NCBI GenBank assembly: GCA_017443235.1
Contig: JAFSOV010000012.1
Span: 1 to 55,558, forward strand
Direction of reading: 5' to 3'
From: Alphaproteobacteria bacterium
Lineage (GTDB): Bacteria > Pseudomonadota > Alphaproteobacteria > Rs-D84
DNA: 55,558 nt
The position numbers and the translations under genes are program-made. The notes below the pieces were generated by a model, which saw only the letters and a program-made list of their open reading frames with translations, did no database searches and was not told the origin of the DNA. Every line of letters begins with the position of its first letter. Positions within the stretch are counted from its first letter, which is position 1. This document shows positions 1 through 55,558 of this stretch, in pieces.

Positions 1-97
1 AAATCGGGCGAATTTGCCGAACCTTGTTCGTCAAATTATTTGGCCGCCAGGCCACCCCCCCCCCTAGATTTTTGCGGGTTTGCGAAGATTGAAACAT
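1..97 (-). CDS. 5' end of an unidentified protein, cut by the window edge
   Basis: An open frame starts at the ATG at 97-95 and stays open to the left edge, giving about 32 residues that begin MFQSSQTRKN. A strong Shine-Dalgarno (AAAGGGGG) lies about 8 nt upstream and a TATAAT box sits at 131-126, which supports a real start. A run of ten G (minus strand, 64-55) interrupts the frame from about codon 12, so any change in tract length would break it. The visible part matches no family I recognise. It could be a real gene with a phase-variable tract, or a consensus error in a homopolymer near a contig end. Confidence 0.4.
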   Translation of the reverse strand, partial: MFQSSQTRKNLGGGVAWRPNNLTNKVRQIRPI

Positions 98-163
98 TTA
101 TGATCCCCCTTTCTCGTTCGGGGATATTATATCATAGTTTGTTGCCCCGCACAAGAAACAAAA

Positions 164-195
164 TAAAAAAGTATGGTGGCGCGCACGCACCACCA
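164..195 (-). terminator. Intrinsic terminator after the 47-codon ORF
   Basis: On the minus strand a GGTGG/CCACC-based stem of 8-10 bp (174-195, one G.U pair) is followed by ATAC and six T. It lies about 38 nt past the stop of the small ORF at 233-375, as expected for the end of that transcript. Confidence 0.6.
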
Positions 196-232
196 CACAA
201 AAATATATAACCGATACTTTTCCCCAAAAAAA

Positions 233-375
233 CTATCGCAATACTGTATCTTGTGGTTCTTGTAACCGGACACCACGTTTTTGCAATTCCGCCATCAGGT
301 TCACGACATTCTCGACCCCGGTGCGGAATGCCATTTTTGTGTTTGCTTTCTTTACATCTTTTACATCTGCCATAT
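233..375 (-). CDS. 47-residue ORF with candidate -1 frameshift
   Basis: The ATG at 375-373 follows an AAGGTG Shine-Dalgarno. In frame 0 it encodes only MADVKKM and stops at TAA 354-352. Just before the stop is the heptamer A AAA AAG (364-358), correctly phased with the frame; this is the classical bacterial -1 slippery sequence. Slipping there gives a continuous 47-residue product, MADVKKDVKKANTKMAFRTG followed by 27 further residues, ending at TAG 235-233 just ahead of a terminator. No known domain is seen. The alternatives are a lost A in the assembly (A7 read as A6), or initiation at the internal ATG of the shifted frame. It lies downstream of the OmpA-like lipoprotein gene on the same strand. 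Confidence 0.45.
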
Positions 376-465
376 TCAACACCTTTTTCAAAGTATCTCT
401 CTGGTAAAACCCACTATATACTAATAAAAACTTTTGTCAAGCGTTTTTATCCCCACCGAATCGCA

Positions 466-2136
466 TTACATTCCGCATGCCGCCCCGTCACAATCTTCGA
501 CAAATTCTTCGACCGCAACATTTGCAACCGGAACCATTTTTCCACCATTCGGGTCGGTATATGTGACCTCTTTCACGACACGCACGCGGCGGTTTTCTGC
601 ATTCGGCACACCATCGGGCGTCCAAACCTTCAAATCTTCTTCACCGGCGGACACCGCAACGATTTGACTGGACGGGATACCGCGTTCAATCAACATTTTT
701 TGAACTGCCTCGGCCCGACGACCACCCAGGGCATAGTTATAAGATTTGCTGCCCGAAGTGTCGGTATGACCAACGACCGAAATCTTTACATTCTTGTTGT
801 TCTGGGTCACGGTGGCCAATTTCCGTATTACATCATCATATTCCGGTTTAATCTTGGCCTTGTCAAAATCGAATCGGATTTCAAAGACTTCCTCCATAAC
901 GTGTTGTTTTGGTTCCAACGGAATTTGTTGCACTTTGATAATCGTTGTTTCGTCATAGTCGTCCGCCTTGGGCTGGCCCGCAGACAATTTATCCAACCGC
1001 GCATTTATCGCCGCCAATTCCGCACGCATCGCCATCATCATATTGATGAATTCTTGGCGTGACACCAAATCATCCGCAACGATGGTGATTTCTTCAACAT
1101 CTTCACCGGCGCATTCACAGGGCTCCACCGGCGCAGGCACAGGTTGCGCCAACACGGTCGGCGCGCCATTTACCGTGACAGAAACCGGTTGATTATTCGA
1201 CATAACCATTGGTTGCGCCGTTCCCGATTCGCGATTCGCACACGGGCAATCGGCCTTCAAATTCGTGTTTTCGCTGTCGCGTTTGCTGTTATCATTAAAC
1301 GTTTTGTCGCCACCATAAATATTCTGGTTGAATACCAACGGTTGTTGACTTTCGACCGGCACCGGGTTAATAAGGTGTTCCGGTACATTAACATTGTTCA
1401 CGATAATAACACCTTCACGCGTGCGATTTGCACCACGCATTGCCGCCATATTTCCGGTTTCCGGATAATACGCCGGCACAGACACCCTTGGTTGTTCCGC
1501 GGCCGACACCACCATTTCACTTGTAGTCGTGGTTGTTTCCGTGGTCATACGTGACGGATTATTCACAATTTTGCCACCACGGCAATCACGCAAAGCGGTC
1601 AAGGTACGTTCAAAACGCGCACGACATTCGCGTGCAGTTTTGTCTTGGCCAGTGGCAACCGCAGAAATCCAACAATCATATTTCGCCTGCAATTCCGCCG
1701 CCAATTCCGGGTGAGTATCACTGGCGTCGTTTCTAAATTGTTCTATCATATCATTATATGCCATCGACAATTCATACGCCGTATTATCATTTGCAATTTC
1801 CCAATTATTCAAAGATTCTGGGAATGGAACCTCGCCCGCGAACGCGGATACGGCCTTGTTTGCGAACAATTCACCAACATCGGGGTGACCACTGGTCCGG
1901 GCATTATAAATCGCATAAGAACGATAATTCATTGCCAACTGATTCAAAAATGAATCCTTGTGTGGTGCAGAATAAACATCCAACCGTTCAACATAATCAA
2001 CCGTTGGTGTTGCAACATACCCATCGGAATACTCCGAATCAACATTCGACGTCGCGCATCCCGCGACCGCAAACGCCGCCGCGCACGCCAACACGCGCGT
2101 TATAACCCACACCGATGCCCCAGATTGTATTTTCAT
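466..2136 (-). CDS. OmpA-domain lipoprotein (peptidoglycan-binding)
   Basis: A 556-residue lipoprotein. The signal peptide ends in a lipobox (AVAGC, Cys27). The N-terminal region (about 30-200) is helical and unassigned. The middle (about 200-400) is low in complexity, rich in Thr, Asn and Pro, with CPC and CEC cysteine motifs. The C-terminal OmpA/MotB domain (about 415-525) carries FDFDKAKIKPEY and GHTDTSGS...YNYALGGRRA, including the Asp and Arg positions that bind diaminopimelate in this family. It should sit in the outer membrane and tether it to the cell wall. It is much longer than Pal (about 160 aa), so I do not call it pal. The tail after the domain is acidic and contains two Cys. The Shine-Dalgarno is AAAGGA. 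Confidence 0.85.
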   Translation of the reverse strand: MKIQSGASVWVITRVLACAAAFAVAGCATSNVDSEYSDGYVATPTVDYVERLDVYSAPHKDSFLNQLAMNYRSYAIYNARTSGHPDVGELFANKAVSAFAGEVPFPESLNNWEIANDNTAYELSMAYNDMIEQFRNDASDTHPELAAELQAKYDCWISAVATGQDKTARECRARFERTLTALRDCRGGKIVNNPSRMTTETTTTTSEMVVSAAEQPRVSVPAYYPETGNMAAMRGANRTREGVIIVNNVNVPEHLINPVPVESQQPLVFNQNIYGGDKTFNDNSKRDSENTNLKADCPCANRESGTAQPMVMSNNQPVSVTVNGAPTVLAQPVPAPVEPCECAGEDVEEITIVADDLVSRQEFINMMMAMRAELAAINARLDKLSAGQPKADDYDETTIIKVQQIPLEPKQHVMEEVFEIRFDFDKAKIKPEYDDVIRKLATVTQNNKNVKISVVGHTDTSGSKSYNYALGGRRAEAVQKMLIERGIPSSQIVAVSAGEEDLKVWTPDGVPNAENRRVRVVKEVTYTDPNGGKMVPVANVAVEEFVEDCDGAACGM

Positions 2137-2166
2137 AATAAAATCCTTTCTCTTACCTTTTTATGT

Positions 2167-2195
2167 ATTATACGCATTTTGCAATTTTTAGTAAA
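2167..2195 (-). promoter_or_regulatory. Promoter of the OmpA-domain lipoprotein gene
   Basis: On the minus strand TTTACT (2195-2190), a 17-nt spacer and TATAAT (2172-2167) lie about 30 nt before the start codon. The -10 box is consensus and the -35 box matches four of six positions. Confidence 0.5.
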
Positions 2196-2230
2196 GTAAA
2201 AAACAATCCTTGTTTTTATTTAATTGCAAA

Positions 2231-3070
2231 TTACTTATCTAAAAATTGACTGGCCACCGTTGCCAAACCGCCGATGCCACTTATGCCCGATTGTCCAACA
2301 ATACTCTGCACCGCACCCATAACGTTGCCCGTGTTGGTTGGTTGGCCCATATTGCTGATAGTACTGGTTATAAAACCACCAAACGTTTCAAGACGTTTCG
2401 CGGCCAATTTAGTTCCCGAACAATTTGTCGCCTTTTGCAACAAAGCCACCGCTTGGGATGCCTCGGTCCGGGTATAATCTTTGTTATCAAAATCAATCAT
2501 ATCGAATATTGTCCACATATTCGTCATTTTTTTACGCTTGTTTTTGCCGCACATACTCAACGCACCAGCATCAGAACAATATTCAACAACGGCGGCCTTG
2601 GGAAAACGTGCCCAAACCGCGCCACGTGCATCGGCATCCGAAAAAGTATCATAACACACGCCGGACGGGTCAACCGTCACACCCGTACCCGCACGCGTCA
2701 CAGTGTTTTCATATGATTCATCCGAATCCTTGTCACATTCGCGCATTCCGCGTGTGCCACCCGTCAAAGGATTTGTTGCACCGGCAATTGCCCATTCTTT
2801 GACCAAATTGTTCACAAATGTAATTTCGCGTGACGTTGGTTCGCATTCGGCGGTCAACGCCTTTTGTTGTTGATTTAGTGCGATAACATTTCCAACCAAA
2901 GTCGCCGCGGTGGGCAACAAACTTGCCCCGACATTTGTCGTTGACGTGGACGCATCACGCTTTGCCACAGAATCCGCCTTTTTCGGTACCAACACGTTCG
3001 CCGCACCGCGCGCATCGAACGCACCGCAAAACGCGCATGTCACCGCACAAAAAATGAAAAGTTTTTTCAT
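2231..3070 (-). CDS. Secreted protein of unknown function
   Basis: 279 residues from the ATG at 3070-3068. Earlier in-frame codons are rejected because the signal peptide begins here (MKKLFIFCAVTCAFCGAFDA) and AGAGAG lies just upstream. The mature protein has several Cys (ECEP, ECDK, VCYD, EYCSD, MCGKN, NCSG), suggesting periplasmic disulfides. A Gly/Ser/Ala-rich C-terminal stretch (GQSGISGIGG) follows a predicted helical part. I recognise no family. It has its own promoter and is transcribed divergently from lptC. It belongs to the disulfide-rich exported proteins seen across this window. Confidence 0.7.
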   Translation of the reverse strand: MKKLFIFCAVTCAFCGAFDARGAANVLVPKKADSVAKRDASTSTTNVGASLLPTAATLVGNVIALNQQQKALTAECEPTSREITFVNNLVKEWAIAGATNPLTGGTRGMRECDKDSDESYENTVTRAGTGVTVDPSGVCYDTFSDADARGAVWARFPKAAVVEYCSDAGALSMCGKNKRKKMTNMWTIFDMIDFDNKDYTRTEASQAVALLQKATNCSGTKLAAKRLETFGGFITSTISNMGQPTNTGNVMGAVQSIVGQSGISGIGGLATVASQFLDK

Positions 3071-3092
3071 ATATGCACTCTCTCTGGTGAAA

Positions 3093-3121
3093 ATTATATC
3101 ACAAAAAAGACAAATGAACAA
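3093..3121 (-). promoter_or_regulatory. Promoter of the secreted unknown gene
   Basis: TTGTTC (3121-3116), a 17-nt spacer and TATAAT (3098-3093) on the minus strand, about 23 nt upstream of the chosen start codon. This supports the start at 3070 because the longer frame would begin upstream of the -10 box. Confidence 0.6.
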
Positions 3122-3131
3122 ACATAAAAAA

Positions 3132-3160
3132 TTGCTTTTTTAATTATATCGGGCTAACAT
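3132..3160 (+). promoter_or_regulatory. Candidate lptC promoter, apparently leaderless
   Basis: TTGCTT (3132-3137), a 17-nt spacer and TAACAT (3155-3160). Transcription would start near 3167-3169, on the lptC ATG. No Shine-Dalgarno precedes that ATG, which fits a leaderless mRNA. Confidence 0.4.
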
Positions 3161-3168
3161 ACAATCAT

Positions 3169-3648
3169 ATGAAGAAAGACAAACGCAATTTTATTATTAT
3201 CAACAAGCATCGGCGTTGGCAACGTCTGTGGCAATTTTTCTTTACCGGATGGGGATTGGTAATGGTTGCGGCGTTGGTTGCGGGCGCGTTGTTCACGCGG
3301 CAATTGTTGTGGTCGCCAATATCTGCGATAAATATGACGGACGTTATCAGCAACCAATTCAAAATGTCCGGCGCATCATTCCAAGGCACCGATTCAAATG
3401 GTGAACCTTTCAAAATAACCGCCGCAACCGGTCGTCAAGAATACGATAAACCCGACATAATATTTTTAGAACGCGTTTCCGGATATACAACACAAATTCA
3501 AAACGGGAAAAAGGTTGTTTATAATTTTTCTGCGAACGCCGGTGAATATAATCGCATAAAAAAAACTATCAAAATGATTGGCAACGTCCGTATAAAATCA
3601 AATGACGGCAATGAACTGCAAACAAAAGAATTGGTGGTAAAGATATGA
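3169..3648 (+). CDS. lptC: LptC-like LPS export protein
   Basis: 159 residues: a short basic cytoplasmic N-terminus, one transmembrane helix (about 25-46), then a periplasmic domain with the LptC/OstA-type beta pattern (SNQFKMSGASFQGTDSNGEP, followed by YNFSANAGEYN and KTIKMIGNVRIKSNDGNEL). LptC links the inner-membrane LptBFG transporter to the periplasmic bridge that carries LPS to the outer membrane. The sequence overlaps lptB by 4 nt (ATGA), so translation is coupled. It is somewhat shorter than E. coli LptC (191 aa). lptA, often found between these two genes, is absent here. Assignment rests on fold-like sequence and context. Confidence 0.85.
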   Translation: MKKDKRNFIIINKHRRWQRLWQFFFTGWGLVMVAALVAGALFTRQLLWSPISAINMTDVISNQFKMSGASFQGTDSNGEPFKITAATGRQEYDKPDIIFLERVSGYTTQIQNGKKVVYNFSANAGEYNRIKKTIKMIGNVRIKSNDGNELQTKELVVKI

Positions 3649-4373
3649 AGCAATCTGTATTAAAAGTTGAACATTTATCAAAATCGTACGGCAACCGTAT
3701 GGTTCTGCGCGACATATCAATGACCGCGCGCCAGGGCGAATCGGTCGGCCTGTTGGGGCCGAATGGTGCGGGAAAAACAACGGCGTTTTATTGCATCACG
3801 GGCCAATTACGCGCAACCGGCGGTCAAATATTCCTTGGGTCCCAAGATATAACGCACCTGCCGTTTTATCAAAGGGCGCGCCTGCACATTGGTTACCTAC
3901 CCCAGGAAAACAGTGTTTTTCGCGGCCTGACCGTGGAACAGAATATTATGGCGATATTGGAGGTTGTCGAACCCAGTTACAAAAAACGCAAACAAAAATT
4001 GGATGCATTGTTGGAAGAATTTTCTATTTCCCACCTGCGGCGCAGTCCGGCAACCGCCCTTTCGGGTGGCGAACGCCGCCGCGTTGAAATTGCGCGTGCA
4101 TTGGCGAACGACCCAAAATTTATTTTGCTGGACGAACCGTTTGCCGGAATTGACCCAATTGCGGTGAACGAGATTCGTTCTTTGGTGTCGCAATTAAAGA
4201 ACCGTGGACTGGGCGTGATTATTACCGACCACAACGTGCGTGAAACTTTGGGAATTACCGACCGCAGTTATGTTCTGCACGATGGCAAAATATTGAAACA
4301 CGGAACCAGTGACGAAATCATCCGCGATGAAATGGTAAAAAAAGTGTATCTGGGTGAAGATTTCACAATGTAA
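3645..4373 (+). CDS. lptB: LptB, ATPase of the LPS export ABC transporter
   Basis: 242 residues, the usual LptB length. Motifs in order: Walker A GPNGAGKTT, Q-loop LPQENSVFRGL, ABC signature LSGGERRRVEIARAL, Walker B ILLDEPFAGIDP and the H-loop around TDHNVRE. FAGIDPIAV and ITDHNVRETL are typical of LptB rather than of other ABC ATPases. It is a cytoplasmic subunit that powers extraction of LPS by LptFG. It starts inside the lptC stop codon and is followed by a strong terminator, so the transcript appears to be just lptC-lptB. Confidence 0.96.
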   Translation: MKQSVLKVEHLSKSYGNRMVLRDISMTARQGESVGLLGPNGAGKTTAFYCITGQLRATGGQIFLGSQDITHLPFYQRARLHIGYLPQENSVFRGLTVEQNIMAILEVVEPSYKKRKQKLDALLEEFSISHLRRSPATALSGGERRRVEIARALANDPKFILLDEPFAGIDPIAVNEIRSLVSQLKNRGLGVIITDHNVRETLGITDRSYVLHDGKILKHGTSDEIIRDEMVKKVYLGEDFTM

Positions 4374-4375
4374 GA

Positions 4376-4408
4376 AAAAACCGCCATCCGGCGGTTTAAT
4401 TTTTTATT
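4376..4408 (+). terminator. Bidirectional terminator between lptB and carD
   Basis: Hairpin AAACCGCC-ATCC-GGCGGTTT (4378-4397) with a T-rich tract on the plus side and six A on the other side, which become T on the minus strand. It serves the convergent lptB and carD genes. Confidence 0.85.
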
Positions 4409-5001
4409 TAACTTTCATTTGAATCGGAATAATCTTCTTCCTCTTCTTCATCCTCTTCAACCGCGTTCAGGTCGATTTCCTTTGGAATACCCAAAATATC
4501 TTCTATCTTTTCCGATGCCGCATCCACATCCATTTTATGCAAAACGGCAAATTCTTGGGCCATACGTTCCAATGCACGCATATACAGCCGCCGCGCCGAA
4601 AACGGCATAGTATCCGTTGGATTGCGCCGTTGCAGGTCGCGTACAACCTCGGCCAAACGCATGGGATCACCCGAATTGATATTTTCTTCGTATTGTGCCG
4701 CACGCCGCGCCCAAATCATACGTTTGGCACCCGCCTTGCCTTTGGCGGACGCAATGGCTTCGTCCATTTTTTTTGCACTGGTCAACGGGCGCAGACCCGA
4801 AATTTCCGCACGTTCCAATGGCACCCGCAATGTCATACGGCTTTTTTCAAAATCAATAACCAACATTTTAATTTTTTGGTCACCAATTACTTGGTCTTCG
4901 GTGCGCACCAATTTGCCCACGCCTTGGGTGGGATATACAACATATTGACCGGTCTTGAAATCTAATTTTTTACTTGGCATAGTATTCTCTTTCTTTGCCA
5001 T
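4408..5001 (-). CDS. carD: CarD/CdnL-family RNA polymerase-binding regulator
   Basis: 197 residues. The N-terminal CarD_CdnL/TRCF domain begins at FKTGQYVVYPTQGVGKL and stabilises sigma-70 open complexes by binding the beta subunit. The helical C-terminal domain with R-A-Q/W-type basic residues (RMIWARRAAQYEENI, LYMRALERMAQEFAVLHKMD) is the DNA-binding part in this family. The C-terminus ends in an acidic Glu/Asp tail. Two starts are possible: 5001 (used here, with AAGGG upstream) or the next Met, seven codons in, just before PSKKLDF, which also has an AAGAGA ahead of it. It is monocistronic. Alphaproteobacteria commonly carry this gene. Confidence 0.92.
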   Translation of the reverse strand: MAKKENTMPSKKLDFKTGQYVVYPTQGVGKLVRTEDQVIGDQKIKMLVIDFEKSRMTLRVPLERAEISGLRPLTSAKKMDEAIASAKGKAGAKRMIWARRAAQYEENINSGDPMRLAEVVRDLQRRNPTDTMPFSARRLYMRALERMAQEFAVLHKMDVDAASEKIEDILGIPKEIDLNAVEEDEEEEEDYSDSNES

Positions 5002-5021
5002 TCTCTCTGCCCTTTACGCGG

Positions 5022-5050
5022 ATTATATCACAAAAATATTGAAAAAACAA
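5022..5050 (-). promoter_or_regulatory. carD promoter with a block shared with another promoter
   Basis: TTGTTT (5050-5045), a 17-nt spacer and TATAAT (5027-5022). Twenty-two bases here (5026-5047, plus-strand TATCACAAAAATATTGAAAA then AA) are repeated exactly at 30860-30881, in front of the outer-membrane protein gene at 29260-30828. Confidence 0.55.
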
Positions 5051-5061
5051 ATTTAATAGGC

Positions 5062-5087
5062 AAAAAAATCCCCCGCATCCGGGGGAT
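5062..5087 (-). terminator. Terminator of the 176-aa Cys-rich gene
   Basis: On the minus strand ATCCCCC and GGGGGAT pair around a short loop (5069-5087) and are followed by seven T (5068-5062), starting 7 nt past the stop codon. Confidence 0.85.
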
Positions 5088-5093
5088 ACAAAC

Positions 5094-5624
5094 CTATCGT
5101 TTTAACGTTCGCCGTATTGTGCCCGTTCTGCGCACCGCAGAACCACGACTGACATTGGTGCTGGGGCTGGCCACGGCACAAATCCATTCACCATCTTTCA
5201 AAATCGCGCTTTCACCCGCGTTGCACTTTGGTTTTTCCAATTTCCACGTGAAACATCCGCCCTTTTGTTCAGATCCGTATGTCGCACTGTCATTACCACC
5301 ACGGGTATATGCACCATATTCCGGATTCCATACACCACGAACGATGCCGGTACACCATTTCCGGTCGCCAAAGCATTCTATACATTTTCCCGACGCATCG
5401 CACAGTTCATTCGGCGCGGCCGTTGCAACATATCCGTTATTTGCGCGATCGCCACCTCCCATCGGTTTCCCGGTTTCCAAATCGACACACCATAATTTTT
5501 GACATTCTTGGGCGTCCATACCGTCAACACGGGCGTGATTTGCCAACACATATCCCGGTCCACAATCGCCCGCGAACGCCGGCCCACACATACAAACCAT
5601 CGCAAAAACTAAGATTTTCTTCAT
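5094..5624 (-). CDS. Secreted Cys-rich protein, unknown function
   Basis: 176 residues with a clear signal peptide (MKKILVFAMVCMCGPAFAGD, cleavage after AFA). The mature part has many Cys (GDCGPG, QECQKLWC, ELCDASGKCIECFG, KWCTG, GGCFTW, KPKCN, WICA), consistent with several disulfides in the periplasm or outside the cell. The C-terminus is basic (RTGTIRRTLKR). I recognise no family; the CDASGKCIEC pattern resembles small Cys-rich repeats. It is a single-gene unit with its own promoter and terminator. Confidence 0.7.
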   Translation of the reverse strand: MKKILVFAMVCMCGPAFAGDCGPGYVLANHARVDGMDAQECQKLWCVDLETGKPMGGGDRANNGYVATAAPNELCDASGKCIECFGDRKWCTGIVRGVWNPEYGAYTRGGNDSATYGSEQKGGCFTWKLEKPKCNAGESAILKDGEWICAVASPSTNVSRGSAVRRTGTIRRTLKR

Positions 5625-5649
5625 TGTGCCCCCTTACCTGCTTATGTGC

Positions 5650-5679
5650 ATTCTAACACATAACAACCGGTTTTTACAA
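5650..5679 (-). promoter_or_regulatory. Promoter of the 176-aa Cys-rich gene
   Basis: TTGTAA (5679-5674), an 18-nt spacer and TAGAAT (5655-5650) on the minus strand; a GGGGGG Shine-Dalgarno lies between it and the start codon. Confidence 0.45.
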
Positions 5680-5687
5680 GCGACTTT

Positions 5688-6119
5688 TTATTGTCCCAAT
5701 CCGGCCGGACTGAATCGACCGATATTATTGAACAATTCTTGAATCGCGTTCAGTTCGATTGCCGCCGGAATTTCGGTTTCATCGTCATCAATATCTATAT
5801 CCGGCAAATCATCATCGTGCAGAATCTGTGTCCGCGTCACGCGCGCCCCGTCAACCCACGCCAACAATACGGTCTTATTATCATACGTCAACGGGAACGG
5901 CCCGTGATAGTTTTCATCTTCGCCAAAATAAATCCATACTTGGTCACCATAGATGGTTTTAACCTGGGGCGACCCAATCAGGTCTTCCAATTGCCGGGTT
6001 GTTTTAACGGTTGCGACCTTAGTCTCTAAATCATCGGGGAAAACATACCCACGATGTTTTGTTTGAAAAGTACACGCCGTTATCACCACACAGCATAAAA
6101 TCAAAATTATTTTTTTCAT
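5688..6119 (-). CDS. BamE/SmpA-like outer-membrane lipoprotein
   Basis: 143 residues from the ATG at 6119-6117; longer frames are rejected because the signal peptide starts here and AAGGA precedes it. Lipobox VITAC gives Cys16. The domain (about 20-105) fits the SmpA/OmlA (BamE) family: QLEDLIGSPQVKTIYGDQVW followed by IYFGE and a central beta-strand pattern. BamE is a small partner of the BAM complex that inserts outer-membrane proteins. The C-terminal 40 residues are acidic (DDDLPDIDIDDDE) and unusual. The start lies one base after the nifJ stop (TAA A ATG), so the two are translationally coupled although their functions look unrelated. Confidence 0.75.
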   Translation of the reverse strand: MKKIILILCCVVITACTFQTKHRGYVFPDDLETKVATVKTTRQLEDLIGSPQVKTIYGDQVWIYFGEDENYHGPFPLTYDNKTVLLAWVDGARVTRTQILHDDDLPDIDIDDDETEIPAAIELNAIQELFNNIGRFSPAGLGQ

Positions 6120-6120
6120 T

Positions 6121-9100
6121 TTATCCTTCCCCATTTTCCTTTGGTGTGTTTGCACGCATCATCGCAAAGTGTGCGATATATTTCTTTAACTGAGTTTTAT
6201 ATTGATTGTTTTCTTTGGCATATTCAACCAATTTATCAAAATTTGGATTTGCCGCACGCGCCGCACCAAAACGCGTTTCGGTTTTCAAGAAATCTTCCAA
6301 CGGTGATAAATCATCAACATTTGAATCCATCATCAATGGGTTATGCCCTTCGACAATCAAACGTGGGTCAAACCGGTACAGTGGCCATGCCCCCGTATTT
6401 ACCATCTGCATTTGATGTTCTGGTCCGTTTTGCAATGCGAACCCATGCGCGATACATGGCGCATACGCCAATATAATTGATGGCCCGTTGAACGAAGCCG
6501 CCTCGCGGAATGCGCGCGATGCCTGAACCGGGTTTGCACCGATTGCGATTTGGGCAACATACGCACCCGACATCATCGCAATCATACCCAAATCTTTCTT
6601 GGCGTGATTTTTTCCACCAATTGCAAACTTCATACTGGCCCCGAACGGCGTTGCCTTGGACTGTTGCCCACCGGTGTTCGAATAACCTTCGGTATCCAAA
6701 ACCAAGATGTTCACATTTTCACCACTGTGCAGAACGTGGTCCAAACCGCCGTACCCAATATCATATGCCCAACCGTCACCACCAACAATCCACACAGATT
6801 TATTCACTATATCACCCAACATACTTTCCGCCAAACGCGCATCGGGCGAATCGATTTTCTTTAATTTCTTTGCCAAATCGTCTTTGATTTTTCGTTGGGC
6901 ATCTATATCGGTTTCGTTAAAGATTTCTTCAACATTTTTAATACCCAATTCGAACAACAAACCCTTTAACATTTCGCGGCGACCATTCAATGCCACACGC
7001 ATTCCCAAACCATATTCCGCATTATCTTCGAACAGCGAATTAGACCATGCCGGCCCGCGACCATTCGCGTCCGTTGTCCACGGCGTTGTCGGCAAATTCG
7101 CCCCATAAATCGAAGAACACCCCGTTGCATTTGCCACAACCATATGGTCCCCAAACAAATGTGCCATCATTTTAATATATGGTGTTTCACCACATCCCGC
7201 ACACGCACCCGGAAATTCGAAATAATGTGGCAACAATTCAATATGCTTTGGTAAATTCAGGTTTAATTTTTCGCGCGGAAAATCCGGCAATTTAACCGTT
7301 TCATCAAATCGTTTTTGTTCGTCTGCATCCGCATCGGTCATAGACAACGCACCAACCGGACAATTTTTCACGCACAGCCCACACCCCGTACAATCCGCCG
7401 GCGAAATAGCAATTGTGAAATACATATCCGGACCCAATTCTGGGGTTTTCATTGGCACAACAATAATGCCCTGCTTCTTGGCCTTGGAAACCTGCGCCGC
7501 GCTCAATGCCTTGATACGAATCGCCGCGTGCGGGCACAGCATTGAACATTTTCCGCACTGGATACATTTTTCCAAATCGCACTTTGCCACACGCGTTGAA
7601 ATCGCACGTTTTTCGTATCTGGATGTTCCAACCGGATACTGGCCCGCGCCAAATTCGCCCCCAACACGGAATCGCGACACCGGCAAATCGTCACCGCGTC
7701 CGGCCGCCATTTCACCCAGGGTTCCGGCAATACTGTTCGGGGCATCCGCGGTCATTGCCGGCACAAAGTCCGGTGCAAAATTCGACACAGACGAAGGCAA
7801 ATCAAAATGCCGCAAATAATCGGCCGCCCGGTCCACCGCCGCCCAGTTTGCCGCAACAACATCCATACCTTTCTTTTTATATGTTTTTTCAATCGCCGCC
7901 TTGGCCGATTTCGCGGCCACACCCGGGTCAATCACACGTGTTAAATTAAAGAAGTTCAACATAATAAACGTATTGATTCGATTGCCCAAACCCAATTCTG
8001 CGGCGGCACTGTTCGCGTCCAAGAAATACACGTTTGCCCGCATCCGCATAAGGTGTTCTTGCACCCCCCGCGGCAAATTCGCGAACGCCACATCCGGTGC
8101 CTGTGAGGTATTTATCATCACCGTCCCACCGGCACGCAGACCGCGGAATACATCAAACCTTTGTGCAATCATAAAGTTCGAAACACTGATAAAATCCGCA
8201 ACTTCGACCAAATATTGACTTTTTATTGGTTTATCCGCAAACCGAATATGTGACGCGGTAAGTCCCCCAGATTTTTTCGAATCATACACCGCATAAGATT
8301 GCGGATACAGGTTTGAATTTTCCCCAACAATCTTCACAATGTTTTTAACCGCGCCAACGGTACCATCACTGCCGATACCATACAGAATCGCGGTTTTGAA
8401 ATTCGGGTCTTCGATTGAAAACGCCGGGTCGGTTTTCAACGACAGATTTGTTAAATCATCTTCTATTCCAACCGTAAAATTATGGTGCAATTTTTTGCGC
8501 TTCATATTTTCAAAAATCGCGGCCACGTCACGCGGTTTGAATTCTTTGGACCCCAAACCATAACGTCCACCAAACACCGCCGCCCGGTCACCAACCACAG
8601 ATTTCACATCCATATACAGCGGTTCACCAATCGCACCCGCCTCTTTCGTGCGGTCCAATACGGCGATTTGTTTTACGGTTTTCGGCAAAGCACGCAAAAA
8701 CGCATCAACCGGGAACGGCCGATACAGGTGAATTTTAATTAAACCAAATCCGGCCGGCAAATGTTCAATTGTTTCTTCAATTGTTTCACATCCCGATCCC
8801 ATCGCAACGATAATATTTTCGGCTTTTTTGTCACCAAAGTATTCAACCAAACCGTATTTGCGACCGGTCAGCGCCGCAAATTCATCCATACATTCTGCAA
8901 CAATCGCCGGCACGCGGGCGTACAGTTCATTTGCGGCCTCGCGTCCCTGGAAATATACATCGGGGTTTTGGGCCGTGCCGCGAATCTTTGGATTGTCGGG
9001 GTTCATACCCGCCGCGTGATATTTTGCGACCAAATCCTCCGGTATCAATTTACGCAGGACATCATCATCTATGCGATTCAAGCGCGATTCTTCGTGACTT

Positions 9101-9621
9101 GTCCGGAAACCGTCAAAGAAATGCAAAAACGGCACGCGTGCGCGAATTGTTGCCGCATGCGCAATCGCCGCCATATCATGTGCCTGCTGAACATTGTGCG
9201 ATGATAACATTGCAAACCCGGTGCCCCGCACTGCCATAACATCACTGTGGTCGCCAAAGATAGACAACGCGTGTGTCGCCAATGCGCGCGCGGCAACATG
9301 CATAACAAACGGCGTCTGTTCCCCGGCGATTTTGTACATATTTGGAATCATCAACAACAAACCCTGGGACGCGGTAAATGTCGTTGCCAACGCACCCATT
9401 TGCAATGCACCGTGCATCGCACCGGCGGCCCCGCCTTCGGATTCCATCTCTATTATTTGCGGAATTGCCCCCCATATATTTTTCTTGTGCTGAAAAGCCC
9501 ATTCGTCCGCCAATTCGCCCATAGTGCTGCTGGGGGTGATTGGATAAATCGCCGCAAAATCCACACAACGATACGCGACATCCGCCGCCGCCCAATTACC
9601 GTCAACAATTAAATTTGCCAT
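6121..9621 (-). CDS. nifJ: Pyruvate:ferredoxin (flavodoxin) oxidoreductase
   Basis: 1166 residues from the ATG at 9621 (AAGGGG upstream; the longer frame would start before the promoter). It is a single-chain PFOR with all domains: pyrimidine-binding domain I with YPITPSSTMGELADEW, domain II, a gamma-type domain (YGIGSDGTVGAVKNI), two [4Fe-4S] ferredoxin motifs (CIQCGKCSMLCP and CTGCGLCVKNCP), the cluster-binding CAGCGETPY, and the TPP site GDGWAYDIGYGG with NTGGQ. It oxidises pyruvate and CoA to acetyl-CoA, CO2 and reduced ferredoxin or flavodoxin. The enzyme is oxygen-sensitive in most organisms and replaces pyruvate dehydrogenase in anaerobes. The length is typical, with no missing motif. 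Confidence 0.98.
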   Translation of the reverse strand: MANLIVDGNWAAADVAYRCVDFAAIYPITPSSTMGELADEWAFQHKKNIWGAIPQIIEMESEGGAAGAMHGALQMGALATTFTASQGLLLMIPNMYKIAGEQTPFVMHVAARALATHALSIFGDHSDVMAVRGTGFAMLSSHNVQQAHDMAAIAHAATIRARVPFLHFFDGFRTSHEESRLNRIDDDVLRKLIPEDLVAKYHAAGMNPDNPKIRGTAQNPDVYFQGREAANELYARVPAIVAECMDEFAALTGRKYGLVEYFGDKKAENIIVAMGSGCETIEETIEHLPAGFGLIKIHLYRPFPVDAFLRALPKTVKQIAVLDRTKEAGAIGEPLYMDVKSVVGDRAAVFGGRYGLGSKEFKPRDVAAIFENMKRKKLHHNFTVGIEDDLTNLSLKTDPAFSIEDPNFKTAILYGIGSDGTVGAVKNIVKIVGENSNLYPQSYAVYDSKKSGGLTASHIRFADKPIKSQYLVEVADFISVSNFMIAQRFDVFRGLRAGGTVMINTSQAPDVAFANLPRGVQEHLMRMRANVYFLDANSAAAELGLGNRINTFIMLNFFNLTRVIDPGVAAKSAKAAIEKTYKKKGMDVVAANWAAVDRAADYLRHFDLPSSVSNFAPDFVPAMTADAPNSIAGTLGEMAAGRGDDLPVSRFRVGGEFGAGQYPVGTSRYEKRAISTRVAKCDLEKCIQCGKCSMLCPHAAIRIKALSAAQVSKAKKQGIIVVPMKTPELGPDMYFTIAISPADCTGCGLCVKNCPVGALSMTDADADEQKRFDETVKLPDFPREKLNLNLPKHIELLPHYFEFPGACAGCGETPYIKMMAHLFGDHMVVANATGCSSIYGANLPTTPWTTDANGRGPAWSNSLFEDNAEYGLGMRVALNGRREMLKGLLFELGIKNVEEIFNETDIDAQRKIKDDLAKKLKKIDSPDARLAESMLGDIVNKSVWIVGGDGWAYDIGYGGLDHVLHSGENVNILVLDTEGYSNTGGQQSKATPFGASMKFAIGGKNHAKKDLGMIAMMSGAYVAQIAIGANPVQASRAFREAASFNGPSIILAYAPCIAHGFALQNGPEHQMQMVNTGAWPLYRFDPRLIVEGHNPLMMDSNVDDLSPLEDFLKTETRFGAARAANPNFDKLVEYAKENNQYKTQLKKYIAHFAMMRANTPKENGEG

Positions 9622-9655
9622 AATCTTAATCCCCTTATAATTTTCATACCGCCCA

Positions 9656-9684
9656 ATCATAGCCTTAAATAAATATAAAGGCAA
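9656..9684 (-). promoter_or_regulatory. nifJ promoter
   Basis: TTGCCT (9684-9679), a 17-nt spacer and TATGAT (9661-9656), about 35 nt before the nifJ start. It lies just beyond the terminator of the upstream protease gene. Confidence 0.6.
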
Positions 9685-9696
9685 GGGATTAAAAAT

Positions 9697-9723
9697 CAAA
9701 AAAACGGGCGCGAATTCGCGCCC
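9697..9723 (-). terminator. Terminator of the CtpA-type protease gene
   Basis: Hairpin GGGCGCG-AATT-CGCGCCC followed on the minus strand by GTTTTTTT, 6 nt past the stop codon. Confidence 0.9.
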
Positions 9724-9729
9724 AGATTT

Positions 9730-11106
9730 TTAATCTTTTTTATCTTCTTCTTTTTTGACCGGTTCCGCCATTTTGGACATTGCGATAACCATTTCCATTG
9801 CGCGCTGTAATTGATAATCGCGCGCATCTTTTTCGGCATCGGTCAATTTGCTTTCGTCTTCTTCATCGGTTTTTTCGGTTTTTTCTTTTGATTTGGCTTT
9901 CTTTTCGGCGTCTTCGTTCTTTAATGAATTACGGAAAGATGCCTCGGAATATGTGCTCTCGCGTTTTTCTATCACTTCGACTTTGCTTTGCAGAACCTCA
10001 ACGTCCGGTGTAATTCCGGTGTTTTGAATGGACTTGCCACTGGGCGTATAATAGCGGGCAATTGTTATATGAATTGCCGTTCCGTCGCCAAGTGGTTTTT
10101 GTTGTTGCACACTGCCCTTGCCAAAACTTTGTGAGCCCATAATGATTCCACGTTTGTTGTCTTGAATCGCGCCGGCAACAATTTCGGATGCCGATGCAGA
10201 CCCATGATTGATAAGGACGACCAACGGTTTTCCATCCGTTAAATCGCCGGGTTTGGCAAAACTTCTGTCTATATCGGTTTTGTTTTTTCCGCGCGTTGAA
10301 ACAATTTCCCCACCGTCCAGAAATGCATCGGACACATCAATTGCCGCGGTCAGGTATCCGCCCGGATTATTGCGAACATCCAAAACGTATCCAACAACTT
10401 TCTTTTTCTCCAAAGATTTAATTGCATCGCGTAGGTCTTTTGCGGTTGTCGCACCAAAGTCAGATATACGAATATATCCAACCTTTGGCGCATCCGTTTC
10501 CGCATCCGCCAATTGTTTTCCTTCGAATTTGACCGATTTAACCTTGATAATTGCGCGTTTAAGCGTGATTGTCTTTGGTTCATTATCACCGGAAATAATG
10601 GTCAGTTTGACTTTCGTTCCGGGTTTGCCCTTCATTTTCTTGACCGCCTGGTTCAACGTCAAATCAAACACGGGTTCATCATCAATATGCGTGATATAAT
10701 CGCCGGCCTTAATTCCCGCACGGTCCGCCGGGGTATCATCAATTGGCGAAATCACGCGCACCGCCCCACGGTCGGACGTAATTTGAATACCCAATCCACC
10801 AAATTCGCCCTGGGATTTATCATTAAAGTCTTTGAAGTCATCTTTGTTCAAATACGAAGAATGCGGATCCAACGCCGACAGCATCCCGTTCATTGCGGCC
10901 TCCAACATTTTGCGTTCATCGGCTTCTTCCACAAAGTTTTCGCGCGACACTTCGAACACCAGTGCCAATTTTTTCAATTCGTCATAAATCTGTTCATCAG
11001 TCAGGTGCTCAATCGGTTCTTCTTTTTTATTCTTATCGGCCGCCGCCGCAACATTCACCACCACCGGCAAACACATCACACACAAAACCAGAATTTTTTT
11101 CAACAT
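9730..11106 (-). CDS. ctpA: CtpA-type carboxyl-terminal processing protease (S41A)
   Basis: 458 residues. A signal peptide (1-22) sends it to the periplasm. A helical N-terminal part (about 30-95) precedes a PDZ domain (about 100-180, LGIQITSDRGAVRVI). The S41 catalytic core carries DVRNNPGG, INHGSASASEIVAGA and GSQSFGKGSVQ. By family spacing the Ser-Lys dyad is S305 and K330. The C-terminal 70 residues are highly charged (Lys/Glu/Asp) and probably form a helix. Such proteases trim or degrade periplasmic proteins, often with cell-wall hydrolases as targets. The AAGGAAAG Shine-Dalgarno supports the start. The transcript appears monocistronic. Confidence 0.95.
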   Translation of the reverse strand: MLKKILVLCVMCLPVVVNVAAAADKNKKEEPIEHLTDEQIYDELKKLALVFEVSRENFVEEADERKMLEAAMNGMLSALDPHSSYLNKDDFKDFNDKSQGEFGGLGIQITSDRGAVRVISPIDDTPADRAGIKAGDYITHIDDEPVFDLTLNQAVKKMKGKPGTKVKLTIISGDNEPKTITLKRAIIKVKSVKFEGKQLADAETDAPKVGYIRISDFGATTAKDLRDAIKSLEKKKVVGYVLDVRNNPGGYLTAAIDVSDAFLDGGEIVSTRGKNKTDIDRSFAKPGDLTDGKPLVVLINHGSASASEIVAGAIQDNKRGIIMGSQSFGKGSVQQQKPLGDGTAIHITIARYYTPSGKSIQNTGITPDVEVLQSKVEVIEKRESTYSEASFRNSLKNEDAEKKAKSKEKTEKTDEEDESKLTDAEKDARDYQLQRAMEMVIAMSKMAEPVKKEEDKKD

Positions 11107-11191
11107 ACCGCTTTCCTTTTTTTATTATTTATAACGGCAGTCTAGAATAAAAATGTTGCATTCGCAACCTATAAATGGGGGATTATTTTAA

Positions 11192-12094
11192 TTAAAAACC
11201 ACGCGCGTGTTTATGCAGCACATTAATTTGCTGTTTCAATCGATCCAGCATTTTGGAGCGCTCATTTTTACCCAAATATTGAACATCTGTGACTTCTTCG
11301 TTCATTTTTTCCAATACATTGGCCGCATTATGATATTGGGCAATTTGTTTCCAACGCGCATCATCAACAAAATCCGCCGGCAAATCACGCACATCACGAT
11401 ATTTCAAATATTGGGTGCGAACCGCATCCGCCACACCCAAATCACGCGAATAAGATCGTAACATATCATAATGCAGGAAAGATGTCCCGGCATCGGTAAA
11501 ATCGATAATATTAAACTTTTGCGTTTTATAATCGTACAGGACATTACCATCGAACAGATCGCCATGTACCCAAACAATCCGCGTTTCGTACGAAGTATTT
11601 ATAATATGCTGATATACCCGGTCTATAAATTTTATTTCATCCCGGACAGATTTAATTTCTTTTTTTGAAAAATATTGTTCAACATCTTCAAGAAAATTTT
11701 CCAAGTATTCGACATCCAACCCGTATTCCATTTTATATTCTATTGGATTTGGAATGACGTCTATGGAATGCATATCCGCGTAAAATTGCGCCAAAGAATC
11801 CACAACTTTTTCACGTGCATTGTCGTCCAATTTTCGAAACAACAACGGCGTCAATGGCACACCAGAAACGCGTTCTTCCAACACACAAAAACGCCGGGAA
11901 TCAATGGATTTAATATGTGGTACACCATATGCATCGTTGCCAATTTCGTGCAGTTTTTGAATTGTATCGGCCGCACGTTGCTGACGCGCCAACCATTCGC
12001 GTTTTTGCGACATACTGCGTCCCGGCAAAGGTTCTTTGGAAACGAATTCGCCGCCCGCAATTTTAACCAAACTTTCACGTCCGTGTTTAATCAT
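11192..12094 (-). CDS. APH-fold kinase/phosphotransferase
   Basis: 300 residues of the aminoglycoside phosphotransferase/choline kinase-like fold. The catalytic loop is VWVHGDLFDGNVLYD (D179, N184) and the Mg-binding Asp is in FNIIDFTDAG (D198). K20 in EFVSKEPL is a plausible ATP-binding lysine, followed by a long helix. There is no signal peptide, so it acts in the cytoplasm. The substrate cannot be told from sequence: this family includes antibiotic kinases, small-metabolite kinases and lipopolysaccharide sugar kinases. Nothing nearby points to resistance. No Shine-Dalgarno precedes the ATG, and a promoter places transcription start on it, suggesting a leaderless mRNA. Confidence 0.75.
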   Translation of the reverse strand: MIKHGRESLVKIAGGEFVSKEPLPGRSMSQKREWLARQQRAADTIQKLHEIGNDAYGVPHIKSIDSRRFCVLEERVSGVPLTPLLFRKLDDNAREKVVDSLAQFYADMHSIDVIPNPIEYKMEYGLDVEYLENFLEDVEQYFSKKEIKSVRDEIKFIDRVYQHIINTSYETRIVWVHGDLFDGNVLYDYKTQKFNIIDFTDAGTSFLHYDMLRSYSRDLGVADAVRTQYLKYRDVRDLPADFVDDARWKQIAQYHNAANVLEKMNEEVTDVQYLGKNERSKMLDRLKQQINVLHKHARGF

Positions 12095-12099
12095 ACTTT

Positions 12100-12130
12100 A
12101 TTATATAATACAAAAATCATATTTTGTCAA
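12100..12130 (-). promoter_or_regulatory. Promoter of the APH-fold kinase gene, leaderless candidate
   Basis: Consensus TTGACA (12130-12125) with TATATA 17 nt away (12107-12102) or TATAAT 19 nt away (12105-12100). The ATG begins at 12094, only five or seven bases beyond, with no Shine-Dalgarno. Confidence 0.55.
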
Positions 12131-12137
12131 ACAAAAA

Positions 12138-13214
12138 TCAGTTTTCTTTGAACAAACGTGCCGGGTCAATGGCTTTGTCGCCACGACGCACCTCAAGGTA
12201 CATTTCCGGCTTATTCGGGTTCATACGCCCAACGGGTTCACCGCCCAAAACTTCTTGGCCAACAACAACATCTATGTCGCCCAGGTTGGTCATAACGGTA
12301 TTATAACCGTTTTTATGCGATATAATTATTACACGGCCAAATCCCTTGAAACTGTCGGCAAATTTGACAACGCCATCTGCGGGCGCAGTCACCAATGCAT
12401 CGGCATTTGTCCGTATGCGCCACCCATCGGATTTTAACCCCAACGCAGTTTTTTCGCCGAATCGCACCACAACGCGACCGCGTACAGGCTGGTTCAACTT
12501 ACGAATTGAAAAACGTGCATCCGATGACATTTGCGAACTCCCTACGCCGGCGGACAATTCAGATATGCTTTTTGCGCGCGCCGACAATTCGCGCAATTTT
12601 TTTTGGGTTGCCATTTGCTCGCTGCGCAGTTTTTCATTTTGCGCCGACCGCCGCCGCAACAGTTTATCCAACAAATCTTTTTCATCACTATATTTTTTTG
12701 CGGTCCGGTCCAATTTTTCTTTTTCAATCGCGCGCGCATCACGAATTTTATCTAACTCTGCGATTTTTTGACCGGCATCGATAATCTGTTCATCAAACCC
12801 GTCCGCCATTCCGGCCAAGACCGCATTGGTCAATACAAATTCATGCATATTTTCTGCATCAAAACTGGGGTTCGCCGCAATAAACACCATACCCGCCGCC
12901 GCATCCGCCACACGCGCACGGTTCGCATCTAATTCCGCAGACAACACGGCCCGCCGCGCATCCAATTCCGCAATCTTTTTGGCAATGTCGGCACGCAATT
13001 CTTCCAACGAAGACACTTTGCCCGCCGCGGTCACCAATTGCTTTTTTGTTTTGGCGACATCACGGTCAGACGTTTTAACCTGTTGTTCCAATTGCTTGTT
13101 CTTCTGTTCGGTCTGTTTAATTTGCGTTTGAATTTTATCCAATTCACTTGGTGCGGCACAAACCGAATTTGCCCCCCCAACCAAAATCGTCAAAGCCAAA
13201 ACAAATCGTAACAT
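12138..13214 (-). CDS. EnvC-like coiled-coil protein with degenerate LytM domain
   Basis: 358 residues from the ATG at 13214-13212, which overlaps the tyrS stop (TAATG). Signal peptide to about residue 21 (ALTILVGGANSVCAA). A long coiled coil (about 25-240, Lys/Gln/Ala/Glu-rich) is followed by a C-terminal M23/LytM domain (about 260-355). The metal ligands are missing: the usual H-x-x-x-D is replaced around GLKSDGWRIRTNAD and the H-x-H by MYLEV. This matches EnvC-type proteins, which do not cut peptidoglycan but activate amidases at the division site. No amidase or ftsEX gene is in the window. Coupling to tyrS is unexpected by function. Confidence 0.85.
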   Translation of the reverse strand: MLRFVLALTILVGGANSVCAAPSELDKIQTQIKQTEQKNKQLEQQVKTSDRDVAKTKKQLVTAAGKVSSLEELRADIAKKIAELDARRAVLSAELDANRARVADAAAGMVFIAANPSFDAENMHEFVLTNAVLAGMADGFDEQIIDAGQKIAELDKIRDARAIEKEKLDRTAKKYSDEKDLLDKLLRRRSAQNEKLRSEQMATQKKLRELSARAKSISELSAGVGSSQMSSDARFSIRKLNQPVRGRVVVRFGEKTALGLKSDGWRIRTNADALVTAPADGVVKFADSFKGFGRVIIISHKNGYNTVMTNLGDIDVVVGQEVLGGEPVGRMNPNKPEMYLEVRRGDKAIDPARLFKEN

Positions 13215-14428
13215 TATTTTACAATCACCCGCAGAAAAGTTTTCTTGCCCCGTTGAACCATAAATTCCGCCTTGGGTGAAACGGTCGCATGCCAATCTGT
13301 AATTTTTTTACCATCAATTTGGATTCCGCCCTGTTCCACCATTCGCCGCGCATCAGATTTAGACGTAAACATTCCCGCCGCAACCAAGAAATCAACAATT
13401 CCCAACGGTGCCGTCATTTTAATTTCGACGCTTGGCATATTTGCATCGTTTCCGCCGCCGCCAAACAACGCCGCCGCCGCGCGTTCGGCCGCAACGGCTG
13501 CATCGGCACCGTGGGCAATGGTTGTTGCCGCGTTTGCCAAAATCCGCTTTGCATCGTTCAATTCCGCACCACGCAGTCTTGACAACTTTTCAATTTCATC
13601 CATTGGAATTTCCGTAAATATTTTCAAGAATTTTTCCACCAATTCATCGGGCGTATTGCGGAAATATTGCCAATAATCATACGGGGACAATTTGTCTTCG
13701 TTTACCCATACGGCGTTGCCGGCGGATTTTCCAATCTTGTTTCCCGCCGCATCTGTAATTAAAGAAGTTGAAAGCACAAATGCCTCTTTACCCAATTTTT
13801 TACGGATAAGTTCGATACCCATAACCGCATTGCCCCATTGGTCGGCGCCACACAGTTGCAATATACAGCCATATTTTTGAAACAACGTCAAGAAATCCAC
13901 CGCCTGGAACGTCATATAGTTAAATTCAAGAAATGTCATACCGTTTTCCAAACGACGTTTAACACTTTCCATCGACAGCATACGTGGCACGGTAAAATCG
14001 GTTCCATATTGCGCCAAGAAATCAATATGCCCGTAATTTTTCATCCAATCGTAATTATCAACAATAATGGCATCATTTGCGCCATCGCCGAATTTCAAAA
14101 ATTTAGAATAAGATTTTTTTAACCCCGCAATATTTGTGGCAAGTGTTTCTTCGGTCATCATTGGCCGGCCCGTATCGCGACCCGACGGGTCACCAATGCG
14201 CCCGGTCGCCCCACCAACCAACATCAACGGCCTGTGCCCAAACTTCTGCAACCACCGCATCATCATAACCGGGACCAAATGCCCCACATGCAACGAATCC
14301 GCCGTTGGGTCCGACCCCAGATATGCGGTAACGTGCCCGTTATTCAACGCATCGGTCAACGCATCCATATTTGAACATTGATTGATAAAACCACGCACAC
14401 TCAATTCATGCAACAAATCATTTTTCAT
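13214..14428 (-). CDS. tyrS: Tyrosyl-tRNA synthetase
   Basis: 404 residues, a normal TyrRS of the bacterial TyrS type. The class I signature is SLHVGHLVP and the second is KIGKSAGNAVW (KMSKS equivalent). The active-site region includes YLGSDPTADSLH and LQLCGADQWGNAVMGIEL, whose QWGN motif is typical of tyrosine recognition. The C-terminal S4 RNA-binding domain (about 335-400) includes SKSDARRMVEQGGIQIDGKK. It charges tRNA-Tyr. It is the first gene of a pair with the EnvC-like gene. AAAGGGC precedes the start. Confidence 0.98.
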   Translation of the reverse strand: MKNDLLHELSVRGFINQCSNMDALTDALNNGHVTAYLGSDPTADSLHVGHLVPVMMMRWLQKFGHRPLMLVGGATGRIGDPSGRDTGRPMMTEETLATNIAGLKKSYSKFLKFGDGANDAIIVDNYDWMKNYGHIDFLAQYGTDFTVPRMLSMESVKRRLENGMTFLEFNYMTFQAVDFLTLFQKYGCILQLCGADQWGNAVMGIELIRKKLGKEAFVLSTSLITDAAGNKIGKSAGNAVWVNEDKLSPYDYWQYFRNTPDELVEKFLKIFTEIPMDEIEKLSRLRGAELNDAKRILANAATTIAHGADAAVAAERAAAALFGGGGNDANMPSVEIKMTAPLGIVDFLVAAGMFTSKSDARRMVEQGGIQIDGKKITDWHATVSPKAEFMVQRGKKTFLRVIVK

Positions 14429-14455
14429 TAAAATCGCCCTTTTTATATCAATGTG

Positions 14456-14483
14456 ATTCTACCAGAATCCGCACGATATTCAA
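14456..14483 (-). promoter_or_regulatory. tyrS promoter
   Basis: TTGAAT (14483-14478), a 16-nt spacer and TAGAAT (14461-14456) on the minus strand, about 27 nt upstream of the tyrS ATG. Confidence 0.5.
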
Positions 14484-14495
14484 TGAAAAAGTATT

Positions 14496-14523
14496 AAAAA
14501 CGGGTGCGAACAATCGCACCCGT
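14496..14523 (-). terminator. Terminator after tsf
   Basis: A 10-bp stem ACGGGTGCGA/TCGCACCCGT with a 4-nt loop, followed on the minus strand by TTTTTAATACTTTTT. It closes the rpsB-tsf operon about 80 nt past the tsf stop. Confidence 0.8.
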
Positions 14524-14603
14524 TCACTAACCACCCGTCACCGCCCACTATCACCCACAAAATTTTTCAAATTTTGCAGGGCCCGATGCGGTGCCGCGGC
14601 ATG

Positions 14604-15473
14604 CTATTTCAACATTTTTGCGACTTCATCGGCCAGGTTATCATTGCGTTTTTCAATTCCTTCACCCAGCACAAAATACGCAAATCCCGCCAGTTTCCCG
14701 CCGGCCTCAGCCAAAACCTGCTTCACGCTCTTGGACGGGTCCATAACGAACGGCTGTTCTTCCAATACCGATTCCGCATAATATTTCTGCAAACGACCGT
14801 TCACCATCTTTTCAACAATGTTTTCCGGTTTGCCCGCCGTCGCACCGGATTCGATGAACACTTTTTTCTCGCGTTCAACCGCCGCCGGATCAACATCTGC
14901 AATGGTCATAAATTCCGGTTTATTTGCGGCAATGTGCATCGCAATTTTTGGTCCGATTTCATTGATTTTTTCGCCGTCACCATCAATTGCAACCGCAACA
15001 CCGATTTGGCCCATACCCGGAACCAATGCATTGTGAATATAACTGAAAATATGCCCGCCCGAAACCTTTGCGATACGGCGCAGATTCATATTTTCACCAA
15101 TTGTCGCGATTGTGGATGCGATGTCTTCTTTGACCGCGGCCAATGTCGCATCAAAATCGCCCGACAATTCCAAGGCTTTGTTTGCAACATCTGCAACCAA
15201 TTTTTGGAATTTATCGTTTTTCGCAACAAAGTCTGTTTCCGCGTTCAATTCGACAACGCAACCCATATTGTCGCACTTTACAACGGTCACCAAGCCCGAT
15301 GCCGCAACGCGTCCAGCCTTGGATGCCGCCTTGACAATACCCTTTTGGCGCAACCAATCGGCCGCCGCCGCGATATCGCCGTTATTTTCCATCAATGCCT
15401 TTTTGCAATCCATCATACCTGCGGATGTTTTTTCGCGCAGTTCTTGAATCAATTTTGCTGTGACTTCTGCCAT
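14604..15473 (-). CDS. tsf: Elongation factor Ts
   Basis: 289 residues from the ATG at 15473 (GGGGGAAATT upstream). The N-terminal UBA-like domain MAEVTAKLIQELREKTSAGM continues into DCKKAL, and the first signature is LRQKGI. The core domains contain VVELNAETDFVAKND, the TDFV motif that displaces Mg and nucleotide from EF-Tu, and MHIAANKPEF. The length is typical for the family. It exchanges GDP for GTP on EF-Tu. The frame extends further upstream but overlaps rpsB and is not homologous there. It lies downstream of rpsB in the conserved order, separated by a hairpin. Confidence 0.98.
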   Translation of the reverse strand: MAEVTAKLIQELREKTSAGMMDCKKALMENNGDIAAAADWLRQKGIVKAASKAGRVAASGLVTVVKCDNMGCVVELNAETDFVAKNDKFQKLVADVANKALELSGDFDATLAAVKEDIASTIATIGENMNLRRIAKVSGGHIFSYIHNALVPGMGQIGVAVAIDGDGEKINEIGPKIAMHIAANKPEFMTIADVDPAAVEREKKVFIESGATAGKPENIVEKMVNGRLQKYYAESVLEEQPFVMDPSKSVKQVLAEAGGKLAGFAYFVLGEGIEKRNDNLADEVAKMLK

Positions 15474-15502
15474 AATTTCCCCCTTTTCTAAAAATTTGTT
15501 GT

Positions 15503-15524
15503 GTGGGCGCGCGTTTGCGCCCAC
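15503..15524 (-). promoter_or_regulatory. Intercistronic hairpin between rpsB and tsf
   Basis: GTGGGCGC and GCGCCCAC pair around a 6-nt loop. On the minus strand it is followed by ACAACAAATTTTTAG, a weak T tract, so it may be a partial attenuator or a processing or stability element between the two genes. Confidence 0.5.
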
Positions 15525-15540
15525 ATATTTATATTTACGA

Positions 15541-16398
15541 TTATTTATCGGCCTTTTCTGCCTTGTCCGCCAATTTTTCACGACGTTCGGCACGTGACGC
15601 CGAAGCCTTGGATTTTTGTTTGGCTTCTTTATCTTTGATTTCATCTTCCAATGCGTCGTGTTCGTCCACCATATTCGATTCGACCTTTTTACCGGCCGCA
15701 CCGCCCAGGCGTTTTTCAATACCGGACAAAATCGCATCTACGAACAAATCGCAATACAGTTGTGTCGCGCGCGCCGCATCATCATTACCCGGAACCGGAT
15801 AATCAACCATTTCCGGATTCGCGTTTGTGTCACAAATTGCAATTGTTGGAATGTCCAGGTTTTTCGCCTCGCGTACCGCGTTCATTTCGCGCGGAACGTC
15901 GATAACAATCATAACCTGGGGAATGCCGTGCATATCCAAAATACCGCCGAAAATATCGCGCAGTTTTGCAACTTCTTTGGTCATAACACCAACTTCCTTC
16001 TTGGTCAGTCCCAATTTGTCGGCGTTTTCAATATCGGCCTCCATTTTCTTCAAACGGCGAATAGATTGTGAAACGGTTGTCCAATTAGTCAACATACCAC
16101 CCAACCAACGATTATTCACATAGAATTGACCGGTGCGTTCGGCCGCATCTTTGACGATGTCTTTGGCCTGGTGCTTGGTTGCGACGAACAAAACCTTGCC
16201 ACCGGCGGCGGCAATCGCCTCTAACGCGACCAATGCGCGATGCAGCAGCGGTGCAGTTTTATTCAAATTGATAATATGAATTTTATCTTTGACGCCATAA
16301 ACATAGGGTGTCATCAACGGGTTCCAACGACGGGTGTGGTGTCCAAAATGAACGCCGGCCTCCATCAATTGTTGCATAGTAAAAGTTGGCAATGCCAT
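15541..16398 (-). CDS. rpsB: 30S ribosomal protein S2
   Basis: 285 residues from the ATG at 16398 (MALPTFTMQQLMEAGVHFGH), preceded by AAAGGA. Conserved S2 features: GVHFGHHTRRWNPLM, FVATKHQAKDIV, VNNRWLGGMLTNW and PGNDDAARA. The C-terminal 45 residues are a charged Lys/Glu/Ala extension rich in helices, longer than E. coli S2 (241 aa) and of a kind common in alphaproteobacteria. It is a small-subunit protein near the mRNA exit and S1 site. First gene of rpsB-tsf, with a 5' leader of about 110 nt. Confidence 0.98.
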   Translation of the reverse strand: MALPTFTMQQLMEAGVHFGHHTRRWNPLMTPYVYGVKDKIHIINLNKTAPLLHRALVALEAIAAAGGKVLFVATKHQAKDIVKDAAERTGQFYVNNRWLGGMLTNWTTVSQSIRRLKKMEADIENADKLGLTKKEVGVMTKEVAKLRDIFGGILDMHGIPQVMIVIDVPREMNAVREAKNLDIPTIAICDTNANPEMVDYPVPGNDDAARATQLYCDLFVDAILSGIEKRLGGAAGKKVESNMVDEHDALEDEIKDKEAKQKSKASASRAERREKLADKAEKADK

Positions 16399-16514
16399 AG
16401 TAAATCCTTTTATTTCTGTTGTTATCCTCGCCATCTGGGGACGCATAAAACCGGTCGCCCGGACAGAAATTCCCACGATGGTTGTGTTCTTCGCACCATT
16501 CGGCACGTGCCCGC

Positions 16515-16543
16515 ATAATATGACAAAAAATTGCAAAAATCAA
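16515..16543 (-). promoter_or_regulatory. rpsB promoter
   Basis: TTGATT (16543-16538), a 17-nt spacer and TATTAT (16520-16515). It leaves a leader of about 110 nt before rpsB; I could not assign a known S2 autoregulatory motif in it. Confidence 0.6.
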
Positions 16544-16603
16544 GTATTTTTTACAAAAACATCCACCCGTCACACACCGGTGCACCAAGGTCTGATCGTT
16601 ATA

Positions 16604-19390
16604 TTATTCGTTTGTCCCAACGTGATATATTTGCCCGCCCACATTGACATTCATTGAAGCCGTGCCGCCGTCACCCGATTCCAATGGCGCATAGCATTGT
16701 TTGCCATTGAACAAAAAGGCCAGGGCCGGCGTGGTCGGTTTTGCATCAAATATTGGAAATTCCAACCCGGTGGATGTTTTTAACCTGGTAAATCCTGCAT
16801 CACAATCTTGATAACAAACATCGTTATATATGTGTTCATTTTCACCCAATGAGACTTCACATGAAACTTTGCCATCCCAATATTCTTCAAATCCGGTAAT
16901 ATATTGTGTATGGCACGGCGGGCAAGATCTGGCAAGTCCAGTGTTGCTGAATATGTTGTTCATTATATTGTTGTGTGAAGTCGATGCATAACTCAAACCA
17001 CTAAATAAATCCGCTGGAACATATCCCGAAAGATTTGTACAATTAGAAAAAGTGGCATAGAAAGAGTAGGAATTAGATGCTAAAGTTCCCGACAAATTGC
17101 CAAACAAATGATTTGGTATTGAACCTGTTAATCCACTACAACCAGAAAATGTAGAATAGAACATACCATATGCTGGTGCGCCAGATATACCACTAAATAG
17201 GTTTTCGGGTATTGAACCTGTTAATCCACTACAACCACTAAATGTAAAATAGAACATACTATGTGCTGGTGCGCCAGATATACCACTAAATAGGTTTTCG
17301 GGTATTGAACCTGTTAATCCACTACAACCAGAAAATGTGTCAGAGAACATATATGTCGCTGGCGCACCGGATATACCGGCAAATAAATTCTCAGGTATTG
17401 AACCGGTCAATCCACTACAACCAGAAAATGTGCCAGAGAACATACCTGTCGCTGGCGCACCGGATATATCGGCAAATAAATTCTCAGGTATTGAACCGGT
17501 CAATCCACTACAACCCCTAAATGTACTGTTAAACATATAAGTATTCGGGACGGTATAACCACTAAATAAATCCTCAGGTATAGACAAAAGATTGGAACAA
17601 TTATAAAAAGCCCCCGCAAATCTTACCGCTTTGGTCTGTCCCGTACCCAAGTGCGGGAATAACGCACTCAATTTTCCCCCGGGCAATACGCGTTTTACCC
17701 AATTGTTAAAGCGAATTGCATCATAGCCTTCGTATATCATATTACTGCATACAGTTTTATCTCTATATGATGTTGCAACACCCCCAAAACGAACCGTGTA
17801 TTCACCAGTTTTCGAATACTTGTGCGGCATTCGCTTTTCGTATACCGTACCCGTATTGATAACCGTGCACAACGTACGTGCGGCATATCCACTATAAGAA
17901 CCACTTGTTCCTCCACAACTTGCGTAGCCTCCAGAACAACTTAGTTTATACGTCATTCCATCACCCCAATCAACATAAAACGTTCCGCGTGCCCCCATAT
18001 CAAATGATACAGTATCATCTGCGTCTAACCTGATTGTTTGTATTTCAAACTTTGATTCAACATATTGGGCAACAAAGGTTTTGCTTTCATTGTAATTCCA
18101 TACAAACGTTCCGCCTGTGGTCTTGATTTCGTTATTTGTTGTATTACTGACCAACCATCCACTTAAAATATATCCGTCTTTATAACATCCTGTCGATAGC
18201 GCAGGTGTAAAATCTTTGCCAGATGTTGCGGTAACGCCTGCCGGTGGGGTGCCGGTCCCATCACCACAATCGTATGTGACGGTATAATCCTGGGTCCAAT
18301 TGGCATAAATTGTTTTTGATGCATCGGTTATTTTTGCCATTTTTAATATCGCATCTGTTGTTAAGAAATTACCATCGTTATCAATAACTTGTGTTCCCGC
18401 ACCATTGGTGGCCGTCCAATAACCATCAAAATCATAATCTGTCTTGGTTGGGTTGGTGGTTAACGCAGAAATCGGTATTGTTGCACCCGAATCGGCATAC
18501 CAACCCATACCATATTTTACATATACTGTTGTCGGTGATGCGCCAGTGGTTGCCGATTGGTCATCCAACACAACCGGTGTCACAAATGGTTCGGTACAGG
18601 AAACTTTGCCGTTCCAATAACTTTCAAACCCAGTAATATATTGAACGGTTGTTCCCGAACAAGTTGTGTCTAATCCGCTGTTTTGAAATGTGCCCGTCAT
18701 CATATTGCTTGAATACGTTGTAATTTTATCAAACATTCCCGCCGGAATATATCCGGTCAGCCCCGAACAATTATAAAATGTTTGATAGAACATATATGTC
18801 GCGGTCCCGGTCACACCGGAAAACAGGTTGTCCGGTATTGTTCCAACCAGATTTGTACAGCCATAAAACGTTCTATAAAAACGAGGTTGTTGTGCAGATG
18901 TCGTTCCGCGTGACGGAAATATCGCACCAAGCGATCCAGATATGCCCGCAACCAATGTCGGTGTCACATTAAATCGTATGGCCGCCGCATTGGCATTTGT
19001 TCCATTTACATATGCGTTGCCCGTCGCGACCTCACCACCGAATCGAATCGTTTTGGACTCGGTATCACCCGTATATGTACATGTATATGTTGCGCCGGTC
19101 GTGTTGGAACGGGTTATCGTCATTCCCGAAACATCACTGGCACTGGAAGACAATGTTCCACCCGCACCACAATCTACGTAAAATGTTCCCTTGGCGGACA
19201 TATAAAATTGAAATTTGCCATCATCCCCAATTTCCGTTGTTATTATGGTGAATTTTGCTAATTCACACTGGGTGCCGTCGCCCAAAACGTCTATTTCGTT
19301 TTCGGCACATGCCGCGTGCGCGATTGTTGGAAACAAATATATAAAACACAATACCGTTGCAACAATGATACTTTTCAATAATTTTGACAT
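16604..19390 (-). CDS. Secreted BspA-like/InlB-like repeat protein
   Basis: 928 residues from the ATG at 19390; a Met five codons earlier lies in the GGGGGG Shine-Dalgarno and is rejected. Signal peptide to about residue 28. The protein holds two homologous modules, each with a GTFYVD beta segment, an IRFGG segment, an AIRFN...LFP segment, BspA-type leucine-rich repeats (TFSGCSGLTGSIPENLF) and an end motif QYITGFE.YW.GKVSC. Between them are two InlB/List_Bact-type beta repeats (YDFDGYWTATNGAG; DGYILSGWL). The second module carries five to six near-identical 31-residue repeats. There is no anchor or sorting signal. Relatives are surface or secreted adhesin-like proteins of gut microbes; the partner is unknown. 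Confidence 0.8.
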   Translation of the reverse strand: MSKLLKSIIVATVLCFIYLFPTIAHAACAENEIDVLGDGTQCELAKFTIITTEIGDDGKFQFYMSAKGTFYVDCGAGGTLSSSASDVSGMTITRSNTTGATYTCTYTGDTESKTIRFGGEVATGNAYVNGTNANAAAIRFNVTPTLVAGISGSLGAIFPSRGTTSAQQPRFYRTFYGCTNLVGTIPDNLFSGVTGTATYMFYQTFYNCSGLTGYIPAGMFDKITTYSSNMMTGTFQNSGLDTTCSGTTVQYITGFESYWNGKVSCTEPFVTPVVLDDQSATTGASPTTVYVKYGMGWYADSGATIPISALTTNPTKTDYDFDGYWTATNGAGTQVIDNDGNFLTTDAILKMAKITDASKTIYANWTQDYTVTYDCGDGTGTPPAGVTATSGKDFTPALSTGCYKDGYILSGWLVSNTTNNEIKTTGGTFVWNYNESKTFVAQYVESKFEIQTIRLDADDTVSFDMGARGTFYVDWGDGMTYKLSCSGGYASCGGTSGSYSGYAARTLCTVINTGTVYEKRMPHKYSKTGEYTVRFGGVATSYRDKTVCSNMIYEGYDAIRFNNWVKRVLPGGKLSALFPHLGTGQTKAVRFAGAFYNCSNLLSIPEDLFSGYTVPNTYMFNSTFRGCSGLTGSIPENLFADISGAPATGMFSGTFSGCSGLTGSIPENLFAGISGAPATYMFSDTFSGCSGLTGSIPENLFSGISGAPAHSMFYFTFSGCSGLTGSIPENLFSGISGAPAYGMFYSTFSGCSGLTGSIPNHLFGNLSGTLASNSYSFYATFSNCTNLSGYVPADLFSGLSYASTSHNNIMNNIFSNTGLARSCPPCHTQYITGFEEYWDGKVSCEVSLGENEHIYNDVCYQDCDAGFTRLKTSTGLEFPIFDAKPTTPALAFLFNGKQCYAPLESGDGGTASMNVNVGGQIYHVGTNE
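17100..17580 (-). repeat. Tandem 93-bp repeats encoding LRR units
   Basis: Within the BspA-like gene the plus-strand word GGTATTGAACC starts at 17115, 17208, 17301, 17394 and 17487, exactly 93 bp apart. The neighbouring unit at 17577 is offset by 90 and more divergent. Each unit encodes 31 residues of the form LF..ISGAPA..MF..TFSGC followed by SGLTGSIPEN. The low nucleotide divergence points to recent duplication or conversion. Confidence 0.9.
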
Positions 19391-19540
19391 TCGGCGTCCC
19401 CCCATCTGTTACGGTCGGCGCACGCATCAAATGAAAAAAATCCATTGCGGCGGTGCATCGACCGACCCAATGGCGTTTTCCCCAAATAAAAAACCGTTGG
19501 AATTAAATTGTTATAATCTGCTTGATAAAAATCTGGTTAG

Positions 19541-19569
19541 ATTATATCAAAAAAGGGAATTCGTGGCAA
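19541..19569 (-). promoter_or_regulatory. Promoter of the BspA-like gene
   Basis: TTGCCA (19569-19564), a 17-nt spacer and TATAAT (19546-19541) on the minus strand, leaving a leader of about 145 nt. The intergenic stretch 19391-19686 holds this promoter and the divergent one for the macroglobulin gene; I see no gene in it. Confidence 0.55.
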
Positions 19570-19628
19570 GGGGAAAATGCGGCACATTTTTGGGCATCAT
19601 CCGTGGTATAAAATTCCAAACAAAAAAC

Positions 19629-19656
19629 TTGTGTTTTAATATTTATATTCTAATAT
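19629..19656 (+). promoter_or_regulatory. Candidate promoter of the alpha-2-macroglobulin gene
   Basis: TTGTGT (19629-19634), a 16-nt spacer and TAATAT (19651-19656), about 30 nt before the ATG; GGAG lies 9 nt before the ATG. Confidence 0.4.
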
Positions 19657-19686
19657 ATAAATGCATCAGGAACGGAGAATTTATCT

Positions 19687-22600
19687 ATGTTGCAGAAAAC
19701 AGGCATTTGGACGTCCCGCATAATACGAATTTTGGGGGTTATTGTCGCCGCGGCGGTATTTTTTGGACTTGGATTTTATTGGATTTCATCACGCAATGCA
19801 CAAATTACGCGGTTGGATGTGTCGGTAAATGTGCCAATTGCGGCGCACTTTACGGACGATAAATCAACGGTTCTGTTAAATGACACGCCGGACACAAACA
19901 ACAATCGCGACATTGCGCCGGCGGAACCCTTGCGTATTTCATATGATTATATATCCGGACCGGGCGCGCCCGCATTTAATACGAATATGTCGCGAACCGA
20001 ATTGGCACAGAACATCAAGATTTCACCGGCGATTCGTGGGAAATGGTCTTTTGTGAACCCGTACGAAATTGCCTTTACGCCCGATGCCGATTGGCCGGCC
20101 GAAACCAAATTCAATGTAAAAATCGGCGAAAAATTATTTTCCCGCGATGTGCGACCAAACACCCGGCACATATCTTTCAAGACGGCGCCAATTGCCGCAA
20201 AAATTGACCTGTTTAACATATATCCGGCCCCAGATGGCGAACGCGCGGTTATTGGTGTTGCGGTAATATCTTTTGATTACCCAATACAAACCCGTGACTT
20301 TGCGGACAAGGTTTCAATGCGACTTGGCGGACAACGATTAAACTTTGACGTCAAAATAGACCGATATATGCGCACCGCAATTATTCGCACCGACCCGATC
20401 GAGATAACCGATAAATCACGTACGTTGCGTTTCAAATTAAACAGAATATACGATGCGGACGGTCGGTCACGCACAAAAAAAATCACCGCGCACGCGACAA
20501 TCGATTCCGCGGATAACTTTTTCAAAATCTCAAATTTATCAACCATTACCGCCGATGATAAATTGGGCAACCCGCAACAAATGATTTTAATTGATATGAC
20601 CGCGCCCGCGGCGGATAACACCAATTGGGATAAATATATTGATGCATACCTGTTGCCGCGCAATACCGATGGCGATGAAGACACCGACGAATCCCATACC
20701 TGGGCAAATGATGAAATCACGGCGGATGTTCTTAAAAAGGCCGAAAAAATAAAATTGACACGGACGAACTTTGTGAACCCGGCGGGAACATACCAATATG
20801 CATTTTCTTATGACGTATCCGACACAGTGCCAAGATATTTATACGTGACAATAAAGCCCGATATACATTCCGCCAACGGATTCACAACGCACAATGATAT
20901 AAATCGCGTAATGCCGGTCGCATATCCCGAACGCAGTGTCAAAATTATGGGTGGTGGCGCATTGTTGTCTTTGGCAGGCGATAAAAAATTGGCAATTGTT
21001 GCACGTGGTGGCGTTGATGCGGCATATGTGAATTTGTACAAGATTGAATCGAATGCCATCAACCACCTGATTACGCAAACGTACAACCTGTTTTCTGATT
21101 TGGAGTTTCGTGCGCCATGGATTTTCGATGCATATGATATGGCAAGTGTGTTTCAAAAGAAAATTCCATTCACCGATACGAATAAAAATCGCGTAAATTA
21201 TGCGGGGCTGAATCTGGGCGAATATTTGGACCGAACATATAACGATAAAACCGGTATATTCATAATCAAAACCGGTGCAACACAAAATGCCGCTGAATAC
21301 AGCGATGCGCGGTTGATATTGCTGACCAACCTGGGGATTATTCGCAAGATAAATCTTGACCGATCATCTGTGGTGTTTGTATCAAACCTGTCGGATGGCG
21401 GGCCCGCGGCGGAAATTGATGTGACGGTGTTGGGACGCAACGGTTATCCAATATGGGCGGGCCTCACCGATGCCGATGGGCGTGCCGATATTCCAAAATT
21501 TTCAAGTGACGAATACCGGAATGCCAAAGAACCCGTTGCAATTGTTGCCCGGCGCGATGCGGATGTTTCATTTATTCCGTACTATGCCGATATGACACAA
21601 TCTGCCGAGTATTCTAAATTTGATGTCGGTGGTACGTACGCAACAATGGACACACCATTAAAGTCTTTTATATTTTCCGATCGTGGTATTTACCGTCCGG
21701 GTGAAACACTAACCATCGGTGCAATTGTTGAAAACAAGACTTTTACGCCGATGGCCGAAATTCCGGTCAAATTAGAAATTACTGATTCACGTGGCCGCAC
21801 AATTTTGGATAAAAAGGTTTCTTTGACCGGTGACGGTATGATTGATATAACGCATAAATTGGCAACCGATGCGCCACTTGGTCGGTACGAAGTTGCGATT
21901 TATACACTGAACGGACGCGGACACGTCCAAGATACAATTGGCACCGGTAATTTTAATGTCCAAGAATTTGTTCCCGACACAATGAAAATTATCGCCGCAA
22001 TCAATAATCCATCGAACGATGGTTGGATTTCGCCGGATAATTTGACGGCAAATGTGTCACTGAATAATCTGTATGGCACACCTGCGACCGACCGGCGCAT
22101 TTCTGCACATGCGATATTGCGTCCCGTTGATTTCACATTTGACGATTATCGTGATTATAAATTCACATCGAACTTTAATTCCAAGACGGGAATGGCCGGT
22201 GGCGCGGCACGTGCGGGCCAAACGTTCACCGTTGACCCGATGGACACGCGTACAGACGAAAACGGTAATGCCACGATTGATGTAAAATTTGACCGCGAAA
22301 TTCCAATTGGCACATATATGTTAAATTTAACCATAAATGGATTTGAGGCCGGCGATGGCAAAAGCATCCAGACAATTTTGAATTCGCGTGTATCAAACCT
22401 GAACAAATTGATTGGTTATAAATCTGAATCAGATTTGAATTATATTCATCGCAATGCCGCATCAACAATTAAACTGATTGTGTTGGATGCGTCCGGTCAC
22501 GCAATTGATGCAGACGATATAACGATGAAACTGATAAAACGTGAAAACCTGACCAGTTTATTAAAAGACTATGACAATCATTATAAATATCAAACAACTT

Positions 22601-25410
22601 CGCACGATGTTATTATTGCACAGTCCCAGGTTTCTGTATCTAAAAACGGTTCAGAAATGAAATTGAACACAACAAATGGCGGAACATATTACGTTCAATT
22701 ATTGGATTCAAACGAAAATGTTTTGGCAAACATAGAATACTTTGTCGCCGCAGATGAAAATACAGAAATGCATGAAGATTCACGCGCAGAATTACAAATA
22801 AAATTGGACGCGTCCGCATATAAACCGGGCGACACGATAAACATTGGTATTATTGCACCGTATGCCGGTACGGGACTTATTACCATTGAACGCGATCGTG
22901 TTTATGCCCACAAATGGTTCCGCGCCAACACAACCGCATCAACCCAAAAAATCACGTTGCCCGCGGATTTTGAAGGCACCGGATATGTGAATGTTTCCTT
23001 TGTCCGTGACATCAACAGTCGTGATATTTTCACCACCCCCTATACATACGCGGTCGCCCCGTTTTCAACCAGTATTGATAAGCATAAAATCAACGTAAAA
23101 TTGGAAACGCCGAAAACCGTTCGCGACAACAAATTGCCAATAGAAATTACAACCGACATCGATGCGCGCGTAATGCTGTTTGCCGTCAACACCGGGATTT
23201 TACAGGTTGCAAATTATTCTATTCCAAATCCATTACGGCACTTTTTCCAAAAGGCCGCACTTCAGGTTGAAACATATCAAATACTGTCATTGCTGTTGCC
23301 TGAATACAACGTCCTGCGCGAAGTGGCAAAAATCGGGGGCAGTGATTTCAACGGCGATTTTGGTGGAATTGACGCGCCACTTACCAATCCATTTGGTCGC
23401 AAAACTTTACCACCGGTGGCATTTTATTCTGGAATAATCAATACGACCGCAAATACCCCAAAGACAATAACATTTGACATTCCTGAATATTTCAATGGGG
23501 GCGTCAATGTTTATGCCGTTGCCGCCGCACCCGGTCGCGTGGGTTCGGCCGACACAGACGTCCGCGTGCAATCGCCGGTAATTATATCTGTATCTGCACC
23601 TTTGGTTGTCGCGCCAAACGATAAATTCACCGTGAACACAATAATATCAAACCTTGCCGCGGAATCCGGAAATGCCGCAATGGCACGAAATGATGCGACA
23701 TCTGGTGGCAAACTGATGCCGGTTGAAAAATCATCGGGCGTATTAAATTTGCCGGAAAACACAGAAAAATTATGGACGTTTAATGTGACCGCGATGGATA
23801 CACCCGGAATCGGCACATTGGATGTATCAACAACATTGTTTGACGATAAAAATCATCCAATTGCGGCACGGCGCACCACACATGAAATGTCTATTCGCCC
23901 GGCAACAATGTTCCGCACAGATATAAAAACCGGCATTTTGGATTCTGGCAAAACAACACTAAAAATTGCCGACAATAATATGTATGACGCGGAATATTCA
24001 AATGTACTGTACATATCAAAATCTTTGTCGATTTTGGCGCGACCAATGTTTATGTACCTAAAAAATTATGAATTTGATTGCACCGAACAATTGGTATCAC
24101 GCGCATTGCCGTACGCGATATCACCCGAAGACAAATTGTTGGGAACAACGCATGCCGATTCCGCCGCAATTGTGGCCAAGGCAATTCAAACATTGTCAAA
24201 TCGTCAAAACGCCGATGGATCTTTTGGAATGTGGGCGGACGCCGGCACATCATCGGATAATGAAATCGACCCGACAACGGCATATTTAACCGCATACACA
24301 ATGAACTTTTTAACCATTGCGCGGCGCGGCGGGTTCAATGTTCCGCAATCTATGTTTGCGCGTGGTATTGATTTTCTGCGTTCGTATGCGGGTATGCGCG
24401 CCACATCAATGGCGGATGCCCATGCCAAGGCATTCACCATATATACTTTAAGTATGAATGATTATGTCACAACCAGTTATATTGATTTATTGGAAGAATA
24501 TATGTCTGAAAACCTTAAGAATTGGCCGGACACGGTCATTGGCGCATACATTGCGGCATCATATAAAATGTTAAAGCAAACAGACAAAGCGTTTAATTTG
24601 GTATCAAAATATAAATCGGGTGACGACGTTCACGATGGGCAATTTGGCGGTGCGGTTGCGGCCGATGCAATGTACACATTCATTGCGCGTAATTATTTTG
24701 ATATGGTTCCTGAACGTGCGGCCAAAAATATTCAAAACTATATAAATCGTGGCGATTATGATTCATTTACCGCGGCGGCAATATTTATGGGAACCGCAAA
24801 CATACCCGGCCAGGATGCATTAGATGGCGACAAAATATCGGTTTTTGCCGGCGACAAAAAATTGGACCAGTTATCAAATAACGGAACCATAATTGTCGAT
24901 ATTCCACGTAGTACCGATAAATTACGTATAAATTGTGAAGTATGCAAATCTAAAAACATCGCATTTTATACAATGGTCACCATGGGATTTCCGCGGGTCA
25001 CACGACCTGAATCAAATGGCATTGATATTTCGCGCGAATATTACACCCCAGATGGTGAAAAAGTTCACACCGCGGAAATCGGTGACATTTTGGATGTAAA
25101 AATCACGGCCCGTACACGTGGCGGTACAAACCACATTGAAAACGCGGTTATTACCGATTTATTACCGGGCGGATTTATCCCAATCTCGGATTCTGTGCAT
25201 GGCGATATGACCCACAACGAAATTCGTGAAGACCGCGTATTGATATATGCACCACTTTCGCGCACCCCGACAACATTTACATATCGTGTTCAATTGTCTG
25301 TGGCGGGTGAATTTACGGTTCCATCGGTTGTGGCAATGGATATGTATAATTCGGGAATTCGTGCAATAACGGACGCCGAAAAGTTCACTGTTTCAAATGC
25401 CAAAGATTAA
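19687..25410 (+). CDS. Bacterial alpha-2-macroglobulin (YfhM/ECAM type)
   Basis: 1907 residues. One N-terminal transmembrane helix (about 10-33) anchors it in the inner membrane facing the periplasm; there is no lipobox, unlike E. coli YfhM. A series of MG-type beta domains follows, including the MG2-like segment FIFSDRGIYRPGETLTIGAI (about 660-680) and a bait region. The thioester motif CTEQ (Cys1465) is intact and followed by the helical thioester domain (TYAM-type alpha-toroid, with NRQNADGSFGMWADAG), then a C-terminal receptor-like domain. The family traps proteases that enter the periplasm. It overlaps pbpC by 14 nt, the widespread A2M-PbpC pairing that couples protease defence to wall repair. 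Confidence 0.95.
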   Translation: MLQKTGIWTSRIIRILGVIVAAAVFFGLGFYWISSRNAQITRLDVSVNVPIAAHFTDDKSTVLLNDTPDTNNNRDIAPAEPLRISYDYISGPGAPAFNTNMSRTELAQNIKISPAIRGKWSFVNPYEIAFTPDADWPAETKFNVKIGEKLFSRDVRPNTRHISFKTAPIAAKIDLFNIYPAPDGERAVIGVAVISFDYPIQTRDFADKVSMRLGGQRLNFDVKIDRYMRTAIIRTDPIEITDKSRTLRFKLNRIYDADGRSRTKKITAHATIDSADNFFKISNLSTITADDKLGNPQQMILIDMTAPAADNTNWDKYIDAYLLPRNTDGDEDTDESHTWANDEITADVLKKAEKIKLTRTNFVNPAGTYQYAFSYDVSDTVPRYLYVTIKPDIHSANGFTTHNDINRVMPVAYPERSVKIMGGGALLSLAGDKKLAIVARGGVDAAYVNLYKIESNAINHLITQTYNLFSDLEFRAPWIFDAYDMASVFQKKIPFTDTNKNRVNYAGLNLGEYLDRTYNDKTGIFIIKTGATQNAAEYSDARLILLTNLGIIRKINLDRSSVVFVSNLSDGGPAAEIDVTVLGRNGYPIWAGLTDADGRADIPKFSSDEYRNAKEPVAIVARRDADVSFIPYYADMTQSAEYSKFDVGGTYATMDTPLKSFIFSDRGIYRPGETLTIGAIVENKTFTPMAEIPVKLEITDSRGRTILDKKVSLTGDGMIDITHKLATDAPLGRYEVAIYTLNGRGHVQDTIGTGNFNVQEFVPDTMKIIAAINNPSNDGWISPDNLTANVSLNNLYGTPATDRRISAHAILRPVDFTFDDYRDYKFTSNFNSKTGMAGGAARAGQTFTVDPMDTRTDENGNATIDVKFDREIPIGTYMLNLTINGFEAGDGKSIQTILNSRVSNLNKLIGYKSESDLNYIHRNAASTIKLIVLDASGHAIDADDITMKLIKRENLTSLLKDYDNHYKYQTTSHDVIIAQSQVSVSKNGSEMKLNTTNGGTYYVQLLDSNENVLANIEYFVAADENTEMHEDSRAELQIKLDASAYKPGDTINIGIIAPYAGTGLITIERDRVYAHKWFRANTTASTQKITLPADFEGTGYVNVSFVRDINSRDIFTTPYTYAVAPFSTSIDKHKINVKLETPKTVRDNKLPIEITTDIDARVMLFAVNTGILQVANYSIPNPLRHFFQKAALQVETYQILSLLLPEYNVLREVAKIGGSDFNGDFGGIDAPLTNPFGRKTLPPVAFYSGIINTTANTPKTITFDIPEYFNGGVNVYAVAAAPGRVGSADTDVRVQSPVIISVSAPLVVAPNDKFTVNTIISNLAAESGNAAMARNDATSGGKLMPVEKSSGVLNLPENTEKLWTFNVTAMDTPGIGTLDVSTTLFDDKNHPIAARRTTHEMSIRPATMFRTDIKTGILDSGKTTLKIADNNMYDAEYSNVLYISKSLSILARPMFMYLKNYEFDCTEQLVSRALPYAISPEDKLLGTTHADSAAIVAKAIQTLSNRQNADGSFGMWADAGTSSDNEIDPTTAYLTAYTMNFLTIARRGGFNVPQSMFARGIDFLRSYAGMRATSMADAHAKAFTIYTLSMNDYVTTSYIDLLEEYMSENLKNWPDTVIGAYIAASYKMLKQTDKAFNLVSKYKSGDDVHDGQFGGAVAADAMYTFIARNYFDMVPERAAKNIQNYINRGDYDSFTAAAIFMGTANIPGQDALDGDKISVFAGDKKLDQLSNNGTIIVDIPRSTDKLRINCEVCKSKNIAFYTMVTMGFPRVTRPESNGIDISREYYTPDGEKVHTAEIGDILDVKITARTRGGTNHIENAVITDLLPGGFIPISDSVHGDMTHNEIREDRVLIYAPLSRTPTTFTYRVQLSVAGEFTVPSVVAMDMYNSGIRAITDAEKFTVSNAKD

Positions 25411-27742
25411 AAAATTTTTGAAAAACATCGGGATTATTTTCGGCGCGATTTTCGTCACTTGGTTGGTTATACGGGTGTTTTTTACTGCGCCACTGTTGCA
25501 AGATATATCTTTTTCGCGTGCATATTACGACCGAAATGGCAATCTGTTGCGATTGACACTTTCTGCGGACGACAAATATCGAATTTACACACCACTATCT
25601 GAAATCAGTCCGCATATAGTGGGCGCGGTCGTACTTTACGAAGACAAACATTTTTACCATCATCCCGGCATCAACCCGGTATCTATGCTGCGCGCGGTGC
25701 GCCAGTATATTTCGGGCACGCCGCATCCCGTTGGCGCATCAACAATTACCATGCAATTGGCGCGCATAAAATACGATTTGAACAGTAAAACTTTCGGCGG
25801 AAAAATGATGCAGATTGCGGCGGCAATTTATATTGACCTGTTCCATTCCAAAGATGAGATTATAGAGGCGTATTTGAACCTGGCCCCGTATGGTGGAAAC
25901 ATCGAAGGCGTGGCGGCCGCATCCACAATATATTTTGGACGCCCCGCGCGCGATATAACCAAAATAGAATCCATCACTTTGGCGACCATTCCACAAAACC
26001 CGACCAAGCGCGGGTTGAACACCGAACGCGGAATTAAAAACATCGAAAATATGCGCGCGAACTTGGTCGAACGATGGATTGCCGAATACCCGAATGACAC
26101 AGAATTGCGAACTTTCGCGGCGATGCCGTTGGCGGTGAAAAATGTATCGGACCTGCCGTTTCTTGCGCCGCACTTCACAGATTTTATGAACAAAACGAAA
26201 ACCAACAAATCGATAATTCAAACGACCATCGATTTGAAATTGCAACAGAAATTGGAACGCGTGTTAAGTGCGGAAATAAATGCGCGCCGCAATATCGGCA
26301 TAACGAACGCGGCGGCAATTTTAATAAACTATAAAACAATGGAAACATTGACATATATCGGTTCGGCCGATTATTTCAATCGCGAAATATACGGCGAAAA
26401 CGATGGCGTGCGCGCACGGCGCAGTCCGGGTTCAACATTAAAGCCATTGATTTATGCTTCTGCGGCGGATATGGGTTTGATACACGGTATGAGTTTATTG
26501 CGCGATGCGCGTATAAATTTTGGTGTCTATGCGCCCGAAAATGCGGACAGCGAATTTTACGGACCGGTCCTGGCGCGTGATGCATTGACCCATTCGCGCA
26601 ATATTCCGGCAATAAACCTGGTGCGTGAAATCGGTGTCAAAAATTTCCATAAATTATTAAATGATGCGGGGGTTGCATGCCTTAAATCACCCGAACATTA
26701 TGGAATATCAATCGCCCTGGGCGGGGCCGAGGTTTCAATGTTTGAATTGGCGCATATTTATGCGACAATGGCGAACCTTGGTACCAATCGCCGGGTGCGC
26801 ACACAAATGGATGCGCCAGACCCGGTTATCAACCACATTTTATCGCCCGAGGCATTTTTCCTTACACTTGATATGTTGTCGCATCAATCGGTGCCAACCA
26901 ATAAAATTCCATTTACGAAAACCAAAAATCAAACAATTCGACACTATTGGAAAACCGGGACATCTTCGTCATATCGCGATGCGTGGACGGCGGGGATATT
27001 TGGTGATTTTGTCTTGGTGGTGTGGGTGGGCAATTTTGACGGCACACCAAACAACGCGTTCAGTGGCGCCCGCGCCGCCGCGCCGATATATTTTGCGTTG
27101 GCCGGTGCCACCGCCGAATATTATGCCGGTATGGGCCGGCCGGTTCAAAATAATAACTTTCTGCGTGACGATATGAACATTATTGAATTAGAAATGTGCG
27201 AAATCGGTGGCGATATTGCCGGCGAATATTGCCCACAAAAGACCCATTCTTATTTTATTCCGGGCAAATCACCCATTACGCGCAACCGCGTTCACCGCCA
27301 AATTGCCATCGATAATAAAACCGGCCTGCGTGCATGTGCGCCCGACCCCAAAACCACGCATATGGAAATTTATGAATTTTGGGATGCAGAATATTTGGAT
27401 ATGTTTCGCCGCGCGGGTATAAAACGCAAAACCCCACCGGCATTTGTTCCCGGGTGCGATATAAACGATATTCCCGATGACGCAACCGCCCCAATAATTG
27501 TATCGCCGATACCCGACACAAAAATTGTTATAACGTCCAAACACGATTTTGAACCAATTGGATTTATGGGATTGGCCACAGATGCGAATGGCAAAATATT
27601 CTGGTTCTTGGACGACAAAACATTGGGTTCAACCAAAAGTGGTGAAACATTGGAATACAACGTTCCAATGGGCGACCACACATTGCGCGCGACCGACACG
27701 ACCGGCACCACCACTACGATAAGTTTCAGTGTTGTAAAATAA
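25397..27742 (+). CDS. pbpC: Penicillin-binding protein 1C
   Basis: 781 residues, the normal PBP1C length. Membrane anchor about 8-30. Glycosyltransferase 51 domain about 45-220 with EDKHFYHHPG (Glu82) and GASTITMQLAR. Transpeptidase domain about 290-560 with STLK (Ser346/Lys349), SRN (Ser400) and KTGTS (Lys519). C-terminal BiPBP_C domain about 690-775. It polymerises and may crosslink peptidoglycan; E. coli PbpC works mainly as a glycosyltransferase. It starts inside the macroglobulin gene. It ends 2 nt from the convergent gene at 27745, with no room for a terminator. Confidence 0.96.
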   Translation: MPKIKKFLKNIGIIFGAIFVTWLVIRVFFTAPLLQDISFSRAYYDRNGNLLRLTLSADDKYRIYTPLSEISPHIVGAVVLYEDKHFYHHPGINPVSMLRAVRQYISGTPHPVGASTITMQLARIKYDLNSKTFGGKMMQIAAAIYIDLFHSKDEIIEAYLNLAPYGGNIEGVAAASTIYFGRPARDITKIESITLATIPQNPTKRGLNTERGIKNIENMRANLVERWIAEYPNDTELRTFAAMPLAVKNVSDLPFLAPHFTDFMNKTKTNKSIIQTTIDLKLQQKLERVLSAEINARRNIGITNAAAILINYKTMETLTYIGSADYFNREIYGENDGVRARRSPGSTLKPLIYASAADMGLIHGMSLLRDARINFGVYAPENADSEFYGPVLARDALTHSRNIPAINLVREIGVKNFHKLLNDAGVACLKSPEHYGISIALGGAEVSMFELAHIYATMANLGTNRRVRTQMDAPDPVINHILSPEAFFLTLDMLSHQSVPTNKIPFTKTKNQTIRHYWKTGTSSSYRDAWTAGIFGDFVLVVWVGNFDGTPNNAFSGARAAAPIYFALAGATAEYYAGMGRPVQNNNFLRDDMNIIELEMCEIGGDIAGEYCPQKTHSYFIPGKSPITRNRVHRQIAIDNKTGLRACAPDPKTTHMEIYEFWDAEYLDMFRRAGIKRKTPPAFVPGCDINDIPDDATAPIIVSPIPDTKIVITSKHDFEPIGFMGLATDANGKIFWFLDDKTLGSTKSGETLEYNVPMGDHTLRATDTTGTTTTISFSVVK

Positions 27743-27744
27743 TA

Positions 27745-28608
27745 TTACCTTAAACCGAATTTAGTTATGTAATTAAATGAAATGCCGATGATAAAATTAC
27801 TGCCGTAATGTTCGGCGTCACGCGCCTTGGCGCGGCGATATTGAACATATGGTCCCAATGTAAAATCACCCCACAGGTTTGTATCCATACGCGCCACAAC
27901 ACTTAAATCACGCTCCAAATCTGTACCAACATATGTGGAATAATCAAGGTATTCACGATAGTACCCATTTGTCGATAATTTTACCCCATCGCGAACATCG
28001 TATTCCAAACGCCACCCGGCCTCGGCCGCTAACTTACTAACCTGGTCATGGCCGTATGTAAAATCGTATTCATACACGCCCGCGATATACAATTCTTTGA
28101 TAATCGGCGAATCAAACACCGAAAAACCCGCCATACCGCGCAACACCTTTAACCGATTGTCCGAATCGTTTGCCGGAACGAATTCTGTTTCATATGCGGC
28201 CCGCGCCATTGGTCCCAATTTGAAAGAATCAAAATCCCAACACGCATAGTTCAAATTACTGGTCAGCAAAATTTTATCAGCACTTTCGTTGACCAATGTT
28301 TCGCCATCATACGGCTTTATCTTTGTCCGGCCATATTCCATAAACAAAGAATTATCCCAATTGAAACGGTTGTGTTTGTATTCCAACGCCGTGTCAAAAA
28401 CACCTTTGATAAATTCTTGGTCATCGGCGCTTAGTGCCGAAATCGGCGAGCCCTGGTATTCACCGGAATGCCGAACCGTGGTTTTCGACAAATCCAACCC
28501 GATTCGGCGAATATTCAAAATCAATTCTTTGCCCGCCAAATCGACATCGTCCGCCACCGCCATAAACGGCGCAAACGCCGCACACATAAATACAGAAATT
28601 TTTTTCAT
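27745..28608 (-). CDS. Predicted outer-membrane beta-barrel protein
   Basis: 287 residues from the ATG at 28608 (GGGGGC upstream; the Met at 28620 lies in that Shine-Dalgarno). Signal peptide MKKISVFMCAAFAPFMAVAD. The mature protein shows alternating amphipathic strands with turns and aromatic girdles (FNWDNSLFMEYGRTKIKPYD, LYIAGVYEYDFTYG, DFTLGPYVQYRRAKARDAEH) and ends in a hydrophobic strand with FGLR, as in porin-like barrels. No family is recognised. It is the last gene of a three-gene unit (30828 to 27745, gaps of 15 and 18 nt) with a periplasmic protein and another barrel. Confidence 0.6.
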   Translation of the reverse strand: MKKISVFMCAAFAPFMAVADDVDLAGKELILNIRRIGLDLSKTTVRHSGEYQGSPISALSADDQEFIKGVFDTALEYKHNRFNWDNSLFMEYGRTKIKPYDGETLVNESADKILLTSNLNYACWDFDSFKLGPMARAAYETEFVPANDSDNRLKVLRGMAGFSVFDSPIIKELYIAGVYEYDFTYGHDQVSKLAAEAGWRLEYDVRDGVKLSTNGYYREYLDYSTYVGTDLERDLSVVARMDTNLWGDFTLGPYVQYRRAKARDAEHYGSNFIIGISFNYITKFGLR

Positions 28609-28626
28609 ATTTGCCCCCATATTAAA

Positions 28627-29244
28627 TTATTTTGAAATATATAAAACGCCGTCCCGGTCCGCATACCGCCAACCCGCATCACGCAACGCAATGGTCAACG
28701 CTCCACGTCGCGCCGCAGGCACCCGGAAAGTCATTTGATTTCCATCTATGGTTTTTGTGTTCAAATCGATTCCGGCATCCGCCGCAACACGCCGCACACG
28801 CGACCAATCCGCCAATTTACTGTTTAACGATACAACGACCCACGATTCGTTCCCGGCATCATCACCATCGCCCAACCAATTTTGAACCCCGTGCGACACC
28901 ATCCAATTTCGCGCCGCGTTACGGTCAACCGTCATCGTTATATTCGCAGAATATGTTGTATCAGATTGTTGTTCACCACTTATTCCCGAACTTTCAATCA
29001 GTGTTGTTAAAACCGCGGATTTTTCGCCCTTGACCGCGGTGCGCAACGCGGTCGAATCGGCATACGGCGATAATGCCTCGACAATAACCTGGCGCCGGGC
29101 TTCATCCATTGCCATATTCTTGGCCGTTGCGGCGGTATCACTGGTCACATTGACATGCGCGGTCGCGGTCAATGGCGCACCAAACGCGCCACCGGCCACC
29201 AACATAACCGCACCAAATACCAAGAATCTTATTATCGTCCCCAT
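28627..29244 (-). CDS. Periplasmic protein of unknown function
   Basis: 205 residues with a signal peptide (MGTIIRFLVFGAVMLVAGGA). The first part (about 25-70: VNVTSDTAATAKNMAMDEAR, then RQVIVEAL) resembles the alpha-beta unit of DUF2066/FlgT_N-like domains, in which a secreted protein starts with a strand and an Ala/Arg-rich helix. The C-terminal 70 residues look like a second alpha-beta unit ending RYADRDGVLYISK. The similarity is only suggestive. It is the middle gene of the three-gene unit and may serve the two membrane proteins beside it. Confidence 0.55.
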   Translation of the reverse strand: MGTIIRFLVFGAVMLVAGGAFGAPLTATAHVNVTSDTAATAKNMAMDEARRQVIVEALSPYADSTALRTAVKGEKSAVLTTLIESSGISGEQQSDTTYSANITMTVDRNAARNWMVSHGVQNWLGDGDDAGNESWVVVSLNSKLADWSRVRRVAADAGIDLNTKTIDGNQMTFRVPAARRGALTIALRDAGWRYADRDGVLYISK

Positions 29245-29259
29245 ACGTCAATCACCGAT

Positions 29260-30828
29260 TTAGAATTTTGCCTGGACCCCGATACGGATGCCCATAGATT
29301 TATAAACCGATTCGATTTCATTGTCAACTTTGCACACCCAACCCGGACATTCATTTTTAATTTTTACAATATTCTGAGCGGTTGGATCACTTTCAAGCAT
29401 CTTCGCTTCAACCTGCGCGGCGGTCAAACTTGGGTCATATGTCGCATAATAATCAATCCAATCCTGCAACAATTCATTATAAATGCCGTTATAATACCCA
29501 CTGTTCAGGTATGTTTTTGCCTCGCCCCCCGACATAGTATAATAATCAAACGTGAAACCAACGGTCAATGCAACGGTATCGGTCAATGCCGTCATATAGT
29601 TTGCCCCCAACCCGATATGCCACGCATCGGCAAAACCGCCCTTGTCTTCTACGCTTTTTGGATGTTGCCAATCAGACCGATACGGTTGGTCACCGGTCGC
29701 AGTATACAGTGGCAAACCAAGTTCAAACCGTGCATTCACCAAATTATAGCGGTCAATTTCGTAATCCATATCCAACGCCAAATATGGTCCCATCCACGTT
29801 GTTTCATACGAATGGCTAACCCCCGGCAATTTGAACATATATGTTCCACCGGTGTTCACACCATCGGCCCCGGTTCCAATGACCCAGAAACCATTTTCAT
29901 CAACATCCGGATTCCAAAGGACCTGTTGCGTATTATTACTGTAATGTATCAACACAATTGGATCACATTGAATTTCATCACCACCGGCCGACGTCCCCGA
30001 ACAATACCCGGTATCAACCGTCAAACCATAATCTTGTTTTGTTTCCAATTTTGTCCGCAAATAACGGAACCCAATTGATGGAGTAAAATGCGCGCCACCC
30101 AATTTCATAAAGTCCGTCAATCCAAAGCCAACATTGAACCCCATCATATCGCCACTGGTGCTGTTGCCGATGGAAAGTGAATGACCAATCTGCTGACCAA
30201 TATAGGTATCTTCATCAGGATCATATACCTGATTATGGTTCGTGTCATTCCACCATTCGGTGACCAAGTATCCACCATTTGTAATATCATCGTCAATCAT
30301 GGGCGAATCGCCAAATTGCATACCATACCGGAACCCGGCATCAATCTGCATTTTTGTGTTGCCACCAAAACGATAGCCCGCCGTGATATCCAACACGTTC
30401 CAACGCAGGTTGTCATAGTGCAACTTACTGCCGGCCTCTTTCATTTCAAAGTTCCAATTTGCAAATTCGTGCGACAACCCGCCGCCCAGCCAAAATCCAT
30501 CACCCTTTTGAATATTTGTGCCACCTGCGCCCGATGTTTTGGTTGTTTGCGTCCGCGTCTGTTGTTCCGTCCCAACCACACGGGTATAACCATTATACGG
30601 CTGCCCGATATACGCATTATCATTTGGCGTAACGGTCCGCGTACGGGTGTATGTGGTATCTTGACTGTAATTAGTGGTCCGGGCACGATTCGCATAACTG
30701 GCCGCGGAATAATTTCTTTGCGGCGAATTATAATTTCCGGTGTAATAGGTTCCCGCCGCGGCCGCAATTCCCGGCATCAACGCAAACAAAGAACAATTCA
30801 AAACAAACGAACAAAATCTTTTTCCCAT
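29260..30828 (-). CDS. Large outer-membrane beta-barrel protein with an EF-hand-like loop
   Basis: 522 residues. Signal peptide to about 25. Residues 25-110 are a Thr/Tyr/Arg/Asn-rich low-complexity region (TRARTTNYSQDTTYTRTRTV). From about 110 the sequence alternates strands and turns as in an outer-membrane barrel: GFWLGGGLSHEFANWNFEM, ITAGYRFGGNTKMQIDAGFR, and a final strand GIRIGVQAKF ending in Phe. A 12-residue loop DTNHNQVYDPDE matches the canonical EF-hand calcium loop. An omptin-like fold is possible, but I see no certain catalytic residues. It is the first gene of the three-gene unit; its promoter shares 22 identical bases with that of carD. Confidence 0.6.
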   Translation of the reverse strand: MGKRFCSFVLNCSLFALMPGIAAAAGTYYTGNYNSPQRNYSAASYANRARTTNYSQDTTYTRTRTVTPNDNAYIGQPYNGYTRVVGTEQQTRTQTTKTSGAGGTNIQKGDGFWLGGGLSHEFANWNFEMKEAGSKLHYDNLRWNVLDITAGYRFGGNTKMQIDAGFRYGMQFGDSPMIDDDITNGGYLVTEWWNDTNHNQVYDPDEDTYIGQQIGHSLSIGNSTSGDMMGFNVGFGLTDFMKLGGAHFTPSIGFRYLRTKLETKQDYGLTVDTGYCSGTSAGGDEIQCDPIVLIHYSNNTQQVLWNPDVDENGFWVIGTGADGVNTGGTYMFKLPGVSHSYETTWMGPYLALDMDYEIDRYNLVNARFELGLPLYTATGDQPYRSDWQHPKSVEDKGGFADAWHIGLGANYMTALTDTVALTVGFTFDYYTMSGGEAKTYLNSGYYNGIYNELLQDWIDYYATYDPSLTAAQVEAKMLESDPTAQNIVKIKNECPGWVCKVDNEIESVYKSMGIRIGVQAKF

Positions 30829-30855
30829 CTTTCACTCCATACTATTATCGAACCT

Positions 30856-30881
30856 ATTTTATCACAAAAATATTGAAAAAA
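30856..30881 (-). promoter_or_regulatory. Promoter region sharing a 22-bp block with carD
   Basis: TAAAAT (30861-30856) acts as a likely -10 box. The adjoining 22 bases (30860-30881) are identical to those at 5026-5047 before carD. Confidence 0.45.
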
Positions 30882-30900
30882 AAACAGGATTATGTAAAAT
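30873..30900 (+). promoter_or_regulatory. Promoter of tRNA-Leu(AAG)
   Basis: TTGAAA (30873-30878), a 16-nt spacer and TAAAAT (30895-30900), about 27 nt before the tRNA. It overlaps the divergent promoter of the outer-membrane protein gene. Confidence 0.5.
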
Positions 30901-30926
30901 GCCTTCGGTTTTTTATCAAACCATGT

Positions 30927-31011
30927 GCGGATATGGCGGAATTGGTAGACGCTCAGCACTAAGGATGCTGTGGAGAAATCCGTGGGGGTTCAAGTCCCCC
31001 TATCCGCACCA
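30927..31011 (+). tRNA. tRNA-Leu, anticodon AAG
   Basis: A complete class II tRNA with acceptor stem GCGGATA/TATCCGC, T8, a D-arm with GGTAGACGC, anticodon stem CAGCA/TGCTG enclosing loop CTAAGGA (anticodon AAG), a short variable arm (TGGA GAAA TCCG), TTCAAGT in the T-loop and an encoded CCA (31009-31011). Bacteria normally use GAG for CUY leucine codons. An A34 tRNA-Leu is uncommon and would probably need conversion to inosine to read CUC. Confidence 0.95.
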
Positions 31012-31040
31012 AGAATTATCACATTTGGCGCATTTTCTGC

Positions 31041-31070
31041 TTGCCCGAAAAATCAAAATTTTGCTAACCT
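31041..31070 (+). promoter_or_regulatory. Possible promoter of the 940-aa secreted protein gene
   Basis: TTGCCC (31041-31046), an 18-nt spacer and TAACCT (31065-31070), with AAAGGG directly before the ATG. Read-through from the tRNA promoter is the alternative. Confidence 0.3.
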
Positions 31071-31083
31071 GTATGCGAAAGGG

Positions 31084-33906
31084 ATGAAGAATCTTAGACT
31101 GCTTTTTGGTGTATGCCTTGGCGTGCTTGCCCTGCGTGGCGCGCATGGGATTGATTACGATGATATTGCACGTGCCGCATCGCGCACGACCGCAACAAAT
31201 GTGTCGGCGACAACACCAACGCGGGGTGCAAACACAATAACCCAATCACAAAAATCATCCACCGCGACCACGACACGTTCGGGCGCGACAAATGCGCGCA
31301 CGGCGACCGCGAACACCACGGCCGAACCACGCAACGCGACAAAAAATGTTGCCGCACGCACCACGACCACCACCGTTGCACCACGCGCAGCCACCGCCAC
31401 ACGTTCGGCCGGCACAACGGTAACGGCACGCACCACCGCGCGCCAGGCAACCGCGGCACGCACCGCGACAAAATCACGCAACGCAACACCCATTGCGCGG
31501 TCTGGGGCGCGCACATCATCCGCGCGCGCGGCGCGCACGGTGTCACGTGCGGCCACGAATGAATCGCCGGTATTAAACACGAACTATACCCGTTGTCGCG
31601 AGATTTATTATGAATGTATGGATGAATTCTGCGCGAACAAGGACGCAAATCTGCGCCGATGCGCATGTTCATCCCGCGCAACCGAATTTGAAAACACGAA
31701 AAAAAATCTTTCGAAATTCGAAGACAAAATGTTGGAATTTAACCAACGATTATTACTGGTGAATTTAGATGCCGAAGATGTCGATGCCATAAACCAATCG
31801 ACCGCGGGCGAAGACGCGTTCTATGCGACCAAAGACAAAACAAAGTCTAAACAGGCATTGGACGACATCGCGAAAAAATTGAACACAACATTTGGCGATG
31901 ACGGTTCTGGGACATCACTTGCGCCGATATCATTGTCGCTGAACATAGATTCTGCATTTGACACGGTCGATTCGTTTATGGGTTCGGACACAACGACCAA
32001 ATCCGGCACGGCACTGTACAACGCAGCAATTCCAATTTGCCGCGAAACCGCGATGGAGGTTTGCACCGAAGACGAATTATCTTTGGCAATCGGCGGATAT
32101 TTAATGTTGATGGAACAAGATTGCAATACAGTTCAAAAGGCATACCAAGCCCAGGCCGACGCCGCCCGCACCAAGGTTTTCGAATCGGGCGCGCTGCTTG
32201 ATATGTCGCGCCTGGACGCGTACCAGACCCGCAATTCGGACGACATTTTGACATGCAAACGCAAAATGATGGAAATGTTGACCAACACCACCGTTTGCGG
32301 GGCGAATATGGAAAAGTGCCTGGATATGACGGGCAAATATATCGACCCAACGACCGGCACGGCGTTTTTGACCGAAAACCTTGCGGATTTGGGGTCGCTG
32401 ATTACCCGGCCGGACGCGAACCAATCTTGGACGTCTGCGAACGGCGCGGGCAAATTCATAACATATTTGAAGAATAAAAAGCAATTCTTGGCGCCGGCGA
32501 TGGAAAATTGCCAAGACATTGCCGACACGGTTTGGGACGCGTTTATCGAAGACGCATTGGCGCAAATCAAATTGGCCCAAGATGCCAAATTGGAAGAAAT
32601 ACGCCAGGCATGCACCACATTAACGACCGAATGTTTAACATCGGCAAACGATTCGATTGGGGAATTTGATGCGCGCGCATTGTCTGTATTTGGTGTTGCG
32701 GCGAATCGCACGGTCAACGCAATGTGCGCCGATGTCCGCAATTCTTGCACGGCGTTGATGGGCGCGACCGGCGACACGTCTTGGGAATCTGGCGTATCGG
32801 CAATTGCCACCGCCACCACGTACGACAGTATTATAACCAGTTGCACCCAGGTTGGCCGCAATTGCATCATACAATCTTGCCGTTCGATTTCCGGGAACTT
32901 TGATTTGTGCGATGACCCGATTTTCTCGCCGAATCGGCATGCGATATTGGAACGCACGGCATGTTGGCCGGCGGTATTATCCTGTGTCGCGGCGGCCGGG
33001 AATGACGCAGTATTGGCGATTATGGAATCTTTGGGCAAAGAACCGAATGGCGATTTCTATTCTGATTTATACGGCGCCAGTGCGACACCAATTCACGATA
33101 TATGCGCCAACAATTATTGCACAACCGATGCAGAATGCGCGACATGCCGCATTGCCGAACGCATCTGGGGCAATTGCGAGGCCGAACCCACCGAAACCAT
33201 TGGCGGCACCGGCAACGGCCACAATCGTATATGGATGCCCCGTGTTAAAAACGACACATTGTTATCGTGGTTTGCGATAAACACCGGCACCGCCGCATCC
33301 AATGGCACATCCAGTGACAGCCGCAGTTGCGTCAACACCCGTTGCACATCGGACGAATATTATCCGGGTTACCTGGGCCCAGACCCAGACAATCAAATCT
33401 GTGTTCCCGAAGGCGACCAAAGCGACGACATTACCGACGACGGCCTGTATTGCCCCGCCCCGCATCACCAAATGACCGTTGCATCCGGCATAACAAATTG
33501 CTGCTTTGACGGGGGCGATTATTGGCACCATACCTTTATTTCACCCGCCTGTTGTGAAACCGGCAATGTTAGGGATAGCATCTGTATGCCGGAAAATGAA
33601 ACAAAATACAAAAAAACAGTCCAACGTGGCGATGATGGCCCAATCATCGTATGTATCGGTGATAACGAGGTTACCGGTTCAAACACCCCATTAAAAGTCA
33701 ACTGTTCTGGAACATTTATACAAATTGACCCAAACAACAAATACACCGAATACCCTAAGAGTGGAACGGGCATCGGTGGCACATATTATAGACCACGAAT
33801 GGGTTATTACACCGCCCCCGGTACCGGTCAAACCGTGCACCAGGTCCCCGACACATGGAATGATGGCGCAAATAATGCATGGTACATTAGATACGGCGAT
33901 GATTAA
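31084..33906 (+). CDS. Large secreted Cys-rich protein with Thr/Ala/Arg-rich N-terminus
   Basis: 940 residues from the ATG at 31084; the open frame continues upstream into the tRNA gene, so an earlier start is unlikely. Signal peptide MKNLRLLFGVCLGVLALRGA. Residues about 30-170 are low-complexity Thr/Ala/Arg/Ser (repeated ATxR and RTTTT units), probably disordered. A Cys-rich helical region follows (CREIYYECMDEFCANKDANL, RRCACSSR, then many C-x(n)-C pairs spread to about residue 700), and the last 200 residues also hold paired Cys and Gly/Asp-rich loops (ESCVN-like, CCFDGGDYWHH, PACCETGN). No known domain is found. It probably sits in the periplasm or on the surface, stabilised by many disulfides. 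The Shine-Dalgarno abuts the ATG. Confidence 0.7.
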   Translation: MKNLRLLFGVCLGVLALRGAHGIDYDDIARAASRTTATNVSATTPTRGANTITQSQKSSTATTTRSGATNARTATANTTAEPRNATKNVAARTTTTTVAPRAATATRSAGTTVTARTTARQATAARTATKSRNATPIARSGARTSSARAARTVSRAATNESPVLNTNYTRCREIYYECMDEFCANKDANLRRCACSSRATEFENTKKNLSKFEDKMLEFNQRLLLVNLDAEDVDAINQSTAGEDAFYATKDKTKSKQALDDIAKKLNTTFGDDGSGTSLAPISLSLNIDSAFDTVDSFMGSDTTTKSGTALYNAAIPICRETAMEVCTEDELSLAIGGYLMLMEQDCNTVQKAYQAQADAARTKVFESGALLDMSRLDAYQTRNSDDILTCKRKMMEMLTNTTVCGANMEKCLDMTGKYIDPTTGTAFLTENLADLGSLITRPDANQSWTSANGAGKFITYLKNKKQFLAPAMENCQDIADTVWDAFIEDALAQIKLAQDAKLEEIRQACTTLTTECLTSANDSIGEFDARALSVFGVAANRTVNAMCADVRNSCTALMGATGDTSWESGVSAIATATTYDSIITSCTQVGRNCIIQSCRSISGNFDLCDDPIFSPNRHAILERTACWPAVLSCVAAAGNDAVLAIMESLGKEPNGDFYSDLYGASATPIHDICANNYCTTDAECATCRIAERIWGNCEAEPTETIGGTGNGHNRIWMPRVKNDTLLSWFAINTGTAASNGTSSDSRSCVNTRCTSDEYYPGYLGPDPDNQICVPEGDQSDDITDDGLYCPAPHHQMTVASGITNCCFDGGDYWHHTFISPACCETGNVRDSICMPENETKYKKTVQRGDDGPIIVCIGDNEVTGSNTPLKVNCSGTFIQIDPNNKYTEYPKSGTGIGGTYYRPRMGYYTAPGTGQTVHQVPDTWNDGANNAWYIRYGDD

Positions 33907-33930
33907 ACACAGGGCGTGGTTCCTAACCAC

Positions 33931-33958
33931 TTGACAAAACGGAATTTTTCACTATAAT
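33931..33958 (+). promoter_or_regulatory. Full-consensus promoter of the 148-aa lipoprotein gene
   Basis: TTGACA (33931-33936), a 16-nt spacer and TATAAT (33953-33958). Both hexamers are perfect consensus, the best match in the window, so strong expression is expected. Confidence 0.75.
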
Positions 33959-33989
33959 CATAAGTGAACAGAACAAAGGGGGACAACCC

Positions 33990-34436
33990 ATGAAATTTAA
34001 ACATAAATATAATATCGGCAAAGCATTGTCTTTGGCGGGTCTAATGATGCTGGCCAACGCATGTCAAAAAGAACACGATGTGGTTATTAATTGGAATTGG
34101 AAAGATAACCTTGGATATGCCCCACCAAAAGAAATGATCGAAAATGAAATTAACAAAAAGAACGTTAACAGCCTGTTTATAAATTTAACATCCCCAAATT
34201 CTACAGGTTATACACCGTGGGATTTTCGCAGTGCACGCGACACATTGCAAACGCGTCTTGATATCGCTCCAGGGCGTATTCGTGGCATGGGGATTATTTA
34301 TGTAAACCCCGATAATGGTGCACAACTGCCAGACCCTGCAGACTATGACATTTGTGGTATGTCATTAGAGGACAGCCTGTGGTACACCGCAAACGGCTGG
34401 AAAATTCAACGGTGGCAACCACGATATAACAAATAA
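33990..34436 (+). CDS. Lipoprotein of unknown function
   Basis: 148 residues. The signal peptide ends in LANAC, making Cys25 the lipidated residue, followed by Gln-Lys, so outer-membrane sorting is likely. The mature part is short and polar (WNWKDNLGYAPPKEMIENEI; SLFINLTSPNSTGYTPWDF; MGIIYVNPDNGAQLPDP), with one further Cys. No family is recognised. It has a very strong promoter, AAAGGGGG before the ATG and its own terminator, so it is an independent and probably abundant envelope protein. Confidence 0.7.
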   Translation: MKFKHKYNIGKALSLAGLMMLANACQKEHDVVINWNWKDNLGYAPPKEMIENEINKKNVNSLFINLTSPNSTGYTPWDFRSARDTLQTRLDIAPGRIRGMGIIYVNPDNGAQLPDPADYDICGMSLEDSLWYTANGWKIQRWQPRYNK

Positions 34437-34450
34437 ATATACAAATATTA

Positions 34451-34476
34451 AAAAGGCGCGATGGCCGCCTTTTTAT
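34451..34476 (+). terminator. Terminator after the lipoprotein gene
   Basis: AAGGCG and CGCCTT pair around a 7-nt loop (34453-34471), followed by TTTTATATT. Confidence 0.85.
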
Positions 34477-34477
34477 A

Positions 34478-34506
34478 TTGCAATAATAAATTTAATTTGC
34501 TAATTC
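34478..34506 (+). promoter_or_regulatory. Candidate promoter placing transcription start on an ATG
   Basis: TTGCAA (34478-34483), a 17-nt spacer and TAATTC (34501-34506). The next gene starts at 34514 with no Shine-Dalgarno, suggesting a leaderless mRNA. Confidence 0.4.
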
Positions 34507-34513
34507 TATAACC

Positions 34514-35461
34514 ATGAGAATGTTTTTGTTTCTTGCTTTATTGTTGGTTCCTGCGCGACTTTATGCGGCAACTCCTTGTATTGGATTGAATAATAACACT
34601 TGTAAGGCTACAGGCGGATGTTACTGGGAAAACACATGTAAACAATGTGGCAGAGGAAACTACTGCCCAGAGGACGAAGAGCTGGAAAAGCCATGTCCAA
34701 CCGATTTTCCCAACTCTGATCTAGGTGCAACAGTCGTAGAGGAATGTTTTCAAAGCCCGATAACCTGCAAAAAAACCGATGATTCTAATGACAACCAATG
34801 TCGCCACTATAACACCACCACCGACCCGTACAGATGTGGTGATAACCACGATATTTCCGCACATATGGAAGAAGACACACAGTGTTATTATAACACCAGA
34901 TACTGTGACAAATTCGGTACACCAAATGGGTGCAACGGTGGCGCCGTTACCGGCCAGGCCCTGTGGGCGACAGAAGATGAAGAATGGTACATTAACGGAA
35001 ATATATATTATTGTCAATGCGAACAAGGAAACGTGGAATATCCAACCGCTTCCTGTACTGCAACCGTCGTAAAAAGACCAACATCGGGCAACCCGACATC
35101 TGCAAACGCATCCATCACATATGGTAACGTATCATCATATTACTGTACACAATGTCCACAGGGTTATTATGTCCACATTGAAAATGGTTTTTTGCCGACA
35201 ACAAATTGTACCGGTGGCAATACCGTGTGTGTATGTGATATCGCTAACCCAGGTCATTACAGCACCGGCTGCGGACCATTTAGTAACAACATAACAAACC
35301 ATGCCTTTTGTCCATATCAAGACTGTCCATTTGGACAAACAAGCCCAGAGGGCGCAACCGCGATAACAGATTGTAATTATGCATCGCAAACACAATTCTG
35401 TGATGCCAAGGGCTGTTTTACTTTGGGCAACGATGCCACAAATTGGCGTGCATTATATTAA
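34514..35461 (+). CDS. Secreted Cys-rich protein with TNFR/GCC-like repeats
   Basis: 315 residues with a signal peptide (MRMFLFLALLLVPARLYAAT). Over 30 Cys occur in patterns such as CIGLNNNTC, CYWENTCKQCGRGNYCPED, CTQCPQGYYV, CVCDIANPGHYS and CPYQDCPFGQTSPEGATA. The CxxCPxGYY and CPFGQTSPEGA strings look like the short Cys-rich units of TNFR/GCC2-type extracellular repeats. It is therefore an exported, disulfide-stabilised protein; its role is unknown. The stop overlaps the convergent pth stop by 3 nt. No Shine-Dalgarno precedes the ATG. Confidence 0.7.
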   Translation: MRMFLFLALLLVPARLYAATPCIGLNNNTCKATGGCYWENTCKQCGRGNYCPEDEELEKPCPTDFPNSDLGATVVEECFQSPITCKKTDDSNDNQCRHYNTTTDPYRCGDNHDISAHMEEDTQCYYNTRYCDKFGTPNGCNGGAVTGQALWATEDEEWYINGNIYYCQCEQGNVEYPTASCTATVVKRPTSGNPTSANASITYGNVSSYYCTQCPQGYYVHIENGFLPTTNCTGGNTVCVCDIANPGHYSTGCGPFSNNITNHAFCPYQDCPFGQTSPEGATAITDCNYASQTQFCDAKGCFTLGNDATNWRALY

Positions 35462-35982
35462 CCCACCAATTTTATATCGTTTAATGTTTTCTTGATTATT
35501 TCTAATTGGTCGTCGGTAAATCGCCCAAGGACCCAATCGGCGGCGTCTATTGGCAACCCAAGATTCCGCGGGTGGTCGATTCCGATTCGAATTCGCGTAT
35601 ATTCGCGCCCGACATTTGCATCAATTGATTTTATACCGTTGTGACCGGCACTGCCGCCGCCGACCTTGGTGCGCATATCGCCCAATTTCAAATCCATATC
35701 GTCATGAATCACAAATAAATTTTCAATTGGAATCTTGTAAAAATCCATTATCGCGCGCACTGCGCGGCCACTGTCGTTCATAAATGTCTGCGGCATCGCA
35801 AATATCACGCGCCGCCCGTCAACATTTGTGGCAAATGTTTTCGCAAACAATTCCCCGCGCCAATGCGCGTCCAACCCCGCCAAATGTTTAATCGCCATAA
35901 ATCCAACATTATGACGTGTGCGTTCGTATTCAGTCCCGGGATTCCCCAGGCCAACAATTAAAATCGGTTTATTTTCTTGCAT
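35458..35982 (-). CDS. pth: Peptidyl-tRNA hydrolase
   Basis: 174 residues, slightly short for Pth (about 190). Motifs: GLGNPGTEYERTRHNVGFMA with the catalytic His, QTFMNDSGRAV with the conserved Asn, HDDMDLKLGDMRTKVGGGSA and GHNGIKSI. It cleaves peptidyl-tRNA released from stalled ribosomes. The catalytic His lies in the RHNVGF motif and the supporting Asp in HDDMDL. It is transcribed divergently from the OmpW-like gene and convergently with the Cys-rich gene, sharing stop-codon bases with it. Confidence 0.96.
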   Translation of the reverse strand: MQENKPILIVGLGNPGTEYERTRHNVGFMAIKHLAGLDAHWRGELFAKTFATNVDGRRVIFAMPQTFMNDSGRAVRAIMDFYKIPIENLFVIHDDMDLKLGDMRTKVGGGSAGHNGIKSIDANVGREYTRIRIGIDHPRNLGLPIDAADWVLGRFTDDQLEIIKKTLNDIKLVG

Positions 35983-36028
35983 ATGTTTATCTCTTTTTTT
36001 ATTATATTATCATACAAAGGAGCAAAAG

Positions 36029-36568
36029 ATGAAGTTAAAAACATCAATTATTTTATGTGCCGCCGCAATGGCCACAACCGCACCCGCCGTTGCGAACCCG
36101 GTTTGGGATTTGTATGCGGGGGCAACCATTGGCGCCGGCGCAGAAACTGTATTTGCCGATGATAAAAATGAAACCAATGCCGCACAATCTTTTGGTGCGA
36201 TGTTTGGTGTTGACCTGCCTGCGTTCCGGATTGAGGCCGAATATAATTACCTTAGCGAGACAGATTTGCATGCACACCTGGGGATGTTAAATGCGTATTT
36301 CAAAATGCCGTCCACGGTTATTAAACCGTACCTGGGGCTGGGTGTGGGGTTGATGTTTGGGGGCGAAAACGAAAAGGCCCATGTCGATTTCGATACAACC
36401 GCCGCATACCAAGGTATGTTGGGTGTGACCTTTGACCCAACCGCATTGCCGTTCAAATTTGATATCGAAGGCCGCGCAATCTATATGCCGGATGTGTACA
36501 AGGTCGCCGATATTCAACCGGACATTTTGCATTACGAAGCGCGTATCAAAATCCGTTATATATTCTAA
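36029..36568 (+). CDS. Small outer-membrane beta-barrel protein
   Basis: 179 residues from the ATG at 36029 (AAAGGAG upstream). Signal peptide MKLKTSIILCAAAMATTAPA. The mature chain has about eight amphipathic strands (DLYAGATIGAGAETVF, FRIEAEYNYLSETDLHAHLG, IKPYLGLGVGLMFGGEN, FKFDIEGRAIYMPDVYK) and ends in ARIKIRYIF with a terminal Phe, the signature for BAM-dependent insertion. The size fits the 8-stranded OmpA/OmpW/Ail-type barrels. The function is unknown. It lies directly upstream of polA, from which it is separated by a hairpin. Confidence 0.75.
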   Translation: MKLKTSIILCAAAMATTAPAVANPVWDLYAGATIGAGAETVFADDKNETNAAQSFGAMFGVDLPAFRIEAEYNYLSETDLHAHLGMLNAYFKMPSTVIKPYLGLGVGLMFGGENEKAHVDFDTTAAYQGMLGVTFDPTALPFKFDIEGRAIYMPDVYKVADIQPDILHYEARIKIRYIF

Positions 36569-36601
36569 TTAAACGGGGCGGCAACGCCCCAAAATGTTTA
36601 A
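36569..36601 (+). promoter_or_regulatory. Hairpin in the polA leader
   Basis: GGGGCG-GCAA-CGCCCC (36575-36590) with flanking TTAAAC/GTTTAA extending the stem across a 5-nt bulge. The loop is a GNRA tetraloop. It is not followed by a T tract, so it may be a stability or translation element between the barrel gene and polA, not a plain terminator. Confidence 0.45.
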
Positions 36602-36611
36602 TGGGGGCAAA

Positions 36612-39377
36612 ATGCTGACACTGATTGACGGGAATTCAATTCTTTTTCGCGCGTACTATGGCGTGCACAGTCGCCTGACCCGAACCGACGGAACCCCGAC
36701 CGGTGCGGTATATGCGTTTTTGAATATGATGTTGCCCGTGTTCGCGGCGGCAAAACCCGAAGATGTGTTTGTTTGTGTGTTTGACGCGTCACGAAAAACT
36801 TTCCGCCAAGATATTTATCCCGAATACAAGGCCAATCGTGACGAAACACCCGCCGATTTAATTTCTCAATCAATTATGGTCAGGCGCGGCCTGGCCGACA
36901 TGGGCGTGCCGGTTCTGTGCATTCCCGGGGTCGAAGCCGACGATGTTATCGCAACATTGGCCACGCGCGAATGTAAAATCGCAGACAAAACGCGAATTAT
37001 GACCGGCGACAAAGACCTTATGCAATTGGTGTCGAACTGTATATTTCTGTACGACGGTATGAAACAGAAAACAATCGGCCGCGATGAAGTCATTGAAAAA
37101 TTTGGCGTGCCGCCCGAACATGTCGTTGATGTCCAATCGTTGATGGGCGATTCGTCCGACAATGTTCCGGGCGTCCGTGGCATCGGCCCCAAAAAGGCCG
37201 CCGAATTGATAAATGAATTCGGGTCACTGGATAACCTGTACGCGCATATTGATGACATAAAAAATGAACGCACGCGCAATATGTTATTGCTGTCGCGGGA
37301 ATTGGCGTATATATCGCGCGATTTGGTGACGTTAAAGCGCGATGTTGATTTGTCGGGATTAAAACTTTTGCCATTTCGGTTTAATCGCGCGGCGGCATTA
37401 AACTTTGTACGCACCGAATTGGAAAGCAATTCTTTGGTCGAAAAAATCTTACGCACTTTCCCGGACACGCCCGCCGCACCGGCGCAACCCGCGTTTAATT
37501 TTCCGGGTTCCGCGTGCCCGGTTGATACGCCGCCGGCGGATGCGCCCCGCCCCGCCCCAAAAATGACGTTTGAAAAAATAACCAATATCGGCGAATTAGA
37601 AAAATTCTTGGCAACGGTCCAAGACGTCATTGCATTGGACACCGAAACAACGGGATTAAATCAAATGACCGACAAAATGGTTGGTATGTCTTTGTCGGTG
37701 GACAGTGTGCGCGGCGTTTATATCCCGTTGCGCCATCGCACCACGGGCGGTGATTTATTTGGCGGAACCGAATTGGCCCCGAACCAGATTTCTGTGACAG
37801 ATTTGTATAAAAAAATTTGGCCGATACTGACCAACAAAAAAATTACCAAGGTTGGTCACAACATCAAATTCGACCTGCACATTATGGCGAACGAAGGTTG
37901 GGATATTGAACAAATCGCGCCTATTGACGATACAATGCTGATTTCATACGCGTTGCACGGAACGCTGCATTCGCACGGCATGGACGAATTGGCGGTAAAG
38001 TACCTGAATCACCAAAACATTACTTTCGCGTCGCTGTTTCCGCCGAAAACCCGCGATGCAGACATGCACTTTGACGCGTTGCCAATCGATTCCGCATACC
38101 CGTATGCCGCCGAAGACGCCACCGTCACAATGGCACTGTATAAACATATGCGGCCGGAATTGGATGCAAACGAAAAATTGGCGCGGCTTTATGAAAACTG
38201 TGACCGACCACTGATTATGGTGTTGACCGTGATGGAACGCGACGGCGTCTTGGTTGACCGAACAAAGTTAAATAAACTGTCGGGTGTGTTCCATGAACAA
38301 TTGACCAAAATCAGTAACGAGATTTTCGAAATGGCCGGGCACGAATTTAATGTGGCCAGTCCCAAACAGTTGGCAACCGTGCTGTTTGATGAAATGCGTA
38401 TGCCGGAAAACAAACGCCGTTCAACGGACGCAGACGCATTAAACGATTTAATGGAACACCACCCAATTATTGAAAAGATTTTGAATTGGCGTTCAATTGC
38501 GAAACTGGCCGGGACATATGCGGATGCATTGCCGCATCAAATTGGTGCGGACGGTCGAATTCACACAACATACCTGCAAACCAGTACGAATACAGGCCGC
38601 CTGTCTTCGCGTGACCCAAACCTGCAAAACATTCCGGTCAAAACTGAATTGGGCGAAGAAATCCGCAAATGCTTTGTTGCGCCCGCGGGACGTGTCCTGA
38701 TTGCGGCGGATTATTCACAAATTCAACTGCGATTGTTGGCCGATGTGGCGGACATCAAAACATTCAAAGACACATTTAACGCGGGTGCGGACATTCACGA
38801 ACAAACCGCGCGCAAAATTTTCAACATTCCCGAATCGACCATTGTTCCACGTGACCTGCGCCGCGCAGCCAAGACGGTGAACTTTTCAATTATATACGGC
38901 ATATCGTCGTTCGGTTTGGCGGCCCAATTAAATGTCCCGCGCACCCGGGCCCAGGAGATAATCAATTCATATATGGCCGGATTACCCGAAATAAAAGATT
39001 ACATTGATGGCATCAAAAAATTCGCAACCGAACACGCGTGTGTTTATACCCCGTGGGGGCGCCGCATAGAATTGCCCGAGGCAAAGAATCCCCGCATGCG
39101 TGCATACGCAATGCGTGCCGCAATCAATGCACCGATTCAGGGATTTGAAGCCGACCTTATGCGATTCGCAATGATAAAAACATTTAATGAAATCGTTATG
39201 CCGAATCGCGACAAAATAAAACTGATTATGCAGGTTCACGACGAAATGGTATTTGAATGCGATGAAAAATTGGCGAAAAAATTCGCCGAACAAATCAAAT
39301 CCATTATGGAAAACGTGACCCAAATATCTGTGCCCCTGCGCGCGGACTATGTAATTGCACCATTCTGGGGTAAATAG
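36612..39377 (+). CDS. polA: DNA polymerase I
   Basis: 921 residues from the ATG at 36612 (MLTLIDGNS; ATGGGGGC upstream supplies the Shine-Dalgarno). The 5'-3' exonuclease domain about 1-290 has DGNSILFRAYY, PGVEADDVIATLA, MTGDKDLMQLVS and GIGPKKAAEL. The 3'-5' exonuclease domain about 320-510 is intact: DTETTGL (Exo I), GHNIKFDLHIM (Exo II) and YAAEDATVT (Exo III). Polymerase motifs A, B and C: ADYSQIQLRLLADVA, RRAAKTVNFSIIYGISSFGL and MQVHDEMVFE. It processes Okazaki fragments and fills repair gaps, with proofreading. It ends 10 nt from the convergent M23 gene. Confidence 0.98.
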   Translation: MLTLIDGNSILFRAYYGVHSRLTRTDGTPTGAVYAFLNMMLPVFAAAKPEDVFVCVFDASRKTFRQDIYPEYKANRDETPADLISQSIMVRRGLADMGVPVLCIPGVEADDVIATLATRECKIADKTRIMTGDKDLMQLVSNCIFLYDGMKQKTIGRDEVIEKFGVPPEHVVDVQSLMGDSSDNVPGVRGIGPKKAAELINEFGSLDNLYAHIDDIKNERTRNMLLLSRELAYISRDLVTLKRDVDLSGLKLLPFRFNRAAALNFVRTELESNSLVEKILRTFPDTPAAPAQPAFNFPGSACPVDTPPADAPRPAPKMTFEKITNIGELEKFLATVQDVIALDTETTGLNQMTDKMVGMSLSVDSVRGVYIPLRHRTTGGDLFGGTELAPNQISVTDLYKKIWPILTNKKITKVGHNIKFDLHIMANEGWDIEQIAPIDDTMLISYALHGTLHSHGMDELAVKYLNHQNITFASLFPPKTRDADMHFDALPIDSAYPYAAEDATVTMALYKHMRPELDANEKLARLYENCDRPLIMVLTVMERDGVLVDRTKLNKLSGVFHEQLTKISNEIFEMAGHEFNVASPKQLATVLFDEMRMPENKRRSTDADALNDLMEHHPIIEKILNWRSIAKLAGTYADALPHQIGADGRIHTTYLQTSTNTGRLSSRDPNLQNIPVKTELGEEIRKCFVAPAGRVLIAADYSQIQLRLLADVADIKTFKDTFNAGADIHEQTARKIFNIPESTIVPRDLRRAAKTVNFSIIYGISSFGLAAQLNVPRTRAQEIINSYMAGLPEIKDYIDGIKKFATEHACVYTPWGRRIELPEAKNPRMRAYAMRAAINAPIQGFEADLMRFAMIKTFNEIVMPNRDKIKLIMQVHDEMVFECDEKLAKKFAEQIKSIMENVTQISVPLRADYVIAPFWGK

Positions 39378-39387
39378 AAATCAACTT

Positions 39388-40653
39388 TTACATTTGAATA
39401 AATGAACCCGGCCTGTCCGCCATTTGTTCGACGGCTTTATCCAGAGTCGCACGATATTCTAAAAACTTCTTTTTGTTTTCCGCGTCCAGATTATTTATCG
39501 CCGGCAATTTAACGGTCATAGGATTCACGTGTTTGCCGTCCTTGATAATTTCATAGTGCAAATGCGGACCGGTGGCCAACCCCGTCGAACCCGCATAGCC
39601 GATAATTTGACCCTGCTTTACGACCGTACCAACCTTTACATTTTTTGCAAATTTGGACATATGGGCATACAGCGTTTCAAACGAACCATTATGACGAATT
39701 TTTACAAAGTTCCCATGTCCGCGGTTAAATCCACGCGCAACCACACGCCCCGCCCCGGCGGCCGGAATCGGCGTCCCGGTTGGCGCGCGGAAATCGACAC
39801 CTTTGTGTGCGCGGGTGAATCCCAAAACGGGATGTTTGCGCCGGGTTGAAAAACTGCTGGTCACTTTGGCGTTATTGATTGGTGTACGCTTCAAAGATTT
39901 AATGGCGCCATTTCCATTCGGGTCGTAATAACCAACTGTCTTGTCCGATTTCCGGAAACGATACATTTTAACATTTCCGCGCAACGCATCAAAAGAAACA
40001 ACAACAACCGAACCATTATCAACCTTTTCCCCGTCGCGATAGTTTTCTTCATAAACCACCGAAAATTTTTGACCGGCGCGCACGTCACGTTCAAAGTCCA
40101 TTTCAAACGCCAACAAATCATAAACCTCGGCCAAGATTCCGGCGGGAATGTCCGCGCGCATCCCGGCCAGGTAAAAACTGTCGCCGTCCAAAATTTCGCC
40201 CTGGCGATAAACCAGGCGCGTATCGCGTTCAATATCAATTGCATTGCATTGCCATTTGCCACCATCGTCACAGGTTAATTCCACACGGCGCCACGGTCCC
40301 GGAATAACGGTAATTTTTGATACAGTGGATTTTTCCCCATCACGCACAAATTCGATTTTATCGCGGTCCGCCCGCAGGCCGTTTATACCCGCGTCGGTTT
40401 TCAAAACATTTGCGATGGCATTTATGTCGTTGTGACCTATGCCCTGCTCTGATAGCAATTTCGACAAAGTATCACCGGCGGTGACGCTAACGATAATGGG
40501 TTCATTTGGCGCAGCTGCATCCGGGCCGTTATTATCCATACGCCGACCAAACACCAATAAAATCACAACCGCGGCAACGGCCAAAATACCGGCCAAACAC
40601 AAAACCGCACGAATAAACCAATGTGAAGTAAGAATATTTTTTGCTTTTTCCAT
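39388..40653 (-). CDS. M23 metallo-endopeptidase, membrane-anchored, OapA/LysM-like
   Basis: 421 residues from the ATG at 40653; longer frames start upstream of the -10 box and are rejected. One N-terminal transmembrane helix (about 14-38) is followed by a LysM/OapA-like segment (about 55-90, SVTAGDTLSKLLSEQGIGHN), an SH3-like middle domain and a C-terminal LytM domain (about 285-400). Zinc ligands and catalytic His are intact: HKGVDFRAP, YAHM and HLHYEI. This should be an active periplasmic peptidoglycan endopeptidase, similar in layout to MepM/Csd3. It contrasts with the degenerate EnvC-like protein at 12138-13214. It is divergent from prmC and shares its -10 box. Confidence 0.9.
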   Translation of the reverse strand: MEKAKNILTSHWFIRAVLCLAGILAVAAVVILLVFGRRMDNNGPDAAAPNEPIIVSVTAGDTLSKLLSEQGIGHNDINAIANVLKTDAGINGLRADRDKIEFVRDGEKSTVSKITVIPGPWRRVELTCDDGGKWQCNAIDIERDTRLVYRQGEILDGDSFYLAGMRADIPAGILAEVYDLLAFEMDFERDVRAGQKFSVVYEENYRDGEKVDNGSVVVVSFDALRGNVKMYRFRKSDKTVGYYDPNGNGAIKSLKRTPINNAKVTSSFSTRRKHPVLGFTRAHKGVDFRAPTGTPIPAAGAGRVVARGFNRGHGNFVKIRHNGSFETLYAHMSKFAKNVKVGTVVKQGQIIGYAGSTGLATGPHLHYEIIKDGKHVNPMTVKLPAINNLDAENKKKFLEYRATLDKAVEQMADRPGSFIQM

Positions 40654-40689
40654 AGGGCACATTATAATGGTTTTATGACAATAAATCAA
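40641..40689. promoter_or_regulatory. Bidirectional promoter sharing a palindromic -10 box
   Basis: The palindrome ATTATAAT (40661-40668) provides TATAAT on both strands. Plus: TTGCTT (40641-40646), 16 nt, TATAAT (40663-40668), with prmC ATG at 40675. Minus: TTGATT (40689-40684), 17 nt, TATAAT (40666-40661), with the M23 ATG at 40653. Each ATG begins 7 nt from its -10 box and neither gene has a Shine-Dalgarno, so both transcripts appear leaderless. The two start codons are only 21 nt apart. Confidence 0.75.
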
Positions 40690-41439
40690 GCCTTTGAAAT
40701 TTTAAAAGATGCCGGGGGCATTCGCGCCGCCCGAATTATCACGGATAATACTAAATATTTTTCGCGCATCCGTGTGTGGCGTATGGCGTGCGCATTGCGC
40801 CGCGGCGTGCCGGTTGCCAAAATAATCCACCAGAAATGGTTTTACGGCATACCGTTTTATACAAATAAATACACATTGGACCCGCGCCCAGACACCGAAA
40901 CATTGGTTGCCGCGGTTATTGCGGATAACCCGGCCGCCCCAAAAATTCTGGACCTGGGGACCGGGACGGGATGCATAATAATATCTTTGGTCAAGAATAT
41001 TCATGGCGCACACGGGGTTGGAATCGACATTTCACGCGGTGCGATTCGGGTCGCCCGCCAAAACATAAAAAATTTCGATTTATCAGACAAAATTAAAATT
41101 ACCCGCGCATCTTTTGACACGCCACACGCGGTGCATGAAAAATTTGATATTATCGTTTCAAACCCACCGTATATCGCGCGTGATGACGCACGTGTTGACG
41201 CGGGCGCACGGCACGACCCGCGGGTCGCATTATATGCAGACCGGGACGGCGCCGCGGCATACGAAAGTATTGCCAGATATGCAAAAAATTGGATTGCGCC
41301 AGGCGGCAAAATCTATCTTGAAATTGGCGACGGCATGGAAAAGACCGTCCGCAAGATTTTTGAAAACGCAGGTTGGAAATTCATCCGCGCCGAATGCGAC
41401 CTTGGCAACATAGTCCGGGTTTTGGTGTTTAAAATTTAA
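40675..41439 (+). CDS. prmC: Release factor glutamine methyltransferase
   Basis: 254 residues. The SAM-binding motif is ILDLGTGTGCIIISL and the catalytic motif NPPYI, the signature of glutamine N5-methyltransferases. An N-terminal helical domain (about 1-75) with YGIPFYTNKYTLDPRPDTET is PrmC-specific. It methylates the GGQ glutamine of RF1 and RF2 in the cytoplasm. It is about 20-30 residues shorter than most PrmC proteins, mainly in the N-terminal domain. No Shine-Dalgarno precedes the ATG; the promoter predicts a leaderless mRNA. Confidence 0.93.
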   Translation: MTINQAFEILKDAGGIRAARIITDNTKYFSRIRVWRMACALRRGVPVAKIIHQKWFYGIPFYTNKYTLDPRPDTETLVAAVIADNPAAPKILDLGTGTGCIIISLVKNIHGAHGVGIDISRGAIRVARQNIKNFDLSDKIKITRASFDTPHAVHEKFDIIVSNPPYIARDDARVDAGARHDPRVALYADRDGAAAYESIARYAKNWIAPGGKIYLEIGDGMEKTVRKIFENAGWKFIRAECDLGNIVRVLVFKI

Positions 41440-41447
41440 ATTTTATA

Positions 41448-41477
41448 TTGGCACTATATATCAAAATATGATATAAT
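41448..41477 (+). promoter_or_regulatory. Promoter of the structured leader RNA
   Basis: TTGGCA (41448-41453), an 18-nt spacer and TATAAT (41472-41477); transcription is expected near 41484. Confidence 0.7.
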
Positions 41478-41483
41478 ACACAC

Positions 41484-41700
41484 AGCCCCAATGATGGGGT
41501 CGTGGGCTGTCACAAGCCTTACACGTTCGGTGCGAAAGCATCGTTAGATTTATGCGATGGTGTTTTCCGCACCGTTGTATCCCTGACTTATGGTCGGGGA
41601 GTCGTTGGTTATACAACAGGGGCAACCCAAAGACCGCGAAATCATTCAACGTGTATGATTGTGAACTCCCCGGCCACATTGCAAATCTTGGTGGCCAATT
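41484..41700 (+). ncRNA. Highly structured leader RNA or riboswitch-like element
   Basis: About 240 nt between a strong promoter and the first gene of a three-gene unit, with no ORF. Stems seen: CGGTGCG/CGCACCG (41528-41534 with 41568-41574); TTGTAT/ATACAA (41575-41580 with 41611-41616); B, CCCTGAC with GGTCGGGG (41581-41587 with 41593-41599); C, GGTCGGGGAGT with ACTCCCCGGCC (41592-41602 with 41665-41675, 11 bp, one G.U); AATCAT/ATGATT (41640-41645 with 41655-41660); D, GGCCAC/GTGGCC (41672-41677 with 41691-41696). B and C share an arm, and C and D share an arm, so they exclude each other in a chain. No T-loop, tag ORF or known riboswitch core is recognised. Confidence 0.6.
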
Positions 41701-41726
41701 TTGATATTGCATAAGGAAACATAACA

Positions 41727-42056
41727 ATGACAAACAAGAAATTACTACCCTTCCTGATAGTTATGACTTTCATTAAACCTGCTATATCGGACGAATACAC
41801 CGAATTGATTGCTTACCGTGACGCATTAAAAGAACAAATAGCCGCGGTTGAATCAGAAACAATCAGATGTGAAAAATCATTAAAAGGTTGGAAAACCGCC
41901 ACAATTATCGGCGGTGTTGGCGCAGTGGCAAGCGGCATAGGGATTATAGCACAAAAAAATCAAATTGACAAAAATCAAAAGGCACTAAACCAAACCGGTA
42001 CCGTATTTAATGAAGCCAACGACGCAATGGATTTTATAAAAAAGGTTAAAGAATGA
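41727..42056 (+). CDS. Small exported coiled-coil/membrane protein
   Basis: 109 residues with a signal peptide (FLIVMTFIKPAIS), a short coiled coil (about 22-50, YRDALKEQIAAVESETIRCE), a Gly-rich hydrophobic segment (ATIIGGVGAVASGIGIIA) and a charged C-terminus (KNQIDKNQK). AAGGAAAC lies upstream. No family is recognised. The layout resembles the next gene, with which it overlaps by 4 nt (ATGA), suggesting paralogous partners made from one mRNA. It is the first gene after the structured leader. The glycine-zipper-like segment could insert in a membrane. Confidence 0.65.
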   Translation: MTNKKLLPFLIVMTFIKPAISDEYTELIAYRDALKEQIAAVESETIRCEKSLKGWKTATIIGGVGAVASGIGIIAQKNQIDKNQKALNQTGTVFNEANDAMDFIKKVKE

Positions 42057-42610
42057 AAAAGTTTTTAATGTATTTAATTATCTGGACTTTTGCACTTCCA
42101 TGCGATGCTGTTCAAATAAAACAAATCGGCGGTTCTAATGATGGCATGGACTATTTACGCAACGAAATTATAAAACTTGAAAACAACTTAGCCAACAAAA
42201 CGGAAAAATTAAATGAATGTGCAGAAAAGAATAAAAATTTCCAAATTGCCGGAATTGCAACTGTTGGTCTGGCGGGTGTGGGTGTTGCGACAAACATATC
42301 ATTGTATTCCAAAATGAAAGACCAGGTAAAACAAGGCGAACAAATGGATACCTATATTAAAAATGCTGAGGCAGATTGGGCTAAATTCGAACAGGGGTTC
42401 AACGAGTGGTCAAAAAATCTTGATGAACAATGTTTTTCTAATTACTATAACACTCAATTAACCCACAGGGAACGAACACGTTTCGAAGATTTATACATAC
42501 ACAGATACAACATAGAAAAATATATCGGTGATGATATATCCGAATCAGATAAAACATTATTTATAAAAATGGCGCAAGGTATGCGCAAATGCCAAAAACA
42601 AAAGGAATAA
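42053..42610 (+). CDS. Exported coiled-coil/membrane protein, paralogue-like neighbour
   Basis: 185 residues: signal peptide (FLMYLIIWTFALPCDA), coiled coil (about 35-62, YLRNEIIKLENNLANKTEKL), a Gly-rich hydrophobic segment (IAGIATVGLAGVGVATNISL, about 67-86), then a longer polar C-terminal domain (about 95-185) with two Cys and Tyr/Lys-rich segments. Same architecture as the preceding gene with an added domain. Function unknown. Its start overlaps the previous stop (ATGA), and the next gene begins 3 nt after its stop, so all three share a transcript. Confidence 0.65.
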   Translation: MKKFLMYLIIWTFALPCDAVQIKQIGGSNDGMDYLRNEIIKLENNLANKTEKLNECAEKNKNFQIAGIATVGLAGVGVATNISLYSKMKDQVKQGEQMDTYIKNAEADWAKFEQGFNEWSKNLDEQCFSNYYNTQLTHRERTRFEDLYIHRYNIEKYIGDDISESDKTLFIKMAQGMRKCQKQKE

Positions 42611-42613
42611 AAA

Positions 42614-42814
42614 ATGAAAACATCGTACAAATTTTTAATATGGTTTGTATATTTATGCCTGCTGGATATTCCATTCGTATTGACCAAGTATTTTTTAGAT
42701 AACGATATGCTGAATAAATGGTATTTCTTTCTTACCGGAATAATGTTTATGTTCATGGGGTGGATGGGGTATGCGTTGGCATCAAAATTATCAAACACAA
42801 AAAAACGTAAATAG
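42614..42814 (+). CDS. Small two-helix membrane protein
   Basis: 66 residues with two hydrophobic helices (about 5-27 and 35-56; FLIWFVYLCLLDIPFVL and WYFFLTGIMFMFMGWMGYAL) joined by a short charged turn and ending in a basic tail (SNTKKRK). It starts 3 nt after the preceding stop. No family is recognised. It is the last gene of the unit behind the structured leader. Confidence 0.6.
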   Translation: MKTSYKFLIWFVYLCLLDIPFVLTKYFLDNDMLNKWYFFLTGIMFMFMGWMGYALASKLSNTKKRK

Positions 42815-42826
42815 GAAAACGTGTCA

Positions 42827-43432
42827 CTATTTGAAAAACGGGTGATTTTGTTTCAACCAACCAATCATAGAATCTTCCCCGTGGCCGTGGACAATGTATG
42901 TATCGTCAGGCAAATGCAGACTTTTCAATTTTGCAATGGATTCTTGTAATTGCATCGCATCGCCACCCGGCAAATCTGTGCGCCCCACCCCATCACGGAA
43001 AATGGTATCGCCGGTCAGTAAAATTTTATATTCCGGAAAGTAAAACATTACACCACCCAAAGAATGACCCGGCGACGCGATAATTTCCATTTCTATATCA
43101 TTCAAAATTTTTGTTTTTCCCGCGTGCAAGTCGTGTGGCGCCACAAAGTCGTCCGGTATGCGTGGTAATTCCCAAAAATCCAGAATTTGGTTTCCCCACA
43201 AAACCAACGGCACATCCGCCGCGTTCATAAACCATGGAATATTATAATGCACCGCTAAGCCGGGCGCCGCCGAAATATGGTCGCTGTGTCCGTGCGTTGC
43301 ATACACCGCACGCAGTTTTAATCCACGTGAACCCAATAATTTTATCCAATCTTCCGCGCGCCCCCACGCATCAAAAATTGCACAATCACCCCCCGATGTC
43401 ACCAAAACAGAATTGGTAAACCGTGGTTCCAT
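42827..43432 (-). CDS. MBL-fold metallohydrolase (glyoxalase II-like)
   Basis: 201 residues from the ATG at 43432, 16 nt after the ftsH stop; the longer frame runs into ftsH and is rejected. Metallo-beta-lactamase motifs: THGHSDH, PGHSLGG, GDTIFRDGVGRTDLPGG and HGHGEDS, typical of the YcbL/glyoxalase II-like group. It probably hydrolyses a thioester or related substrate in the cytoplasm with two metal ions. The Shine-Dalgarno is weak. It may be cotranscribed with ftsH. Confidence 0.88.
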   Translation of the reverse strand: MEPRFTNSVLVTSGGDCAIFDAWGRAEDWIKLLGSRGLKLRAVYATHGHSDHISAAPGLAVHYNIPWFMNAADVPLVLWGNQILDFWELPRIPDDFVAPHDLHAGKTKILNDIEMEIIASPGHSLGGVMFYFPEYKILLTGDTIFRDGVGRTDLPGGDAMQLQESIAKLKSLHLPDDTYIVHGHGEDSMIGWLKQNHPFFK

Positions 43433-43448
43433 TTGCAAGATTTCAAAT

Positions 43449-45314
43449 TTATTTTTTTGCAACCTTGGCCTTTTTGACCGTCGTTTTTTTCGTCGTTTTT
43501 TTACCGACAATTTCCAAGATTTCTTCACCGGTTAATGTTTCGCGTTTCAACAATTCTTCGGCCAATTTTTTGACGGTCGCCTTGTTCTTTGTTAAAATTT
43601 TGACCGCGTCACGGTACGCATCCGCCAACCAAGATTTAATTTCGCCATCCACCATTTCGGCGGTCTTTTCGGACGCATTTTCCAACGGCACACGTGCGCC
43701 AAAGGTTTGTGCCTGGTTGATTGCGACCAAACCGATTTTATTTGACAAACCGGCGGTGGTAATTGAACGCCGGGCCAGGCGCGTTGCCATCGCAATATCC
43801 GATTCGGCACCCGTTGTGATTTTATCCGCACCAAAGAATACTTCCTCGGCCGCGCGCCCCGCCATCGCAACGGCCAAATCCGCGCGCACTTCGGCAATAG
43901 ACATCGATACTTTGTCATCAATCGGCAAATGTTGCACCATGCCCAATGCCCGACCACGTGGGATAATCGTTGCCTTGTGAATTGGGTCGGTGACATCGGC
44001 GTAATGCACACTAACGAACGCATGTCCGGCCTCGTGATACGCGGTCAATTTGATATCTTCGGGACGCATCTTGCGAATTTTGCGCGGGCCCATTATCAAT
44101 TTATCGCGCGCTTCTTCTATATCATCGGGCGCGACCATTTTATGACCGGTGCGCACCGCGTGCAATGCGGCTTCGTTCAACAAGTTTTCCAAATCCGCAC
44201 CCGAACAACCCGTTGTTCCGCGTGCCAAATCGCCCAGGTTCACATCTTCGTGCATTTTAATTTTTTTCGCATGCAATTCCAAGATTGCTTTGCGCCCCGC
44301 CATATCGGGCAAATCAATATGCACCTGGCGGTCGAAACGACCGGGACGTAATAATGCCGGGTCCAACATATCGGGCCGATTCGTTGCACCGATTACGATA
44401 ATTCCGGTTTCATTTGAAAACCCGTCCATTTCAATCAACAATTGATTCAAGGTTTGTTCGCGGTCTTGGTCATTAAAAGAATTTTGGCTGCGCCGTTGAC
44501 CGATTGCATCAATTTCATCAATAAACAGCAAACACGGTGCATTGCGTTTTGCCATTTCAAAAATCTCTTTAATTTTGGCTACGCCCAAACCCACGATAAT
44601 TCCGGAAAAATCACTGCCGGATGCGGCAAAGAACGGCACGTTTGCCTCGCCTGCAATCGCACGCGCCAACAGTGTTTTACCCGTTCCCGGTTCGCCCGCC
44701 AATAATACGCCACGCGGCACGCGCGCGCCCACGGCGGCAAACTTTGATTTATCGCGCAGGAAATCCACAACCTCGGCCAATTCTTGTTTTTCCGAATCGA
44801 TTCCGGCAACATCTTTGAAAGTGGTCTTGGGCTTTCCGGTCACAATTTTTGTTGGGTTCTGCCCCATCAGTGTCCGCGACAATCCCCCCGCGCCACCGCG
44901 CAAACCGCGGAAAATCCACCATATAAAGAACAATCCCATCAAAATCGGCACCCATGTCCCCAGGTAATCAACCCAACCCTTGGACACGTCAATGGAAACA
45001 ACCGTTCCCCCACTGGACAATTTTTCCAACAATTCCGGATTGTATGTAATAACCGCGTTGTATTTTGTGCCGTCATTTAATTGGCCGGTCGCCACATTGT
45101 CGCGAATCTTCATAGTTTTTATTTCGCCCGCCCGACGCAACACATCGGAAAAAGTCATTTCCACCGGTTCATTTGACACAACATCAACGACCGGATTCAT
45201 CCCGCCACGCGACACAAACGCGCCACCAACCAACCCGGCAAACAAAATCGCAAACAGAATTAAAAACAAAGTGGAATTATTGCGTTTCTTATTTTTTAAT
45301 ATATTTTTTTCCAT
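43449..45314 (-). CDS. ftsH: ATP-dependent zinc metalloprotease FtsH
   Basis: 621 residues from the ATG at 45314 (AGGAA upstream; a TTG start further out is less likely). Two transmembrane helices (about 15-33 and 108-128) flank a periplasmic domain. AAA motifs: Walker A GEPGTGKT, Walker B LLFIDEIDAIG, SRH near GATNRPDMLDPALLRPGRFD. Protease motif HEAGH. It is a membrane-bound hexamer that removes misassembled membrane proteins and regulators such as sigma-32 and LpxC. The C-terminus is short and Lys-rich. It overlaps the 3' end of tilS by 26 nt. Confidence 0.97.
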   Translation of the reverse strand: MEKNILKNKKRNNSTLFLILFAILFAGLVGGAFVSRGGMNPVVDVVSNEPVEMTFSDVLRRAGEIKTMKIRDNVATGQLNDGTKYNAVITYNPELLEKLSSGGTVVSIDVSKGWVDYLGTWVPILMGLFFIWWIFRGLRGGAGGLSRTLMGQNPTKIVTGKPKTTFKDVAGIDSEKQELAEVVDFLRDKSKFAAVGARVPRGVLLAGEPGTGKTLLARAIAGEANVPFFAASGSDFSGIIVGLGVAKIKEIFEMAKRNAPCLLFIDEIDAIGQRRSQNSFNDQDREQTLNQLLIEMDGFSNETGIIVIGATNRPDMLDPALLRPGRFDRQVHIDLPDMAGRKAILELHAKKIKMHEDVNLGDLARGTTGCSGADLENLLNEAALHAVRTGHKMVAPDDIEEARDKLIMGPRKIRKMRPEDIKLTAYHEAGHAFVSVHYADVTDPIHKATIIPRGRALGMVQHLPIDDKVSMSIAEVRADLAVAMAGRAAEEVFFGADKITTGAESDIAMATRLARRSITTAGLSNKIGLVAINQAQTFGARVPLENASEKTAEMVDGEIKSWLADAYRDAVKILTKNKATVKKLAEELLKRETLTGEEILEIVGKKTTKKTTVKKAKVAKK

Positions 45315-46275
45315 GATATTTTTTCCTGATTCTAAAACTTGTTTTTTGACCTTCGCGGACAATCAAAATTCGACCACGCAACCGGCGCACCGTGCAATGT
45401 CCAATTGTAAATTTGCAATCGGCACGCAGGTTATCTAGTGCGCAAATCAAAGATTTCAAGCGTGGTTGATACCTGTCCCCCCCGACCATTTGAATAATGG
45501 TCCCAAAAAACTTTAGCCTAATATCGGGGCTTTGGTCAAATAGAAAAGATTCACCGAACATTGCGCGGCCGTTTAACATAACGCGACCAACCAATTTTGA
45601 TACATAATCTTCCAGACTTTCGCGCACGCGCCCCATATTTTGAATTGCCAATAAAACGCGTTCGTCCGTAATTCCCAATGCGTCCCCAACCAAGTGCCGA
45701 TTCTGGCGAATTTTAACACGGGTATAATGCGGGTCATCGTTCATTTCATCGGCAAAATATTTAATACCGCGCGTATCACAGTATTCTTGCAATTCGCGCC
45801 GAAACACGCCCAACAAAGGCCGCAAAATTTTGATACCGTTCATTTCGCCAACCCCACGCATCGCGGCCAAACCATAAACCCCGCTGCCCCGCCCCAGGTT
45901 CATCCAAAATGTTTCAATCTGGTCATCCGCCTGGTGCGCGGTCAAAAGAATCTTGATTTTATTTTTATGGCAAAAATCCGTCATAAATTTATATCGTGCA
46001 ATGCGCGCCGCATCTTCCAATCCGGTTTCCGGTTTTTCGCCACCCCAAGAAAACACGTGACATTCCACGCCCAATTTTTTACATAAATCTTGGACATATT
46101 GGGCCTCGGTCGCGGCGGCATCACGCAAATTATGATTCACGTGCAAACATACCACGTCCGCACCAATTTCCACCAACCAATGCAGCAAAGCGACCGAATC
46201 GACACCGCCACTGACCCCGACGGCCATTTTTTGGCCGGCATATTCACCAATAAAATCTAAAAAATTTTTGTTCAT
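45289..46275 (-). CDS. tilS: tRNA(Ile)-lysidine synthetase
   Basis: 328 residues. The N-type ATP-pyrophosphatase P-loop is VGVSGGVDSVALLHWL and further motifs include CLHVNHNLRDAA, LLTAHQADDQIETFWMNLGRGSG (split by family-typical spacing) and RPLLGVFRRELQEYC. It adds lysine to C34 of the AUA-reading tRNA-Ile. The length is in the range of short alphaproteobacterial TilS. It precedes ftsH, an order common in proteobacteria, with overlapping ends. Confidence 0.95.
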   Translation of the reverse strand: MNKNFLDFIGEYAGQKMAVGVSGGVDSVALLHWLVEIGADVVCLHVNHNLRDAAATEAQYVQDLCKKLGVECHVFSWGGEKPETGLEDAARIARYKFMTDFCHKNKIKILLTAHQADDQIETFWMNLGRGSGVYGLAAMRGVGEMNGIKILRPLLGVFRRELQEYCDTRGIKYFADEMNDDPHYTRVKIRQNRHLVGDALGITDERVLLAIQNMGRVRESLEDYVSKLVGRVMLNGRAMFGESFLFDQSPDIRLKFFGTIIQMVGGDRYQPRLKSLICALDNLRADCKFTIGHCTVRRLRGRILIVREGQKTSFRIRKKYHGKKYIKK

Positions 46276-46321
46276 AACCTTGGTATTCTATGCTATAATT
46301 CCGGAAAATAAAGGAAAAAGT

Positions 46322-46876
46322 ATGCAAAAATTAAATTCTTTGGCGGTTTATTGTGGTCACAGTTTTGGCACAGACCCGCAATTTGAACGCGACGCGGCGC
46401 GTGTTGGTGAATTGTTGGCACGGAATAAAATTCGTATGATTTTTGGCGGAGGTAATGTCGGCCTTATGGGAACAACGGCAACGGCGGCAATAAATAATGG
46501 TGGTGTGGTATTGGGCGTGACAACCCACAATGTGGTTGCCAAACAAGAACCCGCCCACCCCGAAATTTCGGTCGAAATTGTTGACGGTGTGAACGAACGC
46601 AAACAACGTATGTACGAATTGTCCGACGGTTTCATCATTTTGCCGGGCGGCATTGGCACGCTGAACGAATTTACAGATATTTTAACTATGCAACAGATTG
46701 GGGAATCAAAAAAACCGATATTCTTTATGAACACGGCAAAATTTTGGAACGCATTTTCACAAATGTTTTTGGTTATGCAGGACAATGGTTTTATCGAAAG
46801 CGTTGACGATTACCACGTCCATGTTGCCAACACGCCGGATGAATTATTCAAACAGATTTTGAATTACAAAGATTAA
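46322..46876 (+). CDS. LOG-family protein (nucleoside 5'-monophosphate phosphoribohydrolase)
   Basis: 184 residues from the ATG at 46322 (AAAGGAAAAAG upstream; the earlier in-frame Met would overlap tilS). Motifs: LAVYCGHSFGTDPQF, FGGGNVGLMGTTA, ERKQRMYELSDGFIILPGGI and GTLNEF, the PGGxGTxxE signature. Members release ribose-5-phosphate from cytokinin-type or other nucleoside monophosphates; the bacterial role is often unknown. It is a Rossmann-fold cytoplasmic protein. It ends 2 nt from the convergent DUF167 gene. Confidence 0.92.
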   Translation: MQKLNSLAVYCGHSFGTDPQFERDAARVGELLARNKIRMIFGGGNVGLMGTTATAAINNGGVVLGVTTHNVVAKQEPAHPEISVEIVDGVNERKQRMYELSDGFIILPGGIGTLNEFTDILTMQQIGESKKPIFFMNTAKFWNAFSQMFLVMQDNGFIESVDDYHVHVANTPDELFKQILNYKD

Positions 46877-46878
46877 AT

Positions 46879-47103
46879 TTATTCTGGAATTTCAATAATT
46901 TTATCGCGCGCGGCACCCCCGCGCACGATTTTTATTTGTGATTTTGGCACGTTAAAATATTCCGCCAACAATTTTATAACTGCCTCATTCGCCGCACCAT
47001 CAACCGGCGCGGCGGTTATATGCACACGCAATGTGCCATCCGCGTCCGCGGCAATCTTGTTTTGTTTGGCGCGCGGAATTACACGCAGGTTTATTCGCCG
47101 CAT
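46879..47103 (-). CDS. DUF167/YggU-family protein
   Basis: 74 residues from the ATG at 47103 (GGAG upstream), overlapping the HIT gene by 13 nt. The sequence RRINLRVIPRAKQNKIA and VHITAAPVDGAANEAVIKLL fits the DUF167 (UPF0235/YggU) family, a small alpha-beta protein of unknown function often located next to translation or envelope genes. The family is usually about 90-110 aa, so this is slightly short. Confidence 0.85.
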   Translation of the reverse strand: MRRINLRVIPRAKQNKIAADADGTLRVHITAAPVDGAANEAVIKLLAEYFNVPKSQIKIVRGGAARDKIIEIPE

Positions 47104-47477
47104 AACATACTCCGCATAATTTCTAAACACGCCGGCGTTTTGTCCCCGGCAATCAGGTGCAGATGAAAATGAAACACGCTTTGATTAAACAACGGCGCGG
47201 CCAAACCCGCGTTTGCAAAAACATTAAATTCCGCCTTGATGCCTAATTTATCGGCGGTTTTGACAAAGCAATCCCAAAAACCGGCCTGCTCGGCGGGCGA
47301 TGCGCGCCGTGCAAAGTCCAAAATATTTTCATATTCCCCGCGCGGAACGACCAACACGTGCGTTTTGCACATTGGGTTCACATCATAGAAAGACATTGCA
47401 TATTCATTTTCTACGACTTTTTTGGACGGAATTTCGCCCCGAATAATTTTTGCAAACACGTTATCTTTGTCATACAT
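47091..47477 (-). CDS. HIT-family nucleotide-binding hydrolase
   Basis: 128 residues of the HINT branch: FAKIIRGEIPSKKVVENEYA, THVLVVPRGEYENI and the active-site motif VFHFHLHLIAG (H-x-H-x-H). It hydrolyses purine nucleotide phosphoramidates or similar compounds in the cytoplasm. The C-terminus is shorter than usual (ends IMRSMLCGE). It overlaps the DUF167 gene downstream. Confidence 0.93.
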   Translation of the reverse strand: MYDKDNVFAKIIRGEIPSKKVVENEYAMSFYDVNPMCKTHVLVVPRGEYENILDFARRASPAEQAGFWDCFVKTADKLGIKAEFNVFANAGLAAPLFNQSVFHFHLHLIAGDKTPACLEIMRSMLCGE

Positions 47478-47538
47478 AAAAATCCCCTTTGGTTTACGGG
47501 GATTTTATCAAAAACATAAAAACATTCAATCGAAAATA

Positions 47539-48240
47539 TTACATTCTTGGATGCCCCGGAATATTATTCTGCAACGGCGACATTCCACGCGTTGCAATCG
47601 CGCGCTGTAATTCAGTAATGATATTTTGTGCATTACCGTCCACATTCGCCATCGGCAAACGCAAAACGGTTTGTCCACTGGCCTCGCTAAAATGTTCTTC
47701 AACCCCGCGCACCCCCAATTGTTTCAACATCACCTTTGCGTGTTCAATATTGTAAACATTTGGATCACGCAAAAAGAAATAATAATGCGAAGGCTTGGTA
47801 TCCCCATCGTATTGGGCCATTGCAGTCTTTATCACCATGTGTTTCAAATCTTCTAATGCACCCTTTCTATCAATTTCCGCGGCTCCACGCTCAAAGTCGG
47901 CACCGATATTATACCGCGCGGTTCTTAATATACGATTATTCACGTTACGAAGTCTTGTTTCATCGCCCGCCATTTCTTGTATTGTTGTATCTATCGCAGA
48001 ATTTTGCCCCATTTGAAAGACAAAACTATCAACATCTTCATCCATCGTCATTGAATAACCACCGGATTCTTTATGATATTCGATTTTATTTTGTGCCAAA
48101 AAATTCTTTATACTTTGCTCATTATTTTTACCGCGTGGCACAATTGTGCAACGCCCCAAATCGTGATGGTGGCGACCGACACTAATGTCTTCTGCATAAA
48201 TCATAATCTGGTCACGAATTTCTGGATAAGAGTACTGCAT
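47539..48240 (-). CDS. Protein of unknown function
   Basis: 233 residues with no signal peptide or membrane segment. The sequence contains GRHHHDLGRC near the N-terminus, a mostly helical, charged middle (FERGAAEIDRKGALEDLKHM), and a final part with repeated Gln/Leu/Asp residues, ending NNIPGHPRM. I recognise no family. A three-His run could bind metal, but there is no further support. It has its own promoter and AGGGGGG Shine-Dalgarno and lies divergently from groES-groEL. Confidence 0.6.
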   Translation of the reverse strand: MQYSYPEIRDQIMIYAEDISVGRHHHDLGRCTIVPRGKNNEQSIKNFLAQNKIEYHKESGGYSMTMDEDVDSFVFQMGQNSAIDTTIQEMAGDETRLRNVNNRILRTARYNIGADFERGAAEIDRKGALEDLKHMVIKTAMAQYDGDTKPSHYYFFLRDPNVYNIEHAKVMLKQLGVRGVEEHFSEASGQTVLRLPMANVDGNAQNIITELQRAIATRGMSPLQNNIPGHPRM

Positions 48241-48269
48241 ATAATTCCCCCCTAATTTGACTTCTGTAT

Positions 48270-48299
48270 ATTATATCATATTTTTTTATACTTGTCCAA
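48270..48299 (-). promoter_or_regulatory. Promoter of the 233-aa unknown gene
   Basis: TTGGAC (48299-48294), an 18-nt spacer and TATAAT (48275-48270) on the minus strand, about 30 nt upstream of the ATG. Confidence 0.6.
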
Positions 48300-48308
48300 C
48301 ACTGCGCA

Positions 48309-48336
48309 CTTGAAATCGCCATTTTTATGACTATAT
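48309..48336 (+). promoter_or_regulatory. Heat-shock (RpoH-type) promoter of groES-groEL
   Basis: CTTGAAA (48309-48315) and CTATAT (48331-48336); counted from CTTGAA the spacer is 16 nt. The layout matches alphaproteobacterial RpoH promoters and recurs in front of clpB. No CIRCE inverted repeat (TTAGCACTC-N9-GAGTGCTAA) is present. Confidence 0.6.
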
Positions 48337-48377
48337 TTTTGGCAACGGCATAGTATATGTATATAAAAGGAGTTATT

Positions 48378-48665
48378 ATGTTCAAACCATTAAATAACTA
48401 TGTTTTAATCCAAAGAATCGAAGAAGAAAACAAAACCGCCGGCGGAATTATTATTCCTGATACGGCACGTGAAAAACCATCACGCGGTCGCGTTGTTGCG
48501 GTCGGTGACGGCGCATTTGAAAACGGCGCGCGTGTCCCAATGACCGTAAAGGTCGGCAATACCGTTCTGTTTGCAAAATGGGCCGCATCGGCAAACGATG
48601 TCAAGATTGATGGAAATGAATATGTTCTTATCAAAGAATCTGATATTTTGGGTATCATCGAATAA
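48378..48665 (+). CDS. groES: Co-chaperonin GroES
   Basis: 95 residues from the ATG at 48378 (AAAGGAG upstream), the normal length. Motifs: MFKPLNNYVLIQRIEEENKT, the mobile loop GGIIIPDTAREKPSRG, and the C-terminal YVLIKESDILGIIE. It forms the heptameric lid of GroEL. It is 12 nt before groEL, in one operon. Confidence 0.98.
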   Translation: MFKPLNNYVLIQRIEEENKTAGGIIIPDTAREKPSRGRVVAVGDGAFENGARVPMTVKVGNTVLFAKWAASANDVKIDGNEYVLIKESDILGIIE

Positions 48666-48677
48666 AAGGATAACATT

Positions 48678-50297
48678 ATGGCAAAAGATATAATTTTTGA
48701 TACAGATAAACTGGCGGCCGGTGTTGATAAACTGGCCAACGCGGTAAAAATCACTATGGGCCCCAAGGGTCGCACGGTTGTAATTGATAAATCATATGGC
48801 GCGCCGGTCGCAACCAAAGACGGTGTCACGGTGGCCAAGGCGGTGTCACTGAAAGACCCAACGGAAAATATTGGTGCCCGTATGATTCAAGAGGTTGCCA
48901 AAAAGGCCGGCGATGATGCCGGTGACGGCACAACAACCGCAACCGTTTTGGCGCAAAAGATTTTCCGCGAAGGTCGCCGCGTTATTGCCGCGGGTATGAA
49001 CCCAATGGATGTTAAACGCGGAATTGACATTGCAACGTCTGCGGTGGTTGCCGATATTGAATCGCATGCGCGTCCGGTGAAAAATGCTTCTGAAATTGCC
49101 CAGGTCGCAACGATTTCTGCAAATGGCGATAGCGACATCGGTAAAAAAATTGCAGACGCAATGGAAAAGGTTGGCAAAGAAGGTGTCATCACCGTTGAAG
49201 AAGCCAAAGGTTTGGAAACCGAAATCGATATCGTTGAAGGTATGCAATTCGACCAAGGTTTTATGTCACCATACTTTGTCAGCAACAGCGAAAAAATGTT
49301 GGCGGAATTGGATGGTGCGGCGGTGTTGGTGTCCGAAAAGAAAATTTCGGGACTTCAGGCGTTATTGCCAATTTTGGAACCCATTGCCCAGCAAGGTCGC
49401 CCATTGTTGATTATCGCCGAAGATGTAGAATCCGAAGCTTTGGCTACATTGGTTTTGAACCGTCTGCGTGGCGGATTAAAGGTATGCGCGGTCAAGGCCC
49501 CGGGCTTTGGCGATCGCCGCAAGGCTATGTTGGCAGATATCGCAATTGTGACGGGCGCAACCGTTATTTCCGACGATATGGGTATGACATTTGATAATAT
49601 CACACCGGCGGTTTTGGGTTCGGCCAAACGTGTTGTGGTTGATAAATCCACTACATTGATTGTGGGTGGTGCCGGCGACAAAGCCGCAATTGCGGCACGT
49701 GCCGAAGAAATTCGCAAACAAATCAAAGATTCAACCAGTGACTATGACCGTGAAAAATTGGCGGAACGTTTGGCCAAATTGGTCGGCGGTGTCGCGGTTA
49801 TCCATGTAGGTGGTATGACCGAGGTCGAAGTCAAAGAAAAGAAAGACCGCGTAGATGATGCCTTGGCGGCAACGCGTGCCGCGGTGGCCGATGGCATTGT
49901 TGCCGGTGGTGGCGTGGCATTGGTTCGTGCGGTTGCCGCATTGGCCAAGGTCAAAGGTGAAAATACAGACCAAAATGTTGGTATCGATATTGTTCGCCGC
50001 GCGATTGTCGCACCATGCGCCCAGATTGCGGAAAATGCGGGTGTATCAGGTGAAATTGTCGTGGGCAAAGTTTCGGACGCCAAAGATTACAATTTTGGAT
50101 ACAATGCCCAGACAGACGAATATGTCGATATGATGAAGGCGGGAATTATTGATCCGGCCAAAGTCGTCAAAACCGCGATTATGGCGGCGGCATCGACCGC
50201 GGGCGTGTTGCTAACAACCGGTGCGGTTATGTCGGAAATTCCCGAAGAAAAATCGAATGCCCCGCAAATGCCGGGCGGTATGCCGGGAATGATGTAA
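48678..50297 (+). CDS. groEL: Chaperonin GroEL
   Basis: 539 residues, full length. The equatorial ATP-binding motif [10 protein letters not shown] follows [14 protein letters not shown]; apical-domain and intermediate-domain sequences are as expected, and the C-terminus ends in a Gly/Met-rich PGGMPGMM tail. It folds newly made proteins with GroES. It is the second gene of the operon and is followed by a strong terminator. Confidence 0.98.
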
Positions 50298-50310
50298 GAC
50301 GGTATTCAGT

Positions 50311-50340
50311 AAAAAACGCCCCATTTGGGGCGTTTTTTTT
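50311..50340 (+). terminator. Bidirectional terminator after groEL
   Basis: AACGCCCC-ATTT-GGGGCGTT (50315-50334) with eight T on the plus side and six A on the other. It also serves the convergent hydrolase gene, whose stop codon it touches. Confidence 0.92.
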
Positions 50341-51061
50341 AATTGAATTCTATATCTAAATTTTCAAAGTCAGTATGACCCGCACCGGGAATTTCAACAA
50401 TTTGGTCGGTTGGCCAAAATTTGCGTGATAATTCCGGTGGCACCACGCGGTCACGCGCCCCAACGTAATGAATTGCCGGCACATTGGGCAATTTTTCCAA
50501 ATCCAAAGATTTGGTTAGTGGGTCATCGCCAAAATACCGGGTCCACGCCGTATGATTCGGAACGCCCGCGATGGTTATCCATTTTTGAACTTTGATTTCT
50601 GGATGTCGATTTATGATTAATCCCGCCAGCAATCCGCCACCAGAATACCCAACCAAAACCACCGGACGGCGTCCGGCAATTTCTTTGATTGCATTTGCGG
50701 TCGCATCAACAACCGCCGGCGAAAACCGCCCGTCGGTCCAATCAGATTCGCTGCATGCGGGTGACATTATAAACTGGCACGGGCGCGCAATATATGCAAC
50801 ATTTGGCGCCATATCGCGTGCCGCCAAATTGCGCACCAATGTTCCCCGTGGTGTCGGGTCGGTGGTCGGTTCGCCGTATGCGGTAAATGCGTGGCCGTCG
50901 CCTTCGATATAGATATGAACCGGGGCGTTTTCATTGGTTATTTTTCCGTATGTCGCAATTTCATATTCAGCCGCCGGGATATCACGCCGAACAAAGTCAT
51001 CCGGTGGTGTCCACGAACCTGCACACGCCGTCAACAATAAAGATAAAATTAAAAATCGCAT
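50339..51061 (-). CDS. Lipoprotein alpha/beta hydrolase
   Basis: 240 residues from the ATG at 51061; lipobox LLTAC places the lipidated Cys at 14. Alpha/beta hydrolase core: VLVGYSGGGLLAGLI with the nucleophile Ser in GYSGG, an Asp in YVGARDRVVPPEL and a His in EIPGAGHTDFENL. This is a complete Ser-Asp-His triad by spacing, in an esterase or lipase-like fold, placed at the envelope by the lipid anchor. The substrate is unknown. The upstream TATTAT box lies 6 nt from the ATG with no Shine-Dalgarno, another leaderless candidate. Confidence 0.8.
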   Translation of the reverse strand: MRFLILSLLLTACAGSWTPPDDFVRRDIPAAEYEIATYGKITNENAPVHIYIEGDGHAFTAYGEPTTDPTPRGTLVRNLAARDMAPNVAYIARPCQFIMSPACSESDWTDGRFSPAVVDATANAIKEIAGRRPVVLVGYSGGGLLAGLIINRHPEIKVQKWITIAGVPNHTAWTRYFGDDPLTKSLDLEKLPNVPAIHYVGARDRVVPPELSRKFWPTDQIVEIPGAGHTDFENLDIEFN

Positions 51062-51108
51062 ATTGGTATAATACACCAAATTCTAAATTAAAAAAACGAT
51101 AAAAATAT

Positions 51109-51136
51109 TTGACAAACTATTTTTTTAGGCTATATT
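51109..51136 (+). promoter_or_regulatory. Promoter of the bactofilin-like gene
   Basis: Consensus TTGACA (51109-51114), a 16-nt spacer and TATATT (51131-51136), about 27 nt before the ATG with AAAGG before it. Confidence 0.65.
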
Positions 51137-51163
51137 TGTGTTAAACAACCAAAAGGCTAAAAT

Positions 51164-51979
51164 ATGTTTGATAAATTAAAAATGAAATTTGCCGCAAAAC
51201 GTATGCAACGCGAATCGGATTATGCGTGGATTGCCAAGAACGTTATCGCGCGTGAAAACCCATTTATGACCGTGATTTCATGGCCTTTCCGTATGATTGG
51301 TCGTGCGTTCCGTTGGATTTTTGATTGCATAACGGCAATTTTATCATGGATTTGGGATTTGTTGGTATGGGTATTGCGCACCATTTGGGCATGGTTGTGC
51401 GGCATCAATTTGATTGGTCTTATCAACCTGGCGTTACTGATTGCGATAATTGTTCTGTGTTCTTTGTTGATTATCAGCATTATGAACAACCGTAAATCTA
51501 TTTTCTTTAATAATGCAACCGCAAATAATTTGAACCGTGTTCCGGTCGAAGCGGTCAATACCACCGCCAAAGACAATTCCGCAACAGACAACAAAAATAT
51601 TCCGTTGCCAATTCGCCGTGATGCGCGTGGCAATATGCAAAAACCAATAAACGTTGTTCCGGCAAAACCATGCGACAATCCCGCACTGCGTCCCCAAGGT
51701 GATGGCCGCATCTATGGCGATGTTATCATCGAATCGCGTGGCGAAAGAATTATGTTGCGTAACGGTACGCGCATTCGCGGGAATTTATACCTGCAACGTA
51801 TGCACAAATATGTTTTGCCATGTAATGTTGTTATCGAAGGAAACGTGTTCTTGCGCGATGTAAATTTGTTGCAATTCTGTGGACCGTTTACCGTCACCGG
51901 AAATATTTACGTCAGCCCGCGTTCGTCATTTGGACCAATTCCATATAACGCACGTGTCGGTGGCCAGATAATTTTATAA
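51164..51979 (+). CDS. Membrane protein with bactofilin-like C-terminus
   Basis: 271 residues. An N-terminal helical, Trp-rich region with hydrophobic segments (FRWIFDCITAILSWIWDLLV, then LIGLINLALLIAIIVLCSLL) spans about 45-115. A polar Asn/Thr linker follows (about 115-170). The C-terminal 90 residues (GDVIIESRGERIMLRNGTRI, then GNLYLQ, VVIEGNVFL, VTGNIYV) have the turn-and-strand periodicity of bactofilin/right-handed beta-helix domains. Bactofilins form filaments that shape the cell wall; most lack long N-terminal membrane regions. Function is inferred only from this pattern. Confidence 0.55.
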   Translation: MFDKLKMKFAAKRMQRESDYAWIAKNVIARENPFMTVISWPFRMIGRAFRWIFDCITAILSWIWDLLVWVLRTIWAWLCGINLIGLINLALLIAIIVLCSLLIISIMNNRKSIFFNNATANNLNRVPVEAVNTTAKDNSATDNKNIPLPIRRDARGNMQKPINVVPAKPCDNPALRPQGDGRIYGDVIIESRGERIMLRNGTRIRGNLYLQRMHKYVLPCNVVIEGNVFLRDVNLLQFCGPFTVTGNIYVSPRSSFGPIPYNARVGGQIIL

Positions 51980-52003
51980 ATCTATAAAATGTATCAAAAA
52001 AAA

Positions 52004-52035
52004 CGAATCGCCATACACTTGGCGATTTGTTTTTA
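52004..52035 (+). terminator. Terminator after the bactofilin-like gene
   Basis: AATCGCCA and TGGCGATT pair around TACACT (52006-52027), followed by TGTTTTT. Its T tract runs into the -35 box of the next gene. Confidence 0.85.
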
Positions 52036-52060
52036 CATTTATAACTATTTATGATATAAT
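52032..52060 (+). promoter_or_regulatory. Promoter of the small membrane protein gene
   Basis: TTTACA (52032-52037), a 17-nt spacer and TATAAT (52055-52060), immediately after the terminator. Confidence 0.6.
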
Positions 52061-52087
52061 AGATGCATAAAACAAAAGGAAGGAAAT

Positions 52088-52303
52088 ATGAAAACACTTG
52101 AAAAAATTTTATCTGTATTGGCAAAGAATTTGGGTTATACGGTTGTATTGGTTTTGGCAATCATACTGTTTGCGATGTTCTCGGACGGGTTAATCAGTGG
52201 TATTATCACCGCGATATCCGCACTGTTGGGATACGCATGCATTATGGCACTGTATAACGAATTCAAAAAAGAACCCACCAAAAAAACAACCAAAAAGAAA
52301 TAA
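52088..52303 (+). CDS. Small membrane protein
   Basis: 71 residues: a short amphipathic start (MKTLEKILSVLAKNLG), two hydrophobic segments (VVLVLAIILFAMF and IITAISALLGYACIMAL) and a Lys/Thr-rich basic tail (PTKKTTKKK) in the cytoplasm. AAAAGGAAGG precedes the ATG. No family is recognised. It is a one-gene unit with its own promoter and terminator. Confidence 0.65.
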   Translation: MKTLEKILSVLAKNLGYTVVLVLAIILFAMFSDGLISGIITAISALLGYACIMALYNEFKKEPTKKTTKKK

Positions 52304-52304
52304 A

Positions 52305-52332
52305 CAAAAATCCGCCAATGGCGGATTTTTTA
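52305..52332 (+). terminator. Bidirectional terminator between the small membrane gene and clpB
   Basis: AAATCCGCC-AAT-GGCGGATTT (52308-52328) with T on the plus side and A on the other, suiting both convergent genes. Confidence 0.88.
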
Positions 52333-52349
52333 CAAGGTTCTTTTTCTTA

Positions 52350-54407
52350 TTATTTCACCGTCAATTCTTTGCCGTGGGTATCGACATAGACGGTTCCGCC
52401 CTCGCCCACGGTGTCGGCCAAAATCAAATCTGCAATCTTATCTTCAACCGCAGATGTAATAAGGCGTTTCAACGGTCGTGCACCGAATACCGGGTCGTAT
52501 CCGTTTTCACCCAACCATTTAATGGCTGAATCCGTCACGTTCAATTCAATGCGCCGCGCCGCAAGGCGATTGCGCAGGTTCCGCAATTGAATTTCCACGA
52601 TGCCGGCCATAACGTCTTTGCCCAATTGGTTAAAGAACACAATTTCATCAATACGATTTATAAATTCTGGACGGAATTGTTTTTTGACGGCATTCATATC
52701 CGGCAAATTGCTGGTCATAATTATAATCGTGTTCGTAAAGTTCACAACGTGACCCTGGCCATCGGTCAAACGGCCATCGTCCAATATCTGCAAGAACACA
52801 TTGAACACGTCCGGATGCGCCTTTTCAATTTCGTCGAATAACAAAACCTGGTACGGGCGACGGCGCACTGATTCAGTCAATACACCACCCGCATCATATC
52901 CAACGTACCCCGGGGGCGCACCAATCAAACGCGCAACCGAATGTGGTTCCATATATTCACTCATATCGATTCGGGTCATTGCCGTATCGTCATTAAACAG
53001 GTATTCCGCCAACGCTTTCGCGACCTCGGTTTTACCGACACCGGTCGGCCCCAAGAACATAAAACTGCCCGATGGACGACGTGGGTCCGCCAGGCCCGCC
53101 CGCGAACGGCGAATCGCACGCGCAACCACCGATAAAGCCGCATCTTGACCAACAACACGTTTGCGCAATTCGTCTTCGATGTTCAACAATTTCGATTGTT
53201 CTGCGGCATTTAATTTGTCGGCCGGGACCCCCGTCCATTTACTGACCACCGCCGCAATATGTTCGGGCAACACGGTTTTATATTCGCGTGATTCAGAATT
53301 CATCTTTTTAATTTTTTCTTCTAAATCTGGAATCTTGCCATATTGCAACGCAGACGCCTTTTCATAATCGCCGGCGCGCATCGCCGCGGCAACTTCGGCC
53401 TTGGCGGAATCTAACGCCGCCATTGCATCGGACAGTCCACGCATTTTTTCCTGTTCTGCGCGCCAATCGGCGGTCATTTTCTTGGATTTTTCATCCAATT
53501 CCGCAATGATTTTTTCCAATTCGCCCAATCGTTTCTTGGAATCTTCATCTTTTTCTTTCTTTAATGCCTGTTGTTCTATTTTCAATTGCATTAAATGACG
53601 ATCAACTTCGTCCAAAGCCTCGGGTTTCGAGGCAACTTCAATACGGACACGGGCGGCGGCTTCGTCCACCAAATCAATTGCTTTGTCCGGCAAGAATCGG
53701 TCGGTTATGTACCGGTTCGAAAGCCGCACCGCCGCAACCAAAGCACTGTCCGCGATACGCACACCGTGGTGACCTTCATATTTTTCTTTTAATCCGCGCA
53801 AAATTGAAATTGTGTCATCAACGGTCGGTTCGTCAATATAGACCGGTTGGAAACGACGCGCCAACGCCGGATCTTTTTCAATATATTGCCGATATTCATC
53901 CAACGTTGTCGCACCCAAACAATGCAATTCCCCACGCGCCAACATCGGCTTAATAAGGTTTCCGGCATCCATACTGCCCTCGCCTTTGCCGGCGCCGACC
54001 AAAGTATGCAATTCATCAATAAACAAAATAATTTCACCGTTGGAATCTTTGACGGCTTTCAGTACGGCTTTGAATCTGTCTTCAAATTGACCACGGAACA
54101 TTGCGCCCGCCATCAATGCCCCCATATCCAACGACAGCAATTTTTTATTCTGCAAATTTTCCGGTATATCACGTGAAACGATACGTTCGGCCAAACCTTC
54201 GACAATCGCAGTTTTACCCACCCCCGGGTTTCCAATCAAAACCGGGTTATTCTTGGTACGGCGGGACAGAACCTGGATAGTGCGGCGAATTTCTTCATCA
54301 CGCCCAATGACCGGGTCCAATTTTCCATCGGCCGCCAATTTGGTAAAATCGGTAGTATATTTTTCAATGGCCTTGGCCGGTGTTTCTTGCATTTCTTCTG
54401 GATTCAT
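52350..54407 (-). CDS. clpB: ClpB-type disaggregase lacking the N-terminal domain
   Basis: 685 residues, against about 860 for ClpB. The two-repeat Clp_N domain is missing; the protein starts just before the first AAA ring ([20 protein letters not shown]). AAA-1 has [13 protein letters not shown] and [14 protein letters not shown]. The coiled-coil M domain (about 270-395) is present, marking it as ClpB not ClpA/ClpC. AAA-2 has [14 protein letters not shown] and [15 protein letters not shown], followed by a shortened segment between MTSNL and [11 protein letters not shown]. It should rescue aggregated proteins with DnaK. GAGGTG precedes the ATG, so the short form is the designed start, like the internally started ClpB isoform of other bacteria. 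Confidence 0.95.
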
Positions 54408-54435
54408 AATGGCACCTCTTTTTTATCAAACATAT

Positions 54436-54462
54436 ATATAGTGCGCTTTTTTGAAATTCAAG
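54436..54462 (-). promoter_or_regulatory. Heat-shock (RpoH-type) promoter of clpB
   Basis: CTTGAA (54462-54457), a 15-nt spacer and CTATAT (54441-54436) on the minus strand, the same layout as at groES (16 nt). Its position fits a start about 20-25 nt before the Shine-Dalgarno, and it rules out a longer clpB frame upstream. Confidence 0.6.
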
Positions 54463-54516
54463 GATATGGGAACAAATGCCCCCACCAAAGAAATATACAA
54501 AAAAACAAAACAATAC

Positions 54517-54543
54517 TTGACTTTTCGGGATTTTTGTTATAAA
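54517..54543 (+). promoter_or_regulatory. rpmB promoter
   Basis: TTGACT (54517-54522), a 15-nt spacer and TATAAA (54538-54543), about 28 nt before the rpmB ATG. Confidence 0.5.
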
Positions 54544-54571
54544 TTATGCCGCAGTGATTAAAGGATATGAT

Positions 54572-54940
54572 ATGCCACGTGTATGTAAAGTAACAGGTAA
54601 AAAAACAGAAGTCGGTATGAACGTTTCCCATTCGGAACGCCATACTAAGCGCACGTTCCTGCCGAATCTGCATGTATTAAAGTTTCACAGTGATATTTTG
54701 GGTCGCGATTTTTCATTGCGCCTGTCGGCCGCGGGTCTGCGTACGTTGACCAAACATGGCGGACTGGACGCATATGTTATGTCGAAACCCGTTTCACGTT
54801 TGACACCGGAAATGGCGGCGATAAAGAAAGCCATTGAAAAGAAAAATGGCAAGGCTGAAAAGCCTACAAAGAAACCGACGCACAAGGCGAATCGCAGTGC
54901 ACGTTTGGTAAAAAAAGTTGAAGCCAAGAAGGCAAGATAA
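54572..54940 (+). CDS. rpmB: 50S ribosomal protein L28 with basic C-terminal extension
   Basis: 122 residues from the ATG at 54572 (AAAGGATATG upstream). The L28 core is MPRVCKVTGKKTEVGMNVSH (Cys is retained), RTFLPNLHVLKFHSD and RLSAAGLRTLTKHGGLDAYV. The last 40 residues are Lys/Ala-rich and extend beyond the usual 78-98. It is part of the large subunit near the E site. The tail might bind rRNA. It is the first gene before tRNA-Leu(CAA), with a palindromic repeat between. Confidence 0.96.
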   Translation: MPRVCKVTGKKTEVGMNVSHSERHTKRTFLPNLHVLKFHSDILGRDFSLRLSAAGLRTLTKHGGLDAYVMSKPVSRLTPEMAAIKKAIEKKNGKAEKPTKKPTHKANRSARLVKKVEAKKAR

Positions 54941-54945
54941 AAGCC

Positions 54946-54970
54946 CGTCATCCCGACGCAGGTCGGGATC
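54946..54970 (+). repeat. Palindromic repeat copy (CGTCATCCCG...GGGATC)
   Basis: Interspersed palindromic repeat with the stem ATCCCGAC/GTCGGGAT, between rpmB and the tRNA gene. Close copies lie at 55241-55265 and, inverted, at 55292-55315. It may also work as the rpmB terminator, since TTTTC follows. Confidence 0.7.
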
Positions 54971-54989
54971 TTTTCGGGATTAGTAACAT

Positions 54990-55074
54990 GGCCCTGTGGT
55001 GGAATTGGTAGACGCGCTTGACTCAAAATCAAGTTCCGCAAGGAGTGTCGGTTCAAGTCCGACCAGGGCCACCA
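54990..55074 (+). tRNA. tRNA-Leu, anticodon CAA
   Basis: Class II tRNA with acceptor stem GGCCCTG/CAGGGCC, T8, D-arm with GGTAGACGC, anticodon stem CTTGA/TCAAG with loop CTCAAAA (anticodon CAA), variable arm, T-loop TTCAAGT and encoded CCA (55072-55074). It decodes UUG. It is the second leucine tRNA in the window. Confidence 0.95.
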
Positions 55075-55086
55075 CGAAATTTTGTT

Positions 55087-55109
55087 AGCCCGCACCAAAA
55101 GTGCGGGCT
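55087..55109 (+). terminator. Hairpin after tRNA-Leu(CAA)
   Basis: AGCCCGCAC and GTGCGGGCT pair around CCAAAA-type loop bases; TTAAAAAATTT follows, so the T tract is weak. Confidence 0.55.
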
Positions 55110-55225
55110 TAAAAAATTTCAGTGTCCCACCGTAGCATTATTCGGAATGCAACCGAATATTTCCGTATTTATCGGCGAAGGCGGACCTATCAACTTTAAA
55201 CACCTGTTGGGTGTTTTTTATTTTT
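55110..55225 (+). ncRNA. Possible small RNA ending at a terminator
   Basis: The segment has a hairpin ATTCGG/CCGAAT (55140-55158) and ends in AAACACC/GGTGTTT (55198-55216) plus TTTTATTTTTG, which is terminator-like. No ORF explains it. It may instead be the trailer of the tRNA transcript. Confidence 0.3.
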
Positions 55226-55240
55226 GTCCCGCCGTCGGAC

Positions 55241-55315
55241 CGTCATCCCGACGAAAGTCGGGATCTAGTCAGTCTCGTTGCGAATCAAAAAGATCCCGCT
55301 TTCAGCGGGATGACG
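55241..55315. repeat. Pair of inverted palindromic repeats
   Basis: CGTCATCCCGACGAAAGTCG (start of the copy at 55241-55265) and an inverted, more diverged copy GATCCCGCTTTCAGCGGGAT (in 55292-55315, then GACG) face each other, 26 bp apart, as in composite REP/BIME-type elements. Confidence 0.7.
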
Positions 55316-55388
55316 AAAACCGGGCGCGAACGCGCGTCCATCCCCATCGCGGTATGACCACGCCACGGTCGTGCCGAACCGTCCACTA

Positions 55389-55558
55389 TTACCGTCCGAC
55401 AACGAACCCGTCACCGTAATCCGCAACAGATTGACCGCCGATATAGCATTGCAAATCTTCAAAACCTTTTTTCAATTGATTCTTTTTAACAACGTGCGCC
55501 GTCACAACGCCTCCAACGGTTCCCAATACAACACCTGCAATACTGTCGGACGCAAGGC
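55389..55558 (-). CDS. C-terminal end of a glycine-zipper protein, cut by the window edge
   Basis: A frame open from the right edge ends at TAA (55391-55389), giving the last 55 residues. They contain a Gly-zipper-like hydrophobic segment (IAGVVLGTVGGVVTAHVV), then KKNQLKKGFEDLQCYIGGQS and a short end VVGR. The pattern of a Gly-rich membrane helix followed by KKNQ resembles the unknown proteins at 41727-42610 and the OM/periplasmic unknowns nearby. The start and most of the gene lie outside the window. Confidence 0.55.
   Translation of the reverse strand, partial: LASDSIAGVVLGTVGGVVTAHVVKKNQLKKGFEDLQCYIGGQSVADYGDGFVVGR

Follow-up and report, generated by a model that had tools for sequence, protein, structure and literature searches.

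A leader RNA family of probable C4 type, ending in a terminator-like hairpin, precedes accessory genes in alphaproteobacteria with small genomes

Phages P1 and P7 supply the names a1, b1, a2 and b2 used here for the elements of antisense leaders and, beyond the C4 layout itself, the roles attached to those elements. C4 is described as an antisense RNA that RNase P cuts at a GGW start and whose loops pair near the ribosome binding site (RBS), and multicopy C4-derived small RNAs with a variable antisense loop are proposed for Acinetobacter baumannii (PMC5320573). IsrK of Gifsy-1, tested in Salmonella, is both a terminated small RNA and a leader with two near-equal folds; by way of the alternative folds the terminated form controls, in trans, the read-through mRNA from which it derives (PMC4825925). 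A further RNA, sRNA-Xcc1, is 88 nt long with mapped ends (PMC2996969) and occurs in integron cassettes (PMC12444791); its carriers are cassettes of Xanthomonas and phages.

Here we describe a leader RNA encoded in the window (the whole 55,558-nt stretch of alphaproteobacterial DNA that was analysed), which we consider likely to be a C4-type antisense leader, co-opted from phage immunity control and now acting as an attenuator of accessory genes. The locus is made up as follows.

40675-41439: prmC, the convergent flank of the insert
41440..42826, + strand: accessory insert (promoter, RNA and three genes), 1,387 bp
41448..41477, + strand: promoter TTGGCA-18-TATAAT, beginning 9 bp past the prmC stop codon
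41485..41500, + strand: 5'-terminal hairpin P0 of the RNA
41504..41519, + strand: hairpin P1 (GGGCT/AGCCT), whose loop holds the K1 sense strand
41510-41515 with 41659-41664, + strand: helix K1, TCACAA in the P1 loop (a1-like) with TTGTGA (a')
41521-41527 with 41648-41654, + strand: helix K2, ACACGTT in the spacer before P3 (b1-like) with AACGTGT in the P6 loop (b')
41528..41574, + strand: conserved domain P3 (CGGTGC/GCACCG and an inner helix)
41581..41599, + strand: hairpin B (CCCTGAC/GTCGGGG), contending with helix C for the GTCGGGG arm
41592..41675, + strand: C4-like or sRNA-Xcc1-like 3' domain with a GGT start and helix C as its closing stem
41592-41601 with 41666-41675, + strand: helix C, 10 pairs
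41602..41639, + strand: stem P4/P5 with the internal loop TATACAACA and a GCAA tetraloop (GGG GCAA CCC)
From 41640, + strand: hairpin P6, with b' in its loop and followed by a' (P6 and a' together, 41640..41664)
41672..41702, + strand: terminator-like hairpin D (GGCCAC..GTGGCC) and a short T tract
41713..41717, + strand: Shine-Dalgarno-like sequence AAGGA of gene 1
41727..42056, + strand: gene 1 (109 aa), N terminus resembling a signal peptide, without a Pfam match
42053..42610, + strand: gene 2, 185 aa, signal-peptide-like and coiled-coil-like, no Pfam match over the cut-off
42614..42814, + strand: gene 3 (66 aa), judged by inspection to encode a membrane protein, without a Pfam match
42827-43465, - strand: metallo-beta-lactamase-fold (metallo-hydrolase) gene, the other flank of the insert

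The site of the insert is otherwise empty, as prmC and the metallo-hydrolase gene are just 2-16 bp apart in six genomes (G009, G013, G018, G022, G025 and G027); no integrase was found inside the 1.39-kb insert. In four other species, RNAs that share 97-99% identity over the span between the -10 region and the terminator stand before unrelated genes, and module and cargo thus separate in evolution. The promoter named in the original prediction has 11 of 12 consensus matches, and its figure of about 240 non-coding bases agrees with the ~243 nt that we count from the predicted transcription start to the ATG at 41727. Across the family, a -10-like hexamer (at least 5/6) lies upstream of 73% of copies, compared with 32% of control stretches. 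The fold of the window leader is stronger than that of any of 200 shuffles (z = -4.1).

The leader is a genuine, conserved element whose identity is well supported. The first copies came from a DNA search, as diverged leaders throughout the genus with the window's own genome included, and R1, a covariance model of the 149-nt leader core matching 41528-41676 in the window, recovers an RNA of ~220 nt in 36 of the 39 genomes of the genus. These genomes are of about 1 Mb, and copies number 10 in the window's genome, 20 in G010, 26 in G032 and 49 in G014. Of the G014 copies (e.g. L093, L094, L097 and L098), several stand at contig ends, as if repeats had broken the assembly. R1 also matches in 11 of 18 further genomes of the order and, in a search of 190 genomes of the class, in 7 genomes outside the genus; the named records that bear the core are metagenome-assembled genomes of uncultured Alphaproteobacteria, Proteobacteria and Rickettsiales, and for many of these the isolate names point to rumen or faeces, the others having no stated source. 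In 101 copies, 34 of the 36 modelled pairs show compensatory changes, a level reached by none of 500 shuffles, and 95.8% of alignment cells pair, against 32-43% with slid partners, in an alignment that is fitted to the model; when 29 copies were aligned without such fitting, covariation again scored above all shuffles. Every pair of P3 (6 + 5 pairs) and of P4/P5 (10 pairs) has changed on both sides, and P0 and P1 covary as well.

Stems B, C and D, with their shared arms, lie where the original prediction had put them, and covariation across the family bears out helix C in 8 of 10 pairs and hairpin D in 3 of 7. Hairpin B, which recurs in 97 of 101 copies, shows no covariation and, being nearly invariant, offers no covariation test. 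The claim that the three stems exclude one another holds for the sharing of arms, but by sequence alone C excludes D only in part, because the two overlap by just 4 nt (41672-41675). A D stem of at least 5 bp with a T-rich tail is present in 98 of 101 genus copies, compared with 13 of 80 phage homologues; the T tract of the window leader is short (TTTT).

The best-supported helices of the RNA are two that the original prediction did not list, the hypervariable long-range helices K1 and K2, of which the antisense strand a' sits just before the 3' arm of C. Pairing was judged by exact-match and swapped-partner tests in place of duplex energies, as these were dominated by a GC-rich stem. Two-block pairing of K1 and K2 over at least 11 nt is seen in 94% of copies, a share that falls to 4.5% with swapped 5' partners. 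Among pairs of copies at least 82% identical, the K positions vary 2.6 times more than the rest of the RNA; between two copies that are 91% identical (L012 and L013), three K2 pairs have changed, and in every one of them both strands changed so as to keep the pairing. Identical K1/K2 pairs were seen in 0 of 272 cases within genomes and 11 of 4678 between genomes, which are small counts. A search for trans targets in the window's genome found no TCACAA..ACACGTT site besides the leader itself. The 5' part of the RNA, which had been taken for a ligand sensor, instead bears sense copies of the antisense pair, as phage C4 and CI RNAs do.

At Rfam gathering thresholds the only matches in the window are two tRNAs. 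The original prediction, which recognised no known RNA in the leader, is not quite right on this point: at a low threshold the homologous family sRNA-Xcc1 (RF02221) covers 41593-41682. The match spans model positions 1-87, the full length with structure kept, at 34.2 bits (E 1.7e-4 in the local search), short of the gathering threshold of 53 bits; other genus copies score 43.0 (the best listed), 40.4 and 29.6-35.8 bits. Matches to sRNA-Xcc1 occur in 54 of 299 Pseudomonadota genomes and in 0 of 14 control genomes, and most of the top loci carry upstream the same 5' domain with K1/K2. Because of this upstream domain, sRNA-Xcc1 looks like the 3' half of a longer leader, one of C4 type that precedes antirepressor or symE-like genes (L038-L057 and the phage loci L206-L285), which bears on reports of sRNA-Xcc1 as a free trans-acting sRNA (PMC2996969, PMC12189769, PMC12444791). 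In loci of the sRNA-Xcc1 type (L038-L057), the stretch that separates the sense elements from the C4-like domain resembles an intrinsic terminator (CCGCA..TGCGG with a T run), and P3 of the window leader (41528-41574), with its own T run, may be a relic of that terminator. Near one sRNA-Xcc1-type RNA there is a weak c4-2 match (L045:2890-2958, - strand; 34.8 bits, cut-off 41), and two TwoAYGGAY matches slightly above the cut-off lie at L050:2372-2494 (- strand) and L050:2791-2857 (+ strand).

Phage contigs yielded at least 120 stretches with the sRNA-Xcc1 core, 70 of them scorable for K repeats, and in 93% of these a repeat of the K elements directly precedes the start codon, compared with 16% by chance. 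Seven tested phage downstream genes belong to antirepressor or regulatory families (AntA, KilA-N, P22_AR, Rha, ORF6N and Bro-N). Such a second target over the RBS (a2/b2) is absent from the genus leaders, where complementarity reaches 6.09 nt against 5.88 nt by chance. The genus-specific leader core was found in no viral contig, and the phage origin that we infer therefore rests on these relatives.

An open reading frame starts after helix C in 100 of 100 scored copies, at a median of 46 nt (41-58 nt, 10th-90th percentile). The genes so placed in the genus include those for EcoRI-type, HsdM, Eco57I-type and C5 DNA methylases and an Mrr-type endonuclease, along with a Stealth protein, GT8 and GT2 glycosyltransferases, RgpF and outer-membrane beta-barrels, and many of the remaining products begin like lipoproteins or secreted proteins; a crude rule classes 68 of 98 downstream genes as secreted-like, compared with 18 of 35 window genes, a difference that does not decide for enrichment. 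Methylase or Mrr-type restriction genes stand directly behind the leader at L018, L077, L131, L133, L134 and L016.

The anatomy of an attenuator is present in that hairpin D is nearly universal and that full-length C, when forced, excludes D in the window leader. Predicted minimum folds, which are nested, have K paired in 95% of copies and D formed in 93%. For the window leader the K-paired fold has an energy of -88.8 kcal/mol, compared with -86.7 kcal/mol with full C forced and D unformed; a shortened C and D together, which can coexist because the stretch they share is so small, have -82.2 kcal/mol. Across copies the median cost of forcing C is 10.7 kcal/mol, and the alternative state would thus require strong help. 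Since helix prediction ignores pseudoknots, K1/K2 and C might also coexist.

These structures suggest a model for the action of the leader. Transcription would begin at the leader's own promoter, with a1 and b1 emerging first and b' and a' last. In the predicted default, a' and b' would bind a1 and b1, hairpin B would keep the 5' arm of C, and D would form, such that most transcripts would stop as an RNA of ~215 nt. Were a1 and b1 unavailable, the 3' part would adopt the C4-like domain, in which full C removes 4 nt of the D stem, and polymerase could read through into the downstream genes; K pairing would in this way promote termination, and blocking of a1/b1 would promote C and read-through. 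We propose that the trigger is trans pairing with an RNA of the same K1/K2 type, as in C4, P4 CI and IsrK, and that the partner may be the terminated leader itself or its RNase P-processed 3' part. The GGT start of the C domain (41592) is a possible RNase P site; helix C starts with GGT in 61 of 101 copies, with purine-CC or similar past the stem.

Other explanations account for parts of these data. The original prediction of a switch-like leader stands in its attenuator anatomy, to which some 100 covarying homologues, the terminator and the fixed distance to the start codon can be added, and does not stand as a ligand riboswitch. A metabolite or ion riboswitch, in which the conserved 5'/P3 domain would bind a ligand and choose between C and D, would agree with the complex conserved fold and the alternative helices B, C and D, with a terminator right before the RBS in those 98 copies, and with the variety of downstream genes, as in second-messenger regulons; we nevertheless hold it to be distinctly improbable, given that the 5' part contains sense counterparts of the antisense arm that are hypervariable, in a layout common to phage antirepressor leaders, that the downstream genes share no common pathway, and that a ~1-Mb genome may hold up to 49 copies. 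The antisense layout would equally suit a stand-alone trans-acting sRNA, a repressor or an anti-phage immunity RNA ending at D with the genes as mere neighbours. Its own promoter and terminator, and the multiple copies with diverse antisense arms, like the C4-derived sRNAs proposed in A. baumannii (PMC5320573), are what such an RNA would have. The tight spacing to the open reading frame, the lack of any match to the window's K1..K2 target elsewhere in its genome and the failure to find the genus form in a phage all argue against it, and we regard it as unlikely, if less so than the riboswitch.

The mobility of the module raises the question of whether the conserved element is a DNA recombination seam, such as a cassette end of the integron attC kind, with the RNA fold secondary. 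Blocks that are almost identical from promoter to terminator before unrelated genes in four species, an insert at an otherwise empty site and the report of sRNA-Xcc1 from integron cassettes (PMC12444791) fit this explanation. A seam would not, however, lead us to expect that promoter, terminator and RBS spacing are all conserved, that the stems covary in the manner of RNA with G-U pairs included, or that the insert lacks an integrase, and we consider it the least probable of these explanations, with very little weight.

Returning to the C4-type attenuator, a bolder extension is that these are a diversifying set of self-recognition leaders, in which each K1/K2 would be a specificity tag that lets the RNA control its own transcript alone and promoter-to-terminator modules would gate mobile cargo throughout the genus. 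The cargo would be surface proteins, glycosyltransferases and restriction-modification genes, and the parallel would be with phage immunity RNAs that gate lysogeny; we put this forward tentatively, as a possibility that we think somewhat doubtful. If the C4-type reading is true, a phage-type antisense immunity circuit has been rebuilt to regulate accessory genes across the genus, a terminator taking the place of the RBS target. If sRNA-Xcc1, reported to be trans-acting and virulence-associated, is the 3' half of such a leader, it would gain a testable mechanism, and the fast-changing paired K1/K2 segments would be a direct test bed for the divergence of RNA specificity.

Comparison with the described systems places the leader near each of them and within none. 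Like C4 of P1 and P7, it has a closing stem with GGT, two antisense loops, a location in a leader, and an antisense arm complementary to a1/b1 upstream in the same transcript; unlike C4, it matches neither RF01695 nor RF02944 at E <= 10 within 41440-41740, lacks a2/b2 at the RBS and has gained a terminator. With IsrK (STnc1160) it would share a terminated short RNA alongside a read-through mRNA, and two near-isoenergetic folds that depend on a long-range helix of sense and antisense strands (PMC4825925), although in IsrK the terminator ends a short sense RNA, the antisense part lies beyond it and control is translational, whereas here the terminator follows both parts. The C4-derived sRNAs of A. 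baumannii, like the genus leaders, form a large C4-type family in bacterial genomes; they belong to Gammaproteobacteria, match the C4 motif and, in the accessible part of that report, are not described as terminator-bearing leaders of accessory genes (PMC5320573). The window leader departs from sRNA-Xcc1 in its score, in its intrinsic terminator and in having no K repeat at the RBS, and the downstream genes seen in the genus are neither antirepressors nor symE; the two have in common the closing stem, an ATACAA internal loop, a GNRA-type hairpin, an antisense hairpin and the upstream K1/K2. The leader is thus set apart from RF01695, by the absence of a model match and of an RBS target, and from RF02221, by a score below the cut-off. 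Judged by its sequence, it apparently belongs to a new and expanded family of C4-type leaders in alphaproteobacteria with ~1-Mb genomes, to which sRNA-Xcc1 is the nearest relative.
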